Assembly (NCBI GenBank): GCA_902580335.1
Contig: CACHKE010000003.1
Location: forward strand, 1 to 64,000
Length of the DNA: 64,000 nt
Reading direction: 5' to 3'
From: an uncultured Pelagibacteraceae bacterium
GTDB lineage: Bacteria; Pseudomonadota; Alphaproteobacteria; Pelagibacterales; Pelagibacteraceae
Positions within the stretch are counted from its first letter, which is position 1. The number at the start of each line of letters is the position of its first letter. The position numbers were made by a program, and so were the translations under genes. Shown here piece after piece: positions 1 to 64,000 of this stretch. The notes under the pieces are model-generated. The model was not told where the DNA came from. It was given only the letters and a program-made list of their open reading frames with translations, and ran no database searches.

Positions 1-2
1 TC

Positions 3-221
3 AATTTTAACGGACAAAGATATAAAATTTTAAAAGCAGAAATTGGAAATGGAATTGGTAAAAATGGTGAGGTTATATCAGACGATCTTGAAATAGCGTG
101 TGGAGGTGAAAAATCTATTAAAGTTTTCGAAATACAGAGAGAGGGGAAAAAGGTTCAAAAAATTGGAGAGTTTATGCTTGGATCTCAAATCAGAAAAGGC
201 TCAATTATATCTAATGTTTAG
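3..221 (+). CDS. fmt: Methionyl-tRNA formyltransferase, C-terminal fragment (5' truncated by window)
   Basis: Open frame from window start to TAG at 219-221; NFNGQRYKILKAE...GEVISDDLEIACGGEKSIKVFEIQREGKK resembles the Fmt C-terminal domain; upstream of truA. Confidence 0.8.
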   Translation, partial: NFNGQRYKILKAEIGNGIGKNGEVISDDLEIACGGEKSIKVFEIQREGKKVQKIGEFMLGSQIRKGSIISNV

Positions 222-954
222 ATATCAAATATTGATAGAGTATGTAGGCACTAATTTTAGAGGTTGGCAAATTCAAACAAAGGGCAAAACTATACAAGGT
301 TATATCCAAGATAGAATTTCTAAATTATTAAAAGAAAAAATTATTTTATTTGGTGCTGGTAGATTAGACAAAGGAGTGCACGCACTTGAACAATCTGCTC
401 ATTTTGTGTGTAAAAAAAAAATTGAAAATTCGAATAAGCTTGTCAAATCTTTAAATCATTTTTTAAATAAGGAAATGATTTCAATCATTAAAATTAAGAA
501 AAAGGGTAATGATTTTCACGCGAGATTTTCTGCAAGAATGAGAATATATAAGTATATAATCATTAATCGTACCGGTAAACCAGTAATAGATCAAAATAGA
601 GCATGGCACATTATTAAAAAACTTGATTTAAAGATAATGAAAAAAGCTGCAAAAAAATTAGTTGGTACTAAAGATTTTTCTACCTTCAGAGCTTCAAGCT
701 GTAGAGCCAAAAGTCCAATTAAAACTATGAAATCCGTTAAAATTAAATCAAGAAATAATAAAATAGAAATAGAATTTCAATCTCAATCTTTTCTACAACA
801 GCAGGTTCGTTCAATGGTTGGTTGTCTAAAATATGTAGGTGAAAAAAAATGGTCTTTAAAAAAATTCAAATTTATTATGAACTCAAGAAAAAGGATTTTA
901 TGTGCGCCGCCGGCACCACCTGAAGGTCTCTATTTAGCGAAGGTTATTTATTAA
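214..954 (+). CDS. truA: tRNA pseudouridine synthase A
   Basis: MFRYQILIEYVGTNFRGWQIQ..GAGRLDKGVHA motif; start moved from ORF start 100 to the ATG overlapping the fmt stop. Confidence 0.9.
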   Translation: MFRYQILIEYVGTNFRGWQIQTKGKTIQGYIQDRISKLLKEKIILFGAGRLDKGVHALEQSAHFVCKKKIENSNKLVKSLNHFLNKEMISIIKIKKKGNDFHARFSARMRIYKYIIINRTGKPVIDQNRAWHIIKKLDLKIMKKAAKKLVGTKDFSTFRASSCRAKSPIKTMKSVKIKSRNNKIEIEFQSQSFLQQQVRSMVGCLKYVGEKKWSLKKFKFIMNSRKRILCAPPAPPEGLYLAKVIY

Positions 955-1425
955 TTTTTTTTTGTTACTCATTGCAAACTTTTTACTTATTCTCCATCTA
1001 GACTCTTCTCTTACAATATACCCACAGCAATTTTTTGAACCACATTTACAAGGAAATTGTTTATAATCTTCATCATAACCAAATCCATAATCACAGGTAA
1101 ACTCCTCTCCTCTTTTAATATCACGAATTGCTGTAATCCATACTTTTAAACCTTTACCATTATAATCACAGTTATTATTGCAACTATGGTTTACAAGACC
1201 TGCAATATTCCATGAAAAATCTCCATCGAGAGTATATTTCTTATTTAATGTGAATAAGTAAATGGGTTTTTTATTATCAAACTTAATTGACTCATCCACC
1301 TCTTTGTTTGTTATAATCTTGCCAACGTAATTAATTATTTTTGTTCCTTCTTTAATATCGCGTGTAGCATAAAGACCTCTTCCTTTTTTATCAATTTTAG
1401 ATCTTTTAATTCTATAAAGTTTCAT
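934..1425 (-). CDS. SET domain-containing protein (putative lysine methyltransferase)
   Basis: GRGLYATRDIKEGTKI, NHSCNNNC, RGEEFTCDYG motifs and post-SET CKCGSKNCCG. Confidence 0.85.
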   Translation of the reverse strand: MKLYRIKRSKIDKKGRGLYATRDIKEGTKIINYVGKIITNKEVDESIKFDNKKPIYLFTLNKKYTLDGDFSWNIAGLVNHSCNNNCDYNGKGLKVWITAIRDIKRGEEFTCDYGFGYDEDYKQFPCKCGSKNCCGYIVREESRWRISKKFAMSNKKKLINNLR

Positions 1426-1455
1426 ATGAGTGAATTATTATTAACTTAATTTAAA

Positions 1456-2379
1456 TCAATTAAATTCTACAAGTGCGTTAACATGTTCATTAGCACTTTC
1501 AGATAATGCATTTAAATCATAACCACCCTCAAGAATAGAGACAACTTTCCCTTTAGTGAACTCGTTGGTAGCAGCTAAAGTTCTTTTAGTAATTTCGTAG
1601 AAGTCTTTTGATTTAAGTTTAAATTGAGCTAAAGGATCATCTTTATGAGCATCAAAACCTGCCGAGAATATAAGAAAATCAGGTTTATAATTAACTAACC
1701 TATCTAAAACTCTATCAAATGCATTAAAATATTCCTCCGAGTTTGTGCCTGCTGGCAAAGGTATATTTAAAGAGTTATTAAAATCACCCTTATCTTTATC
1801 TGTGCCTCCTCCAGGATAAAAAGGATATTGGTGTGTTGAAATATATAATGAATGTTTATTATTACGCATAACATCATAATTTCCATTTCCCCAGTGCACA
1901 TCAAAATCTACACATGCAACCCTCTTATATTTATAATTTTTAATTAAATAATTAGTTGCTATCCCAGCGTTTGATATACAACAAAATCCCATTGCTTTAT
2001 CCTTTTCTGCATGATGTCCAGGAGGCCTTGCTAGACAAAATGCGTTCTTAAACTCTTTATTTTCAATTCCATCTATCGCCTTAATTGTTGAGCCAGCTGC
2101 ATCAAATACTGCTTTTTTACTGTCAGGTGATATTACAGTATCTCCATCTAAAAACTTTAGACCCTTTTGAGGAAATGAACTATTTAAATTATTAATATAT
2201 TCCTTTGAATGTGTCATTGCCAATATATCATCAGGCACAATACCTGGTTTTTCCCAAATTAGATCATTTCTTTTTTTTAATTTTTCTCTTATAGCAATTA
2301 CTCTTTTAGGCTGTTCAGGATGACCGTTACCAGTATCATGTTTTTCATAAGAGTCAGAATTTATAATTGCTGTATTCAT
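1456..2379 (-). CDS. Histone deacetylase family protein
   Basis: HPEQPKR, RPPGHHAEKDKAMGFCCISN, DFDVHWGNG, SAGFDAHKDDPLA motifs. Confidence 0.9.
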   Translation of the reverse strand: MNTAIINSDSYEKHDTGNGHPEQPKRVIAIREKLKKRNDLIWEKPGIVPDDILAMTHSKEYINNLNSSFPQKGLKFLDGDTVISPDSKKAVFDAAGSTIKAIDGIENKEFKNAFCLARPPGHHAEKDKAMGFCCISNAGIATNYLIKNYKYKRVACVDFDVHWGNGNYDVMRNNKHSLYISTHQYPFYPGGGTDKDKGDFNNSLNIPLPAGTNSEEYFNAFDRVLDRLVNYKPDFLIFSAGFDAHKDDPLAQFKLKSKDFYEITKRTLAATNEFTKGKVVSILEGGYDLNALSESANEHVNALVEFN

Positions 2380-3533
2380 TTGAAATAATTTTTTAAAATA
2401 CTTTCATAAATTTTGGTGAGGTTTTTAAGATCTTTAAGAGATACCGCCTCATCAGTTTTATGCATGGTTCGTCCTACTAAGCCAAATTCTAAACCAGGTG
2501 ATATTTTTCTTATAAATCTTAAATCTGATGTTCCACCTGTTGTCGATAATTTTGGTTTTAATTTAGTTATCTTTTTAATAATATTTTGTATCATAAATGT
2601 TGTTTTGTTAGGTTTTGTTAAAAAAGCTTCACCAGAAACTCTGTACTCAATTTTAAATTTTGATTTTTTTTTCTTAGTTACGTTTCTGAAAATTTTATTA
2701 AGTCTTTTTTTAATAGAATTTGAGGAATGTCTATTATTAAACCTTATATTAAAGGTAGCTTCAGCTGTGGCTGGAATAACATTATCTGCGGTATTGTTTA
2801 TATTTATTTTAGTAACCTCTAAGTTTGTAGGTTGAAAATCTTTAGTTCCTTTATCGAACTTAATTTCCTTTAATTCTTTTAAAATATTTACAATTGTAGT
2901 TGAGGGATTATTTGCTCTAGAAGGATATGCAACGTGACCTTGGTGACCAAATATAATTAATTTACCAGTTATACTGCCTCTTCGACCAATTTTAATCATT
3001 TCACCCAAAACATTTGGATTAGTTGGTTCACCGACTAAGCAAAAATTAATCTTCTCTCTTTTTTTTCTCAAAAACTCTACAACTTTTTTTGTACCATTGA
3101 CTGCATCACCCTCCTCGTCGCCTGTTATCAACAGACTAATTGATCCATTAAATTTTTTATTTTTTGACAAAAACATGCTTACAGCAGAAACAAAAGCTGC
3201 AATAGAACTTTTCATATCATTTGCACCTCTTCCAATTAAGTGACCTCGTTTGATAGATGGTCTGAATGGATTAGTTGTCCAATCTTTAATGTTTCCTGGA
3301 GGTACAACATCTAGGTGACCTGCATAACAGAAGTTTGGACTTTTACTTCCGAACCTTGCATATAAATTTTTAACAGGCTTAAAGCCCCTTTCTTTAAATT
3401 CGAGTATTCTTGTTTTGAAACCAAGTCTTTTCAATTTTTTTTCTAAAAATTTCATGACTCCAGCATCTACAGGAGTAATTGAAGGAAATCTAATTAGCTC
3501 TTTAGCTAATTGTAACTCATTTAAAGTTTTCAT
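2376..3533 (-). CDS. dapE: Succinyl-diaminopimelate desuccinylase
   Basis: M20 peptidase motifs (GHLDVVPPG, GRGANDMKSS, GDEEGDAVNGT); adjacent to dapD. Confidence 0.92.
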   Translation of the reverse strand: MKTLNELQLAKELIRFPSITPVDAGVMKFLEKKLKRLGFKTRILEFKERGFKPVKNLYARFGSKSPNFCYAGHLDVVPPGNIKDWTTNPFRPSIKRGHLIGRGANDMKSSIAAFVSAVSMFLSKNKKFNGSISLLITGDEEGDAVNGTKKVVEFLRKKREKINFCLVGEPTNPNVLGEMIKIGRRGSITGKLIIFGHQGHVAYPSRANNPSTTIVNILKELKEIKFDKGTKDFQPTNLEVTKININNTADNVIPATAEATFNIRFNNRHSSNSIKKRLNKIFRNVTKKKKSKFKIEYRVSGEAFLTKPNKTTFMIQNIIKKITKLKPKLSTTGGTSDLRFIRKISPGLEFGLVGRTMHKTDEAVSLKDLKNLTKIYESILKNYFK

Positions 3534-3534
3534 T

Positions 3535-4362
3535 TTAGTCTCGTAAAAGGTCGTTTATAGAAGTTTTTGACCTTGTTTTTTCATCTACCTGCTTAATTAT
3601 TACAGCACAGTACAACGATGGTGCAGCCGAGTTATTTTTGTCTGGCAAAGAACCTGGAACAACAACTGAGTACGGTGGAATTTTACCATAAGTGATATTT
3701 CCAGTTTTTCGATCAACTATTTTAGTGGATTGACCTATATACATACCCATACTTAAAACTGAACCTTCCCCAACAATCACTCCCTCAACAACTTCTGACA
3801 TAGCTCCAAGGAAAACATTATCCTCGATTATGGTAGGTAAAGCTTGTGCAGGTTCTAAAACTCCACCAACTCCTGATCCTGCTGAGATATGACAATTTTT
3901 TCCGATTTGGCAACAGCTACCTGCTCTTGCAAATGTATCTATCATTGTTCCTTCATCAATATAAGCTCCAATATTTACATAGCACGGCATTAAAACAGCA
4001 TTTTTTCCAACAAATGATCCCTTTCTTACTGGAGAATTAGGAACCATTCTAAAGCCAGCTCTTTCATGATCTTCTTTCGACCAACCCGCAGTTTTACCTT
4101 TTAATAAGTGAGATTTATCATACCAACTACTATAAGGACCATTTAAGTTTTCCATTGGATAAATTCTAAAACTTAGCATAATCGCTTTTTTTAGGTGTTG
4201 ATGAGTTACCCATTCTCCATTTATTTTTTCAGCAACTCTTGATTTACCACTATCCAAGTCATTTATTACTTGATTGATTGCATCCTTTAAAGATTGATCA
4301 GAATTTGGATTTATTTGATCTTTGTTTTCCCAAGCATCATTTATAATTTTTTCTATAGACAT
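3535..4362 (-). CDS. dapD: Tetrahydrodipicolinate N-succinyltransferase
   Basis: Hexapeptide-repeat transferase with [40 protein letters not shown]. Confidence 0.95.
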
Positions 4363-4365
4363 AAT

Positions 4366-5058
4366 TTATTGACTTTTTAATAACCTTATTTCCTTAAGAA
4401 ATAAAGACAGATTTTCAATTTTATGAGAAATATAATCTTTATCAGAATCCATCTTACCAAAATGTTCATCATTAATTAACCAAACAGTTGCACATCCTCT
4501 TTCATAACCAATACTAAGGTTTTTTGCGATATCTTCTATATAAATGGTTTCTTTTGGATTTAATCCAAATTTTTTAACCATTAAATCAAAAGTTTTAGCC
4601 TCAGGTTTTGGCACATACCCAGCATCTTTAATATCAAAAACCCTATCCCTTCCAAAGAGATCATATACTCCTAGATGGGTTAAAATATTTTTAGCATGTT
4701 CCGCGCTCCCATTTGTAAAAATAAACTTTTCCATTTCTAATTTTTCAAGTTCATTCCTCATAATCTTGTCCTCTTTCATAAATGAAAGATCTATTGTGTG
4801 GACATATTTTAGGAATTCTTCTGGGGGTATATCATGATGTATCATTAAACCATTCAAACTAGTATTGTATTTGTAAAAATAATCAGTCTGTAATTTTTTT
4901 GCTTCTTCCATATCTATTTTAAGTCTCTCAGATATGAACATTGTCATTCTTTGCGATACCTGGCCAAACACCTTCCCTAAAGAGTAGTTATTGTGTTTAC
5001 CATAACAAACCCCATCAAGATCCAACAGCAGATATTTCATTTCTTTAAAATTTTTCAT
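4366..5058 (-). CDS. HAD-family pyrimidine 5'-nucleotidase-like protein
   Basis: LLLDLDGVCYG, IFTNGSAEHA, IYIEDIAKNL motifs. Confidence 0.85.
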   Translation of the reverse strand: MKNFKEMKYLLLDLDGVCYGKHNNYSLGKVFGQVSQRMTMFISERLKIDMEEAKKLQTDYFYKYNTSLNGLMIHHDIPPEEFLKYVHTIDLSFMKEDKIMRNELEKLEMEKFIFTNGSAEHAKNILTHLGVYDLFGRDRVFDIKDAGYVPKPEAKTFDLMVKKFGLNPKETIYIEDIAKNLSIGYERGCATVWLINDEHFGKMDSDKDYISHKIENLSLFLKEIRLLKSQ

Positions 5059-5903
5059 TTTCTAATCAAAGTTCCAGAGCCCTTATCGGAAAAAATTTCA
5101 AATAATATAGAGTGTTGTTTTCTACCATCAATTATTCCAACTGCTGTTACTCCGTTGTTCACAGCATCCAAACAAGTATTAATTTTAGGTATCATACCTT
5201 CAGTAATTGTATTATCCTCAATCATTTTCAAAATTTCTGATGAAGAGATTTCATCAATTAGTTTTTTGTCTTTATTTAGAACTCCTTCAACATTAGTCAT
5301 TAATAGTAATCTTCTAGATTTTAATGACTTTGCAATTGCACCTGCAGCTGTATCTCCGTTGATATTATATGGATGATCGTCATTTCCTAGACCTAATGGT
5401 GAAATTATTGGGACTTGTTTTTTATTAAGAATTTTCTTAATTAAATTGTTATCAATTTCATTAGGTATCCCCACAAAACCAAGCTCTTTAGCCTCTGGAG
5501 TTACTTTAATTATATTATTTTTTTTTGTATGGATTGAGACAGCATCAGTTCCAAATTTTCTCAAAGAGTCAACAATATCATTGTTAAAATCAATTAAAAC
5601 TGACTCAACGATGTTTATAATTTTTTCATCAGTTACCCTTAAACCTCTAATAAATTTTGATTGAATATTTGATTTGTCTAGTTCTCTTTTTATTCTAGGA
5701 CCTCCTCCATGAACAACTGTAAAAGAAATACCTAGTTTATTTAGTATGTTTATATCTGTTATAAAATTATCAAAGATTTTTCTGTCTATAAAAACATTTC
5801 CTCCATATTTTATTACGATGAAATCATTTTTATATTTTTCTATATATTTAGAAACCTCATCTATTGGTGGCCCATCTTTGGGAAGTATTTTTTCTAAATC
5901 CAT
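5055..5903 (-). CDS. argB: Acetylglutamate kinase
   Basis: VIKYGGNVF, VVHGGGPRI, NINGDTAAGAIA motifs. Confidence 0.95.
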   Translation of the reverse strand: MDLEKILPKDGPPIDEVSKYIEKYKNDFIVIKYGGNVFIDRKIFDNFITDINILNKLGISFTVVHGGGPRIKRELDKSNIQSKFIRGLRVTDEKIINIVESVLIDFNNDIVDSLRKFGTDAVSIHTKKNNIIKVTPEAKELGFVGIPNEIDNNLIKKILNKKQVPIISPLGLGNDDHPYNINGDTAAGAIAKSLKSRRLLLMTNVEGVLNKDKKLIDEISSSEILKMIEDNTITEGMIPKINTCLDAVNNGVTAVGIIDGRKQHSILFEIFSDKGSGTLIRK

Positions 5904-5931
5904 TTATTTATCGTCGTATGATAATCAATTT

Positions 5932-7611
5932 TTAAGTGACAGTCTTAACAGTTGTTCTTTTCATAATGAATACTTGTTGGGCCATAGTTAAAATGTTATT
6001 CACAGTCCAATAAATTACTAATCCACTTGGAAATGGTGCTAATATTACAGTCAAAAAAAGTGGAAAAAACATAAATATTTTTGCTTGCATAGGATCAGTA
6101 GGAGCGGGATTTAATTTTTGTTGTACCCACATAGAAACTCCCATTGCAACAGGCCAAGCACCAATCATTAAAAATGATGGTACATCATAAGGTAACAGTC
6201 CAAATAAATTGAATATACTTGTGGGATCTCGTTCACTTAAATCATGAATCCATCCATAAAATGGCATATGTCTCATTTCAATTGTAACAAATAAAACTTT
6301 ATACAAAGCAAAAAAAACTGGTATCTGAACAAGAATTGGAAGACAGCCAGACATTGGGTTGACTTTTTCTTTTTTATATAAAGCCATCATTTCTTGTTGT
6401 AATTTCATTTTATCATTCTTATGAAGCTCTTTTAATCTTACCATTTCAGGAGTAAGCGCTTTCATTTTTGCCATGCTTCTAAAAGAAAAATTTGCTAAAG
6501 GAAAGAAAACTAAACGAATACATATTGTTATAGCTATAATCGCTAATCCGTAATTACCAAGCAGTTTGAAAAAATAATCAATTCCAAAAAACAAAGGTTT
6601 AGTTATGAAATATAAGAAACCCCAATCAATAACTAAGTCAAATTTATCGATAGCTAAATTTTTTGCGTAACCATCAATAACATCCACTCTTTTAGCAGCA
6701 ACTATAATTTGTAAATTTTCTTCAATAGAATTATTTGGACCTAATTCAAGAGGTTCAGTTGCGATAAAATTAGCCCTAAATTTATCTTTATAATCAAAGG
6801 TTGTTTTAAATTCTTTATTTTGTGGAGGTATTAATGATGTAATCCAATATTTGTCACTTATACCTAACCAACCTTTTTGAGCAGTTTTTGTAAATTTTTT
6901 TTCTTGAATATCGTCATAATCTTCCTCAATCAACTCATCATCTAAAGTCGCAATCAACCCTTCATGAAGAATTAAAAAGTCTATTATGTCTGGGATCTCA
7001 TTTCTTATAATCTGACCGTAAGAATAAAAGTTATACTTACCATTTGTTTTGTTTATTACTTTTTGCTTGATTGAAAATAAATATTTGTCATCTAAAGAAA
7101 TTTCTTTTTCAAAAGTAATTCCTTGATCATTTGTCCAAGATAATTTTACTGAAGAGTTCTCAGTTAATTTTTTATTTCCCTTTATAGACCAGATAGTCTC
7201 TGATGTAGGAATATCTATATTTTTATCTGAGGTTACAAATCCACTTTCAATCAGATAACCTTCTTTAATATTTCTTGGGCCTAACAGAGTTATTTTTTCG
7301 TCACCATCAAGTTCAATATTATAATTTTTGAAAGTTAGATCGTCTATTGCTGCGCCTTTTAAAGATATCGAACCAATTACATTTGAATTTTCAAATTCAA
7401 CTCTCTCACTTTCAGTTAATGCGTCTTTTCTCGAAATTTCAATAAAAGTATCTTTTTGTTCTAAGCTTGGTGTATCAGTATTTTGCTCAATTTTTTCTTT
7501 CTCAACAAGGTTTTGATTTGTTGTTGATTTTTCAGGAACAAAAAATAATGAATATAAAACAATTACTGCCGAGGATAATGCTATAGCTGCTATTGTATTT
7601 TTTGAGTCCAT
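5932..7611 (-). CDS. yidC: Membrane protein insertase YidC
   Basis: Periplasmic domain plus C-terminal membrane core (NYGLAIIAITICIRLVFFPLANFSFRSMAKMKALTPEM). Confidence 0.95.
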   Translation of the reverse strand: MDSKNTIAAIALSSAVIVLYSLFFVPEKSTTNQNLVEKEKIEQNTDTPSLEQKDTFIEISRKDALTESERVEFENSNVIGSISLKGAAIDDLTFKNYNIELDGDEKITLLGPRNIKEGYLIESGFVTSDKNIDIPTSETIWSIKGNKKLTENSSVKLSWTNDQGITFEKEISLDDKYLFSIKQKVINKTNGKYNFYSYGQIIRNEIPDIIDFLILHEGLIATLDDELIEEDYDDIQEKKFTKTAQKGWLGISDKYWITSLIPPQNKEFKTTFDYKDKFRANFIATEPLELGPNNSIEENLQIIVAAKRVDVIDGYAKNLAIDKFDLVIDWGFLYFITKPLFFGIDYFFKLLGNYGLAIIAITICIRLVFFPLANFSFRSMAKMKALTPEMVRLKELHKNDKMKLQQEMMALYKKEKVNPMSGCLPILVQIPVFFALYKVLFVTIEMRHMPFYGWIHDLSERDPTSIFNLFGLLPYDVPSFLMIGAWPVAMGVSMWVQQKLNPAPTDPMQAKIFMFFPLFLTVILAPFPSGLVIYWTVNNILTMAQQVFIMKRTTVKTVT

Positions 7612-7850
7612 TATTTTTTTACTTTTATTTCTTTTTTAACTGGATCAAATCCACTATTACCCCATGGGTGGCATGATATAATCCTTTTAAAACCAAGCGA
7701 AAGACCTTTAAAGAAGCCGTAATTTTTGAGAGCCTCAATAGTATATTCAGAACAAGTTGGTAGGTATCTGCACGAGGGACCAATTAAAGGACTTATCAAA
7801 TATTTGTAAATTTTAATAAATTTGATCAAAGTGTAAGTAAAAATATTCAT
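7611..7850 (-). CDS. yidD: Membrane protein insertion efficiency factor YidD
   Basis: [27 protein letters not shown]...[12 protein letters not shown]. Confidence 0.95.
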
Positions 7851-8191
7851 TTTTTTATTTTATTAAATTCTTGAAATAAGGTTTCTTTTATTTTTTTAAA
7901 TTCATTATTTAGCATAGTTGGCTTAGCAATAACAAGATATGAATAATTAAGATTTATCGATATTTCCTTAGATGCGTCATTCATAATGTTTCTGAGTCTT
8001 CTTTTTATTTTATTTCTCTTAACTGCATTTCCAATTTTTTTCTTAGTCACGAATGAAATATTTAATTTTTTTTTATCTTTATTATTTAGAACACCAAAAA
8101 ATATAGTAGCATATTTGTTTGATATTTTTTTATTTTTGAGAAGGCTTTTAAATTCTTCGTTCTTTGAAAGAGCAAGTATTTTGCTTTTCAT
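7847..8191 (-). CDS. rnpA: Ribonuclease P protein component
   Basis: [18 protein letters not shown] motif, between rpmH and yidD. Confidence 0.92.
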
Positions 8192-8194
8192 TAT

Positions 8195-8335
8195 TTAACC
8201 AGAAACAGTTAAAGATTTTCTGCCTCTAGCTCTTCTTCTAGCTAAAAGTTTTTTACCACCTTTTGTCCTCATTTTTGATCTAAACCCGTGTTTTCTAGCT
8301 CTTTTTATTTTAGAAGGTTGGTATGTTCTTTTCAT
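8195..8335 (-). CDS. rpmH: 50S ribosomal protein L34 (46 aa; not in supplied ORF track)
   Basis: Hand translation: [46 protein letters not shown]. Confidence 0.95.
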
Positions 8336-8427
8336 AAAAGTGATTTAAATTTATTTAAATTTCGATCTTTATAATAATTAAATATATAAATAGCAAATAT
8401 AAGATTTTATAAATACGATGGTTAATA

Positions 8428-9150
8428 ATGGAAAAAACTAAAAAAATTAAATTATTTATCGGATTATCTTATCTAGCTCTAATAATTGTATTTTTATTTT
8501 TGTTTTTTTCAAAATTTAGTCTTCAGGAAATAACCTCATATGATTTTATAAGAGACAATAGATTATATTTTAACGAAATTAAAAGTTCTAATTTATTTTT
8601 GGTATTCATAATTTTTTTGTTTTTTACAATATTGTGGGTATTCCCGTTTTTAGGATTCGGAGCACCAATTTCGTTGCTTGGAGGATTTCTTTTTGGTCCG
8701 TGGCTTGGTACAATAGTTGTTGTCTTGGGTTTGAGTGTGGGAGCAACTTTTCTATATATGTTTGGTAACTATTTTTTAAAAGATTTTATAAAAGAAAAGT
8801 TCCTGAACAGATTTCAAAAACTCGAAACTAAATTCAAAAATTCAGAATTCATTTACTTATTGATTTACAGGTTTATAGGGGGAGTTCCATGGCAATTAAG
8901 CTGTCTTTTGCCAACCCTTTTTAATGTAAAAGTATCTAACTTTTTTTTTGCAACATTAGTTGGAATTGTTCCTCAAATTTTTTTAGCTGTTTCGATTGGC
9001 AGTGGACTTGAAAAGATTATTCAAGGAAATTCACAAATTCCTAACATAACCGATGTAATTTTTTCTCCTGATATATATATACCAATTTTGGCATTTATAT
9101 TTTTAGTCTTGATAACAATTTTTTTAAGAAAGTTATTTTACAAAAATTAG
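8428..9150 (+). CDS. TVP38/TMEM64 (DedA-like, VTT domain) membrane protein
   Basis: GAPISLLGGFLFGPWLGTIVVVLGLSVGATFLYMFGNYF and YRFIGGVPWQLSC, multiple TM segments. Confidence 0.8.
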   Translation: MEKTKKIKLFIGLSYLALIIVFLFLFFSKFSLQEITSYDFIRDNRLYFNEIKSSNLFLVFIIFLFFTILWVFPFLGFGAPISLLGGFLFGPWLGTIVVVLGLSVGATFLYMFGNYFLKDFIKEKFLNRFQKLETKFKNSEFIYLLIYRFIGGVPWQLSCLLPTLFNVKVSNFFFATLVGIVPQIFLAVSIGSGLEKIIQGNSQIPNITDVIFSPDIYIPILAFIFLVLITIFLRKLFYKN

Positions 9151-9224
9151 TGGTGCTCCCACCCTGTACTGACCAGGGAACTAGTCCTTACCAAGGACTT
9201 GTTATGCCATTTAACTACAGGAGC
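9151..9224 (-). tRNA. tRNA-Thr (anticodon GGT), CCA encoded; degenerate T-loop
   Basis: Manual cloverleaf on minus strand: GCTCCTG TA GTTA AATGGCA TAAC A AGTCC TTGGTAA GGACT AGTT CCCTG GTCAGTA CAGGG TGGGAGC A CCA. Confidence 0.8.
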
Positions 9225-9324
9225 GATTATTACAAATTGTATTTTATTAATAATAATGCATTTTTTCAAATTATTGCCTTAATTTTTTGTGTAATATGAT
9301 TTATATCTATTGAGGAAAATTTTT

Positions 9325-9522
9325 ATGGGCATTCATTACGATTATAAATCTACTAAAAGTGCTAAACTGATGGAAAAGCAAGCTAAAAGAGAAAAAAAAC
9401 TTGCTGAAAAAAAAGCTAAACGTTTAGCAAAAGAAGGTGTTAAAAAAAATAATGAAGACAAAGTTTTAGACGCATCTAAACCAATTACACTAGATTTTCT
9501 TACAAATCCAAATAAAGAATGA
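9325..9522 (+). CDS. Small Lys-rich conserved-looking hypothetical protein
   Basis: MGIHYDYKSTKSAKLMEKQAKREKK...; upstream in-frame ATG at 9310 also possible; tight spacing with next ORF. Confidence 0.6.
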   Translation: MGIHYDYKSTKSAKLMEKQAKREKKLAEKKAKRLAKEGVKKNNEDKVLDASKPITLDFLTNPNKE

Positions 9523-9620
9523 TTGTAAAAGATAAAAACGAGCGTTTAAGTTTAGCTCTAAAGAAAAACTTAAAAAAAAGAAAACTTTTTCAAAGAAAAA
9601 ATAAAAAGAAAAGTAAATAA
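9519..9620 (+). CDS. 33-aa highly basic microprotein (not in supplied ORF track)
   Basis: [33 protein letters not shown]; overlaps the stop of the preceding ORF, and its TAA overlaps the dcd ATG (TAATG). Confidence 0.55.
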
Positions 9621-10180
9621 TGTCTATCCAGCCTGATACTTGGATAAAAAAAATGTGCAAAGAGCACAACATGATAGATCCATTTCTTGATCATCAAGTT
9701 TCCGAGGGAAAGATATCCTATGGATTAAGCAGTATGGGTTATGATGTGAGAATTTCTGACGAATACAGAATATTTACAAATGTAAATAGTTCTTTAGTAG
9801 ATCCTAAAAATTTTTCTGATGATAATTTCATTGAGAGAAAAGGACCATATTGTATTATCCCACCTAATTCATTCGTTTTAGCAAAAACTGTTGAATATTT
9901 TAGGATCCCAAAAGATGTTTTATGTATTTGTGTTGGAAAAAGTACTTATGCTAGGACGGGTATTATTTGTAATGTAACTCCAATTGAAAATGAATTTGAG
10001 GGAAATATTGTGATTGAGCTTAGTAACACAACTCCCAATCCAGCAAAAATCTATTCTAACGAGGGAATTGCACAATTTTTATTTTTTAAATCAGATACTC
10101 AACCCGAAACAACATATAAATCTAAGAACGGCAAATATCAGGGCCAGACTACAATTCAAGTTGCTAAAATTAAAAAGTAA
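9620..10180 (+). CDS. dcd: dCTP deaminase
   Basis: [56 protein letters not shown]. Confidence 0.95.
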
Positions 10181-10183
10181 ATT

Positions 10184-11449
10184 ATGGACAAGTTTTCTAT
10201 AGAAGGCCCTTGTAGAATAAAGGGTAGAGTAAAAATTTCAGGATCAAAAAATTCCTCATTGCCAATCTTAGCATCGACACTTTTATTTGATCAACCTGTT
10301 ACAATTAGAAATTTGCCAAAAGTAAAAGACATTGACACAATGCTTAGTTTGTTAAAATCTCTTGGCTCAAAAATAATTTTATCTAAAGATAAAAGAATTG
10401 CTAAAATACACAACAAAAATAAAATAAAAACTTTTGCAAGTTATTCTCTTGTCAAAACTATGAGAGGTTCAATTTTAGTATTAGGACCTTTAATCGCAAA
10501 ATATCATAAGTCAACAATATCCTTACCAGGCGGTTGTTTGATTGGTGCAAGACCAATAAACTATCATTTAGATGCTTTAAAAAAGCTTGGAATGAATTAT
10601 GTTTTAAAAGATGGGTATATTTTAGCAAAATCTAAAGGCAAATTAAATGGAAAGGTTTTAAGATTTCCAAAAATTAGTGTAGGTGCAACAGAAAATTCTA
10701 TTATCGCGGCATGTTTAGCTAAAGGTACTACAATTCTGAAAAATTGTGCTGTTGAGCCCGAAATTAAGGATCTTACAAATTTTTTAAACTCCGCTGGAGC
10801 AAAAATTACTTGGAGTGGAAGAAAGTGTAAAATTATTGGAGTAGAAACTCTCAATAAGACTGAGTATTCGGTTATGCCTGACCGGATTGAGGCAGGCACT
10901 TTTTGTGTTGCTGCAACAGTTGCAAAAGGAAATTTAGAAATATTAGATTTTGATGCTAAAATTATTAAAACAGAGCTTAATTTGTTAAAAAAATTTGGCG
11001 CAAAAATTAAAATTAAAAACAAAAAAATTTTTATTAAAGGGCCTGAAAATATTAAGTCGATCAAGAATATTAAAACCAAAGAATACCCAGGAGTTTCTAC
11101 TGATATGCAATCACAACTAATGGTTATAATGTGCCTTGCCAATGGAAAAGGTTCTATAACTGAAAATATCTTTGAAAATAGATTCATGCATGTTGCTGAA
11201 CTTCGTAGACTTGGGGCAAAAATAAATATTAATAGAAACGTAGCTGCAATCGAGGGAAATACAAAATTTATTGGCGCTGAGTTAATGTCTAGCGACTTGC
11301 GAGCTTCAGTGTCTCTTGTTTTAGCGGCAATAGTTTCTAAAGGCAGATCAACAATAAATCGAATTTATCATTTAGATCGAGGTTACGAGGGCATTGAAAA
11401 TAAACTTAAAAAAATTGGGGTACGAATTAGAAGAAAAAAAAATGGGTAA
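10184..11449 (+). CDS. murA: UDP-N-acetylglucosamine 1-carboxyvinyltransferase
   Basis: GRVKISGSKNSSLPILASTLL, GGCLIGARPINYHLDALKKLG, PDRIEAGTF motifs. Confidence 0.95.
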   Translation: MDKFSIEGPCRIKGRVKISGSKNSSLPILASTLLFDQPVTIRNLPKVKDIDTMLSLLKSLGSKIILSKDKRIAKIHNKNKIKTFASYSLVKTMRGSILVLGPLIAKYHKSTISLPGGCLIGARPINYHLDALKKLGMNYVLKDGYILAKSKGKLNGKVLRFPKISVGATENSIIAACLAKGTTILKNCAVEPEIKDLTNFLNSAGAKITWSGRKCKIIGVETLNKTEYSVMPDRIEAGTFCVAATVAKGNLEILDFDAKIIKTELNLLKKFGAKIKIKNKKIFIKGPENIKSIKNIKTKEYPGVSTDMQSQLMVIMCLANGKGSITENIFENRFMHVAELRRLGAKININRNVAAIEGNTKFIGAELMSSDLRASVSLVLAAIVSKGRSTINRIYHLDRGYEGIENKLKKIGVRIRRKKNG

Positions 11450-11852
11450 ATATCTAACAAAGATAATTGCAAACGATCAAGAGAGCTTACAAATGATATC
11501 CGCATGTATCGCTGGCGCAAAAACGAAAGTTGATAATATTAAGTATTTAGCATCAAGCAAAGTTTTTCTATTATCAATCGAAAGAACTAAAATTGAGTCT
11601 GATCAAATGAATAAGAAAATAAACAGTATTTGTAGATTTGATTTTGTTGATAAGGTTAAATCTAAAAAAATCGATCAAGGAAATAAAGAAAAAATATTAA
11701 ACTTAATTGGCATCGATTATTTGAAAAATAAAGATGATTATGAAATAAATTTAATTTTTGATAATAATAGTCACATTGTTTTGACTACAGAAACGATTGA
11801 AGCAAGGTTAGAGGACCAAAATGAGATTAAACAAAATGAAAATATTAGATAG
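11442..11852 (+). CDS. DUF2948-like hypothetical protein
   Basis: Start probably MGKYLTKIIANDQESLQMISACIAGAKTKVDNIKYL; between murA and hisD as in other alphaproteobacteria. Confidence 0.65.
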   Translation: MGKYLTKIIANDQESLQMISACIAGAKTKVDNIKYLASSKVFLLSIERTKIESDQMNKKINSICRFDFVDKVKSKKIDQGNKEKILNLIGIDYLKNKDDYEINLIFDNNSHIVLTTETIEARLEDQNEIKQNENIR

Positions 11853-13119
11853 TAAATTAAGAAATTTTAATAAAAAGTTAGATGATTTATTATTAAGAAG
11901 AAAAACTAAAGTTCAAACAAGTTCTGTTTCTGTTATTAAAATAATTAATGATGTAAAAAAAAATGGTGACAAGGCATTGTTAAAGTATGAGAAAAAATTT
12001 AATCAGAACAGAGTAATCAAACCTAGTTTTAGTCAAATTAAAAAATCTATTAATTCCCTAGACCCTAAAGTAAAAAATGCTATCGATCTTGCTTATTCAA
12101 GAATTTACAAGTTTCACTCATTACAAAAATTTAAAAATATTTCTTATATAGATAAATTAAAAAATAAATTAGAATACAAATATCTACCAATCGAATCTGT
12201 TGCAATTTACGTGCCAGGATCATCAGTGTCTTATCCTTCAAGTGTTTTAATGAATGCTATCCCTGCGATAGTTGCGGGAGTAAAAAGAATAATTATGATT
12301 AATCCAGGATATAAAGGAAAACAAAACGCTGCAGTGTTGTATGCAGCAAAAAAATGTAAAATTAAAGAAATATATTCTATTGGTGGTCCATCAGCGATTG
12401 CAGCAGTCGCTTATGGAACAAAAAAAATCAATAGAGTGAATAAAATTGTTGGTCCTGGTAATAAGTATGTAGCAGCTGCTAAAAAAGAAGTCTTTGGTGA
12501 TGTTGGTGTTGAGGGAATGACAGCTGGACCATCGGAAATAACCGTTGTTGGTGATAGATTTTCAAATCCAGGCTGGATAGCAAGCGATCTTATTGGTCAA
12601 GCAGAACATGATGAACTTGCTCAATGTATTTTAATTTCTAAAAGTAAAGACTTAATAAGTCAAACTAAGGGTGAAATTTCTAGACAATTAAAAAAAATTC
12701 CAAGGACAGCTATCGCAAGAAAAAGTTTATCAAATAACGGAATTTTAATTCAAGTAAAATCAGATAAACAAATAATTGATATTGTGAATAAAATCGCTCC
12801 TGAGCATTTAGAATTAAATGTAAAAAATTACAAATCTTTTATTTCAAGAATTAAAAATGCTGGCTCTATTTGTTTAGGAAAATATGCTGTGATGGCAATG
12901 ACTGACTATAATGCTGGTTCAAACCATATATTACCAACTAATGGTTCTGCTAAATTTTCAAGTGGCATAAGTGTTAATGAATTTTACAAAAGAATTTCAT
13001 ATATAAACTTATCAAAAAAGGGTATTGAAAAGCTTGGACCATCAGTTATAACTCTTGCAAATTATGAAGGGTTGGCCGCACACGCTCAATCTGTGAAAAA
13101 ACGAATTAGGAGAAAATAA
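11836..13119 (+). CDS. hisD: Histidinol dehydrogenase
   Basis: YVPGSSVSYPSSVLMNAIPAIVAGVKRI, GPGNKYVAAAKKEVFGDVGVEGMTAGPSEI; earlier ATG at 11821 possible. Confidence 0.95.
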   Translation: MKILDSKLRNFNKKLDDLLLRRKTKVQTSSVSVIKIINDVKKNGDKALLKYEKKFNQNRVIKPSFSQIKKSINSLDPKVKNAIDLAYSRIYKFHSLQKFKNISYIDKLKNKLEYKYLPIESVAIYVPGSSVSYPSSVLMNAIPAIVAGVKRIIMINPGYKGKQNAAVLYAAKKCKIKEIYSIGGPSAIAAVAYGTKKINRVNKIVGPGNKYVAAAKKEVFGDVGVEGMTAGPSEITVVGDRFSNPGWIASDLIGQAEHDELAQCILISKSKDLISQTKGEISRQLKKIPRTAIARKSLSNNGILIQVKSDKQIIDIVNKIAPEHLELNVKNYKSFISRIKNAGSICLGKYAVMAMTDYNAGSNHILPTNGSAKFSSGISVNEFYKRISYINLSKKGIEKLGPSVITLANYEGLAAHAQSVKKRIRRK

Positions 13120-13122
13120 AAT

Positions 13123-13338
13123 TTGTCAAAACAAGATTTACTTGAATTTAAGGGTAAAGTAACTGATCTGTTACCTAATGCTATGTTTAGAGTTCAATTG
13201 GAAAACGGTCACGTAGTGACTGCACATACTGCAGGTAAGTTAAGAAAAAACAGAATTCGAGTATTACAAGGTGATAATGTGACTGTGGAAATGACACCTT
13301 ATGACCTTACTAAAGGTAGAATTATCTTTAGGGGATAA
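13123..13338 (+). CDS. infA: Translation initiation factor IF-1 (TTG start)
   Basis: [66 protein letters not shown]. Confidence 0.95.
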
Positions 13339-13344
13339 TATTTT

Positions 13345-13420
13345 GCCTCGGTAGCTCAGTTGGTAGAGCAAAGGACTGAAAATCCTTGTGTCGGCGGTTC
13401 GATCCCGCCCTGAGGCACCA
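13345..13420 (+). tRNA. tRNA-Phe (anticodon GAA), CCA encoded
   Basis: GCCTCGGTAGCTCAGTTGGTAGAGCA..CTGAAAA..GTTCGATCC..CTGAGGCACCA cloverleaf. Confidence 0.95.
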
Positions 13421-13495
13421 TCAAAACATCTTGAAATTAATATACAAAGAAATTAACTTCTTTATATAATAAATAACAAAAGGACGAGTAAAAAG

Positions 13496-13708
13496 ATGAG
13501 TACATTAAAAGGAACAGTAAAATGGTTCAATTTTCGTAAAGGATTCGGATTCATAGAAAGAGAGGATAAACAAAAAGATGCGTTTGTTCATATAACAGCA
13601 GTTAAAGCTGCAGGCTTAAAGAGTCTCCAAGAGTCTGACAAATTAGAATTTACATTAGAGGACGGTCCAAAAGGTCCCTCAGCAGTAAACTTAAAAAAAT
13701 TAGATTAA
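13496..13708 (+). CDS. Cold shock domain protein
   Basis: GTVKWFNFRKGFGFIEREDKQKDAFVHITAV (RNP motifs). Confidence 0.93.
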   Translation: MSTLKGTVKWFNFRKGFGFIEREDKQKDAFVHITAVKAAGLKSLQESDKLEFTLEDGPKGPSAVNLKKLD

Positions 13709-13722
13709 TTTAAATATTTAAA

Positions 13723-13764
13723 GGGGCGTTTTCTTAGAAATTGAGAAAACGTCCTTTTCTTTTT
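13723..13764 (+). terminator. Rho-independent terminator of cold-shock gene
   Basis: GGGGCGTTTTCTT-agaaattg-AGAAAACGTCC stem followed by a T-rich tract. Confidence 0.85.
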
Positions 13765-13803
13765 AGGGTTGAATAATTTTAATTTTTGTCTAAAACGCTC
13801 AGC

Positions 13804-13905
13804 ATGAATAAAAATGAGATTAACTACAAAATAAACTTAGGTACTCAAAGACTTGCTCTAAGAGGAATTAATAGTGGTGTGCACGCTCATTTCCACGCTA
13901 GCTAA
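13804..13905 (+). CDS. Possible 33-aa small ORF with His-rich C-terminus (HAHFHAS)
   Basis: MNKNEINYKINLGTQRLALRGINSGVHAHFHAS*; stop lies inside the hairpin CGCTAGCTAAAGCTAGCG. Confidence 0.3.
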   Translation: MNKNEINYKINLGTQRLALRGINSGVHAHFHAS

Positions 13906-13974
13906 AGCTAGCGAATAATCAGATATATTATAATTTTAAATAACAACAAAATAAGATAAAACAAAAAAGGATAC

Positions 13975-14049
13975 GCTCCCGTGGTGTAATGGTAGTCACG
14001 ATTCTCTGTGGAAGAATAGGTAGTAGTTCAATTCTACTCGGGAGTACCA
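13975..14049 (+). tRNA. tRNA-His (anticodon GTG), CCA encoded, no G-1, A73
   Basis: GCTCCCG..AATGGTAG..ATTCT CTGTGGA AGAAT..AGTAG TTCAATT CTACT CGGGAGT A CCA; base at -1 is C. Confidence 0.92.
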
Positions 14050-14054
14050 AAAAA

Positions 14055-15452
14055 ATGAATAAAGAAAACAAATTAATTCCTGGATTACCCTCAGGTTTTG
14101 AAGATAGATGGAATAAAAAATTATTTCTCAAAAAAAGACTATTAAGGGTCATTGAGAAAAATTTTATTAAATATGGATTTAATCCATTAGAAACTCCATC
14201 ATTTGAAATTAGTGAAAATATAGGCTCCTTCCTTGCAGAGGACGAGAACAATCCTATGTCTGATGTGTTTACATTTGATGATGGTGGAAAAAATATTACT
14301 TTAAGATATGATTTATCAAGTCCACTTGCTAGATTTGTTGCACAGAATAATCAAGAACTTCCCTCAATATATAAAAGATATGCAATCCAAAATGTATTTA
14401 GAAATGAAAAATCTGGAAATGCTAGGTACAGGGAATTTACTCAAGCAGATTGTGATATAGTTGGAAATGTTAATCCAGCACAAGCTAATGCGGAGCTTTG
14501 TAATTTAATTTCAAGTACACTTTTAGATTGTGGTTTAAAAAAGGATCAGTTTACTATCAATGTCAGTAATAGAAAAATCGTTCAAGGTTTGATTGAAGAT
14601 TTGAAAATTGAAAAAGATAAACAAATCAAAGTAATGAGAGCTATAGATAAACTCGATAAACCTGGGTTTGGTTTAAAGGGTGTTGAAGAATTACTGAAAA
14701 AAGAGAGAAAAGATAAAAGTGGAGCTATAACAAAAGGAGCAAACCTAAGTGATGTACAAGCTTCAAAAATCTTAAATTTTTTAAAGATTAAAGATTTAAA
14801 GGAACTTAAAGAAAATTTTAAAAATTCTGCTACTCAAGAGGGCATTAAAGAATTAGAGGAACTGTTTGAAGTTTTAAACTTTGGCAATTACTCCGATCAA
14901 GTAAAAACTAATTTTACGATAGTTAGAGGTTTAGATTATTACGATGGGTTTTGTGTTGAAACCAATCTAAATTTTAAAGCAAAAAATATTAAAGGCAAGG
15001 AAGTTGATATTGGAAGTATCTGCTCAGGTGGACAGTATAATAAATTAATTTCGAGATTTAAGGGTGTAGATATTCCTGGGACAGGTGTAAGTATTGGTGT
15101 CGATAGATTGCTATTTGCAATGATGCAATTAAATCAAGTAAAAGTTGATGTACAAAATCCAGTTATTGTTTGTGTAATGGATGAAAAATATTTAAAAAAT
15201 TATTACGAAATTTTAGATAATTTAAGAAAAAACAATATCAATTCTGAAATATTTTTGGATAGTAAAAAAAATCTAGGTAAGCAACTTACTTATGCTAACA
15301 AAAGAGAATGTCCAGTCGCAGTTATCTGCGGTGAAAATGAATTTAAAGATAATAAAATAACATTAAAAAATCTACTTGGGGCTAAAGGGGAGAATAACCA
15401 AATTACATTTCCAAAAGAAAATTTAATAAATGAAATCAAAAAATTTATCTAA
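14055..15452 (+). CDS. hisS: Histidyl-tRNA synthetase
   Basis: Class II motifs (TLRYDLSSPLARFVA, RDxD-like YREFTQADCDIVG, VRGLDYYDGFCVE); start ATG 6 nt after the tRNA-His CCA. Confidence 0.92.
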   Translation: MNKENKLIPGLPSGFEDRWNKKLFLKKRLLRVIEKNFIKYGFNPLETPSFEISENIGSFLAEDENNPMSDVFTFDDGGKNITLRYDLSSPLARFVAQNNQELPSIYKRYAIQNVFRNEKSGNARYREFTQADCDIVGNVNPAQANAELCNLISSTLLDCGLKKDQFTINVSNRKIVQGLIEDLKIEKDKQIKVMRAIDKLDKPGFGLKGVEELLKKERKDKSGAITKGANLSDVQASKILNFLKIKDLKELKENFKNSATQEGIKELEELFEVLNFGNYSDQVKTNFTIVRGLDYYDGFCVETNLNFKAKNIKGKEVDIGSICSGGQYNKLISRFKGVDIPGTGVSIGVDRLLFAMMQLNQVKVDVQNPVIVCVMDEKYLKNYYEILDNLRKNNINSEIFLDSKKNLGKQLTYANKRECPVAVICGENEFKDNKITLKNLLGAKGENNQITFPKENLINEIKKFI

Positions 15453-16488
15453 CAAAATCCTTAGATCAGTTCAGTCTAAAGGATTTAAATATATTGAATT
15501 ACCATCAGTTATTGAGACTAATCATATAGTTCAAAGATCTGGTGAAAGTTTTAGAAAATTTATTTTTTCATTTACAGATCAGACAGGTAATGAATTGTGT
15601 TTAAGACCTGACCTTACGATTGCTTCTTGTCTTAGATATTTAGAAAACAATTTAAAGGGCAAAGAAAAAATATTTTATAGCGGACAGGCTTATAGAAAAT
15701 CTCAAAATAAAAAGGACTCTATAATCCGAAATCAAGTTGGTTTTGAGATTATAGGATCAAAAGATGAAAAAAATGATGACAAAGAAATAATAAATACATC
15801 ACTTAAATCACTAAAAAATTTGAAATACTCAACTGGCACCCTCACAATTGGCAATGTAGAGATTTTTAATCTTTTAATATCTAAACTAGATATACCGAAA
15901 AGATGGAAATTAAGACTTACAAGACATTTCTGGAGAGAAGACTATTTCAGTGATTTATTAAAAAGATTAGAGACAAATTCTGATGTAGATCCAACTATTG
16001 TTGAAGTTGACAAAAGACGATATTTAAAAATGTTAAAGGATGATCAATCATCTATTGTTGCAGGTAGAACATTAAAAGAAATTTTAGAGAGGTTTGATAA
16101 TAAGATTAAGGACCCAAGAAGAGCAAGTAAAGGAAGTAATACATCGAAAATTATTAAAGAGTTTTTAAAGATTAAGTGTCCAATAAATAAAGCTGCAAAG
16201 GAATTAAATAAGTTTTTTAAAAAACATAAAATAAACCTTTTTGTTGATCAGAAATATTTTCCTGTCTCAAAAAATAAAATATCTAAATTGAATGTAGTTT
16301 TTTCATCAGCCTTTGGCAGACAATTGGAGTATTACACTGGTATAGTTTTTAAGATAGACATCAAATCAAAGTCGAAAATTATTAATTGTTGTAATGGTGG
16401 TCGTTATGACAAATTAATTTCTGATCTTGGTTCAAAAAAACACGTACCCGCAGTTGGAGCAGCTTTTAATTTAAATTATCAATTATGA
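15430..16488 (+). CDS. hisZ: ATP phosphoribosyltransferase regulatory subunit (HisRS paralogue)
   Basis: HisRS-like fold without anticodon domain (LCLRPDLTIASCLRYL, FGRQLEYYTGIVFKI), adjacent to hisG. Confidence 0.85.
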   Translation: MKSKNLSNKILRSVQSKGFKYIELPSVIETNHIVQRSGESFRKFIFSFTDQTGNELCLRPDLTIASCLRYLENNLKGKEKIFYSGQAYRKSQNKKDSIIRNQVGFEIIGSKDEKNDDKEIINTSLKSLKNLKYSTGTLTIGNVEIFNLLISKLDIPKRWKLRLTRHFWREDYFSDLLKRLETNSDVDPTIVEVDKRRYLKMLKDDQSSIVAGRTLKEILERFDNKIKDPRRASKGSNTSKIIKEFLKIKCPINKAAKELNKFFKKHKINLFVDQKYFPVSKNKISKLNVVFSSAFGRQLEYYTGIVFKIDIKSKSKIINCCNGGRYDKLISDLGSKKHVPAVGAAFNLNYQL

Positions 16489-17171
16489 AAAATTTAATAA
16501 ACATAGGAATACCTAGTAAGGGACGGTTGAGAAAAGATGTTTTAAAAATTTTTACCAAAAAAAAATTAAAGCTTATTTCTGAACGAGGAGAAAGAGATTT
16601 GATAGGTTCAATAAAAAATAAATTAAACATAAAAATTTTATATTTGCACGCTAGAGAAATTATTGAAAGATTAGGAGATGGTTCTTTAGATATCGGTTTT
16701 TCTGGTTTTGATTTATTAAAAGAAAGTGAGATAAATACCCAAAACAAAATAAATGTTATTAAAAAACTTAATTTTGGAAAAGCTAATTTAGTTGTAGCTA
16801 TACCGGATCCTTGGATTGATGTTCAAACAATAGCTGACTTAGAAGAAATTGCATTTGAATTTAGAGATAAAAAGAAAAAAAGATTAAGAGTTGCTACCAA
16901 GTACGCAAATTTGACCAGAGATTTTTTATTTTCTAAAGGTGTTACTCAATTTAAATTAGTTGATAGTTTAGGAGCAACTGAGGCGTACCCTTTTACTGGT
17001 TCAGCAGAATTGATCACAGACATAAGTTCAAGTGGTGAGACTTTAAGAGCAAATAATCTTAGAGTTTTAAAAGATGGAGAAATTTTAAAATCTCAAGCTT
17101 GTATTTTTACTTCAAAGAAAAACAGTAAAAAGAAGGGATTAAAAAACTTGATTAGACTACTTTCCAAGTAA
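16485..17171 (+). CDS. hisG: ATP phosphoribosyltransferase, short form
   Basis: NIGIPSKGRLRKD, GSLDIGFSGFDLL, DSLGATEAYPFTGSAELITDISSSGETLRANNLRVL. Confidence 0.93.
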   Translation: MKNLINIGIPSKGRLRKDVLKIFTKKKLKLISERGERDLIGSIKNKLNIKILYLHAREIIERLGDGSLDIGFSGFDLLKESEINTQNKINVIKKLNFGKANLVVAIPDPWIDVQTIADLEEIAFEFRDKKKKRLRVATKYANLTRDFLFSKGVTQFKLVDSLGATEAYPFTGSAELITDISSSGETLRANNLRVLKDGEILKSQACIFTSKKNSKKKGLKNLIRLLSK

Positions 17172-17288
17172 TTTATCTTTAAAATAAATAAGAATAATTT
17201 TGATTATATCTAGATTTCTTACAACAGCATATAAAGCAATAATTGAACCTAAAAAAAAAAGTACTTTAAATAAAAAAATAATATCCAT
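17157..17288 (-). CDS. Putative 43-aa single-TM microprotein (not in supplied ORF track)
   Basis: MDIIFLFKVLFFLGSIIALYAVVRNLDIIKIILIYFKDKLLGK; fills the gap and overlaps the hisG 3' end convergently. Confidence 0.4.
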   Translation of the reverse strand: MDIIFLFKVLFFLGSIIALYAVVRNLDIIKIILIYFKDKLLGK

Positions 17289-17290
17289 AT

Positions 17291-17467
17291 TTATTTTTTA
17301 TTTTTTAATGACAACAACCAATCTTGATATCTCATTGAACCTTTAAAGGAGTCTCTTCTACCCTTCCAATAGAGTTTTTTACTACCTTTAGCACTTTTGA
17401 TATATCCTTGAATTTGCTTCATGGTAAGGCCGTTTTGTTTTGGTTCCTTTATTCTTTTTCTTTTCAT
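17291..17467 (-). CDS. 58-aa basic hypothetical protein (not in supplied ORF track)
   Basis: MKRKRIKEPKQNGLTMKQIQGYIKSAKGSKKLYWKGRRDSFKGSMRYQDWLLSLKNKK; typical composition, ends minus-strand gene train. Confidence 0.6.
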   Translation of the reverse strand: MKRKRIKEPKQNGLTMKQIQGYIKSAKGSKKLYWKGRRDSFKGSMRYQDWLLSLKNKK

Positions 17468-17470
17468 AAA

Positions 17471-18055
17471 TTATAATTTTTCAGTATTAGTAATAATCTC
17501 TTTACACAGTTTATTAGCTTTAGAAATTGAAACAACAAGATTTTCTAATTTCCAATTATTGAAACGGATATCAAAATATTTTTCAGCCTTAAAATTAATC
17601 CCGTCAACGATTTCAATTTCATATTTTTTTTCCTCTGAATAAAATTCATTTAAAAAATAAACATATTCCCTAATAGGAAACACACCCAAACTAAACATTA
17701 CTTTATAACCTCTCGAAAAGGATTTGATATCCTCAACTTTGGCTGTGAGATCTAGACCATTTAATCTTATTGGTAAATGTTTATGTAAAAGTTGTTTAAT
17801 ATCACCTGGTCTCTCAAAAGTTAAAAATGTGAATGTATTCCAAATTTTATTACAATTATCTTCTGCAAGAATAAAAAAACTCAAAGCATCCCCATGTTGA
17901 ATTTCACCTGACACTTTTGCATATGTGAGTTTTTCAAATTTTTTTATAGCCCATTTTTCATCAGCTTTTGATAGATTTTTGTAATTTAGAAGTAGTGAGA
18001 AAATGAAAATTATTGATAGAAAAAAAATATTATAACTGATTTTATTTTTCATCAT
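17471..18055 (-). CDS. Hypothetical exported/periplasmic protein
   Basis: 194-aa ORF with N-terminal hydrophobic segment (NIFFLSIIFIFSLLLNY); no recognised family. Confidence 0.7.
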   Translation of the reverse strand: MMKNKISYNIFFLSIIFIFSLLLNYKNLSKADEKWAIKKFEKLTYAKVSGEIQHGDALSFFILAEDNCNKIWNTFTFLTFERPGDIKQLLHKHLPIRLNGLDLTAKVEDIKSFSRGYKVMFSLGVFPIREYVYFLNEFYSEEKKYEIEIVDGINFKAEKYFDIRFNNWKLENLVVSISKANKLCKEIITNTEKL

Positions 18056-18323
18056 TTATATTTTTTTCTAGTGTTTTTAGTTCCTCTATTCCTTCCATAG
18101 TATTACTTAAAATTTCGGATAATGTTTTTTTTGATTTTGCTACAATGTTTCCTGAGTTGTATGTAAATCTAGTTAGAGGTTTGTGATTAGTTTTAAACAT
18201 AAATAACAATTGATCTTTATCTTTTTTTCTTACACGAATATAAACACACCATTTACATATACTTTCAGGATTTTGTTTTTCAAATTCAATTTCCATATCA
18301 TCAATAGAAATAACTTTTGTCAT
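18042..18323 (-). CDS. Hypothetical protein (93 aa)
   Basis: ORF overlapping neighbours by a few nt in the same transcription unit. Confidence 0.6.
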   Translation of the reverse strand: MTKVISIDDMEIEFEKQNPESICKWCVYIRVRKKDKDQLLFMFKTNHKPLTRFTYNSGNIVAKSKKTLSEILSNTMEGIEELKTLEKNINDEK

Positions 18324-18508
18324 TAATGGATAGTATCCTCACAAATTTCAGATAATCTTTGTCTTAAAAGTTCTGGGCAAAGTTTACACTCTTCAAAAAC
18401 TTCTTTTCCTAAGTAAAATTTTCCTACTTGAATAATTGTTTTTACATTTTTGACTTTTTTTGTACCTTCACAGGCTGGGCAATTTGCTAAAATTTTATTT
18501 TTTCGCAT
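18323..18508 (-). CDS. Small CxxC zinc-ribbon-like hypothetical protein
   Basis: MRKNKILANCPACEGTKKV...ECKLCPELLRQRLSE, paired CxxC motifs; internal Met chosen as start. Confidence 0.6.
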   Translation of the reverse strand: MRKNKILANCPACEGTKKVKNVKTIIQVGKFYLGKEVFEECKLCPELLRQRLSEICEDTIH

Positions 18509-18821
18509 CAGACTTTTCATCCTCTAATTCTTTTTCAATCTTTTTGATTTTCTCATATCTTGAGATGATAAAATGAGCATCAATCATACCTTGAGCTATA
18601 AGGATAAAGATACCACATTTGATTAAAAAAGAGTTTTCTTGAATTATACCACTTGCTAAAAACAAACATCCTGCATTAGCTAATACAAAAAATATATTTC
18701 TAGCTGCATAAGGAACCTTTTCATCTTTTCCAAAAAAGTAAAACACTAAGCATGCTTGAAAAATTAATGTAGCTTTTGCAGCAAATAACATTGCTTTAAG
18801 CAGTAAAGGATCTGCTATCAA
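18495..18821 (-). CDS. Hypothetical multi-TM protein (108 aa)
   Basis: Three hydrophobic segments and a charged C-terminal tail; 4-nt overlap with HerA-like ORF. Confidence 0.65.
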   Translation of the reverse strand: MIADPLLLKAMLFAAKATLIFQACLVFYFFGKDEKVPYAARNIFFVLANAGCLFLASGIIQENSFLIKCGIFILIAQGMIDAHFIISRYEKIKKIEKELEDEKSDAKK

Positions 18822-20501
18822 TTAGCTCTCCTTCTGTCTATAGAAGTTATATTAGAGAAATCTTTAGCGAATTTTTTTCTTTGTTTAACAGACTCCTTGT
18901 CATCCCAATTTTCCACTGCAGAGATAAAATTTTCATTCCCAATATCATCGTTGATTAATTCAGCATCAAATTTAATTTGAACTGGAAGAGAGAAATTTAC
19001 TACTTGGCCACTAATTATACCTTGGCCGTTTGCAAGATTGGGTAATTGTTTAGAGTCGTCTACACTTAAAGTTTCAGAGTCTCTAGTAGTTGCTCTTTGG
19101 TCTTTTTGATTGACCATTCTAAATACAATTTGACTATTACATTGTGAAGCAATGGTTTCATCTAATCGTGATGGCCTTTGAGAAATAATCATTACCCCAG
19201 TTCCAAATTTTCTACCTTCGGTAATTACTTTTCGTATTGTATCGACTGATGGAAGGTTATCTTTATCCTCAGATCTTGACGGTATGAAATTATGAGCCTC
19301 TTCAATAATTGTTAAGAAAGGTGGAATTTCTTCTTCCACTTCTTGTCTATGTTTAAATAGATTTTCTAATAATATTGAGACAATTGCACTAGCTGGAAGA
19401 TTTTCATAACCTTTAAGATATAAAATACTTAGCTGCCCTTTATTAATAATTTTTTCTGGTTCAGTTGCAGCATCTGGTAATTCTTCGAACTTTAATTTAC
19501 TCATTTTTTGTCTATGTCTAAAGTTAGTTTGCTCCATATTTTTTAACTTTTTAGCAACTTGGCCAAGACTTCTAACCACAACATACATTGAAGCTGGACG
19601 AATATTTTTAAAAGATTTTGAGGAGTCTGATGCATACTCTCTAGCTTTTCGAACAAGTAGCTCGATATACTTTAGTAAACTACCACCTTCGTATTTAACT
19701 TTTTCTAATAGTGAGCTTAAAAAATCTTTTTGTGGATCTGTTAGTGAGTTTCCAAGTTTATCAATTAAAGTGTAAATGATTTCTTTGTCATCCGAGCTTA
19801 CAGATAAATTAGGATAAAATAATTTGACCTCATTTTTAGGATATAGTTTTTTTTTGTTTTTGGATGAATCCTAAATAATCACCGTGAATATCAAGTACTA
19901 ACATTGGATATTTTTTCTTTAAAAGTTCATCCATTATTCTTCTAACCATTACAGTTTTACCTGAGCCTGACATTCCAAAGATTGAAACATGACGAGATAC
20001 TAAATTATCAGCATCAATTTTAATTTTAACTGCATCTCTAGCTAGTAAACTTCCAATAAATAACGGATGTTTAGAGTTTAAATCAGAGATTAATAAAGCC
20101 TCTACATCTTCACTAGATGGATAACTCACTGGTGCAGCAGGTCTTACAGGATAGTTTAAGGGCATTAATTTTAAGTTATTTTTCAAAGTAAAACCTAAGA
20201 TGATAACTTTACAAATAAGCTCATCTCTGGTTGTTGGAAGAATAGTGTCTCTAATATTAATATTTTCATTTGTTAATTCTTGAGCAGCTTCAGTTGGAAA
20301 GAAAACATTTGAGCTTTCGATTGAGGAAATTTTACCCCAAACTGTTACTTCTTCAATTTTTCCCTCACTTGATGGAACTTTTGACTCTGTAGTGATGATG
20401 TCACCTTTTTTAGCTTTATAGTTTTTAAGGCTAAAGTAAAATTCACTTATATTAGTTTCACCCAAAACAGTACCGATTGATTTCCATTTTTTAGTATTCA
20501 T
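18818..20501 (-). CDS. HerA-like ATPase (HAS-barrel + DUF87), reading frame interrupted at A9 run (T9 on + strand, 19847-19855)
   Basis: N-part ORF 19836..20501 carries GMSGSGKTVMVRRIMDELL and LVLDIHGDYLGF; C-part continues in another frame (LYPKNEVKLFYPNLSVSSDDKEIIYTLIDKLGNSLTDPQKDF... into ORF 18818..19588 with FLTIIEEAHNFIPS, GVMIISQRPSRLDETIASQCNSQIVFRM). Confidence 0.85.
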
Positions 20502-21814
20502 TATCTTGCTAATCCTCCTAATGGTCTATTTCTCCAAGACCTTACTTTTTTTGATAAAATTTTTACTGCTAAACTGATCGTGTTCTGATCTTTACTTCTA
20601 ATAGCTTGTTTTAATAAATGAGTTGCATAATATTTTCTTGAGGCTTTACTCATCCAATTTGGAATTTTGGCAAATTTGTCGACTACATTTAAACCTACTG
20701 GAAAACCATAGTTAGGCAATAATTTAGCTGTAGCTAGAATATATTCATAATCTTTAATCAGGTTTTTTGATGGATTTAGTGTCTCAATTCTAATGGGCGC
20801 TGAATGATTATTAATCTTGATATATCCAATATGAACACTTGGAAAAGAGTCCATTTTATCTTCCCAAGCTGATCCTGAAGTAACACCAAATCCTTGAATT
20901 TGTTTTTTTACCTCAAGAGGTTTAATTGCTTGGCCACTTTGTAAAATTATTTCTAATAAGTGAGAGTCTGTAATTTTATATTTTTTGATAGTTGCAAGAG
21001 TGTTTTTAAAATCTTTTTCTGAGATAGTCCCTTTAGATTTATAGTTAAATAGTAAGTTTTTGATGTAGGGTGCTGAATTAGATGTTTCCACAATTCCATA
21101 GATAGGAAACTTACTTTTCTTAATAGAATTAAGAGCCTCTAAATAAACATTGATGAAATGTCTTGCTTCTGCATTAAGCTTATTTTTACTATAAAAAGGA
21201 AGCATATTTTCAACAGCAAATTTAGTAAATGTTGGAAAACCCATTACTGTAAAGGGCATTACAGTTGCTTCAATAGGGCCATGTAAAAAGCAGTAATCAA
21301 ATTTTCTATTTAACAAAATGTGTTTAACAATAGTGACTGCTTCAAAAATTATTCTAGCACCATCTTTTTTCTTATTAAGCATTTGATCTTCATCAAAATC
21401 GTCTTCCGCAAAGTCATACAGTTCGTTTTTAGGGTCATATAGATCACCTAAAAACACCATACTTTCCTCAAAGAATTCTCTATTTTTATCTGCAGCATCT
21501 GGCTTAACGATGTAGCTACCAGTTCTAATACTAAGTGGTGCGCTACTGATTATAGATGTTTTATCAACTCCACCATCAACAAAGCATGAAGTTTTACATT
21601 TATTTTCAGACCAGAAATCTTTTCCTTTGTATTCAAGATTTATAATTAAATCTGCATCTTCTAAAATCTTCTGAACAGTAAGAGCAACTTGAGTGCTGAC
21701 ATCTAGAAAGTTGTTTTGTACTTTTGGAGATGCTGAAACAGCATTTTTTACAAAATTAGTAAATAAAGATGAGTTTGATTTTATTTTATTTTTAATATCT
21801 GTTTCGTTACTCAT
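20501..21814 (-). CDS. NurA-like nuclease domain protein
   Basis: Adjacent to HerA; CFVDGGVDKTSI, CFLHGPIEATVMPF, YGIVETSNSAPYIKNLL resemble NurA motifs. Confidence 0.6.
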   Translation of the reverse strand: MSNETDIKNKIKSNSSLFTNFVKNAVSASPKVQNNFLDVSTQVALTVQKILEDADLIINLEYKGKDFWSENKCKTSCFVDGGVDKTSIISSAPLSIRTGSYIVKPDAADKNREFFEESMVFLGDLYDPKNELYDFAEDDFDEDQMLNKKKDGARIIFEAVTIVKHILLNRKFDYCFLHGPIEATVMPFTVMGFPTFTKFAVENMLPFYSKNKLNAEARHFINVYLEALNSIKKSKFPIYGIVETSNSAPYIKNLLFNYKSKGTISEKDFKNTLATIKKYKITDSHLLEIILQSGQAIKPLEVKKQIQGFGVTSGSAWEDKMDSFPSVHIGYIKINNHSAPIRIETLNPSKNLIKDYEYILATAKLLPNYGFPVGLNVVDKFAKIPNWMSKASRKYYATHLLKQAIRSKDQNTISLAVKILSKKVRSWRNRPLGGLAR

Positions 21815-22200
21815 CTGTTTGCTCCATAAAAATATTGAATTTTAGTTCCTCGAATATTTGTTCGAATAGTTAATTTTTTATTTGAAAGTCTGTTAAATCG
21901 TCTTTTTAAAATTTGTTTAAATACCCAGCATGATTTTCTGCTAGTAAAGCTTCTTAAATGAATTTTAGTAACTTTATTTTTAGCCTTAGTATTGCAGCTG
22001 TTGAAAGACCCTTGGTTATGTAAGAAAGGAAAATGGAGAGATCCAAGGGTACGAGGCGTTGCCGCTACTCGACAGCTGCTTTTACTAAAGCTAATTACGT
22101 TATTTGAAGTGGACCTCCTGTTGTTAAGTTTATTTTTAAAGTTAAAACGCATAACCATATACATACTCCCAAGACTAGTTTGGTAAACGATACCCATCAT
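21811..22200 (-). CDS. Hypothetical 129-aa basic ORF of atypical composition
   Basis: ATGA overlap with the nurA-like start supports translation, but the central region is dominated by nested inverted repeats. Confidence 0.35.
   Translation of the reverse strand: MMGIVYQTSLGSMYMVMRFNFKNKLNNRRSTSNNVISFSKSSCRVAATPRTLGSLHFPFLHNQGSFNSCNTKAKNKVTKIHLRSFTSRKSCWVFKQILKRRFNRLSNKKLTIRTNIRGTKIQYFYGANR
21994..22079. repeat. Nested perfect inverted repeats with three-way-junction folding potential
   Basis: GCAGCTGT(21994-22001)/ACAGCTGC(22072-22079); ACCCTTGG(22008-22015)/CCAAGGGT(22043-22050); CGAG-GCG-loop-CGC-TA-CTCG(22052-22071). Confidence 0.8.
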
Positions 22201-23086
22201 GCTGTTGTACTTTTTGGGAAATACTTTTTATTAAGAAAGAAAATCGTTGTTTTGAAATATTTAAGGTATTCTTAATAAATCCTTTATCATTTCCATTATT
22301 AAGTAAATATAAAAGTTCCCATTCTTTTTGAGTTAAGATTTGTTTATACTCATCGATATTTCTTTGATTATTTTTTTCTATATAATGATCTTCTAAATTT
22401 TGAGGTTGATTAACTGTTGGATCAATTATTCCTTCTGTTGCTGCAAAATCAACAAAACTCCAGAGATCTCTATCATCAAAATTACTTTCACTTATATGAT
22501 TTTCATTATCAATACCTTGATGAATGAATTGAACTTCTTTTAACGTCTCTATTTTGCAATCAAATTCTTTGATGAGTATTGAGTCTTCTATCTTGGTACT
22601 AATATCAAGCTTTAATTTTTTTCTAATTTTTTTTAGTTTTTTATAATAATTGTAGAAAACTTTTTTAAATTCTGCTCCTTTTTCAACACTGAATAGAGGA
22701 TCGTAATTTGTCTTTTTTTTATTAAGATATTTAGAAATATTAAGACAAATTGTTTTTGTAAAAGCACCACTTTTGTCCTTATGAGCTCCTTTCGTCTTAT
22801 CAAATGAATTAATACCGTTGATTATTCCTTTAATACCAGTTTGAATTATGTCCTCTCTATGCCATGGGTTTGAATTTTGGCCATTAAATATTCTCTTAGA
22901 ATCTTTCAATACTTTAGGAAGGTATCTATTGATTATTAATGTCTTAGCGTATTGTGATTGAGAATTATTGGCTTTAGCAATATCTAAAAGTTCAAGATCA
23001 GTCTTTTTTTTGATGTTATTTGGGAGCTTTTCGCAATAGATTTTTATTGCTAAAAGAAAGTTATATTGTGTGTTTTTGTGCTGCAT
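22175..23086 (-). CDS. Divergent sigma-70 family (RpoH-like) factor
   Basis: Region 2-like REDIIQTGIKGIINGINSFDKTKG..GAFTKTICLNISKYL, RpoH-box-like EFKKVFYNYYKKLKKIRKKL, C-terminal HTH LTQKEWELLYLLNNGNDKGFIKNTLNISKQRFSFLIKSISQKV. Confidence 0.6.
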   Translation of the reverse strand: MQHKNTQYNFLLAIKIYCEKLPNNIKKKTDLELLDIAKANNSQSQYAKTLIINRYLPKVLKDSKRIFNGQNSNPWHREDIIQTGIKGIINGINSFDKTKGAHKDKSGAFTKTICLNISKYLNKKKTNYDPLFSVEKGAEFKKVFYNYYKKLKKIRKKLKLDISTKIEDSILIKEFDCKIETLKEVQFIHQGIDNENHISESNFDDRDLWSFVDFAATEGIIDPTVNQPQNLEDHYIEKNNQRNIDEYKQILTQKEWELLYLLNNGNDKGFIKNTLNISKQRFSFLIKSISQKVQQHDGYRLPN

Positions 23087-23197
23087 TCATAAGTCTGATG
23101 CACAAAAAATTATTTACTCTTATAGTCTTATTTATTCTTGGAATTCTTATCTGTCAACGATCTGATATAAATCTTATATTACAAAAAAGTAGCAAAT

Positions 23198-24301
23198 TTA
23201 AGGCAGTTTCTCTCTTTTTTTTGCATCCTGGATCAAATAATTAGAAATATCCCTCATTTGTGAGATGTTTTTATTAGTTACCACTGTTAATTCCATCTTA
23301 TTGTTCAATTTTGAGTTGTTATTTTCATCCACAATTTCCACTCCAAAGTCACTTTTTATTGCGTAAAAATTTATATTCTCAATTTTTGTACTTTGATTAA
23401 TTTTTTTACCTAAAATCCAATGTCTTTTATGTTTCCATCCTAGATGACCAGGCATATCTTTTTGTTTAATAATTTTTACCTTAGCTTTAATTTTATTTTC
23501 TTTGTTATTATAAAACAACAATTCTTCAATCTTGCTCTCTAGTAATTTTATCTCATTATATGTAATAGTTTTTTTTTGCTCTTTACTAAGGCAAGAAGGG
23601 ATATCTGTAAGAACCTTAAATTCTGATGGTCTTATATTTTCGGGTAATTTTTGCCACCATTTATAAAGTAAATTAACTCCGTATTCTATTTTTCTTAAAT
23701 TTTCTAAAATATATCCAAAAGATTTATTTTTGAAATCAATAAGACTTGGACAAAAAATACTATCTTGATTAGGTAATACATAATTACTTAATTCTTTATG
23801 GTAAATATTTACCATATTAATTTTTTCTTCACGAGAAGAAGCTTTGGATTGTATAAAAATTTTTAATTTTCCTAAAAATTTTATTGAAAATTCGTCGGTA
23901 CTATTTTTAAAATCTTCTGGGTAAAAATTTCCTTCGAGTATTTTTATTTTTAACTCCCTGTCAATTTGATTTTTAAAATCCTTTATAAAGTCAATTGGTA
24001 TTTCACTTTTTTCTTTTTCGCCAGTTTTGAATTCAAGACTTTGATTTAAATTATTAAGGGCATCTTCTAATAAAACTTTTTTTTCCGTAAGGGATAAATT
24101 ATTTAAACTATCATTTGATAAATCATTAATTATTTTTCCTAAAAATTGTTTGATATCATTTTTAGAATCTGAAATAAGAATAGCTTTTTGATTAAGATTA
24201 AAATCACTTAAGTCTATATTAAAATTACTTAGATCATTAGATTTCAATTCTTTAAAATTCTTAAAATAGTTACGATCTATTGAATAAGTAACAAAAGGCA
24301 T
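23198..24301 (-). CDS. Hypothetical protein, likely partner of the upstream ATPase
   Basis: ATG within 2 nt of the ATPase stop (TAATATG); no recognised family. Confidence 0.7.
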   Translation of the reverse strand: MPFVTYSIDRNYFKNFKELKSNDLSNFNIDLSDFNLNQKAILISDSKNDIKQFLGKIINDLSNDSLNNLSLTEKKVLLEDALNNLNQSLEFKTGEKEKSEIPIDFIKDFKNQIDRELKIKILEGNFYPEDFKNSTDEFSIKFLGKLKIFIQSKASSREEKINMVNIYHKELSNYVLPNQDSIFCPSLIDFKNKSFGYILENLRKIEYGVNLLYKWWQKLPENIRPSEFKVLTDIPSCLSKEQKKTITYNEIKLLESKIEELLFYNNKENKIKAKVKIIKQKDMPGHLGWKHKRHWILGKKINQSTKIENINFYAIKSDFGVEIVDENNNSKLNNKMELTVVTNKNISQMRDISNYLIQDAKKREKLP

Positions 24302-24302
24302 A

Positions 24303-26774
24303 TTAAGATGTAAGTATTTCCATTCTTTCAGTAAAAAAGCCACCAGGCCATTTTTTTTCAAATCCACCTTGCGAATTTAATGGAAGATGATGAACTTCAG
24401 AGTCTCCTAATTTATTTCTTGAAATGAAGTTTATCGATACTTCATTTGATTTTAAAATTCCTTTTTGAACTAGCTTTTGTACTTGTAGGACAAATAACTC
24501 ACTATGTGTTTCTAAAATAAAAGTTCTAGAGACTCTACTTTTGATGATTCTTGCTATTAATTCAATTATTTTAGATTGATATTTTGGATGCCAATTATTT
24601 TCTAATTCTTGAACAAGATATGTTAAGTTTGGTCGATCAGATAAAATTTGAGCTAAAAAAGGTATAATATTAGTTGGACCTTTACCAACTTCTTCTCCGT
24701 GAATATAGAATTTTCTTTTAAATTTTAAATCTTGCAACATAATAAATTTATTTCTTCTGTACATGCCCATACCTGTCGGATACATCAAGCCTCGTCGTTG
24801 TGCATTTCTAAACGCATTGTATAAACTTGGATCCTTAAGAATTTTTTTAAGAAATTTTGGTGTAATTATTACTAGTTTTAAATTTAAAACATCTTTTAAT
24901 ATTTTATTTAATTCTTTTAATAATTTAGGATTATTTGAAATTATATTATCGAAATTCGCTCCATTAGCTGAAATTCTATGCGCATCTATTACTCTTTTTT
25001 GCCTTTCGACAAATTCTTTTCGAATTTTTTCATCTTGTGCAGCTATTTCTGATCTACTCAATTTTTTTTCTTTAGCTAATTTTTCAATTTTTTCTAAAAA
25101 ATCTTCTGGATAATCACCTTCATTTGGAACTGACCAAAAAACATCAGTCTTATTAGGGTGGCAAATAATTAAATTATTAACAATTTTTTTAATTTCAGAA
25201 ATACATTTTCTAAAAACATTTAAACTCGGGTTAAACAATGGTGCTGGTTCTATATTTCCAAATAGGTCTTTGCCTTTATAGAATACATTATTAGATCCAT
25301 TTTCAATAAATTTAGTTATATATCGAAAAATACCGTATGTTGTATGAGAATGCTGGCCATTTTCTCTTATTTGCCAAAACATTACGTTTGAACTTTTTTT
25401 TGTGGCTCTAACTTTGTAAAGAGCTTTAGTTTCAGAAATGGCATGATTAGCAAACTGTAAAAAAGTCTTTGGTTTCTTTCCTTTTAACAAATTGTCGATT
25501 ACAAAAAAGTTTATATTACTGTAATCCTCAGATAACATCATTGCAAATTCTATCTCACAACGCTTTTTAAAATTCATTTCTTTAAATTTTTTACCAGCTT
25601 TAGTCTCATAAAAAACCTCATCTTCTGCAAATTGAATATTTAGCTGATTAAGAAAATTTTTATCTTTGACATAATTTTTCGAAAGTCTATCTAACCATTT
25701 TTTATCTGCAGGTTTTATTTTTGCAGGTTTGTTTTTAAAGTTAATTTCAAAACTTTTAAGATGTTGATTACATTTGTCTATTTCGTCTTTGATCAATTCT
25801 ATATTTTTTGAACTATTATCTTTTTCAATTATTTTTTTTACTAAATGATAAATGCTTACCTTTAAGGGATCTTTTTCAATTAGTGATGGACCAAAATATT
25901 TATAGCTTAAAATTCTATCAGACAAAAATTTAAAAGCCTCTTTTCTGAATTGAATATTTGTATCTTCTTTGAAAGTGTTTTTGTAAGAGTCATAATAATT
26001 TTGCCAAGATTTTTTTCCTGTAATGATTTCATAATCACTGTAAAGTTCTTTATCAACGAAATAATCAGGTTCTGCTATTGGCCTGCCCCTATGATAAGTG
26101 CCACTATATCTATCTGGTCTTGCTAAAATTCTAGAAAATCTCTCACTAATATATCCCACTTCATGAATATCAGTTATTTTTTTATAATTTTTGTCTATTC
26201 TCTTTAATTTAACTAATCTTTCATCATTATCTTTTTTAATTTCAATACTTTCAATTTTACTTGATTTTTTTTTCTTATAATATTTTATTGAAATAATCAT
26301 TTTAATCGGAATAGACAAAACTTCTTCTTTTTTTACAGAAATTTTTTTATCTGGTGTAAAATAAGTAGCTACAGATGGTAAAGATTTATCGCTGCTAAAT
26401 TGATGGTAAATAGTTTTTTTTTTCACATTATCAAAATAGTTACTTAAATCATTAACAAATGTTGGGTAATGAATATCCATATTTATTTCAATATTTATAT
26501 TTTTTTTATTCAGCCTTGATGTGTAGTAGTGAATTTTTTTTGAGGAAATATTTTGAATATTTTCATTTCTATAAAATGGAGTATCTTTTTGGCTAACATT
26601 TTTGCCTCTTTTTACTTCTTGTTCAGAAAAAATATTATGTATGATATCAAAAGTTTTTAATAAGGTCGTTTTTCCAGAACTATTTTCACCATATAGTAGT
26701 GTTAATGGAGCTATATTTAAGTTTTGCTCTTTTGAAAATGTTTTTATATTTTTTATAGTTATTTGTTTGTACAT
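24303..26774 (-). CDS. Large AAA (SMC/OLD-type, DUF3696-like C-terminus) ATPase
   Basis: Walker A LLYGENSSGKTTLLKTF; C-terminal TNIIPFLAQIL..LVQELENNWHPKYQSKIIELIARI..FILETHSELFVLQVQKLV..GGFEKKWPGGFFTER. Confidence 0.8.
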   Translation of the reverse strand: MYKQITIKNIKTFSKEQNLNIAPLTLLYGENSSGKTTLLKTFDIIHNIFSEQEVKRGKNVSQKDTPFYRNENIQNISSKKIHYYTSRLNKKNINIEINMDIHYPTFVNDLSNYFDNVKKKTIYHQFSSDKSLPSVATYFTPDKKISVKKEEVLSIPIKMIISIKYYKKKKSSKIESIEIKKDNDERLVKLKRIDKNYKKITDIHEVGYISERFSRILARPDRYSGTYHRGRPIAEPDYFVDKELYSDYEIITGKKSWQNYYDSYKNTFKEDTNIQFRKEAFKFLSDRILSYKYFGPSLIEKDPLKVSIYHLVKKIIEKDNSSKNIELIKDEIDKCNQHLKSFEINFKNKPAKIKPADKKWLDRLSKNYVKDKNFLNQLNIQFAEDEVFYETKAGKKFKEMNFKKRCEIEFAMMLSEDYSNINFFVIDNLLKGKKPKTFLQFANHAISETKALYKVRATKKSSNVMFWQIRENGQHSHTTYGIFRYITKFIENGSNNVFYKGKDLFGNIEPAPLFNPSLNVFRKCISEIKKIVNNLIICHPNKTDVFWSVPNEGDYPEDFLEKIEKLAKEKKLSRSEIAAQDEKIRKEFVERQKRVIDAHRISANGANFDNIISNNPKLLKELNKILKDVLNLKLVIITPKFLKKILKDPSLYNAFRNAQRRGLMYPTGMGMYRRNKFIMLQDLKFKRKFYIHGEEVGKGPTNIIPFLAQILSDRPNLTYLVQELENNWHPKYQSKIIELIARIIKSRVSRTFILETHSELFVLQVQKLVQKGILKSNEVSINFISRNKLGDSEVHHLPLNSQGGFEKKWPGGFFTERMEILTS

Positions 26775-26888
26775 ATCATTAAAACTTGATTAAAAAATAT
26801 TGTCTTAATAATATATCTATTCCTCATTTTAACATAAAATTATTTTTTTCTTGTTTACTTTAATGAAAGAGGGAATAATTAAGATATT

Positions 26889-27983
26889 ATGCAAGATTCG
26901 TTAATATATTTACTTTTAGCTCTTATTGTTGTGGTGATTTTTTTATTACTTAAACAAAGAAGTAATAACAATAATCAAAGTGAAAATAAAGAAGCTGAGG
27001 AATTGGCTAATTTAAATGCTGAAATAGTGAGGTTAAAAGACAGCCTTAATTCCACAATTAATACATCACTAAGCTCGATGTCTACTTCATTTAACTCTTT
27101 ATCAACTGGGGTTACAAAAGATATGACCGAGGCCTTAACTAAAGTCGATGAGAAAGTTGGGAATTTTAACGAACAAGTAAAATTGCTAAATCAAAGCCAA
27201 GAGGGGATTACTAAAATTTTAGCAGGGGTTAAAAAGTATGGAACTTTGGCTGAATATTCTTTGGATGCTCTAATTAAAGATTTATTACCTGCGTCTCAAT
27301 ATATGACAAATGTCAAAATGAAAGAAGATACAAGTGAAAACGTAGAATTTGCAATCAAGCTTCAAGGGGATGTTTTGGTTCCGGTAGATTCTCATTTTCC
27401 AGTAGAAAAATTTAAGGCAATTACAGATGCGCACGAGGCAGATGATAAGAAGGCAGTTGCTGATGCTAGAACAAAATTAGCAAGTGCATTTAAGGCTAAA
27501 GCAAAAAGTGTCATGGAAAAATATATTGTTCCACCTAAAACTTCAAATTTTGCAATAGTGTACGCTCCTACAGAAAGTCTTTATAAAGAGTTAACTGAGT
27601 ATCAAGACCCAAGCAGTAAAGAGCTATTGACACAAGAATTAATGAAAAAATATAAAATAGTAATTTGTGGCCCAAATACTCTTTCAGCTTACCTACAGTC
27701 TTTACACATGGGCTTTCAGTCTCTTAAAATTTCAAAACACGCAACAGAGATTTATGATCATTTAAAAACTATAAGCACGAGATTTTCTAGTCATTTTGAT
27801 AATATTTATAAATTAAGAAAAAAACTTGAAGAGGCTATGACAGTTGTTGATAGTTTTGGAAAAGATGCAAGATCAATTACTAGAACTTTAGAAAATATAA
27901 AAGATCCCGAGCAAGTTGAAAAAGCTGTTCTAACAGAGAACGTTGAGAGTTTTGTTGAAAGAAATAAACAAGTCAAAAAATAA
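26889..27983 (+). CDS. rmuC: DNA recombination protein RmuC family
   Basis: N-terminal TM, coiled coil, then KYGTLAEYSLDALIKDLLPASQY..DVLVPVDSHFPVEKF. Confidence 0.85.
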   Translation: MQDSLIYLLLALIVVVIFLLLKQRSNNNNQSENKEAEELANLNAEIVRLKDSLNSTINTSLSSMSTSFNSLSTGVTKDMTEALTKVDEKVGNFNEQVKLLNQSQEGITKILAGVKKYGTLAEYSLDALIKDLLPASQYMTNVKMKEDTSENVEFAIKLQGDVLVPVDSHFPVEKFKAITDAHEADDKKAVADARTKLASAFKAKAKSVMEKYIVPPKTSNFAIVYAPTESLYKELTEYQDPSSKELLTQELMKKYKIVICGPNTLSAYLQSLHMGFQSLKISKHATEIYDHLKTISTRFSSHFDNIYKLRKKLEEAMTVVDSFGKDARSITRTLENIKDPEQVEKAVLTENVESFVERNKQVKK

Positions 27984-28020
27984 TTTCTTTTTTCAGATAA
28001 TACCGTCTATAAGAAATCAC

Positions 28021-28710
28021 ATGCGTTGGAACAAAAAATATGACTATCCTACGAGTTCAAGAGCGACAGAAGATGGAGTAAGAAGATACGTATTAGGAGA
28101 AGCAAAGTTACCGAGTGTAACTTCAATACTTGATGCAACTAAATCCGAGGAAGATAAAGCAGCTTTAGCTAATTGGAGAGAGAGAACTGGTCACAAAGAA
28201 GCTGAAGCTATTACTAAGGCTGCAAGCAGCAGAGGTTCTCAGATGCATAGCTATTTAGAGTCTTTTCTTTTGGGAAGAGAAAATTTGAGTTTCTTTGAAG
28301 ACAATGAGCAATATAAAAAAATGGCAAAAGAGATTATTGATAAAGGTTTAACAAACAGACTAGAGGAAATATATGGTGTGGAGGCCACTATGCATTATCC
28401 TGATAGATATGCAGGAACAGCAGATTGCGTCGGTGTTTATGAAGGAAAAGAAACGATAATTGATTTTAAGCAGTCCAACAAACCAAAAAAAATTGAGTAC
28501 ATAGATTCTTGGTTTTTACAAACTGCAGCTTACTCTTTAGCACATAATGTTGTTTATAATTCAAACATTAATGCATGTGTTATTCTAGTCTGCACAGTTG
28601 ATAATTTGTTTCAAGAGTTTAAGATTCAAGGGCCAGAACTGATAACATATCAAAATTTGTTTTTAGGTAGATTAAAAAAATTTAATGAGATGAATAATTT
28701 GGTTCAATAA
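28021..28710 (+). CDS. PD-(D/E)XK exonuclease-like protein
   Basis: LPSVTSILDATK, RGSQMHSYLESFL, YAGTADCVGVYEGKETIIDFKQSNKPK, WFLQTAAYSLA; start shifted to MRWNKKYDYPTS. Confidence 0.8.
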   Translation: MRWNKKYDYPTSSRATEDGVRRYVLGEAKLPSVTSILDATKSEEDKAALANWRERTGHKEAEAITKAASSRGSQMHSYLESFLLGRENLSFFEDNEQYKKMAKEIIDKGLTNRLEEIYGVEATMHYPDRYAGTADCVGVYEGKETIIDFKQSNKPKKIEYIDSWFLQTAAYSLAHNVVYNSNINACVILVCTVDNLFQEFKIQGPELITYQNLFLGRLKKFNEMNNLVQ

Positions 28711-28714
28711 AAAA

Positions 28715-30151
28715 ATGGATAAAATTGTAATTTACGATACAGAGACAACAAACTCAACAATATGGGGATCCATAATTGAAGTTGGAGCTGTTGTAGTTGA
28801 TAAAAATTTAAAAGAAATTGGAAAGTTAAACATCCGAGGCCGTATGCCAGAGGGAGAAGTACCCAGTGCAAAAGCGTTGCTAGTAAATTCGACTAGTATT
28901 GATTTATTAACTAAAGGCAATTATTCACATTATGATTTTTTAGGTGCTGTTGAAAATTTTTTTTCAAAATGTGCCCCAGCAATGTTTATGGGCTGGTCAA
29001 ATTTAAATTTTGATCGAAGAATGTTTCACTTTAATTTTTTTAAGGGTAATCGTTATCCTTATGCTACTCACTCATCGCCTAATAGTGAGCATGATGGTTT
29101 ACACATAGCCAGGGCAGCTCAAACCTTAAATTCTGAAACTTTAAAAACAGAATTAACTGAGGCGGGAAACCCAAGCTTAGCATTAGAATCCTTATCAAGA
29201 ATGCAGGGTTTTGACACTTCAGCAAGCCATACTGCCTACGTTGATGCTCAAAATTCATTAAAGGTCCTTCGAATTATTAAAGATAAACATAAAGAAAATT
29301 GGGAAACATTTTTAAAAACATCAACTAAAACTAGCGTAGAAACGTTTTTAAAAAATGAAGGCATATATTCTATTTTTGAAAATGTGAAGGGTAGAAATAT
29401 GATGTATCTCACTAGCACACTTCATCCAAATCATTGTTTTCATCCATCTTACGCATCGTGGGGATATGTTTGGGATTTAAGAAGAGATCCAGAACCATTA
29501 TTTAATTTATCAGTAAATCAGTTAAGAGATATATTAAAAAAATATAGTCCTAAGGCTACAAGAGTTTTAAAAACCAATAAAGCTCCAGTAATTTTGGATA
29601 AAGAGTTTGCCTTAAAACAAAAACCCTATTCAGACCTAGATTTAGAAACAATAAAAAAAAGAGCACAAATGGTCAGAAATAATGAAAATTTTTGTAAAAA
29701 TATACAAATTATAAATAGAGAGGCAGCAGAGGAAAAGGAGCAAACTAAAACCCAGGAAGATTTGTTACCTGAAGAGACTTTGTATGAAAAATTTATTCCT
29801 AATAAAGATACTGCTCTTTTTAAAACCTGGCATAGTTCATCTTGGGAAGAAAAGTTGAGAATGCTAGATAAATTTACAGACAAAAGATGTAGCTGGTTTG
29901 GTCAAAAAATAATTTATCAAGAGGCCCCTCAAATTTTACCACCCGATTTATATAAAAATATTAAAAGTGAAATTGCTAGACGTATATTAAGCAAGAATAA
30001 GGAAAAGTGGCAAACTGTTAATATGGCATATAGTGAAATCGATTATTTGAGAGATCAAGCAGATAAAAGAGATGATAAAATTGAATTAAATAAACTAGAG
30101 GAAATAAATGATTTTATTATGTCTATTGAAAAGAAATATGAAATTGCCTAG
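28715..30151 (+). CDS. Exodeoxyribonuclease I-like 3'-5' exonuclease
   Basis: DEDDh motifs IYDTETTNS, FMGWSNLNFDRRMF, SHTAYVDAQNSLKVL; ExoI-like C-terminal region. Confidence 0.85.
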   Translation: MDKIVIYDTETTNSTIWGSIIEVGAVVVDKNLKEIGKLNIRGRMPEGEVPSAKALLVNSTSIDLLTKGNYSHYDFLGAVENFFSKCAPAMFMGWSNLNFDRRMFHFNFFKGNRYPYATHSSPNSEHDGLHIARAAQTLNSETLKTELTEAGNPSLALESLSRMQGFDTSASHTAYVDAQNSLKVLRIIKDKHKENWETFLKTSTKTSVETFLKNEGIYSIFENVKGRNMMYLTSTLHPNHCFHPSYASWGYVWDLRRDPEPLFNLSVNQLRDILKKYSPKATRVLKTNKAPVILDKEFALKQKPYSDLDLETIKKRAQMVRNNENFCKNIQIINREAAEEKEQTKTQEDLLPEETLYEKFIPNKDTALFKTWHSSSWEEKLRMLDKFTDKRCSWFGQKIIYQEAPQILPPDLYKNIKSEIARRILSKNKEKWQTVNMAYSEIDYLRDQADKRDDKIELNKLEEINDFIMSIEKKYEIA

Positions 30152-30185
30152 TTGACTTTAAGACACAAGTTTATAGAAAGGTTTT

Positions 30186-30503
30186 ATGCTTATAGATTTT
30201 AAAGATGAAGATTTTGAAAACAAAATTAAAAATGAAGACGTTTCAGTAATCCAGTTTAGTGCAGCTTGGTGTGGCCCTTGCAAATCTCTAAAACCAATTA
30301 TGGATAAACTTGCAGTTGAGTATAAGGAGAAAGCTGGTTTTTATTACGCTGATATAGAAGATGGCGGCATTAATACGGGAAGTGCAGCTGGAATAAGAGG
30401 TGTTCCAACAGTTATTATCTATAAAAAAGGTGTTGAGGTTGATAGAAAAGTTGGTGGCGTTCCCGAAAGCCACATGAAAGAGTTTTTAGAAAAAAATATC
30501 TAA
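30186..30503 (+). CDS. Thioredoxin
   Basis: FSAAWCGPCKSLKPIMDKLA..GIRGVPTVIIYKKG. Confidence 0.92.
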   Translation: MLIDFKDEDFENKIKNEDVSVIQFSAAWCGPCKSLKPIMDKLAVEYKEKAGFYYADIEDGGINTGSAAGIRGVPTVIIYKKGVEVDRKVGGVPESHMKEFLEKNI

Positions 30504-31765
30504 TTTAAGTTTAATATTTCACCGGCTAAATACAAAGATCCTGTAATTATTAAAATATCATTTTCTTTAAGTTTTAAGGACTTAATTGCTTTCTCAACAT
30601 TTTCCTCGTATTTAGCATTAAAAACATTTTGAAATTTCTCTTTTAATTTTTTACCACTGATGGCGTTTTGCTGATTAGGGATATCAACAGTGGTTAGAGA
30701 CGAAATATCTTTAAAGTGGCTAATATATTCTTCGTGATTTTTATTAGACATCATTCCTATAATAAAATGCTTATTACAATCTAAGGTTTGGAGATATTCA
30801 TTTAAAACTCTAGCGCCATCCTCATTATGACTTCCATCTAACAATAATTGATTATTTTTAATCAAATCTTTAATTTTCCCAGACTTTATTTCTTGTAATC
30901 TGCCAATACTTTCTATTTTTGTAATTCCTTTTTTTATATCATCATCCTTAATTTCTAAATTTAGTTGTCTTATCGTTGCTATTGCTGTTGAAATATTTTC
31001 CAACTGAAATTGTCCAAGAATATTCGGCAACGGTAGTTTTAAGCCACCAAATTTATCCTCATAATAAAAAAAACCATTCTCTCCATTAGAATAACTATAA
31101 TCTTCATTAAAGAACAATTTATTAGATAAGTTTTGTGAAATTGATTTTTTGATACTTTCAGTTGTTTCAGACGAGTTTTGTTTAGATACAATTATATTAG
31201 AATTTAAAAGAGAGGATGTTTTTTCAAATACAATTTTTTCGATAGTTTTTTGATCTTTTGGTAACCAATCGAGATGATCTTTACTAATAGAACAAACTAT
31301 ACTTGCTAAATTATTTTTTAGTATATTGGTGGCGTCAAATCTATGAAACAAACCTGCCTCTATTAAATTAATATTATCAGAATATTGAGCAGCTTTATAA
31401 AAATAACAAGCAGTCAAGGCTTCAAAAAAAGTTAATGGATTTTGATCATTTATTTTTTCAACTTCTTCAAAAAGATAAATTAATTCTTCATCATTAAGCA
31501 TATTATTGTTAAAAACAAATCTCTCATTGATTTTTCGAATGTGAGGACTCGTGTAAACATTACATTTTATATTTGCTTCTTTGAGAATTGAAAAAATTGC
31601 ATTAATTGTAGATTGCTTTCCATTTGTACCTACTACTGATATTGCTTTTATTTTTTCTTGAGGATTACCTAATTTTTCACAAAGAATTTTTATACGGTCT
31701 AAACTTAAATCTATCTTTTTAGGATGCAGCTTTTGTAAGTGACTGACTATCTTCTGAAGTTTCAT
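30500..31765 (-). CDS. folC: Folylpolyglutamate/dihydrofolate synthase
   Basis: VVGTNGKQSTINAIFSIL, TSPHIRKINERF, LLDGSHNEDGARVL. Confidence 0.92.
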   Translation of the reverse strand: MKLQKIVSHLQKLHPKKIDLSLDRIKILCEKLGNPQEKIKAISVVGTNGKQSTINAIFSILKEANIKCNVYTSPHIRKINERFVFNNNMLNDEELIYLFEEVEKINDQNPLTFFEALTACYFYKAAQYSDNINLIEAGLFHRFDATNILKNNLASIVCSISKDHLDWLPKDQKTIEKIVFEKTSSLLNSNIIVSKQNSSETTESIKKSISQNLSNKLFFNEDYSYSNGENGFFYYEDKFGGLKLPLPNILGQFQLENISTAIATIRQLNLEIKDDDIKKGITKIESIGRLQEIKSGKIKDLIKNNQLLLDGSHNEDGARVLNEYLQTLDCNKHFIIGMMSNKNHEEYISHFKDISSLTTVDIPNQQNAISGKKLKEKFQNVFNAKYEENVEKAIKSLKLKENDILIITGSLYLAGEILNLN

Positions 31766-32651
31766 TTTCTTCAGTGCTTATAACAGGTTTCTTATTTAAT
31801 AGAATTGAAATTAAAATCCCAATTTTTTCTTGAAGATCTTTTCTGTCGAGAATTAAGTCTACAAATCCAGTTTTTTGAACATAAGAGCTTCTTTGAAAAT
31901 TTTCTGGCAAACTTTCTTTTACCGTTCCTTCGATAACTCGAGCCCCAGCAAAAGCAATTAAAGCGTGATCTGACTCTGCAATGTGTAAATCCCCCAACAT
32001 TGCGTAAGAGGCTGTAATTCCACCAGCAGTCGGATCCGTTAAACAAACCAGATAAGGAAGATTATTTTTTTTTAATTCATTAATAGCCATAGTTGTTCTT
32101 GTCATTTGAGATAATGAAATCAAACTTTCCATCATTCTCATTCCTCCTCCGGAACTAAAACAAACAAAAGGAGTTTTGTTTTCGATGGCATGTTGAATAC
32201 CATATAAAAATGCCTCACCCTCTGCAGCTGCCATTGAAGCACCTAAAAATTCAAAATCAGATGCAACTGCAGTAACTTTAATATTATTAATTGAGCCAGA
32301 AACAACCATCATACCACAATCCAGTCCTGTTTTTTTTCTCGCACTTTTTAATCTATCTTTGTAAGATTTAGAATCTGTCCAGTCTAGTGGATCATCTTTT
32401 GGAATTGGTGTTTTAAAAATTTCATAATTATTTTTTCCAAAAAAAACATCAAATCGTTGTTTTGGATTTATTCTGTGGTGTTTATTGCAATCAGGACACA
32501 CCCAAAGATTTTCTTCTAAATTTTTTTTTAAAATTGGACCTTTACAGCAGCTAGTCCAATCGCTATTTGCAATTTCTTCTTTAGTTGCTCTTTTATGAAT
32601 AGCTGTTTTTATTTTTTCACCAGCTTTAATTATTTTTGTTATCCAATTCAT
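31719..32651 (-). CDS. accD: Acetyl-CoA carboxylase carboxyltransferase beta subunit
   Basis: Zinc ribbon (SCCKGPILKKNLEENLWVCPDC), GGGMRMMESLISLSQM, TDPTAGGITASYAMLGD. Confidence 0.95.
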   Translation of the reverse strand: MNWITKIIKAGEKIKTAIHKRATKEEIANSDWTSCCKGPILKKNLEENLWVCPDCNKHHRINPKQRFDVFFGKNNYEIFKTPIPKDDPLDWTDSKSYKDRLKSARKKTGLDCGMMVVSGSINNIKVTAVASDFEFLGASMAAAEGEAFLYGIQHAIENKTPFVCFSSGGGMRMMESLISLSQMTRTTMAINELKKNNLPYLVCLTDPTAGGITASYAMLGDLHIAESDHALIAFAGARVIEGTVKESLPENFQRSSYVQKTGFVDLILDRKDLQEKIGILISILLNKKPVISTEENETSEDSQSLTKAAS

Positions 32652-33448
32652 TTAATTTTATTTTTCAGTCTATTTACGACATTATAAACATTTGTGACCG
32701 GATTTTGTCTTTTTTTTAAAGAATTCGTTATTTCCCTACAAATAGCACTTCCAACAACTAAACCATCAGCTTTTTTAAGTGATTTTATAGTTTTTTCAGT
32801 GATACCGAAACCAATCACAACATTTTTTTTTGGGTTGATTTTTTTTATTTTATCATAGTTAAACAATATTTCTTTGGAGGAAACTTTAAGCTTTCCTCCA
32901 GTAGTAGAAAGCATAGATATGAAATAAATCATTTCATGTGAGTCTTTAATTATGTTTTTTAACCTATTTTTAGTAGTAGTCGGTGATAGTAGTTGAATAA
33001 AAAATATTGATTTTTTTTTACATTTACTCGCAAATTTCTTATTTTCAGGCCAAGGCAAATCTACAACTATTAATCCATTTACTCCTGAAATTTTACATTT
33101 TCTTAAAAATTTATTTTCACCATATTGAAAGATCATATTATAGTACCCCATCAATATAACTGGTTTATACTTATCAAATTTTTTAAAATCTTTTACAATT
33201 TTAAAAATATCATTTACTTTAATTCCATTTTTGATTGCTCTATATGAGCTTGTTTGAATTTGACTTCCATCGGCAACTGGAGTGTTGTGAGGCACACCAA
33301 TCTCCAATATATCAACCTTTTTGGAGATTGATTTTAATATTTCCAAGGATTGTTTTTTTGAACTATCTCCAGCTACGGTATAAGTTAATAGAGCAGGCCT
33401 TTTTTCACTTTTAGCTTTTTTAAATGCATAACTGATTAGATTAGACAT
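32648..33448 (-). CDS. trpA: Tryptophan synthase alpha chain
   Basis: LEIGVPHNTPVADGSQIQ, VIGFGITEKT. Confidence 0.93.
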   Translation of the reverse strand: MSNLISYAFKKAKSEKRPALLTYTVAGDSSKKQSLEILKSISKKVDILEIGVPHNTPVADGSQIQTSSYRAIKNGIKVNDIFKIVKDFKKFDKYKPVILMGYYNMIFQYGENKFLRKCKISGVNGLIVVDLPWPENKKFASKCKKKSIFFIQLLSPTTTKNRLKNIIKDSHEMIYFISMLSTTGGKLKVSSKEILFNYDKIKKINPKKNVVIGFGITEKTIKSLKKADGLVVGSAICREITNSLKKRQNPVTNVYNVVNRLKNKIK

Positions 33449-34676
33449 ATTTTTTTCCCAATCTTCTCTCTATTATTGCTCGATCTTTGTAAGCATCTCC
33501 ACAACTATTTACTACAACAATTGTATCCTCGCTAAATCTTTTTGCCTCTGCTATTGCAACTGAGAAAGCATGACTTGGTTCTAAGGAGGGTTTTAATTTT
33601 TCAAATTTTGTTACAAGTTTATAAGCGTTTAAAGCTTCCTCATCACTTGCTGCAATGTATCTTGCTCTTTTTGTATCCTTAAGAAAACAATGAAGTGGAG
33701 AAATACCTGGATAATCTAGTCCAGCAGAAATTGACTCTGTTTCCTCTATTTGACCATCAGTATTTTGATTTACATATTGAGCTGCACCATGAAGAATTCC
33801 TATTTTAGATCCATATGTTAGTGGTGCTGCGTGTTTTTTACTTTTTGCTGGCCCACCAGCTTCTACACCAATAAATTCACATTGTTTTTTATCGTAATCC
33901 ATAAACTCATTCCAAAAACCAAAACTAGAACTTCCCCCTCCAACACAGTTATAAAGTTTAAGTTTCTTTGGAATTGACCCAAACTCATCAACTAATTGAG
34001 TTTTTAATTCTCTTGATATTTGACTTGTACTCCATCCACAGATACGAACAAATACAGCTGGACCAACGGTGCTACCAACACACATTGCAACTTTATCACA
34101 ATTTGCAACCCAGTAACGCATGCACTCAGATACTGCATCTACAAGAGTCTGACTTCCAGAATATACCGGAATAACTTCAGCTCCATTTTTTTTCATTGCT
34201 CTCACATTGGGTTGTTGCCTTTGAATATCTTTCACACCCATGAAAATTTTGCATTTTAAACCAAATTTTTTGGCTGCCATACTTAACATTTTACCTGCAT
34301 ACCCAGCACCAGTGTCTCCACAAATAACTTTTTTTCCAGAACGCTTTGCAAGCAAACAGTGAACAGTAGCATTATAAATTTTATGTGCACCTCCATTTGC
34401 ATCAGATACAACTTTAGACCAAATTTGGGCTCCACCTACGTGCTCTGTTAAATTTTCTAATTTGATAAAACGAGTAGGACTCCCAACCCAATTTTTAAAA
34501 TACTTATCTCTTTCATTTATAAATTTTTTGTCTTTTTTGAGTTTATTAAAAAGAATTTCTAAATCTTCGATAGGTTTTTTTAACGTTTCAGGAACAAAGT
34601 TTCCCCCAAATTTACCTCCCCAAAATCCAAGTTTATCGCCTTGATCTATAACTGGTATTCCTTTTTTAAGTTTCAT
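33441..34676 (-). CDS. trpB: Tryptophan synthase beta chain
   Basis: NGGAHKIYNATVHCLLAKR, GGGSSSFGFWNEFMDY; one alanine fewer than the usual HK(I/L)N PLP motif context was not resolved. Confidence 0.94.
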   Translation of the reverse strand: MKLKKGIPVIDQGDKLGFWGGKFGGNFVPETLKKPIEDLEILFNKLKKDKKFINERDKYFKNWVGSPTRFIKLENLTEHVGGAQIWSKVVSDANGGAHKIYNATVHCLLAKRSGKKVICGDTGAGYAGKMLSMAAKKFGLKCKIFMGVKDIQRQQPNVRAMKKNGAEVIPVYSGSQTLVDAVSECMRYWVANCDKVAMCVGSTVGPAVFVRICGWSTSQISRELKTQLVDEFGSIPKKLKLYNCVGGGSSSFGFWNEFMDYDKKQCEFIGVEAGGPAKSKKHAAPLTYGSKIGILHGAAQYVNQNTDGQIEETESISAGLDYPGISPLHCFLKDTKRARYIAASDEEALNAYKLVTKFEKLKPSLEPSHAFSVAIAEAKRFSEDTIVVVNSCGDAYKDRAIIERRLGKKYV

Positions 34677-35290
34677 GTATTTGCAAATAATTTTAACAAT
34701 CTATCAATTTTATTTATATCTTTCTTCCCTTCATTATTTTCAATCGATCCAGATAAATCAATTATGAAGTCTTTATTTTTAAAACTAGGAATATCATCTA
34801 TTTGAATATTTCCTGCAATCATTTTATTTACTTCATTAGGCACCTGTTCTAACAGGTCATGATCAAAGCTTTCAGATCTGTGGTAACCTTTTGAGTCAAA
34901 AAGAATTATATCTGAAATTTCTAAATAATCTTTATATCTATCTACATCTTTTTTATTTGAAATTGTAAGTGCTGAAATAATCTTAATTTTGTATTTTTTT
35001 TTGATTTCTATAGTTCTGACAGGACCAACATCATAAAGTTGATAATAATCAAAATTAAGATCTTTAATTTTTTCTAATAATTCATCTGATGGATCTACAA
35101 GCACTGAAACAAAATTAGTTTGTTTTTTATTAATGTTTATTAGATTTTTTAAATTTTTGTATTCAACATATCTTCTACTCTTTTTATAATTTGTGATAAA
35201 ACCAATAAACTTTGGTGGATACGGATGGTTTAAAATATAATTTAAAGTTTTTGGATCTGAGATCCCACAAATTTTTAAATTTTTGATCAT
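34673..35290 (-). CDS. trpF: Phosphoribosylanthranilate isomerase
   Basis: LKICGISDPKTLNYIL, GFITNYKKSRRYV; in trp cluster. Confidence 0.88.
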   Translation of the reverse strand: MIKNLKICGISDPKTLNYILNHPYPPKFIGFITNYKKSRRYVEYKNLKNLININKKQTNFVSVLVDPSDELLEKIKDLNFDYYQLYDVGPVRTIEIKKKYKIKIISALTISNKKDVDRYKDYLEISDIILFDSKGYHRSESFDHDLLEQVPNEVNKMIAGNIQIDDIPSFKNKDFIIDLSGSIENNEGKKDINKIDRLLKLFANT

Positions 35291-35961
35291 TGACCCAAAT
35301 GATCAATTAATGTTTGTACGTTTTTTCTTATATTACCTTTTGTAATTGGCCTTCCTATCACTAGCCAATCACTCCCATTTTTATAAGCTTGCTTTGGAGT
35401 AACAACTCTTTTTTGGTCGTCTGTTTTAGTATCAAATCTAATTCCTGGGGTAATGATTTCTTTTTTAAAAAATTTTTTAACAATCTTGACTTCATGTGCA
35501 CTACACACAATAGCATCTAAGTTAGCCTTTTTTGCTAATTTCACTTGATGTGACACTAGTTGATCAACATTTTTATTATAACCAATTTCTTTTAAAGATT
35601 TATTATTAAAAGAGGTTAATGTTGTGACACCTATTAACTTCATTTTTCCAGATATTTTTTTACAAGCTTTTAAAGCTTCAAGACCCGAACTGATATGAAT
35701 TGTTAAATAATTTATTTTCAAATCTTTTATTGCCCTTATAGTGGACACACAAGTATTAGGAATATCATGAATTTTAAGATCAGCAAAAATTATTTTATTT
35801 TTTAATTTAGTTAAGAAACTTCTTCCAGATTTTGAATTAAGAAACTCAAGACCAAACTTATATCCTACTTGAATCTTTTTTTTTTGTGTTTCTTTAATAA
35901 TTTTTTTTATTTTTAAAATATTAGTGCTATCACAAGCAACAAATATTTTATTTTTTTTCAT
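35287..35961 (-). CDS. pyrF: Orotidine 5'-phosphate decarboxylase
   Basis: IIFADLKIHDIPNTC, ITPGIRFDT, DWLVIGRPITKG. Confidence 0.93.
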   Translation of the reverse strand: MKKNKIFVACDSTNILKIKKIIKETQKKKIQVGYKFGLEFLNSKSGRSFLTKLKNKIIFADLKIHDIPNTCVSTIRAIKDLKINYLTIHISSGLEALKACKKISGKMKLIGVTTLTSFNNKSLKEIGYNKNVDQLVSHQVKLAKKANLDAIVCSAHEVKIVKKFFKKEIITPGIRFDTKTDDQKRVVTPKQAYKNGSDWLVIGRPITKGNIRKNVQTLIDHLGQ

Positions 35962-36241
35962 TATTTAAAATTTTAAACAAATCTTTTGACATTTTGAAGT
36001 GAATTGTTTTTTTTTCTGGTGTATTAACTTTTTCATTAGTTTTGGGGTTTCTTGAAATTCTAGCTTTTTGAATTTTACTATAAAATACCCCAAAATTTCT
36101 CAATTCTACCCTTTCACCACGTCTTAAACTTCTTTTAATCTCATTTAAAATTATGTCGGTAAATTTCTCTAGATCTTTTTTCAAAAAATTAGGATAATTT
36201 TTTGAAAGCTGTTTCAAAAGCTTAGATTTTACAATAGCCAA
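35948..36241 (-). CDS. ihfB: Integration host factor beta / HU family DNA-binding protein
   Basis: GERVELRNFGVFYSKIQKARISRNPKTNEKV; downstream of rpsA. Confidence 0.9.
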   Translation of the reverse strand: MAIVKSKLLKQLSKNYPNFLKKDLEKFTDIILNEIKRSLRRGERVELRNFGVFYSKIQKARISRNPKTNEKVNTPEKKTIHFKMSKDLFKILNNEKK

Positions 36242-36256
36242 TTTATTTTTTGTGTT

Positions 36257-37984
36257 TTATTTCTTTTTTTTTTTATCTAAATCCTCAGAAAGTGATGAAA
36301 ATGGAAGATTTTTTCCAGAGCTATCAGATCCATATTTTTTTAAAGCTTCTTTTTTTTCTATTTCTTCCAATAATTTTATGCTCAAACTTACTTTTCTTTT
36401 ACTTATATCTAGCTCAGATATTGCACAATCTATTCTTTCATCTCCGGTTCCGGTAAATCTAGAGGTTCTAGCATCTGCAGAGTTAATTGCAATTTGGTTT
36501 TTTTTAATTACGAAATCCATTTCACAGCCCTCAGGTCTGACCACAAGACCTCTGCTATCAGTTGAAATAATTTTGACTGTAATGGTTTGATTTATTTTTT
36601 TATCTTTGAACCAATCAAACGGATCTGGTTTTGTTTGTTTTAAGCCAACCCTTATTTTTTGTTCACTTGATTTAATTTCTAATACCTTAACCTTAAGATT
36701 GTCATTTTTTTTATATTTCTGTAATTCTTCCTCTGCGTTATTAAGGTAGGTTAAGTCGTTACAATGTAAGAAGGCATCAATTTCTAAGTTTTCAATGTTC
36801 AAAAATAAGGAATATTCATTTTTATTTACTATTACTCCATTTACTATAGTCCCTATAGGAAATCTCTTTTCAAAAACTTCAAAAGGGTTTTCTTTTGTAA
36901 GTCTATGTGAAATTGCAACACGCCTTTTATCTTTATCTATCTCTGTAATAACACAATCAATCATATCACCAACTTTAAACATTTTTTTTGCAGTAATATT
37001 TTTTTTAGTCCAGCTCAATTCGCTTGAGTGTAGTAAAGTTGTTAAACCTGGCTCCAATTCACAAAAAGCACCAAACTCCATGATTTTTACAACTTTCGCT
37101 TTATAAATTTTTTTAAGCTCATAATTTTCGATGTGCTCAAACGGATCTGGAGATAATTGTTTCACTGAGCAGCCAACTTGTAATTTCTCTTTATCAACAC
37201 TGATTACTTTCAAATCGTGTTTTTCACCAATATTAAACACTTCATCAGGGTGGTTTACTCGGCTGTATGATATTTCTTGCAAATGTACTAAAACGTCTAA
37301 TTCATTATTTACATGAAAGAAACAACCAAATGAACTGTAACCTTTTACTTTTGCGTCTTTTATAATATCACCAACATTATATTTCTCAATTATCTTGGCT
37401 TTGTCTTCTTTTTTAAATGATGTCAATATCTCTCGTCTTGAGACACATGCATTCCCTCTAACTTTATCTATCTTTATCAACTTAAATTTTTGCACTTCAT
37501 TCATTAAATGGCTAATATCTTTCAGAGGTGAGTCACTTATTTGAGAACCAGGTAAAAACATAAGTGATCCTGTATCAATATGTTCTACTATACATCCACC
37601 TTTGACTTTTGATGTTATTTTTCCCATTATCGGTTCATTAGCTTCATATGCATCAACAAGTTTTTTCCATCCCTCTATCTTCATGGCTTTATTAGCTGAA
37701 ACAACTACTTCACCATTTTTATCCTCAATCTTTTCCAATAATACTGAAATTTTTTCACCGATTTTTATTTTTTCTGATAAACCCATATTTTTAAGTTCAT
37801 TGATATCTAGGACTGGTTCACTCTTTAAACCTTCTATGTATAAAAAAACAAATTTTTCTGTGATTTTATTAATTTTTCCCTCAATAATTTTTCCTTCTTC
37901 TATGACTATTTTTGAGAGCTGCGTATTTAATAATTGCTCAAATTCTTTTGATTTTGGATTTGAAAGATCTTTATATATTTCCAT
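36257..37984 (-). CDS. rpsA: 30S ribosomal protein S1
   Basis: Multiple S1 motifs (VGDIIKDAKVKGYSSFGCFFHVNNELDVLVHLQEIS). Confidence 0.95.
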   Translation of the reverse strand: MEIYKDLSNPKSKEFEQLLNTQLSKIVIEEGKIIEGKINKITEKFVFLYIEGLKSEPVLDINELKNMGLSEKIKIGEKISVLLEKIEDKNGEVVVSANKAMKIEGWKKLVDAYEANEPIMGKITSKVKGGCIVEHIDTGSLMFLPGSQISDSPLKDISHLMNEVQKFKLIKIDKVRGNACVSRREILTSFKKEDKAKIIEKYNVGDIIKDAKVKGYSSFGCFFHVNNELDVLVHLQEISYSRVNHPDEVFNIGEKHDLKVISVDKEKLQVGCSVKQLSPDPFEHIENYELKKIYKAKVVKIMEFGAFCELEPGLTTLLHSSELSWTKKNITAKKMFKVGDMIDCVITEIDKDKRRVAISHRLTKENPFEVFEKRFPIGTIVNGVIVNKNEYSLFLNIENLEIDAFLHCNDLTYLNNAEEELQKYKKNDNLKVKVLEIKSSEQKIRVGLKQTKPDPFDWFKDKKINQTITVKIISTDSRGLVVRPEGCEMDFVIKKNQIAINSADARTSRFTGTGDERIDCAISELDISKRKVSLSIKLLEEIEKKEALKKYGSDSSGKNLPFSSLSEDLDKKKKK

Positions 37985-38137
37985 TTAAAGTATTATTCCT
38001 ATTTTTATAAAAACATGACCTTTTAGATAATATTATTGTTATAATCAAGAATGAATTTTAAGAATATCATTATAAAATGTCTAATATTTTCAAAAAATAT
38101 CTTATTTTTTCTTACATTTTACGTAATAAACATAGAG

Positions 38138-39460
38138 TCATTTAAGTTTAGCTCCAAGTGAGTTTATTTTATTTAAAAAGGATGGAAATGAAGTATTAAT
38201 CGAGTCCCTGTTGTAAATTTGCCATTCTCCACCCAAAGTTAAAGCCGCTATCACACTAGTCATAAAAACTCTATGGTCTTTAAGAAAATTTTTGATAATT
38301 ATTTTCTTTTTGATTTCTAAATTAGGATTTCCATAAATCTTTATAGTTTTATTGGTTAAAATATTTTTAATTCCCATTTTATTTAGTATTTTTGAACCCC
38401 ATCTCAACCTTGGACTTTCTTTTTCATTTAGCTCAGATAAATCTTTAAAGTAAGAAACTCCTTTAGCTTTAGCTGCAACTAAAAAAATTAATAAAAATTC
38501 ATCTATTGCAGAGGTATTAAGTTTAGAGGGACAATTTATAGACTTAATTTTTTTTGCACTTTTGACAATTAGATCTGCTATCTTTTCTCCTTTGTATTCC
38601 CTTAAATTTATTTTTTTGATTTTAATTCCCATCAACTTAAGTACATATAAAATACCTATTCTTGAGGGATTTATGTTAACATTTTTAATTTTTAATTGAG
38701 AATTATTTGATAAAATAGTAAGCACTATAAAAAAAGCACATGAACTTATATCAGATGGTATTTTGTAATTCAAAGCAGGTATTTTTTTTTTACCCTTAAC
38801 TTTAATGAGGTCGTAATCTTTTTTTTTTTTAATCTTAATAGGTAATTTTAAATTTTTAAAAAGAAGCTCACTGTGATTTCTAGATTTTTTTGCTTTGATT
38901 ATCGTTTCTCCTTCTGTATTTAAAGCTGCTAGCATTACTGAAGTTTTGCATTGAGCGGATCCTTTTTTTTCGTTATAAACTATTGGATTAGCATTTTTAG
39001 TTCCTTTAATTATAATTGGAAGTTTTCCATAATTACTTTTGAAATCAGCTCCGAATTTCTTTAAAGGTTCAATAACTCTTTGAAAATCTCTTTTTGATAA
39101 ACTTTTATCACCTTTAAGTTTAATAGAACTATTTGAGTGAACTAAGAGTCCTAAAATTAATCTTCCTAAGGTACCCGAATTTCCAGCATCTAATAATAAA
39201 TTTTTTTTATACTTAAATCCATTTAGTCCACGTCCCTTGATTTCACAAAAATTTTTTTTTAATTTTATCTTTACACCTAATTTTTTTAAGCAATTTAATG
39301 TATTAATAACATCCTCTGACAATAATAAATTTTGTGATTTTGATTTAGCATATGATTGTGATGCTAATAAAGCCCACCGAATAGAAAGGCTTTTATCTCC
39401 ATCTATAGATAAAGTCTTATTATATCTAGAAATTTTATTATTAATTCTTAAAAAAGACAT
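38138..39460 (-). CDS. aroA: 3-phosphoshikimate 1-carboxyvinyltransferase
   Basis: DGDKSLSIRWALLAS, DAGNSGTLGRLILGLL, SAQCKTSVMLAAL, KDHRVFMTSVIAALTLGG. Confidence 0.93.
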   Translation of the reverse strand: MSFLRINNKISRYNKTLSIDGDKSLSIRWALLASQSYAKSKSQNLLLSEDVINTLNCLKKLGVKIKLKKNFCEIKGRGLNGFKYKKNLLLDAGNSGTLGRLILGLLVHSNSSIKLKGDKSLSKRDFQRVIEPLKKFGADFKSNYGKLPIIIKGTKNANPIVYNEKKGSAQCKTSVMLAALNTEGETIIKAKKSRNHSELLFKNLKLPIKIKKKKDYDLIKVKGKKKIPALNYKIPSDISSCAFFIVLTILSNNSQLKIKNVNINPSRIGILYVLKLMGIKIKKINLREYKGEKIADLIVKSAKKIKSINCPSKLNTSAIDEFLLIFLVAAKAKGVSYFKDLSELNEKESPRLRWGSKILNKMGIKNILTNKTIKIYGNPNLEIKKKIIIKNFLKDHRVFMTSVIAALTLGGEWQIYNRDSINTSFPSFLNKINSLGAKLK

Positions 39461-39470
39461 TCAAAATATT

Positions 39471-40247
39471 CTAGTTAATCTTAAAAGAGTCTCCAAAATA
39501 TGCATTTTGAGCATCGATGTTTTTTATTAAGTTATTAGGAGTGTCTTTTGCAATTACTTTTCCATTTGATAATACAATTGCTAAATCAACACATGATAAT
39601 AAGTCTCTTGCTTGATGATCACATAGAATAATGGAAATGTTATTTTGAGTTTGTAAATCAACGATTATTTGTTGTAGGTTTTTAATTGTCATAATATCTA
39701 ATGCCGCAAAAGGTTCATCTAATAATAAAATTTTGGGATCACTCAATAAAGCTAAAGAGATAACTAAGCGTTTTTTTTGCCCTCCAGATAAAAATTCAGC
39801 TTTTATATTTTGTAAAGACTCTAACTCAAATTTTGATACTAATAAATTTATTCTTTCGTCTCGCAATTTTTTATCTTGAATTACCATTTCACTAATTGCT
39901 TTAAGGTTTTCTCTTAATGTTAGGTCGTGAAAATAACCACCATGTTGAGGAACATAGCTAATTTTATATTTTTTTGTTCTGTGGAATATTGGATCTTCGG
40001 TTACATTGTCGTTTCCAATGATTATTGATCCATAATTTGGTTTCAACAATCCTATAATTATATTGAAAATTGTTGATTTACCAACTCCATTGGGACCTAG
40101 CAACCCAAGAATTTCACCCTGATTTAAATTGAGATTTAAATTTTCTAATATCTTGCGTTTACCAAAATACAAAGAAATTTTGTCAAGTTTTAGTAGTTCT
40201 TTCTTTTTTTTAAAATTAGTAATCCGAAATTTTTTAATTATAGCCAT
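39471..40247 (-). CDS. lptB: LPS export ABC transporter ATP-binding protein
   Basis: Walker A LLGPNGVGKSTIF, signature FLSGGQKKRLVISLALL, LLLDEPFAALD; next to lptC-like. Confidence 0.88.
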   Translation of the reverse strand: MAIIKKFRITNFKKKKELLKLDKISLYFGKRKILENLNLNLNQGEILGLLGPNGVGKSTIFNIIIGLLKPNYGSIIIGNDNVTEDPIFHRTKKYKISYVPQHGGYFHDLTLRENLKAISEMVIQDKKLRDERINLLVSKFELESLQNIKAEFLSGGQKKRLVISLALLSDPKILLLDEPFAALDIMTIKNLQQIIVDLQTQNNISIILCDHQARDLLSCVDLAIVLSNGKVIAKDTPNNLIKNIDAQNAYFGDSFKIN

Positions 40248-40249
40248 AA

Positions 40250-40852
40250 TTAATATTTTCCATTGATCTGAACTTTATCTTTAGTATTTATCATAGAAAT
40301 TTTTAGCTCATTACTTAATAAATTCAATTCAGCTTTATCAGCATAAATTTTAGTATCTTCATTGATATAATAAACATTTTCTAAAATTTCTATAAAATTA
40401 TTTGAAAAATTAAGATTAACTATATTTGCGTCAATTGTTTGTTCTTCATACTCGATATGAACTTTTTGTTTAAAAACAGTGTTATGATTAATCTTGTTGT
40501 AATCAGCAGTCTTTGAGTAAATGAAAATAGTCGTATTATCTTGTTTAATTATTTTTGCATTAACCTCATTAAGTTTTACTTCATTTTCTTTATCTTTTTG
40601 AATCTTTGCAGACTTGGCTGTTACTACATATGTATTACCCAATAAATCTTTTGAGACATATCTTAAGTTTTGAATAACATTAGACATCATTTCATTTGAA
40701 TCTTCAACCTGACTATTATTTTCAATTTTAATTGTGGAAATTTTTTCTTGTGTATTTTTCTTTTTTTCAGAAAAATATATTTGGTAAAAGGTTATACAAA
40801 TCAAAAATAATAAAAGTAGTAATATAACTTGATAGATTCTTTTATTTACCAT
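40250..40852 (-). CDS. lptC: LptC-like LPS export protein
   Basis: N-terminal TM plus OstA/LptC-like beta-rich domain; adjacent to lptB and kdsD. Confidence 0.7.
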   Translation of the reverse strand: MVNKRIYQVILLLLLFLICITFYQIYFSEKKKNTQEKISTIKIENNSQVEDSNEMMSNVIQNLRYVSKDLLGNTYVVTAKSAKIQKDKENEVKLNEVNAKIIKQDNTTIFIYSKTADYNKINHNTVFKQKVHIEYEEQTIDANIVNLNFSNNFIEILENVYYINEDTKIYADKAELNLLSNELKISMINTKDKVQINGKY

Positions 40853-40857
40853 CTAGA

Positions 40858-41841
40858 TCAATAAATTTTTTTATTCAAAATATTATGGACATGAATAATA
40901 CCGATAGTGGTCGATTTTTTCTTTTTATCGTAAACACATAAACTTGTAATTTTATTTTCATTCATAATTAAAAGGGCCTTTGTAGCCAGGGTGTTTTTTT
41001 CAACTTTTATTGGATTTTTCGTCATAACGTTTTTGACTTTGAGGACTTTGAAAGGCAAGTTTTTTGAACTAAATCTTCTTATTTGACCATCTGTAATTAT
41101 TCCAGTTGTATACCTCTTTTTATTTCTTGCAATTAGGGTACCAAGTTTTTTTCTTGTCATAATTTTTAATGCTTTAGACATTGGTGTATTTTCATCTATA
41201 AAAGGTATTTTATCTTTTGTTAACATCAAATCATCAACTGTTTTTAATTTTTCCCCAAGACTTCCTGATGGATGAAATTTTTTGAAATCAAAACTGTTAA
41301 TTTTATTCTTTCTTAAGGCCGATATTGCCAGGGCATCTCCGATACTTAATTGATTGATTGTACTCGATGTTGGTATCATGTTAAGTCCAGCCTCTTTTAC
41401 TTCAGGAGTAATTAACCTTATATCGCTATTTTTAGAAAGTTCAGAGTTCCTTTTTGAGGTGATACCAATTAACAAAATTTTATTTCTATTTGCATAATTG
41501 ATTATATTTTTTAGCTCAATTGAATTTCCAGAGTAACTTATTAAAACCAAAACATCTTTTCTTGAAATGCTGCCCATGTCACCATGTGAACAATCATTAG
41601 CAGATAATGAAAAGGACGGAGTTCCAATAGATGACAAAGTTGCTGATATTTTATTTGCTATAATTCCACTTTTTCCGACACCACACAAAATTACTTTTGA
41701 TTGGCAATTTACGATTGCGTCTACTGCTTTATTAAAATTTTTGTTTATTGATTTCTTTAATTTTTTAAGTGCATTAATCTCTAAATCTATTACTTCTTTT
41801 GCAATATTTTTATAATTTACTTTTTTCACTAATGAGCCCAA
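40858..41841 (-). CDS. kdsD: Arabinose-5-phosphate isomerase (KpsF/GutQ family)
   Basis: SIS domain (CGVGKSGIIANKISATLSSIGTPSFSLSANDCSHGDMG) plus two CBS domains. Confidence 0.92.
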   Translation of the reverse strand: MGSLVKKVNYKNIAKEVIDLEINALKKLKKSINKNFNKAVDAIVNCQSKVILCGVGKSGIIANKISATLSSIGTPSFSLSANDCSHGDMGSISRKDVLVLISYSGNSIELKNIINYANRNKILLIGITSKRNSELSKNSDIRLITPEVKEAGLNMIPTSSTINQLSIGDALAISALRKNKINSFDFKKFHPSGSLGEKLKTVDDLMLTKDKIPFIDENTPMSKALKIMTRKKLGTLIARNKKRYTTGIITDGQIRRFSSKNLPFKVLKVKNVMTKNPIKVEKNTLATKALLIMNENKITSLCVYDKKKKSTTIGIIHVHNILNKKIY

Positions 41842-42434
41842 ATATCATCTTTAAAAAGTGCAAGATCTAACTTAACTCTTGTTTTTAAAAATTTTAAACA
41901 TTCTTTATATAAATCAATTCTTTTTTCTCTTATTAGCATTTTATTTAATTCATCATGAATTTTATGTAAATATATAACGTCATTTGCACAATATTTTAAT
42001 TGAGCAGGAGATAGATCACCTCCAAAATCAGAACTTTGGAATTGTTTACTTATATCGATGTTAATAAATTCTTTAATTAGAGTTTTTAAAGAGTGATTAT
42101 CTGAATATGATCTAGACAACTTTGATGCAATTTTTGTATCCAAAATATTATTAGTTTCAGTTTTCAGATAATATTTTATAAATGCTAAATCCGCTCTTCC
42201 ATAATGAAAAATTTTTGCAATTTTTTCGTCATTTAAAATTTTTACTAAATTTGGGGCTTTATAATTATCTCTGTCTAATTGAACAATATGTGCATCAGAT
42301 TTTCCAGATGAGACTTGTATTAGACATAATGGGTCTCTTCTAATATTCAAACCCATAAACTCACCATCCACAGCAATTAAATTGCCTAAATCTAAATCAT
42401 CTGGTAAATCATTTTTGTGGAGTTTAATATCCAT
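41829..42434 (-). CDS. Ribonuclease D-like 3'-5' exonuclease
   Basis: AVDGEFMGLNIRRDPLCLIQVSSG, IFHYGRADLAFI, LSPAQLKYCANDVIYLHKI. Confidence 0.88.
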   Translation of the reverse strand: MDIKLHKNDLPDDLDLGNLIAVDGEFMGLNIRRDPLCLIQVSSGKSDAHIVQLDRDNYKAPNLVKILNDEKIAKIFHYGRADLAFIKYYLKTETNNILDTKIASKLSRSYSDNHSLKTLIKEFINIDISKQFQSSDFGGDLSPAQLKYCANDVIYLHKIHDELNKMLIREKRIDLYKECLKFLKTRVKLDLALFKDDIWAH

Positions 42435-42457
42435 ATTTATTTAATAAATATTTATAT

Positions 42458-43438
42458 ATGAAAGCAAAAAATTGTCTAATTTTTGGTGGAAGCGGTCAAA
42501 TCGGAAGCTTCTTAATAAGAAAACTCACAAAAAATAACATCAGGGTCACTGTTGTTACAAGAAACATCCATCAAAAAGGTTTAAAAATAAAAACACAAGG
42601 AAATGCTGGTTACATAGAAATTAAAGAGACAAATATTTATGAAGAAAAAAAAATTGAAAAATTATTTAGTACAGCTGATTATTGTATAAATTTAGTCGGA
42701 ATATTATATGAAAAAAAAAGAGGCAATACGTTTAAAAATATTCACACAGTCTTCCCAACACTTTTATCAAAACTTTGTAAAAAGTATAATTTAAAACATT
42801 TTATACATTTATCTGCACTTGGGATTAATGAAGCTAAAGACTCTAATTACGCAATTTCAAAATTGGAGGGCGAAAAAAACATTTTAAATAATTTTTCTAA
42901 AACTACTATTTTAAGACCATCTGTAGTTTTTTCTAATTCTGATAATTTTAGCACTTTATTTATGACTTTATTGAGCAGGCTACCAATTTTTCCACTATAT
43001 TATTCTGGAAAAACTAAGTTTATGCCTATTCACTGTTCAGATCTAACAGATGTAATTTACCACGTTTTATCAAAAGAAACTCATTCTCAAATTATTGAGT
43101 GTGTAGGCCCAGAAATTCTTTCTTTTAAAGAAATTTTAGAAATACTTTTAGATTTAATTGAGAAGAAAAGATTATTAGTACCAATTCCATTATCTTTTGC
43201 AAAATTAACAGCTAAATTTTTTCAACTATTACCAAAACCTTTATTAACAGAAGATCAATTAAGATTACTTAAATATGACAATATAAATTCTGGAAAATAT
43301 AAAACCAATTCAGAAATTGGCATCAAAAGTAAACTTTTCTTTAAGGAAGAGGTTAAAAAATACTCTTTTATGTGGAAAGAAGGCGGGCAGTATTCCCTAG
43401 AGAAATATAATTATAGAAAACCAGATGTAGAAAAATAA
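42458..43438 (+). CDS. NAD(P)-dependent epimerase, complex I NDUFA9-like
   Basis: CLIFGGSGQIGSFLIRKL, FIHLSALGINEAKDSNYAISKLEGE. Confidence 0.85.
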   Translation: MKAKNCLIFGGSGQIGSFLIRKLTKNNIRVTVVTRNIHQKGLKIKTQGNAGYIEIKETNIYEEKKIEKLFSTADYCINLVGILYEKKRGNTFKNIHTVFPTLLSKLCKKYNLKHFIHLSALGINEAKDSNYAISKLEGEKNILNNFSKTTILRPSVVFSNSDNFSTLFMTLLSRLPIFPLYYSGKTKFMPIHCSDLTDVIYHVLSKETHSQIIECVGPEILSFKEILEILLDLIEKKRLLVPIPLSFAKLTAKFFQLLPKPLLTEDQLRLLKYDNINSGKYKTNSEIGIKSKLFFKEEVKKYSFMWKEGGQYSLEKYNYRKPDVEK

Positions 43439-43444
43439 ACTTTA

Positions 43445-43942
43445 CTAACCTGATTTTATTTTCTTTTCAATGTAATCTTGAATTTCTTCCTTTTCATTAT
43501 TACTGTCATCTTTTTTACCTTTTGGCTGGTAAGCATATAACAAATGAAGTTTACAATAAGAAAAATCTTTTAAAGATGATCGACCACAAAAATAAAAAGA
43601 TTTTTCGTTAGGATGGCCAATTGGCCATTTACAAGAATTCTCGTCTAACTCTTCAAGTTGTTTTGGATTCTCTGGCTCAAAATCTTTTTCAATTATCAGC
43701 GATTTAAATCTACTTCTTCTCCCTCTCTTGACTTTGGTCTTATTTTCCTCGTGGAAATTCTTTAAATTTTGATTTGTTGATGTCGACCTTGTTTTTATTT
43801 TGGCAGAAAGGTTAAGTCTGTGAGCTTTACCAATCACTGCATTTCTACTAATTCCACCTATTATTTCAGCAATTTGACTTGCTGTATTTCCTTTACCCCA
43901 AAGTTCTCTCAATTTTGCTACTTTTTCATCATTCCAACTCAT
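43445..43942 (-). CDS. gcrA: GcrA cell-cycle regulator
   Basis: MSWNDEKVAKLRELWGKGNTASQIAEIIGGISRNAVIGKAHRLNLS and C-terminal CKWPIGHP..FYFCGRSSLKDFSYCKLHLLYAY. Confidence 0.92.
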   Translation of the reverse strand: MSWNDEKVAKLRELWGKGNTASQIAEIIGGISRNAVIGKAHRLNLSAKIKTRSTSTNQNLKNFHEENKTKVKRGRRSRFKSLIIEKDFEPENPKQLEELDENSCKWPIGHPNEKSFYFCGRSSLKDFSYCKLHLLYAYQPKGKKDDSNNEKEEIQDYIEKKIKSG

Positions 43943-44109
43943 AAATTCAATATAATGTATGATTAATATTGTTAAACACAATATAAAGTAAATAATGAAA
44001 TTAAAACAAGTTGTTATTTTAAGTTATTAACAAGAATAATTTAATCAAAATTTTTTCAATCCAGACTTGTATAAATTTATTCATGAACTAAAGAAGTATA
44101 TAAAATTTT

Positions 44110-45279
44110 ATGAGTTATTTGGCAAAAAATTATAATAGAAAAAAAATCTCCTTTAAGTATGGAAAGGGAAGTTATCTATATTCTTCTAACAATAAAAAAT
44201 ATTTAGACTTTGTTCAGGGCATAGCTGTTAATTCTTTAGGTCATGCGCATCCAAAATTGGTGCAAACAATTAATAAACAGTCTAAAAAACTCTGGCATGT
44301 CTCTAACGCTTTCCAAATTCCAGAGGGTGAAAAATTAGCTAAAAAATTATGTAAAAAAACATTTGCAGATTATGTAATGTTTCAAAATAGTGGTGCAGAA
44401 GCAACAGAGGCTGCCATCAAAGTAGCTAGAAAATATTTTTATTCTATTGGTAAACCTCATAAAAATAGAATTTTATGCGTTAAAAACTCTTTTCATGGTA
44501 GAACATTAGCTGCAATATATGCAAGCGGATCAAGAAAAATGACTGAGGGTTTTGGGCCCAAAGTTACAGGTTTTGATCATTTCGTTTTTGGAGATCACAA
44601 ATCTCTCAAAAACAAAATTACCAAAAATACTGCAGCAATAATGGTTGAAACTATAATGGGTGAAGGTGGAATAAAAGTGATACCAGACTGGTGTCTAAAA
44701 GAATTAAGAAAATTATGCAATAAAAAAAAGATATTACTTATTTTAGATGAAGTACAATGCGGGATTTCAAGAACTGGAAATTTTTTTGCCTTTGAAAATT
44801 CAAAAATCAAACCTGATATAGTCCCGATAGCAAAGGGAATTGGTGGAGGTTTTCCAATTGGTGCAGTTTTAATGACAAAAAAAGCTGCAAAGGGAATAAA
44901 TTCTTTTGGAAGTCATGGCAGTACTTTTGGCGGAAATCCGTTAGCTATGGCTGTTGGAAATACTGTTATGGATATAGTTTCAAGCAAAAAATTTCTTAAA
45001 AAAGTAAAAGATCTCTCTAAACATTTTTTAAAAAATTTAAATATAATTAAGAATGAATATCCAGATATTATTAAAAGTATAAGAGGAAAAGGTTTTTTAA
45101 TTGGAATACAACTTTATAAGGACCAGTCACTATTTATTAAAAAACTTATTGATAATCAATTGTTAACTATCCGAGCATCAGAAAATGTTATTCGTTTGTT
45201 ACCACCTCTTAACGTGAAAAAAAACGAATTAGATCAATCTTTAAAGATTATCAAAAAAGTCTGCGAAGAACTAAAATAA
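44110..45279 (+). CDS. argD: Acetylornithine aminotransferase
   Basis: GIAVNSLGHAHPKLV, NSGAEATEAAIKVARKY, LILDEVQCGISRTG; adjacent to argF. Confidence 0.93.
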   Translation: MSYLAKNYNRKKISFKYGKGSYLYSSNNKKYLDFVQGIAVNSLGHAHPKLVQTINKQSKKLWHVSNAFQIPEGEKLAKKLCKKTFADYVMFQNSGAEATEAAIKVARKYFYSIGKPHKNRILCVKNSFHGRTLAAIYASGSRKMTEGFGPKVTGFDHFVFGDHKSLKNKITKNTAAIMVETIMGEGGIKVIPDWCLKELRKLCNKKKILLILDEVQCGISRTGNFFAFENSKIKPDIVPIAKGIGGGFPIGAVLMTKKAAKGINSFGSHGSTFGGNPLAMAVGNTVMDIVSSKKFLKKVKDLSKHFLKNLNIIKNEYPDIIKSIRGKGFLIGIQLYKDQSLFIKKLIDNQLLTIRASENVIRLLPPLNVKKNELDQSLKIIKKVCEELK

Positions 45280-45285
45280 AACCAC

Positions 45286-46215
45286 ATGAAACACTTCATT
45301 AACTTAAAAGATATACCCATAAAAGATTTAAGAAAAATTCTCTCTGATGCTAAAAGAAGAAAAAATTTAAGAAAAAATCTCAATGATCTTGAAGTTGACA
45401 AAGGAGCGCCACTAAAAGGAAAACTTTTAATTCAAATGTTTGAAAAAACAAGTTTGAGAACAAGGTTAAGTTTCTATTTAGCAATCAAACAACTTGGTGG
45501 AAGTGCTTTGACACTAAGACCAGATGAACTCCATTTATCAAAGGGTGGAGAAAGCATTCAAGACACTGCAAAAATTTTATCAAATTTTGGAAATGCTTTT
45601 ATGCTCAGAACTGATAGTGATGAGAAATTAGAGGAATTCAAAAAATATTTGTCTGTGCCAATTATTAATGGTCTAAGCCCTAATTCACATCCTACACAAA
45701 TTTTATCAGATATTTTTACTGTTGAGGAGATTAAAAAGAAACCAATATCAAGCCTGAACATTACTTGGATTGGTGACTCTAATAATGTTTTGAACTCTTT
45801 GATTGCTGCTTCAATAAAATTTTCTTTTAAACTAAATATTGGATGTCCAACTAATTACAAACCAAATAAAAAAATAATGAAATATATAAAAAGTAATAAT
45901 AATAAGATATGTATATTTCATGATCCAAAAAAAGCAGTTAATGGGGCTGATGTTATATTTTCTGATAAAGTAATTTCTATGAATGATAAAGTGAATAAGT
46001 TAAAAAAACTAAATCAATTCAAAAAATTTAAGATAAATAAAAAATTAATGAGTTTTGCTAAGAGAGATTGCATTTTTCTTCATTGCCTTCCAAGAGGTAA
46101 AGAGATAGAGGAGAATGTTTTTTTAAGCAAACAATCTAAAGTATGGCAACAAGCACTTAACAGAGTACATGTTCAAAAATCTATATTACTTTATTGTTTT
46201 GGAAAATTAAGGTAG
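45286..46215 (+). CDS. argF: Ornithine carbamoyltransferase
   Basis: MFEKTSLRTRLSF, HPTQILSDIFTV, FLHCLPRG. Confidence 0.94.
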   Translation: MKHFINLKDIPIKDLRKILSDAKRRKNLRKNLNDLEVDKGAPLKGKLLIQMFEKTSLRTRLSFYLAIKQLGGSALTLRPDELHLSKGGESIQDTAKILSNFGNAFMLRTDSDEKLEEFKKYLSVPIINGLSPNSHPTQILSDIFTVEEIKKKPISSLNITWIGDSNNVLNSLIAASIKFSFKLNIGCPTNYKPNKKIMKYIKSNNNKICIFHDPKKAVNGADVIFSDKVISMNDKVNKLKKLNQFKKFKINKKLMSFAKRDCIFLHCLPRGKEIEENVFLSKQSKVWQQALNRVHVQKSILLYCFGKLR

Positions 46216-46749
46216 CGGCAATGGATTATCTGAATTTTGATTTAGATATAAAATAACTGAGGCTCTATCTTTCTCTTTTCTTAATCCAGCAAAAGCCATT
46301 TTAGTTCCTTTAATCCATTTAGCTGGTTTGAGCAAATACCCATTGAGCTCTTCAAAAGTCCATGCTTTCCCGTACGCAGCAAGAGCTTTAGAATATTTAT
46401 AATCACCTACAGCACCCACATCTCTACCAACAACATTATATAATGCTGGGCCAATATTATTTTTTCCGCCTTTTACAATAGAATGACATGCAGCGCATTT
46501 TTTAAAAACTTTTTCTCCTGTTGCAATATCTCCCATGGCGATTAATGCAGCTATATCAACTTTGTCTTCAGTTGGTTGCGAGTTTGTTTGTGAACTTACC
46601 ACAGTAGCCTGTTCTATCTCAACTGAGTAACCAGGTGTTTTAGGCTTTTCAACATGAAAAATAACATCTGAAAGCTTTCCAATACCTATTATTAGAAGTG
46701 CCACCATTAATATTGCAGCTATTATTTTATTTAACTCGAAAGAATCCAT
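46207..46749 (-). CDS. Membrane-anchored c-type cytochrome
   Basis: N-terminal TM, CAACHS heme motif, KGTKMAFAGL. Confidence 0.92.
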   Translation of the reverse strand: MDSFELNKIIAAILMVALLIIGIGKLSDVIFHVEKPKTPGYSVEIEQATVVSSQTNSQPTEDKVDIAALIAMGDIATGEKVFKKCAACHSIVKGGKNNIGPALYNVVGRDVGAVGDYKYSKALAAYGKAWTFEELNGYLLKPAKWIKGTKMAFAGLRKEKDRASVILYLNQNSDNPLPLP

Positions 46750-46855
46750 TTATTAAAATTATTTTGAACATATAGCACTATAAATATAAAATTGCTTATA
46801 TTTTTAATGTACATTTTTGCCTCTATTTATATTGTAATGAAAAATTAAAAGAAAA

Positions 46856-47590
46856 ATGAAGACATTAGTTATAATTCCCTCTAGATTATCAGCATCGAGA
46901 TTACCCGGTAAACCTCTACTCAAAATTAATGGGTTATCTATCATTTCTCATGTTTATAAAAAAGCTCAAGAAGCAAATATTGGAGAGGTATTTGTTGCTG
47001 CAGAAGACCAAGAAATTATTCAAGATGTGAAAAAAAATGGTGGGGAAGCAATTTTGACAAGCAATGATCACAAAACAGGAACAGATAGAATCTACGAAGC
47101 TTTCGTAAAGCTAGGTAGAACAGATATAGATTTAATCATGAATCTACAAGGAGATGAACCACTAATGAATATTGAGGATATTCAAAACTTAAATAAGCAA
47201 ATGATCCAGACTAAGCATGATTTGGGAACCTTAGCAGCAAAAATTAACAATAAAAAGGTTTTTAAAAATCATGATATTGTAAAGGTAATCACAGAAGAAA
47301 GTTTAGATAATACAAAATTTCCTCGAGCAATAAATTTTATGAGAAAATTAGTTAAAGAAAATAATCAGGCTTATCATCATTTGGGAATTTATTGTTATAA
47401 TGTTGAAATATTAAAAAGATTTATTTCTTTTAAACAGTCTCAAAATGAAATTAAAAATAGATTAGAACAGCTAAGAGCATTAGATAATAATATTAATGTC
47501 AATGTAGCTCTTGCTAAATCATCACCCATTGGACTAGATACCAAGGAAGATTTTATGGCTATAAAAAAAATAATGGAATATAAGTCATAA
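46856..47590 (+). CDS. kdsB: 3-deoxy-manno-octulosonate cytidylyltransferase
   Basis: VIIPSRLSASRLPGKPLLKING, NLQGDEPLM. Confidence 0.94.
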   Translation: MKTLVIIPSRLSASRLPGKPLLKINGLSIISHVYKKAQEANIGEVFVAAEDQEIIQDVKKNGGEAILTSNDHKTGTDRIYEAFVKLGRTDIDLIMNLQGDEPLMNIEDIQNLNKQMIQTKHDLGTLAAKINNKKVFKNHDIVKVITEESLDNTKFPRAINFMRKLVKENNQAYHHLGIYCYNVEILKRFISFKQSQNEIKNRLEQLRALDNNINVNVALAKSSPIGLDTKEDFMAIKKIMEYKS

Positions 47591-48426
47591 TGAGTAAAAT
47601 TTATTTTCAAGGAACTTTTGGAGCATATTCTCACTTAGCTGCTTTATCTATAGATTCTAAAGCTGAAGTAGTGCCCTGTAAAACTTTTGATGATTGTTTT
47701 GTTCAAGCATCAAAAGATACAAATTCAAAAATTATTATTCCAGAGTCAAATAGGATTACTGGCAACATAGGAATTGAATATTTAATCTTTGAATATAGGT
47801 TAAATATTTATGCTGAATATTTTCAAAAAATAGAACATAATTTACTTAGTTTGCCTGGAACAAAAGTTTCAGAAATCAAGGATGTTTATTCCCATGCCCA
47901 AGCGCTATCACAATGTTCAAAATTTATAAAATCAAATAAACTCACCGAACATGTAAGAGCTGACACAGCTGGATCTGCAGAAATGGTTTCAAAAAGTAAA
48001 GACAAAACCAAAGCTGCAATTGCTTCATCATTAAGTGCTAAAACATACAATTTAGAAATTATAGAAAATAATATAGAAAATGAAAAAGGAAACTTAACAA
48101 GATTTCTTGTTATGGGTAAAAATATATCACAACCGGAATTCAGTGGAAAAAAATATATCACTTCTTTTTTATTTAAATTAAAAAGTAAACCCGCAGCTTT
48201 ATATCAATCTTTAGGAGGCTTTGCTATCAATGGAGTAAATCTAACAAAGTTACAAAGTTATCCCGAAAAAAATTCTTTCGACTCTTTTTTCTTTTTATGT
48301 GATTTAGACGGTCATATTGAAGAACCAAGAGTACAAAAATCACTAGAAGATTTAGGATTACATTGTCAAGATTTTCACGTCCTAGGTGTTTTTGAAGCTG
48401 ACAAACAAAGAGAAATAAATAAATAA
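47590..48426 (+). CDS. pheA: Prephenate dehydratase
   Basis: IYFQGTFGAYSHLAAL, TRFLVMG, ACT domain. Confidence 0.93.
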   Translation: MSKIYFQGTFGAYSHLAALSIDSKAEVVPCKTFDDCFVQASKDTNSKIIIPESNRITGNIGIEYLIFEYRLNIYAEYFQKIEHNLLSLPGTKVSEIKDVYSHAQALSQCSKFIKSNKLTEHVRADTAGSAEMVSKSKDKTKAAIASSLSAKTYNLEIIENNIENEKGNLTRFLVMGKNISQPEFSGKKYITSFLFKLKSKPAALYQSLGGFAINGVNLTKLQSYPEKNSFDSFFFLCDLDGHIEEPRVQKSLEDLGLHCQDFHVLGVFEADKQREINK

Positions 48427-48464
48427 CTTTTCTTGTAGATAAGAAATTATTACTGTTATAATAG

Positions 48465-48557
48465 TTTCGGAGGCTAGAGGTGGATGCTGCTTGAACCCGA
48501 CCAGATCTTAACGGAAGCAGTCGTAAAGACAGTTTTTCAGGTTCTAGTCTCCTCGAA
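48465..48557 (+). ncRNA. ffs: Bacterial SRP RNA (4.5S-like)
   Basis: Complementary ends TTTCGGAGGCTAGA / TCTAGTCTCCTCGAAA, internal ACCAGATCTTAACGGAAGCAGTC domain IV-like loop, directly upstream of dnaX; TATAAT box just upstream. Confidence 0.85.
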
Positions 48558-48560
48558 AAT

Positions 48561-50204
48561 ATGAGCAATGATTCAAAAGTATTAGCCCTTAAATATAGAC
48601 CACAAAATTTTGATGATCTTATTGGTCAAGATGTAGTTGTAGAAACTATAACTAATTCAATAATAGCCAATAAAGTTCCTAATGCATATTTATTCGCTGG
48701 AATAAGAGGAGTTGGAAAAACCACTATAGCAAGAATAGTTGCTAAGGCACTTAATTGTTCAAATGGAATTGAAAATAAGTGTAAAGTACAATGTGATAAT
48801 TGCGATGCTATAACTAACTCAAATCACATTGATGTTTTAGAAATGGATGCTGCGAGTAGAACTGGTGTTGACGATGTTAGACAATTAATTGAGTTTTCTA
48901 GATATGGACCAACATCATCAAAGTATAAGATCTTTATTATCGATGAAGTTCACATGTTAAGTAAACAAGCATTTAATGCTTTGTTGAAAACTCTTGAAGA
49001 ACCTCCAGAATATCTAAAATTTATTTTTGCAACGACTGAAATTAAAAAGATTCCAGTTACAGTTATATCAAGATGTCAAAGATTTGATTTATCAAGAATT
49101 AAATCATCTGAATTATTTAATTACATTAAAAAAATTAAGGATCAGGAGGGAGGCAAAATTACTGATGAAGCATTAAAACTAATAGTGAAAATTTCCGAGG
49201 GGTCAGTAAGAGATGCGCTATCTTTATTAGATAGAGCTTTATTAACTTTAAATCCAAAAACTGAATTAGATTTAAAATCAGCACAGAAAATTTTTGGTTT
49301 TTTTGACAAATCACAATTCATTGATTTATTTGAATTTATTCTTAAAGGAGATGAGATTAAAGTTATAGAGATTTATAGAAAAATTTATGACCAAGGTGTT
49401 GAACCAAAAATTTTTATTAATGATTTCTTAGAATTACTTTATTACTTTAAAAATATTGAGTCATTAACCTTAGAAAGCACAAATTTTTCATTAAATGATC
49501 AAGAATTTCAAAGGATCAAAGATTTAAATAAAAATCTCGATCCAAGCGTATTGATTTTATTTTGGCAATTTACAATTTCGACTCTTGATGAACTTGCTAT
49601 AGTTTCAAATCAACATTTATCAATGGAGATGTATTTGCTAAGGCTGATGCATTTAAATTCGATAAAATTGGAGAAAAACACAGATGTAAATTCTTTAAGT
49701 GAAAATCCAGTTATGAATAAAGAAATAAATGATCAATCTAAAGCAATAGATCAAATCAAGAATATTTATCAAGAGGAAAAAAGTAAACCAGAAATTCATA
49801 AGGAAGTTAAATCAGAAAAAAAAATATTTATTGACAGTTTAGAAACATTAATACAGACCTGTCTCGATAAGAAAGAAATTAAACTAAAGTATGAGTTAGA
49901 AAAAAATGTAAATCTAGTAAAGTTTGAAAAAAATATGATTGAGATATCTTTTAATGAAAATTTAGATAAAAACTTCGTTAAAGATCTTTCCTCAAAACTT
50001 TTTGATTGGACAAACGAAAGATGGATTATTTCATTTAGCCAATTAAAAGGTGATATTTCAATGAGGGAGAAAAAACAAAAAATAAAGAGATCTTTAATGG
50101 ATGAAGCAAGAAATTCAAAAATTTACAAAGATGTAATAAAAAATTTTCCTGATGCTGAATTAACTGATATTAATTTAAAAGGGGAGGATGAACCTAATGA
50201 CTGA
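48561..50204 (+). CDS. dnaX: DNA polymerase III subunit gamma/tau
   Basis: KYRPQNFDDLIGQDVVVETI, FAGIRGVGKTTIARI, zinc-binding Cys, FIIDEVHMLSKQAFNALLKTLEEPP. Confidence 0.95.
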   Translation: MSNDSKVLALKYRPQNFDDLIGQDVVVETITNSIIANKVPNAYLFAGIRGVGKTTIARIVAKALNCSNGIENKCKVQCDNCDAITNSNHIDVLEMDAASRTGVDDVRQLIEFSRYGPTSSKYKIFIIDEVHMLSKQAFNALLKTLEEPPEYLKFIFATTEIKKIPVTVISRCQRFDLSRIKSSELFNYIKKIKDQEGGKITDEALKLIVKISEGSVRDALSLLDRALLTLNPKTELDLKSAQKIFGFFDKSQFIDLFEFILKGDEIKVIEIYRKIYDQGVEPKIFINDFLELLYYFKNIESLTLESTNFSLNDQEFQRIKDLNKNLDPSVLILFWQFTISTLDELAIVSNQHLSMEMYLLRLMHLNSIKLEKNTDVNSLSENPVMNKEINDQSKAIDQIKNIYQEEKSKPEIHKEVKSEKKIFIDSLETLIQTCLDKKEIKLKYELEKNVNLVKFEKNMIEISFNENLDKNFVKDLSSKLFDWTNERWIISFSQLKGDISMREKKQKIKRSLMDEARNSKIYKDVIKNFPDAELTDINLKGEDEPND

Positions 50205-50514
50205 TTTTACAAAAATTTTAGATAAAGCAAAAGAACTTGAATCAAAAATGAAAGAAAGTCAGAAAAAAATAAAAGAAATAAAAGTTGAGGGAATTTCGGG
50301 CTCTAATTCAGTTAAAGTAGTACTTGATGGGGAGGGGGAAATGCAGTCAATCAAATTATCAGAGGAAATTATGAGGGAAGATAAAACTATAATTGAAGAT
50401 CTAATTGTTGCTGCTCATAATAGCGCTAAGTCACAACTTAAAACAAAAACAGCTGAAGAAATTTCAAAAGCAACAGGTGGATTTGGAATACCTGGGTTTA
50501 AATGGCCATTATAA
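50197..50514 (+). CDS. YbaB/EbfC nucleoid-associated protein
   Basis: Between dnaX and recR; ATGGFGIPGFKWPL C-terminus. Confidence 0.9.
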   Translation: MTDFTKILDKAKELESKMKESQKKIKEIKVEGISGSNSVKVVLDGEGEMQSIKLSEEIMREDKTIIEDLIVAAHNSAKSQLKTKTAEEISKATGGFGIPGFKWPL

Positions 50515-50517
50515 TAA

Positions 50518-51135
50518 ATGCAAAATACTTCTGAGATTGAAGAACTTGTTAAATTGATTTCAAAGTTGCCTGGTTTAGGCCCTAAATCAGCTAAAAGAAT
50601 AGTTTTAAAATTAATTAATAATAGAGATGAACTTGTAAAGCCTTTAGCAAAAACTTTAGCAGAAGTTTATAAAAATATTTCTAGATGTAAAATTTGCGGT
50701 GTACTAAAATCATCATCTGTCGAGTGTTCTTATGATAATTGCAAGGTTATACAGAAAAAGTATAATCAAATTTGTGTTGTTGAAAACATAGCTGATCAGT
50801 GGTCGATTGAAAATTCAAATATTTTCAAAGGATATTTTCATATTTTAGGAGGTACTATCTCCTCTGTTGGTCACAAAAAAGAGGATTTATTAATTAATTC
50901 TTTAATTGAAAGGGTAAAGAGGGATAAAATTGAGGAAATAATTTTAGCTACTAGTGCAACAGTTGAGGGCCAAACGACAGCTTTTTATATTCAGAACAGT
51001 TTATCAAATATAGATGTTAAGATTACAAAATTAGCCCAGGGGTTGCCTGTTGGTGGAGAAATTGAAAACCTTGATGATGGCACACTTCTTTCTGCTTTTA
51101 AAAATAGATCAAAAATAAATTCTAATTCAAGCTGA
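50518..51135 (+). CDS. recR: Recombination protein RecR
   Basis: LISKLPGLGPKSAKRIVLKL, CKICGVLKSSS zinc finger, Toprim ICVVENIAD. Confidence 0.95.
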   Translation: MQNTSEIEELVKLISKLPGLGPKSAKRIVLKLINNRDELVKPLAKTLAEVYKNISRCKICGVLKSSSVECSYDNCKVIQKKYNQICVVENIADQWSIENSNIFKGYFHILGGTISSVGHKKEDLLINSLIERVKRDKIEEIILATSATVEGQTTAFYIQNSLSNIDVKITKLAQGLPVGGEIENLDDGTLLSAFKNRSKINSNSS

Positions 51136-53283
51136 CTTTTTTTTTAATCGATTTAAATGTAGTAATGGCTCTGTGTATCCTGAGGGTTGATCTTTTCCCT
51201 TAAAAATAAGTTCACATGCAGTTTGAAATGCTATGGATCTATCATAATCAGAACTCATTTTAATATAATTTTGATCATTCTCATTTTGTTTGTCTACAAT
51301 TTTTGCCATTTCTTTCATTATTTCTATAACTTGCATTTTTGTTGTGACACCGTGATGTATCCAGTTTGCAATATGTTGAGAAGAAATTCTTAAGGTTGCT
51401 CTATCTTCCATTAAGCCAATATTATTTATGTCTGGTACTTTGGAGCAGCCTATACCTTGATCAATCCATCTTACGACGTAACCAAGTAATGTCTGAGCAG
51501 AATTTGAGATTTCTTTATTGATTTCTTCAACTGACCAATTCGGTCTATCTGCGATAGGAATAGTGAGTAAATCATCAATTTTAGCCTTGTTTCTTTTTAA
51601 CAACTTTTTTTGAACATCAAAAATATTTATCTCGTGATAGTGTAAAGCATGAATAGCTGCTGCAGTTGGAGATGGAACCCAAGCACAATTTGCTCCCGCT
51701 TTAAGATGACTAGTTTTTTGATCTAACATGTCTTTCATCTTATCAGGCATAGCCCACATTCCCTTACCGATTTGAGCTTTACCTGAAAAGCCACAAGCCA
51801 AACCTATGTCAACATTGTTATTTTCATAAGCCTCGATCCATTTTGAGGATTTCATATCACCTTTTTTAATCATTGGTCCTGCCTCCATTGATGTATGCAT
51901 TTCATCACCTGTACGATCTAGGAAACCCGTGTTTATAAAGAAAACTCTGTGTTTTAAGGTTCTAATACACTCTTTAAGATTTGATGAAGTTCTTCTCTCT
52001 TCATCCATAATTCCAATTTTACATGTGTATTTTTTTAAATTTAATACCTCTTCAACTTTAGTAAAAATTTCATTTGTAAATGCTGTTTCGTCTGGACCAT
52101 GCATCTTTGGTTTTACAATATATATTGAACCAGTTCTTGAATTTCCCCTTTTTTTTATATCATGAAGAGCTGCTGCAGTTGTTATGAAAGCATCCATCAA
52201 TCCCTCTGGAATTTCACTTCCATTTTTCAATATTATTGAGGGATTAGCCATCAAATGACCAACATTCCTAATTAATAAAAGACTTCTACCATGCAATTTT
52301 AATCCTTTTCCTTCTTTTGAAATATAACTTCTGTTTGGATTAAGTTTTCTTTCAAGTGTTTTTCCCTCTTTCTCAAATCTTGTTACGAGATCTCCTTTCA
52401 TTAATCCAAGCCAATTTCTATAACAAATCACTTTATCTTGAGCATCTACTGCTGCAACACTGTCTTCATTATCGCATATTGTAGATACTGCAGATTCTAG
52501 TATTATGTCACTTATGCCTGCATGATCCTGTTGAGCACTAAAAGCTCTTGGATTTTTTAATATTTCAATATGTAGATTATTATTTTTTAATATAATTGCT
52601 GAAGGGTTATCTTTCTCACCTCGATGACCAACGAATTTATTTTCATCTTTTAGAGTTGTTACATCAACACCTTTTAACACTTTTAATTCTTTATTTTGTA
52701 TTGCTATTCCTGTTATTTTTCTCCAGCTAAAATCTTTTAAAGTAAAATATTTATCTAAAAAGTCTCTACCGTACTTAATTACAATCTCTCCTCGTTCTGG
52801 ATCATATCTTTCCGAGGTACTATCCTCAGATTCTTCAATCACATCCGTTCCATACAAACTATCGTATAAACTCATCCATCTTGCGTTAGCAGCGTTCAAA
52901 GCATATCGTGCATTCATAATTGGTACAACTAATTGAGGCCCAGCTATTGTGGCAATCTCCTCATCAATATTACTTGTTTCAATATTAAAATCTTGACCTT
53001 CTTCTTTTAAGTAACCAATTTCTTTTAAAAATTTTTTATATTCTTTAATTTGAATATCTTTTCCTTTGTTATCAATATGCCATTTATCAATTTTTTTTTG
53101 CAGTGTTTCTCTAAAATCAATTAGTTCTTTATTTTTAGGAGCTAGTTCATGAACCGCTTTGTCAAAATCTTTCCAAAATTTTTCAGCAGAAATATCAGTG
53201 CCATTAAGCAACTCATTATTAACAAAAAGTAATAACTCCTCTGATACTTTAAGTCTATTTACAGAATGATATTTTAATGTCAT
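51127..53283 (-). CDS. glcB: Malate synthase G
   Basis: NARWMSLYDSLYGTDVI, KPKMHGPDETAFTNEIF, GIMDEERRTSSNLKECI, INTGFLDRTGDEMHT. Confidence 0.96.
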   Translation of the reverse strand: MTLKYHSVNRLKVSEELLLFVNNELLNGTDISAEKFWKDFDKAVHELAPKNKELIDFRETLQKKIDKWHIDNKGKDIQIKEYKKFLKEIGYLKEEGQDFNIETSNIDEEIATIAGPQLVVPIMNARYALNAANARWMSLYDSLYGTDVIEESEDSTSERYDPERGEIVIKYGRDFLDKYFTLKDFSWRKITGIAIQNKELKVLKGVDVTTLKDENKFVGHRGEKDNPSAIILKNNNLHIEILKNPRAFSAQQDHAGISDIILESAVSTICDNEDSVAAVDAQDKVICYRNWLGLMKGDLVTRFEKEGKTLERKLNPNRSYISKEGKGLKLHGRSLLLIRNVGHLMANPSIILKNGSEIPEGLMDAFITTAAALHDIKKRGNSRTGSIYIVKPKMHGPDETAFTNEIFTKVEEVLNLKKYTCKIGIMDEERRTSSNLKECIRTLKHRVFFINTGFLDRTGDEMHTSMEAGPMIKKGDMKSSKWIEAYENNNVDIGLACGFSGKAQIGKGMWAMPDKMKDMLDQKTSHLKAGANCAWVPSPTAAAIHALHYHEINIFDVQKKLLKRNKAKIDDLLTIPIADRPNWSVEEINKEISNSAQTLLGYVVRWIDQGIGCSKVPDINNIGLMEDRATLRISSQHIANWIHHGVTTKMQVIEIMKEMAKIVDKQNENDQNYIKMSSDYDRSIAFQTACELIFKGKDQPSGYTEPLLHLNRLKKKSA

Positions 53284-53381
53284 TGGGGAATGTTTAAACT
53301 CTAGCTTATTTATGTCAATTATATAATAGTATCATAGACATTTTATTGTCATTTTTCTTATATAAGTATAATTATGTTAAA

Positions 53382-54479
53382 ATGAAGAATTATTTAAATT
53401 TTGAAACAGATATCAAAAATCTTGAAAATGAATTAGAGAAATTAAAAGATCCTTTTAATCAAGAAGGTTTGTCAGAAGTTGATACAAAAAAAATTTCTAA
53501 AACCCAGGAAGAAATAGATGAAAAGCTTAGAAACATTTATGAGAATTTAGATCCCTGGCAAATTACATTAGTTGCAAGGCACGAGGATAGACCTAAATCA
53601 AAGTTTTTTATTGATAATTTGTTTGAGGATTTTATCTCATTAGAGGGTGACAGATATTATGGAGAAGACAAATCCGTTATTACTGGTTTTGCAAAATTTA
53701 ATGGCCGATCAGTGTTAGTTATTGGTCAAGAGAAGGGAGAAAACTTAGAAACTAGAATTGAGAGAAACTTTGGTATGATGAGACCAGAGGGTTATAGAAA
53801 AACTATTAGGTTAATGGTACTAGCAGATAAGTTTAATATTCCTATTATATCTTTTATAGATACCCCAGGTGCATATCCAGGGGTGGGTGCAGAGGAGAGA
53901 GGACAAGCAGAGGCAATCGCAAAGTCAATCGAGTGTTGTATGAAACTTAAGGTCCCAACTTTAGCTATAGTAATAGGTGAAGGTGGCTCAGGTGGAGCAA
54001 TAGCTCTTGCATCTTCAAATAAAGTTTTAATGCTTGAGAATGCAATTTATTCTGTAATATCACCTGAGGGATGTGCAACGATATTGTGGAGAGATCCAAA
54101 AAAAATGCTCGATGCTGCAAAAGCAATGAAACTGTCTGCTAAAGACTTATTAGAACTAAATATTATTGATGAAATAATTCCAGAACCTTTAGGTGGTGCT
54201 CATAGAGACAGAGATTTGATCCTTAGAAATATAAGGAGTTCTATTTCTAAAAATTTAGATTTTTTTGATACTTTAACGTCTGAAGAAATTCTTAATCATA
54301 GAAAAGATAAGTTCTTAAAAATTGGAAGAAGCAAAGGATTTGTATCTAGTTCTGAAAGTCTAAGCGTAATTCAAACTCCTGGATTAGATTTTAAAGAAAT
54401 AATTAAATCTAAAAAAAATATTGCAATTGCTGTAGCAACATTAGTTTTTGTAGCTGCACTGGCTTTATTTATTCTATAG
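53382..54479 (+). CDS. accA: Acetyl-CoA carboxylase carboxyltransferase alpha subunit with C-terminal TM extension
   Basis: IIGQEKGENLETRIERNFGMMRPEGYRKTIRLM-like core, GEGGSGGAIALA; C-terminal KSKKNIAIAVATLVFVAALALFIL. Confidence 0.95.
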   Translation: MKNYLNFETDIKNLENELEKLKDPFNQEGLSEVDTKKISKTQEEIDEKLRNIYENLDPWQITLVARHEDRPKSKFFIDNLFEDFISLEGDRYYGEDKSVITGFAKFNGRSVLVIGQEKGENLETRIERNFGMMRPEGYRKTIRLMVLADKFNIPIISFIDTPGAYPGVGAEERGQAEAIAKSIECCMKLKVPTLAIVIGEGGSGGAIALASSNKVLMLENAIYSVISPEGCATILWRDPKKMLDAAKAMKLSAKDLLELNIIDEIIPEPLGGAHRDRDLILRNIRSSISKNLDFFDTLTSEEILNHRKDKFLKIGRSKGFVSSSESLSVIQTPGLDFKEIIKSKKNIAIAVATLVFVAALALFIL

Positions 54480-57017
54480 AGCTCCACAGCATTTCTTGAA
54501 TTTTTTACCAGATCCACATGGACAAGGATCATTTCTACTTGTTTTCTTTCCAAGGTTTTTAAATTTTTCTTTTAATTGTCTCTGGTTTATTTTTTCGGTT
54601 GGTTCATTGTAAACCTTAAGATTCATCAAAATTTTCACGTAATCTAGTTTTAATTTGTCTAGTAAATTAGAGAATAAATCAAATGCTTCTTTTTTATATT
54701 CTATAAGAGGATCCCTTTGTCCATATGATCTAAGACCCACAACCTGTCTTAATTGCTCTAGGTATTGGATGTGTGATTTCCAATTGAAATCAATAGATTG
54801 TAAAAGAATTCTTTTTTCTATTTCTTTTGATTGATTTTCCCCAAGAATTTTAGATCTTTCTTCTCTAGCAAATTTGAATTTTTCAAAAATTTTTTCTCTT
54901 AGTTTTGTGTCACTATAAGACATTAATTCATTATATTCATCATCGTTTAGACTTTTTCCAAAAATAGTCTTTAACCTATTGCTTAACTCATTATTTTTAG
55001 GATCTGATAACTTTTGAATTTTAAGTCTTATTAAGTTGTCAACTATTTCTGATAAAAAACTATCTGAATAATCAAAAATTTTTTCACTATCCATAGCATC
55101 TTTTCTTTGAGAAAATATCACTTGCCTTTGATCATTTAGAACATTGTCGAACTTTATAAGAGTTTTTCTAATATCAAAATTTCGTGCCTCAACTTTTTGT
55201 TGTGCTCTCTCTAGGGCCTTATTTATCCAGGGATGATCAATACTTTCACCATCTTTGAGACCAAGTTTTTGAAGAATATTGTTCATTGATTCAGATCCAA
55301 AAATTCTCATTAGATCATCCTCTAAACTTACATAAAAAATAGAACTTCCTTCATCTCCTTGTCTGCCAGACCTTCCTCTTGCTTGATTGTCTACTCTTCT
55401 AGACTCCATTCTTTCAGTTCCAATAACAAATAAACCACCTATGGATTTAATATAATCCTTGTTTTCTTTGAGTTGATCGTCCTCAATTGATCCCTTTTTT
55501 CCACCTAGCTGAATATCTACACCTCTTCCAGAAATACTTGTTGTAATTATCACTGATTTAGCTTTACCAGCATTAGCTATAATTTCTGCTTCATTTTCAT
55601 GATTCTTAGCATTTAAAACGATGTGATTAATTTTTTCCTGCGTAAGAAGTTTGGAATATATTTCAGATTTGCTCACACTGGATGTGAAAATTAAAAGAGG
55701 CTGACTGTTTTCGTGACACTCTTTTATTTTTTTAATGATTGCATTATTTTTTTCTGCCTCTGTTCGAAAAATTTGGTCATTAAAATCTTTTCTGATCATC
55801 TTTTTGTTAGTTGGAATTACAATTACATTCAGATTATAGATTTCAAAAAACTCCTCAGATTCTGTAGCAGCTGTGCCTGTACACCCTGAGATTTTTTTAT
55901 AAAGTTTAAAATAATTTTGGTAAGTGATAGACGCTAGAGTTTGATTTTCAGCCTGTATCTCAATTTTTTCCTTAGCCTCAATAGCTTGGTGGAGACCATC
56001 ACCGAATCTTCTGCCCTCTAATATTCGGCCAGTTAACTCATCTACAATCTTTATGCTGTTATCTTTAACAAGGTAATCTTTATCTTTCTTAAATAGATGA
56101 TTTGCTTTTAAAGCTTGATTAACAAAATGAACTAAATCAAGATTTTCTGGGTCATAAAAATTATTATTTTTTAAAACTCCTGCATTAGAAAATAAACTTT
56201 CAATATGATTAATGCCTTCATTGGTTAATAAAATATTCCTATCTTTTTCATCGACCTCAAAATCATTTTTATTCAGAAGTTTTATTACTTTGTCTACCGC
56301 AACATATTGATTAGTTTTATCTTCTGCAGCCCCTGAAATTACTAAAGGGGTTCTTGCCTCATCAATTAGACACGAGTCTATTTCATCAACTATAGCAAAA
56401 TAGTGTCCTCTTTGAACCATTTCTTCTTTTAAATATTTCATGTTATCTCGAAGATAATCAAATCCTAATTCACTGTTTGTTGCGTAAGTAACATCGCAAT
56501 CATAATTTTTCTTTCTTTCTTCATCGTTTTGATCATTATTTATATAACCAGACGTTAACCCTAAAAAACTGAAAATTTTACCCATCTCTAAAGAGTCTCT
56601 TTTCGCCAAATAATCATTTACTGTCACAATATGAACTCCTTTTTCCTCCAAAGCATTTAAATATGCTGCCAAAGCAATTGTAAGAGTTTTACCTTCTCCA
56701 GTTCTCATTTCTGCTATTTTATTTTCATGCAGAACAACTCCGCCTACCATTTGAACATCGAAATGCCTCTCACCTCTTGATCTTAAAGAGGCTTCCCTTA
56801 CTAGGGCGAAAGCTTCAGGTAGAATTTTGTCATAAGAAGTTCCTTTTTTAATTTCCTCTTTTAATTTGATGGTTTTCTCAGGAAACTCTTTATCATTAAG
56901 TTTTTTTATATTTTCCTCTAGTAGATTGATTTGGTCTACTATTTTGCCAATCCTATCCAGTTCTTTTTTATTGCCAGATTTAATAAATTTAGAAATAAAG
57001 TTTAGAGGATTTAACAT
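54474..57017 (-). CDS. secA: Protein translocase subunit SecA
   Basis: RHFDVQMVGGVVLHENKIAEMRTGEGKTLTI, C-terminal SRNDPCPCGSGKKFKKCCG. Confidence 0.97.
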   Translation of the reverse strand: MLNPLNFISKFIKSGNKKELDRIGKIVDQINLLEENIKKLNDKEFPEKTIKLKEEIKKGTSYDKILPEAFALVREASLRSRGERHFDVQMVGGVVLHENKIAEMRTGEGKTLTIALAAYLNALEEKGVHIVTVNDYLAKRDSLEMGKIFSFLGLTSGYINNDQNDEERKKNYDCDVTYATNSELGFDYLRDNMKYLKEEMVQRGHYFAIVDEIDSCLIDEARTPLVISGAAEDKTNQYVAVDKVIKLLNKNDFEVDEKDRNILLTNEGINHIESLFSNAGVLKNNNFYDPENLDLVHFVNQALKANHLFKKDKDYLVKDNSIKIVDELTGRILEGRRFGDGLHQAIEAKEKIEIQAENQTLASITYQNYFKLYKKISGCTGTAATESEEFFEIYNLNVIVIPTNKKMIRKDFNDQIFRTEAEKNNAIIKKIKECHENSQPLLIFTSSVSKSEIYSKLLTQEKINHIVLNAKNHENEAEIIANAGKAKSVIITTSISGRGVDIQLGGKKGSIEDDQLKENKDYIKSIGGLFVIGTERMESRRVDNQARGRSGRQGDEGSSIFYVSLEDDLMRIFGSESMNNILQKLGLKDGESIDHPWINKALERAQQKVEARNFDIRKTLIKFDNVLNDQRQVIFSQRKDAMDSEKIFDYSDSFLSEIVDNLIRLKIQKLSDPKNNELSNRLKTIFGKSLNDDEYNELMSYSDTKLREKIFEKFKFAREERSKILGENQSKEIEKRILLQSIDFNWKSHIQYLEQLRQVVGLRSYGQRDPLIEYKKEAFDLFSNLLDKLKLDYVKILMNLKVYNEPTEKINQRQLKEKFKNLGKKTSRNDPCPCGSGKKFKKCCGAL

Positions 57018-57082
57018 TAGTTTTTGATATATATTTTAATTACAACTTTTAATATAGTGATTTAATTAAAATTTTAAATATC

Positions 57083-58384
57083 ATGGGAATCAATTTATCA
57101 AATTTTTTAACCTCAAAAACACACGATCGAAAAATGGGGCAATATCAAGACCTTGATCACCTAGACGGTTTAGCAGTGTCTTCAGTTAGTGCTAATTTAT
57201 ATAATTCTAAAAGGGATGATCTTGCAATGTTCTATTTTCGTGACGGTGCAAATTTTGCATCACTTTATACCCAGTCTAAAATTTTGTCAGAAAATATTAA
57301 ATGGAATTTGAGTCAAAAAACTCAAAAAATTTTTTCCTTAATTGTAAATACAAGAAATGCAAACTCATTCACAGGTGAGCATGGTTACAAAAGCATGCAA
57401 CATCTAGCTGATTTAATTTCAAAACAATTAACGGAAAAACAAAAAGAAGATGAAGATGACCCAAAAATAATTAAACCAAAAAATCTTATTTTTGGATGCA
57501 CTGGAACAATAGGGGAAAAATTTCCTGAAGAGAAAATTAAGTTTAAAATTCCAGAATTAATTCAAAATATTAAATATACCCAAAACAAATATATTTGGAT
57601 GAAGGTTGCTTTAGCAATAATGACGACTGATACACAGCCAAAATTAGCAATGGAAGAATGCAAAATTGGAAATACAAATGTAAAGATTTATGGAATAGCA
57701 AAAGGCTCAGGTATGATACAACCAAATATGGCAACTACATTAGCCTATATCTTTACTGATGCCGATATTTCTAATGATGTATTAAAAAAATTACTTAAGA
57801 AAAATATTGAGAATACCTTTAATGCAATTTCATGTGATGGCGATACTAGTACAAATGACATGATATCAATTTTCTCCACTGGTAAAGCAAAAAATACCTT
57901 AATAAAAACAATTAATGATAAAAAGATCAAATCATTTGATGAAGCCCTGAACAATTTATTGTTAAATTTAGCAAAAAGAGTAGTGGCTGATGGAGAGGGA
58001 GCTTCAAAATTTGTAACAATAAATGTGCTAAATTCAAAAACCGAGCAAGATGCAAAAAAAATTGCTTTTTCTATTGCTAACTCTCCATTAGTAAAAACTG
58101 CAATAGCAGGCGAGGATCCAAATTGGGGTAGAATAATTATGGCAATCGGAAAATCTGATGTAGATATAAATTTAAATAAATTATCAATTAAATTTGGTGA
58201 TTTGTTAATTGTAAATAAGGGAAAAATTCACAATCAGTATAATGAGAATGAAGCAGCAAAATATATGAGGGGCTTAGACATTAATCTTAGTGTTGACATT
58301 GGAAACGGAAAAAAAAGTTTTACAGTATTTACTATGGATTTGACCAATGAATATATCAAGATTAATTCAGACTACAGAAGTTAG
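57083..58384 (+). CDS. argJ: Glutamate N-acetyltransferase/amino-acid acetyltransferase
   Basis: GIAKGSGMIQPNMATTLAYIFTDA, AGEDPNWGRIIMAIG. Confidence 0.94.
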   Translation: MGINLSNFLTSKTHDRKMGQYQDLDHLDGLAVSSVSANLYNSKRDDLAMFYFRDGANFASLYTQSKILSENIKWNLSQKTQKIFSLIVNTRNANSFTGEHGYKSMQHLADLISKQLTEKQKEDEDDPKIIKPKNLIFGCTGTIGEKFPEEKIKFKIPELIQNIKYTQNKYIWMKVALAIMTTDTQPKLAMEECKIGNTNVKIYGIAKGSGMIQPNMATTLAYIFTDADISNDVLKKLLKKNIENTFNAISCDGDTSTNDMISIFSTGKAKNTLIKTINDKKIKSFDEALNNLLLNLAKRVVADGEGASKFVTINVLNSKTEQDAKKIAFSIANSPLVKTAIAGEDPNWGRIIMAIGKSDVDINLNKLSIKFGDLLIVNKGKIHNQYNENEAAKYMRGLDINLSVDIGNGKKSFTVFTMDLTNEYIKINSDYRS

Positions 58385-58424
58385 CTATGTTGAAATTTTG
58401 TACAATAGTAATTATATAATCAAC

Positions 58425-58856
58425 ATGATCAAATATAATTTGTTATGTAAAAAATGTAAACTAACGTTTGATAGCTGGTTTGCGTCTTCAAAAGAATATG
58501 ACAAGCTCAAAAAGAAAAAGTTGATCAATTGTCATAGCTGCGGATCTATAAAAGTAGAAAAAAATTTAATGGCACCAAAATTAATAAGTAAAAATTTTGG
58601 ACAAAAAAATGAAAAAAAAGACTTAATTAAATATCAAAAAATTAAAAAAACAATCCATGAATATCAAAAATTTATTAAGAGTAACTTTGATTATGTTGGT
58701 GAAAATTTTGCTTATGAGGCGAGGTCTATACATTATAATAATAAGAAAAAAAACAAAGGTATCTATGGAACTGCATCAAAAAAGGATTTAAAAGAACTTA
58801 GAGAAGAGGGCATAGATGCTCAAATAGTTCCGTGGTTTGAGAATAAAAACAATTAA
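58425..58856 (+). CDS. DUF1178-like protein
   Basis: MIKYNLLCKKCKLTFDSWFASSKEYDKL..CHSCGSIKVEKNLMAP. Confidence 0.85.
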   Translation: MIKYNLLCKKCKLTFDSWFASSKEYDKLKKKKLINCHSCGSIKVEKNLMAPKLISKNFGQKNEKKDLIKYQKIKKTIHEYQKFIKSNFDYVGENFAYEARSIHYNNKKKNKGIYGTASKKDLKELREEGIDAQIVPWFENKNN

Positions 58857-59581
58857 TTTTTGATAAATTTAGCAATATAATTTACTGATTTATCATTACC
58901 TACACTCCATTTGTTTTTTATTAAATTAAAATTCATTCCATCTATACTATCAAGCTCAAGACCATTTTTTTCAAGTATTGAAATTAAATCCTCAGGTTTT
59001 AAAAATTTTTCCCATTCATGTGTTCCTATTGGAAGCCAACGCAATATATATTCAGCTCCTACAATTGCAAAAATATAAGATTTTAATGTTTTATTTAGGG
59101 TTGCAACAAACATAATCCCATTTTTTTTTAATAGTTTACTGCATGACTTTAAAAAAAAATTCACGTCCTCAACATGTTCTACAATTTCCATATTTAAAAT
59201 AACGTCAAATTTATCGATTGTATTAAATTTCTCAGGTGATGAGCAGAAATAATCTATTTGAAGATTATTTTTTTTTGAATGAAGTTTTGCTACTTTTATA
59301 TTCTTTTCAGATGCATCAATACCAGTAACCTTAGCACCCAACTTACACATAGGCTCTGATAACAAACCTCCACCACATCCGATATCTAGAATTTTGATAT
59401 TTTTAAGAGGAATCTTAGTATTATCGAGTTTGAATGTTTTAATAATATTTTTTTTAATGTATGAAATTCTAATTGGGTTAAATTTATGTAATGGTTTAAA
59501 TTTACCCTCTGGATTCCACCATTCCTCAGCAATTTTAGAAAATTTTTCTATTTCTTTTTTATTAATTGTGTTATTTTTCAT
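58853..59581 (-). CDS. ubiG: Ubiquinone biosynthesis 3-O-methyltransferase
   Basis: EIEKFSKIAEEWWNPEGKFKPLHKFNPIR, LDIGCGGGLLSEPM. Confidence 0.94.
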   Translation of the reverse strand: MKNNTINKKEIEKFSKIAEEWWNPEGKFKPLHKFNPIRISYIKKNIIKTFKLDNTKIPLKNIKILDIGCGGGLLSEPMCKLGAKVTGIDASEKNIKVAKLHSKKNNLQIDYFCSSPEKFNTIDKFDVILNMEIVEHVEDVNFFLKSCSKLLKKNGIMFVATLNKTLKSYIFAIVGAEYILRWLPIGTHEWEKFLKPEDLISILEKNGLELDSIDGMNFNLIKNKWSVGNDKSVNYIAKFIKN

Positions 59582-59647
59582 TAGTTAGTTGACTTTATAT
59601 TCAACATGTATTTATTCAATATTTTTTAAATTAAAAAACATTCTATC

Positions 59648-60868
59648 ATGAAAATCGTAGTATTAAAATTTGGAGGTACATCAGTTGGCACTATAAAAAA
59701 GATAAAAAGAGTAGCTAAAATAATTATTGATTACAAAAAAAAGAACTACAAGGTCATTGTGGTTTCATCAGCTATGAGTGGTGTGACAAATGAGTTAATA
59801 AAAAAATCTTTTGAAATAAGTGATAGTTTTTCAGAATCAGAACATGATGTTTTGGTTTCTTCAGGTGAGCAAGTTGCGTGTTCCTTAATAGCTGGACGAT
59901 TAATTCATGAAGGATATGAATCTAGATCTTGGTTATCTTGGCAAGTTCCGATTTTGACCAAAGGGAAATATAAAAATTCAAGAATAAATAAAATTAATAA
60001 AAAAAATATCTTAAAATATTTAAAAAAAGGCGGCATACCAGTAGTCACTGGGTTTCAGGGACTAAATGATGAAAATAGAATAACGACTATAGGAAGGGGC
60101 GGATCCGATGCAAGTGCAATTATGCTCGCAAAGTTCTTCAAAGCAGAGAGATGTATAATTTATACTGATGTAGAAGGAGTATACACAACTGATCCTAACA
60201 AATTGAAAAATGCAAAAAAGATCAAAGTCATTTCGTACGAAGAAATGTTGGAGATGGCATCACTTGGTGCAAAAGTCATGCAACCAGTTTCAATACAAGA
60301 TGCACGATTAAATAGAATTGATATTGAGGTAAAATCATCTTTTTTCAAAAAGTCAGGAACAGTTATTACTAAAAGATCCAATATTGTTAATAATAAAATT
60401 GTTACCGGAATTTCCTCAACTCAAAATGACTCAAAAGTTTCTTTGATAGGTGTTAAGGATAAACCAGGAGTTGCTGCTGCGATTTTTAAACCATTATCTA
60501 AAAATTTAATAAATGTTGATATGGTTGTTCAAAATATTTCTGCTAATGGTAAAGAAACAGACTTAACATTTACAATTAAAACAGATGACTTGAATAAAAC
60601 AAAAAAAATTATTCAACAAAATAAAACTATTAATTATAGAAAATTACTTTTTGAGAAAGGTGTTTCAAAGATTTCGGTAATTGGAGTTGGTATGATTACA
60701 ACGCCTGGTGTAACTTTTAGAATGTTTCAATCATTGGCAAATAAAAAAATTAACATCAAAGTAATCTCAACATCTGAGATTAAAATTTCAGTTTTGATTG
60801 ACAAAAAAAACACACAAAAAGCTTTGATTGCGCTTCATAAAGAATTTAAACTAGATCAAAAAAAATGA
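59648..60868 (+). CDS. lysC: Aspartate kinase
   Basis: [34 protein letters not shown] domains. Confidence 0.95.
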
Positions 60869-61986
60869 GCATCAGACCATTTAGAGATATAATCAGACCA
60901 TTTAGAGATATAAAAAGAAGAAAAACGAGAGAGATTCATGTTGGTCAAGTAAAAGTTGGTGCAGACAATCCAATATCTGTTCAGTCAATGACTAATACGC
61001 CTACAACCGATACAAAAGCTACAATCAAACAAATAAATGAAATTACTGCGGAGGGAGCTGATATTGTCAGAGTTTCTTGTCCTGACGAGTCCTCGACTAA
61101 GGCCTTAAAAGAAATAATAAAACATGTTGACGTACCTATAGTTGCTGATATTCATTTTCATTATAAGAGGGCAATTGAAGCTGCAAAAAATGGTGCTAGC
61201 TGTTTAAGAATAAATCCTGGAAATATTGGAAATATAAGTAAAATCAAAGATGTTGTTAAAGCAGCTAGAGACTTTAATTGTTCAATCAGAGTAGGTGTAA
61301 ATGCTGGATCTTTGGAAAAAGATATTTTAGAAAAATATAAAGAACCTTGCCCAGAAGCTTTGGTTGAAAGCGCTCTAAGAAATATAAAAATTCTTGAAGA
61401 TGAAGATTTTTTTAATTTAAAAGTAAGTGTGAAATCATCAGATGTTTTTTTATCAATAGAAGCTTATCGACAGTTATCAAAATCTATAGATTATCCACTA
61501 CATTTAGGAATTACTGAAGCCGGGGGCTTTATTCCTGGGAGTATAAAATCATCAATTGGCCTTGGCACATTACTTTTAGATGGTATAGGTGACACAATTA
61601 GAATTTCTCTATCTGATAATCCTGTCAAAGAAGTTAAAATTGGAAATGAGATATTAAAATCTCTTAACTTAAGAGAAAGAGGAGTAAAAATCATTTCTTG
61701 CCCTTCCTGTGCAAGACAGGGTTTCCAGGTAATTGAAACTGTGAAACTTTTGGAGGAAAAACTTTCTCATATTAAAACTCCAATAACTCTCTCTGTTATA
61801 GGCTGTGTGGTTAATGGCCCGGGAGAAGCGGCTTTAACCGATGTAGGAATAACTGGCGGCCAAAAGGGCAATAACATGCTCTATTTGTCTGGAATGCAGT
61901 CTGAAAAAGTTTTGACTAAAGATATGATTAAAAAAGTTGTTAGTGAAGTTGAAAAAAAAGCATCTAAAATAAATAAATTAAAATGA
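60865..61986 (+). CDS. ispG: 4-hydroxy-3-methylbut-2-enyl diphosphate synthase (GcpE)
   Basis: [41 protein letters not shown]. Confidence 0.96.
60871..60912 (+). repeat. Perfect tandem duplication of 21 bp (ATCAGACCATTTAGAGATATA x2)
   Basis: Read directly; encodes [14 protein letters not shown]. Confidence 0.98.
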
Positions 61987-63056
61987 TACCATTAAAAACC
62001 ATTAATGATTTAATTGATAAACATGCATTATTAGAAAAAGAATTGTCCTCGAGTGAAATTGACAAAAGAACCTTTGCTGAAAAATCTAAAGAATATGCGG
62101 ATCTTTGTGAAATTATAAAAACTGCTAAATTCTATATTTCTTTTGAAAAAAATAAAAAAGAAATTCAGACGATTTTAGAGGATAAAAATTCTGATCCAGA
62201 TTTATTAAAAATGGCTGAGGCTGAATTAATTGATTTAAAGGTTCAAAAAGAAAAAAATGAAAAAAAATTAAAATTATTTTTATTACCTAAAGATGAAGCA
62301 GATAAAAAAAATGCAATAATTGAAATTAGAGCTGGTACAGGAGGTCTAGAAGCAAGTTTATTTGCATCAGATCTTTTTAAGATGTATGAAAAAGTGAGTA
62401 GTAAAAAAAAATGGATAGTTGAATTAATTTCTATTTCTAGAAGTGAAGCTGGTGGTTTAAAAGAAGTTATAGCATCGATAAGGGGAAACAATATTTACTC
62501 AACTTTAAAATATGAGAGTGGCGTTCATAGAGTACAAAGAGTCCCCGATACTGAAACTCAAGGAAGAGTTCATACTTCAGCAGCAACAGTTGCAGTTTTG
62601 CCGGAAGCAGAGGAAGTTGATTTGAAAATAAATGAATCTGATTTGAGAATTGATGTCTTCAGATCTGGTGGACCAGGCGGCCAATCAGTGAACACTACTG
62701 ATAGTGCTGTTAGAATTACGCATATTCCAACAGGGTTAACAGTTTCCCAACAGGATGAAAAATCTCAACATAAAAATAAAGCTAAAGGAATGAAAATATT
62801 AAGGTCAAGACTATATGAGCTTGAAAGATCAAGAATCGATAAAGAAAGATCAAAGGACAGAAAAAGCAAGATTGGTACAGGTGATAGATCAGAAAGAATA
62901 AGAACATATAATTTTCCACAAGGAAGAGTTACAGATCACAGGATAAATTTAACTTTACACAAATTAGATGAGTTTTTAGAAGGAGAAATCTTTGATGAAA
63001 TGATCGAGGCTTTAACGCTTCAGGCACAAGAAGAAAGTCTAAATACTCTAAATTAA
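61983..63056 (+). CDS. prfA: Peptide chain release factor 1
   Basis: [26 protein letters not shown]; codon-recognition region [21 protein letters not shown]. Confidence 0.96.
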
Positions 63057-63898
63057 TGAATATAGAAACTGCAATTACAAAAGCTTATTTAGAATTAAAA
63101 AAAAATAATAATAAAACACCACAACTAGATTGTGAATTGATAATGTCAAAGGTACTTAATAAAGATAGAAAATTTATAATTCTAAATCTTAAAAAAAAAC
63201 TACAAAATCATCTTTATGAGGAATTTAAAAAACTTATATCATTTAGATTAAAAGGTAAACCTGTTGCATATTTGACTGGTTTAAAATCTTTTTGGAATTA
63301 CGATTTTAATATAAATGAAAACGTTCTAATTCCAAGACCTGAAACTGAGTTACTTGTTGAGCAAATATTAAAGATTTATAAAAAAAAAAAATCTATCAAT
63401 TTCTTGGAAATTGGTTTTGGATCTGGTTGTATTATGTTGTCTGTTCTTAAAGAAAAAATATCGTTTTTAGGCAAGGGGGTAGATTTAAGCGACCATTGCT
63501 ATAAATTGTGCAAAATCAACGCTAATAAGCTGGGAGTAAGTAACAGAATTAAATTATTTAAATCAGATATTGACAATTTCAGTTTAGGCAAATATGATTT
63601 AATCATATCTAATCCTCCTTACATCAAAAAATTTGATTTAAATAAATTGGATAGGGATATAAAAATTTATGAGCCAAAAATAGCCTTAACTGGTGGAATA
63701 GACGGCTTATCGAGTTTCAGAAAAATTATAAATAAATCTTCTGAACTTTTAAAAAAAAAAGGGAGATTAATATTAGAAATTGCACACGATCAAAAAAAAG
63801 ATGTGATTGATTTATTATTGAAAAGAAAATTTTATATTAATAAAACTGTCAAAGATTTAGCGAAAAATGATCGATGTATAATTTGTACTAAAATTTAG
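63056..63898 (+). CDS. prmC: Release factor glutamine methyltransferase
   Basis: LIPRPETELLVE, ISNPPYIKK. Confidence 0.94.
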   Translation: MNIETAITKAYLELKKNNNKTPQLDCELIMSKVLNKDRKFIILNLKKKLQNHLYEEFKKLISFRLKGKPVAYLTGLKSFWNYDFNINENVLIPRPETELLVEQILKIYKKKKSINFLEIGFGSGCIMLSVLKEKISFLGKGVDLSDHCYKLCKINANKLGVSNRIKLFKSDIDNFSLGKYDLIISNPPYIKKFDLNKLDRDIKIYEPKIALTGGIDGLSSFRKIINKSSELLKKKGRLILEIAHDQKKDVIDLLLKRKFYINKTVKDLAKNDRCIICTKI

Positions 63899-63908
63899 GA
63901 AATTTTAT

Positions 63909-64000
63909 ATGGTTACATTTAGGAATAATAATAATAGACGAAATAACTTCAGAAGGGGGGACAGAAATTTTAAATCTAATGGAGAAAGATCTAAATTTGT
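63909..64000 (+). CDS. DUF4167-like Arg/Asn-rich protein, N-terminal fragment (3' truncated by window)
   Basis: MVTFRNNNNRRNNFRRGDRNFKSNGERSKF, downstream of prmC. Confidence 0.55.
   Translation, partial: MVTFRNNNNRRNNFRRGDRNFKSNGERSKF

What the first reader, a model, noticed from the sequence alone, without database searches (positions are those of the whole stretch)
17157..30151. DNA-processing island: HerA/NurA-like pair, sigma-like factor, DUF3696-type ATPase pair and three exonuclease/recombination genes
Seen: between hisG and the thioredoxin gene the core operons give way to a minus-strand train (large ATPase, partner, sigma-like protein, 129-aa ORF, NurA-like, HerA-like, small multi-TM, CxxC and exported proteins) and a plus-strand trio (RmuC, PD-(D/E)XK, ExoI-like). 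Established: HerA-NurA act in archaeal end resection; bacterial HerA and OLD/SMC-type ATPases recur in anti-phage systems. Inference: this may be an unrecognised genome-maintenance or defence module.
Basis: partly seen in the sequence, partly recalled or inferred. Interest (0 to 1): 0.75.

Follow-up and report, generated by a model that had tools for sequence, protein, structure and literature searches.

The report
SAR11 HerA–NurA island with own sigma
Some of the ocean's most abundant bacteria carry an optional gene island with a DNA motor, a nuclease, its own transcription-start factor with matching promoters, and a conserved folded RNA; it sits where other strains carry virus-defence genes, so it is probably an undescribed antiviral system.

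Summary
The genes are real, but they are two units, not one.

(1) rmuC–PD-(D/E)XK–exoI is core: exoI occurs in 125/150 related genomes, and hisG is followed almost directly by the trio in about 50 colinear genomes.

(2) The minus-strand train (17.3–26.8 kb) is an accessory Pelagibacteraceae island inserted between hisG and rmuC. It is present in 7 genomes. Three others carry different cargo at the site, including Dnd and methyltransferase/nuclease genes.

21 loci found in a genome-collection scan share most or all of one fixed order: ATPase–PAR–SIG–o129–NurA–HerA–TM–CxxC–p93. NurA/HerA are conserved (dN/dS about 0.03–0.07). ATPase–PAR–SIG is replaced as a block by at least five dissimilar types.

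- Each tested type has its own promoter-like motif upstream of SIG, of the ATPase and, divergently, of rmuC (permutation p=0.0002). The full type-2 motif occurs once per type-2 genome.
- The 'o129' ORF overlaps a covarying RNA structure (11 of 28 pairs compensated) found only in island genomes.

Best reading: a horizontally moving, probably anti-phage HerA–NurA island run by its own sigma factor, which also captures the core exonuclease trio. Defence function is inferred. The window's herA has a one-base frameshift.

The parts
17291..17467 (-). 58-aa ORF at the hisG end of the island
   Evidence: 76-100% identical in L071, L074, L077; no known family tested
17471..18055 (-). exported/signal-anchored 194-aa protein (accessory, variable end of island)
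   Evidence: present in most carriers at 38-97% identity, absent or replaced in others; no Pfam
18042..18323 (-). 93-aa conserved protein (p93)
   Evidence: in nearly all carriers in the same order; no Pfam
18323..18520 (-). 65-aa CxxC protein
   Evidence: conserved in order in nearly all carriers; no Pfam
18495..18821 (-). 108-aa small multi-TM protein
   Evidence: conserved in order; no Pfam
18818..20501 (-). herA: HerA/FtsK-family DNA translocase, frameshifted in this genome (one extra base in an A-run near 19855)
   Evidence: DUF87 6.8e-22, HerA_C 5.4e-5; closest solved chains are HerA proteins, 4.8e-46; indel mapped
20501..21814 (-). nurA: NurA-domain nuclease
   Evidence: PF09376 above curated cut-off, 7 of 8 homologues match
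21811..22152 (-). o129 (probably 113-aa) basic protein; C-terminal half folds as beta-alpha-beta-beta
   Evidence: 20 homologues; AF2 pLDDT mostly about 75-93 for residues 81-129, mostly 40-58 before
21982..22092 (-). conserved structured RNA element (nested stems, 28 pairs), overlapping the o129 reading frame; invariant AGGAGGU lies just upstream
   Evidence: 11 of 28 pairs compensated, exceeds 500/500 shuffles and all slid controls; found strongly only in island genomes; GC 0.43 against 0.29
22175..23086 (-). SIG: sigma-70-family protein, type 1 cassette
   Evidence: TIGR02937 2.1e-7; other types match Sigma70_r4/r2 and SigA/RpoH chains
23127..23157 (-). type-1 promoter-like site upstream of SIG (TTGAC...AAGAATAAATA)
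23198..24301 (-). PAR: partner protein of the ATPase, no known family
   Evidence: no Pfam/PADLOC/NCBIfam hit; co-swapped with ATPase and SIG
24303..26774 (-). OLD/AAA_21-type ATPase, Walker A GENSSGKT, Walker B QELENNWHP, ETHSE
   Evidence: AAA_21 1.1e-15; conserved motifs; nearest solved OLD nuclease, AriA, PtuA
26812..26825 (-). type-1 promoter-like site towards the ATPase (GAGGAATAGATATA)
26869..26882 (+). type-1 promoter-like site towards rmuC (GAGGGAATAATTAA)
26889..27983 (+). rmuC (core, not part of the mobile island; apparently captured by its promoter)
   Evidence: PF02646 1.4e-49; next to hisG in empty-site genomes
27943..28710 (+). PD-(D/E)XK exonuclease (core)
   Evidence: phrog_298 2e-48
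28715..30151 (+). ExoI-like 3'-5' exonuclease (core)
   Evidence: in 125/150 relatives; Exonuc_X-T_C 7.5e-15

Best explanation
The minus-strand train is a horizontally exchanged accessory island, most likely an anti-phage system. It has three parts. (1) A conserved effector backbone: HerA, a hexameric dsDNA translocase, feeds DNA to the NurA nuclease; small accessory proteins and a structured RNA overlapping a basic-protein gene accompany them. (2) A swappable control cassette: an OLD/AAA_21 ATPase, a partner protein (PAR) and a dedicated sigma-70-family factor, inherited as a block. (3) Cassette-type-specific promoter sites, which the cognate sigma factor reads at three places: its own operon (SIG-o129-nurA-herA...), the ATPase-PAR operon, and divergently the neighbouring core operon rmuC-exo-exoI. 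Proposed mechanism: the ATPase-PAR pair senses infection or DNA damage and releases or activates the sigma factor. The sigma factor amplifies itself and switches on HerA-NurA together with the captured exonucleases, which then degrade (phage) DNA. A private sigma factor would keep the system working when a phage disables or hijacks host transcription, and cassette swapping would escape phage counter-measures. Shown computationally: gene content, gain/loss, block swapping, cognate motifs, and covariation. Inferred: that SIG reads these motifs, that ATPase-PAR is the sensor, the anti-phage role, and the RNA's role.
For: Accessory island in a fixed site: NurA in 8/150 relatives. In the same-genus genomes with hisG and exoI on one contig and colinear, 7 carry the island (interval about 11-12 kb), 53 have 0.7-3.3 kb, and 3 have other cargo (hand-computed). 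A scan of GTDB genomes found 23 loci, all Pelagibacteraceae by title except one labelled Proteobacteria, 21 of them with this island; no viral relative was found. Horizontal transfer: in L073 HerA/NurA are 98/97% identical (dS 0.46/0.37) while rmuC/exoI/folC are 69/51/47% (dS 2.0/2.6/1.5). Purifying selection on NurA/HerA gives dN/dS about 0.03-0.07. Defence hotspot: the site holds Dnd genes in G012 (DndB PF14072 7e-122) and a C5-methyltransferase-like gene plus a PD-(D/E)XK_5 nuclease in G010, with a similar methyltransferase in G042. Z1/DUF4420/HATPase-like genes lie near exoI/trx in G097. Cassette swap: between the window and L071, NurA is 99% identical, but SIG/PAR have no BLAST match and the ATPase matches at 34% only over its C-terminus. 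Cognate promoters: same-type SIG-gap and ATPase/rmuC-gap sequences share motifs, p=0.0002 in each of three comparisons. Type cores occur in 1/5, 5/5, 4/5 (T1), 6/7, 6/7, 7/7 (T2) and 5/5, 4/5, 5/5 (T3) own sites against 0 in other types. The full T2 motif occurs once in each of four T2 genomes and never in T1/T3 genomes. RNA. All cassette types carry sigma-70 domains. The ATPase resembles OLD/AriA/PtuA.
Against: No functional data. PADLOC recognises only generic HerA and ATPase families, no complete system. NurA has no PADLOC model match. PAR has no family and its AF2 model is poor (pLDDT 52). HerA-NurA is also a repair machine in archaea and Deinococcus, so a recombination or repair role fits the enzymes equally well. 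The T1 motif is weak upstream of SIG (1/5 by regex). The regexes were written after seeing the data; only the permutation test is fit-free. The window's own herA is frameshifted (sequencing error or decay). The carrier-interval counts are from SAG/MAG drafts.
Confidence: 0.6

Rival explanations
1. An accessory DNA-repair/recombination module: sigma-driven HerA-NurA end resection with RmuC/ExoI, induced by DNA damage, with no antiviral role.
For: HerA-NurA is studied as an end-resection machine in archaea and Deinococcus (PMC12977600); co-regulation with rmuC/exoI, whose families are recombination-linked.
Against: Patchy, horizontally moved, control part hypervariable and swapped as a block; the same slot holds Dnd or methyltransferase/nuclease genes in other strains; repair machines are usually core. 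The 2026 T. kodakarensis study itself favours an antiviral role over resection.
Confidence: 0.2
2. A degenerate or domesticated mobile element (phage- or ICE-derived: sigma factor, HerA-like packaging/conjugation ATPase, nuclease) with no defence function.
For: HerA resembles a phage family (phrog_7035) and a terminase-like family; phages carry sigma factors; the island inserts at a fixed site.
Against: No integrase, portal, capsid or relaxase seen among the ORFs or family matches; no viral contig encodes the NurA; strict gene order and strong purifying selection across 21 genomes.
Confidence: 0.08
3. The SIG proteins are not active promoter-selective sigma factors; the shared motifs are operator sites for a cassette-encoded repressor (PAR or SIG acting as a DNA-binding regulator).
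For: The motif at the rmuC/ATPase gap is a back-to-back pair, which also fits an operator; T1 and T2 SIG score below the curated cut-off for Sigma70 regions.
Against: Sites look like promoters: TTGAA/TTGAC then about 12 bases then a type-specific -10-like element at plausible distances from starts; T3 SIG aligns with SigA/RpoH across regions 3-4, and T4 SIG matches region 2.
Confidence: 0.12

Closest known systems
Archaeal/Deinococcus HerA-NurA end-processing complex
   Same: adjacent nurA and herA genes; PF09376 and DUF87/HerA_C domains; nearest solved HerA is an archaeal-type DNA helicase
   Different: here an accessory island in an alphaproteobacterium with ATPase-PAR-sigma cassette, RNA element and small proteins; no Mre11-Rad50 partner in the operon
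HerA-SIR2 and HerA-DUF4297 anti-phage systems
   Same: HerA translocase next to a nuclease/effector in a patchy defence-type locus
   Different: partner is NurA, not SIR2 or DUF4297; dedicated sigma factor, cognate promoters and RNA are absent from those systems as described
OLD-type two-gene immune ATPases (PARIS AriA/AriB, Septu PtuA/PtuB)
   Same: AAA_21/OLD-like ATPase next to an unrelated partner
   Different: partner matches no AriB or PtuB model; the pair is co-inherited with a sigma factor
Dnd phosphorothioation genes at the same site in G012
   Same: same hisG-exo insertion site; also encodes an unusual transcription protein (two RNAP alpha-CTD plus sigma region 4)
   Different: unrelated enzymology (DNA modification)

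Membership tests
HerA-NurA complex | HerA/FtsK-family ATPase with DUF87 and HerA_C domains | tested here: met
   Walker A GMSGSGKT and EEAH motif invariant or nearly so
HerA-NurA complex | adjacent gene with NurA (PF09376) domain | tested here: met
   5.2e-5 above cut-off; 7 of 8 homologues
HerA-NurA complex | NurA catalytic acidic residues | tested here: inconclusive
   Asp80-Gly-Gly invariant, but the second DG-type motif reads HGP; no solved NurA matched by sequence
HerA-NurA complex | dsDNA translocation and nuclease activity | not testable with these tools
   biochemistry needed
HerA-SIR2 / HerA-DUF4297 defence | SIR2 or DUF4297 partner | tested here: not met
   no such hit in island proteins
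PARIS (AriA/AriB) | AriA-like ATPase | tested here: inconclusive
   AriA model 4e-13 but NsnB and PDC-M55A models score better
PARIS (AriA/AriB) | AriB partner | tested here: not met
   PAR has no PADLOC or Pfam hit
sigma-70 family | region 2 and region 4 homology | tested here: met
   TIGR02937 2e-7 over 51-295 for window SIG, below its curated cut-off; Sigma70_r4 1e-5 to 2e-14 in T3/T5/G132 SIG, T4 by region 2; SigA/RpoH chains for T3; T2 weak (0.0046)
dedicated (alternative) sigma with its own regulon | cognate promoter motifs tied to sigma type | tested here: met
   direct recognition not tested
known Rfam RNA family | match at gathering score | tested here: not met
   no match over the element

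The most novel reading that the evidence does not exclude
A new class of bacterial immune system with a self-contained, swappable transcription circuit: an OLD-type ATPase sensor and partner gate a private sigma factor with cassette-specific promoters that simultaneously induces a HerA-NurA DNA-destruction machine and recruits the host's core exonuclease operon, with a structured RNA as an integral component. Diversification acts on the sigma/promoter specificity rather than on the effector.
Probability: 0.35. Interest if true: 0.92.

Novelty: new variant of a known kind. Interest (0 to 1): 0.78.

Why it matters
SAR11 bacteria dominate surface oceans and are heavily infected by phages, yet their streamlined genomes are thought to hold little defence. 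This locus gives a concrete, testable candidate. It also suggests a principle for which the paper searches here found no precedent: an accessory DNA-processing or immune module that carries its own promoter language, changes it by cassette exchange while keeping the effector, and extends it to a neighbouring core operon. The covarying RNA inside the operon is a further new element with a defined, single-copy target for experiments.

Tried and rejected
1) That the trio and train form one mobile module: rejected.
2) Known PADLOC system: only generic HerA and ATPase models hit.
3) Viral origin of NurA: no relative in viral contigs.
4) A Gibbs motif search on the SIG gaps alone locked onto other conserved segments (TTGAC flank in T1; GCAGC element next to the SIG start in T2/T3) and did not predict the other gap; replaced by a fit-free cross-gap comparison.
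5) PAR structure: AF2 too poor (pLDDT 52), no fold search made. By eye, type 2/3 PARs have motifs (IxLFDP / VDRH) like a divergent PLD/MIT_C fold; types 2 and 3 align over that segment (hhalign 96%), but type 1 does not, so I do not claim it.
6) o129 fold search: best E 0.23 (Pcc1-like), not significant.
7) o129 as a spurious ORF: rejected. The frame is open in 20 genomes, indels are frame-neutral (one +7/-1 pair in L086, read), and the C-terminal half folds well. But its synonymous divergence is suppressed relative to NurA in most loci (for example dS 0.41 against 1.30), so it is coding plus RNA.
8) NurA against PDB by sequence: no match.
9) Rfam over the RNA: none.
10) Motif repetition in L029 (other family): not convincing.
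Full report
What is there. The window lies in a draft genome whose close relatives are Pelagibacteraceae (SAR11) single-cell genomes. Between hisG (ends 17171) and trx (starts 30186) the ORFs are as described. Family searches support HerA, NurA, a sigma-70-like protein, an OLD/AAA_21-type ATPase, RmuC, a PD-(D/E)XK exonuclease and an ExoI-like protein. Corrections: herA carries a one-base insertion in an A-run near 19855 relative to the otherwise 99% identical intact gene of L071. The ATPase's partner (PAR) has no family. The DUF3696 match is sub-threshold.

Two units, not one. ExoI occurs in 125 of 150 related genomes and hisG in 120, NurA in 8. Reading the positions for same-genus genomes with hisG and exoI colinear on one contig: 53 have an interval of 0.7–3.3 kb, mostly about 2 kb, which is rmuC plus the PD-(D/E)XK gene (examples L060 and L066). 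Seven have 10.6–11.9 kb, the island. Three have other cargo. The rmuC–exo–exoI trio is therefore core and the train is an insertion between hisG and rmuC. The other cargo is telling. G012 carries dnd genes (DndB, PF14072 7e-122; DndC/D/E-like by sequence). G010 carries a C5-methyltransferase-like gene with a PD-(D/E)XK_5 nuclease, and G042 a similar methyltransferase. In another family, G097 has Z1/DUF4420/HATPase-like genes near exoI and trx. The site is a defence hotspot.

A fixed architecture with a replaceable head. A scan of about 85,000 species genomes with a NurA alignment returned 23 loci, all titled Pelagibacteraceae/Pelagibacter except one labelled Proteobacteria; a viral scan returned none. 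Twenty-one of them have, as far as their contigs reach, the order ATPase–PAR–SIG–o129–NurA–HerA–TM–CxxC–p93–(variable end). NurA and HerA evolve under strong constraint (dN/dS about 0.03–0.07) and move between lineages: in L073 their dS from the window (HerA: from L071) is 0.37–0.46 while flanking core genes are at dS about 1.5–2.6. ATPase, PAR and SIG are exchanged as one block: at least five types are not mutually recognisable by BLAST, except for the ATPase C-terminus, even where NurA is 97–99% identical (window T1, L071 T3, L073 T2, L074 T4). In G132, of another family, an ATPase–PAR–SIG trio sits without NurA/HerA but next to a ResIII helicase, again beside exoI, rmuC and trx. This suggests the trio is a control module that can pair with different effectors.

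SIG is a sigma factor. Window SIG matches the sigma70-ECF superfamily model (2e-7, below its curated cut-off) across residues 51–295. SIGs of types 3 and 5 and of G132 match region 4 (1e-5 to 2e-14), type 4 matches region 2, type 2 only weakly. The type-3 profile finds SigA and RpoH chains in the PDB and, at about 1e-15, proteins of about 300 residues (RpoH-sized) in most relatives, while the full-length type-3 SIG occurs only in G051 among the 150.

Cassette-specific promoters. Most junctions in the head are tight or overlapping, except a 69–150 bp gap before SIG and a 40–121 bp gap between rmuC and the ATPase. Without fitting any motif, gaps of the same cassette type share more sequence than gaps of different types: SIG gap against ATPase direction, SIG gap against rmuC direction, and ATPase against rmuC direction, each p=0.0002, the floor of 5,000 permutations. 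The shared elements look like promoters: TTGAA/TTGAC, about 12 bases, then a type-specific -10-like core (T1 GGAATANATA, T2 CGGTTATATAA, T3 CGTATATCT). With regexes written afterwards, cores occur at nearly all own-type sites (except the T1 SIG gap, 1/5) and at none of the other types' sites. The full T2 motif occurs exactly once per genome in four T2 genomes, upstream of SIG, and not in T1/T3 genomes. Of 22 empty-site genomes, two (G085, G070) retain T3 cores upstream of rmuC without the island, and no full-length T3 SIG was found there; the simplest reading is a scar of island loss. The rmuC-facing copy means the core exonuclease operon is apparently placed under the island's sigma factor.

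A structured RNA. The 129-aa ORF is a real gene: open in 20 genomes, with a beta-alpha-beta-beta C-terminal half predicted well (pLDDT mostly about 75–93). Its N-terminal half is predicted disordered, and its synonymous divergence is suppressed compared with NurA in most of the same loci. That stretch has 43% GC in a 29% GC window, an AGGAGGT invariant in 20/20, and a nested hairpin structure of 28 pairs, 11 of them with double compensatory changes, 95.9% of cells paired; no measure was reached by any of 500 shuffles or by slid versions. G-U pairs (for example U-G in 14 of 20 at one pair) assign it to the nurA strand. A covariance model finds it at E about 1e-33 or better only in the seven island genomes; other hits are near 0.02 or weaker. 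It matches no Rfam family. Its function is unknown; an operon-internal regulatory or processed RNA are both possible.

How it most likely works. Shown: content, order, mobility, block exchange, motif–cassette linkage, RNA covariation. From established knowledge of the families (recalled, partly in PMC12977600): HerA translocates dsDNA and feeds NurA; OLD-type ATPases with a partner protein act as phage sensors/effectors in PARIS and Septu; HerA–SIR2 and HerA–DUF4297 are antiviral. Inferred: ATPase–PAR senses and gates SIG; SIG drives itself, ATPase–PAR, HerA–NurA and the captured exonucleases; the output is degradation of invading DNA. Exchange of the sigma/promoter part would help against phages that attack host transcription. 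The main rival is an accessory repair regulon.

Prior work. Searches of an open-access library found no defence system with a dedicated sigma factor, and no HerA–NurA system of this composition. The library is incomplete: it lacks most subscription-journal papers.

Limits. Draft SAG/MAG genomes, no expression data, a poor PAR model, and an untested NurA active site (a second DG-type motif reads HGP). The carrier counts by interval were made by hand from listed coordinates.

Noticed in passing
L061:11724-13649 (-), genome G012, same insertion site: 641-aa protein with two RNA polymerase alpha-CTD domains and a sigma-70 region 4, next to Dnd genes: another island-encoded transcription factor at this site.
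   Followed up: partly
L029:8397-15338 (G132, other family): ATPase-PAR-SIG trio without NurA/HerA, followed by a ResIII-type helicase, beside exoI-rmuC-trx: the control trio may pair with other effectors.
   Followed up: partly
L086, L088, L090 between nurA and herA (e.g. L090:11311-11970): A 220-aa ORF with a GIY-YIG-like motif (YIGKGNLKSRVKEH) inserted in the backbone of three carriers; Pfam gives only DUF7508, sub-threshold.
   Followed up: no
L092:9103-13050 and L093: Distant HerA-NurA pair (27-44% identity) at a different chromosomal site, preceded by a 274-aa protein with a DksA/TraR zinc finger and a 108-aa protein.
   Followed up: partly
gap upstream of SIG in T2/T3 loci (e.g. L078, L082, L071): Conserved GGCAGCA or GAGCAGCCACC element 4-8 nt before the SIG start in all T2 and three T3 loci; not explained.
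   Followed up: no
L063:4937-7305, L064:6382-8813, L065:2085-4507: An alternative RmuC-like protein (389-395 aa) with three small genes replaces rmuC at this site in G010, G042 and G033.
   Followed up: no
L101 and L107 (genomes G085, G070), upstream of rmuC: Type-3 promoter cores remain without an island: probable footprints of island loss.
   Followed up: yes
L063:1631-2476 and between hisZ and hisG in L077, L078, L083-L085, L091: A 281-282-aa ORF (sulfotransferase-like by eye) is present between hisZ and hisG in some genomes and absent in others.
   Followed up: no
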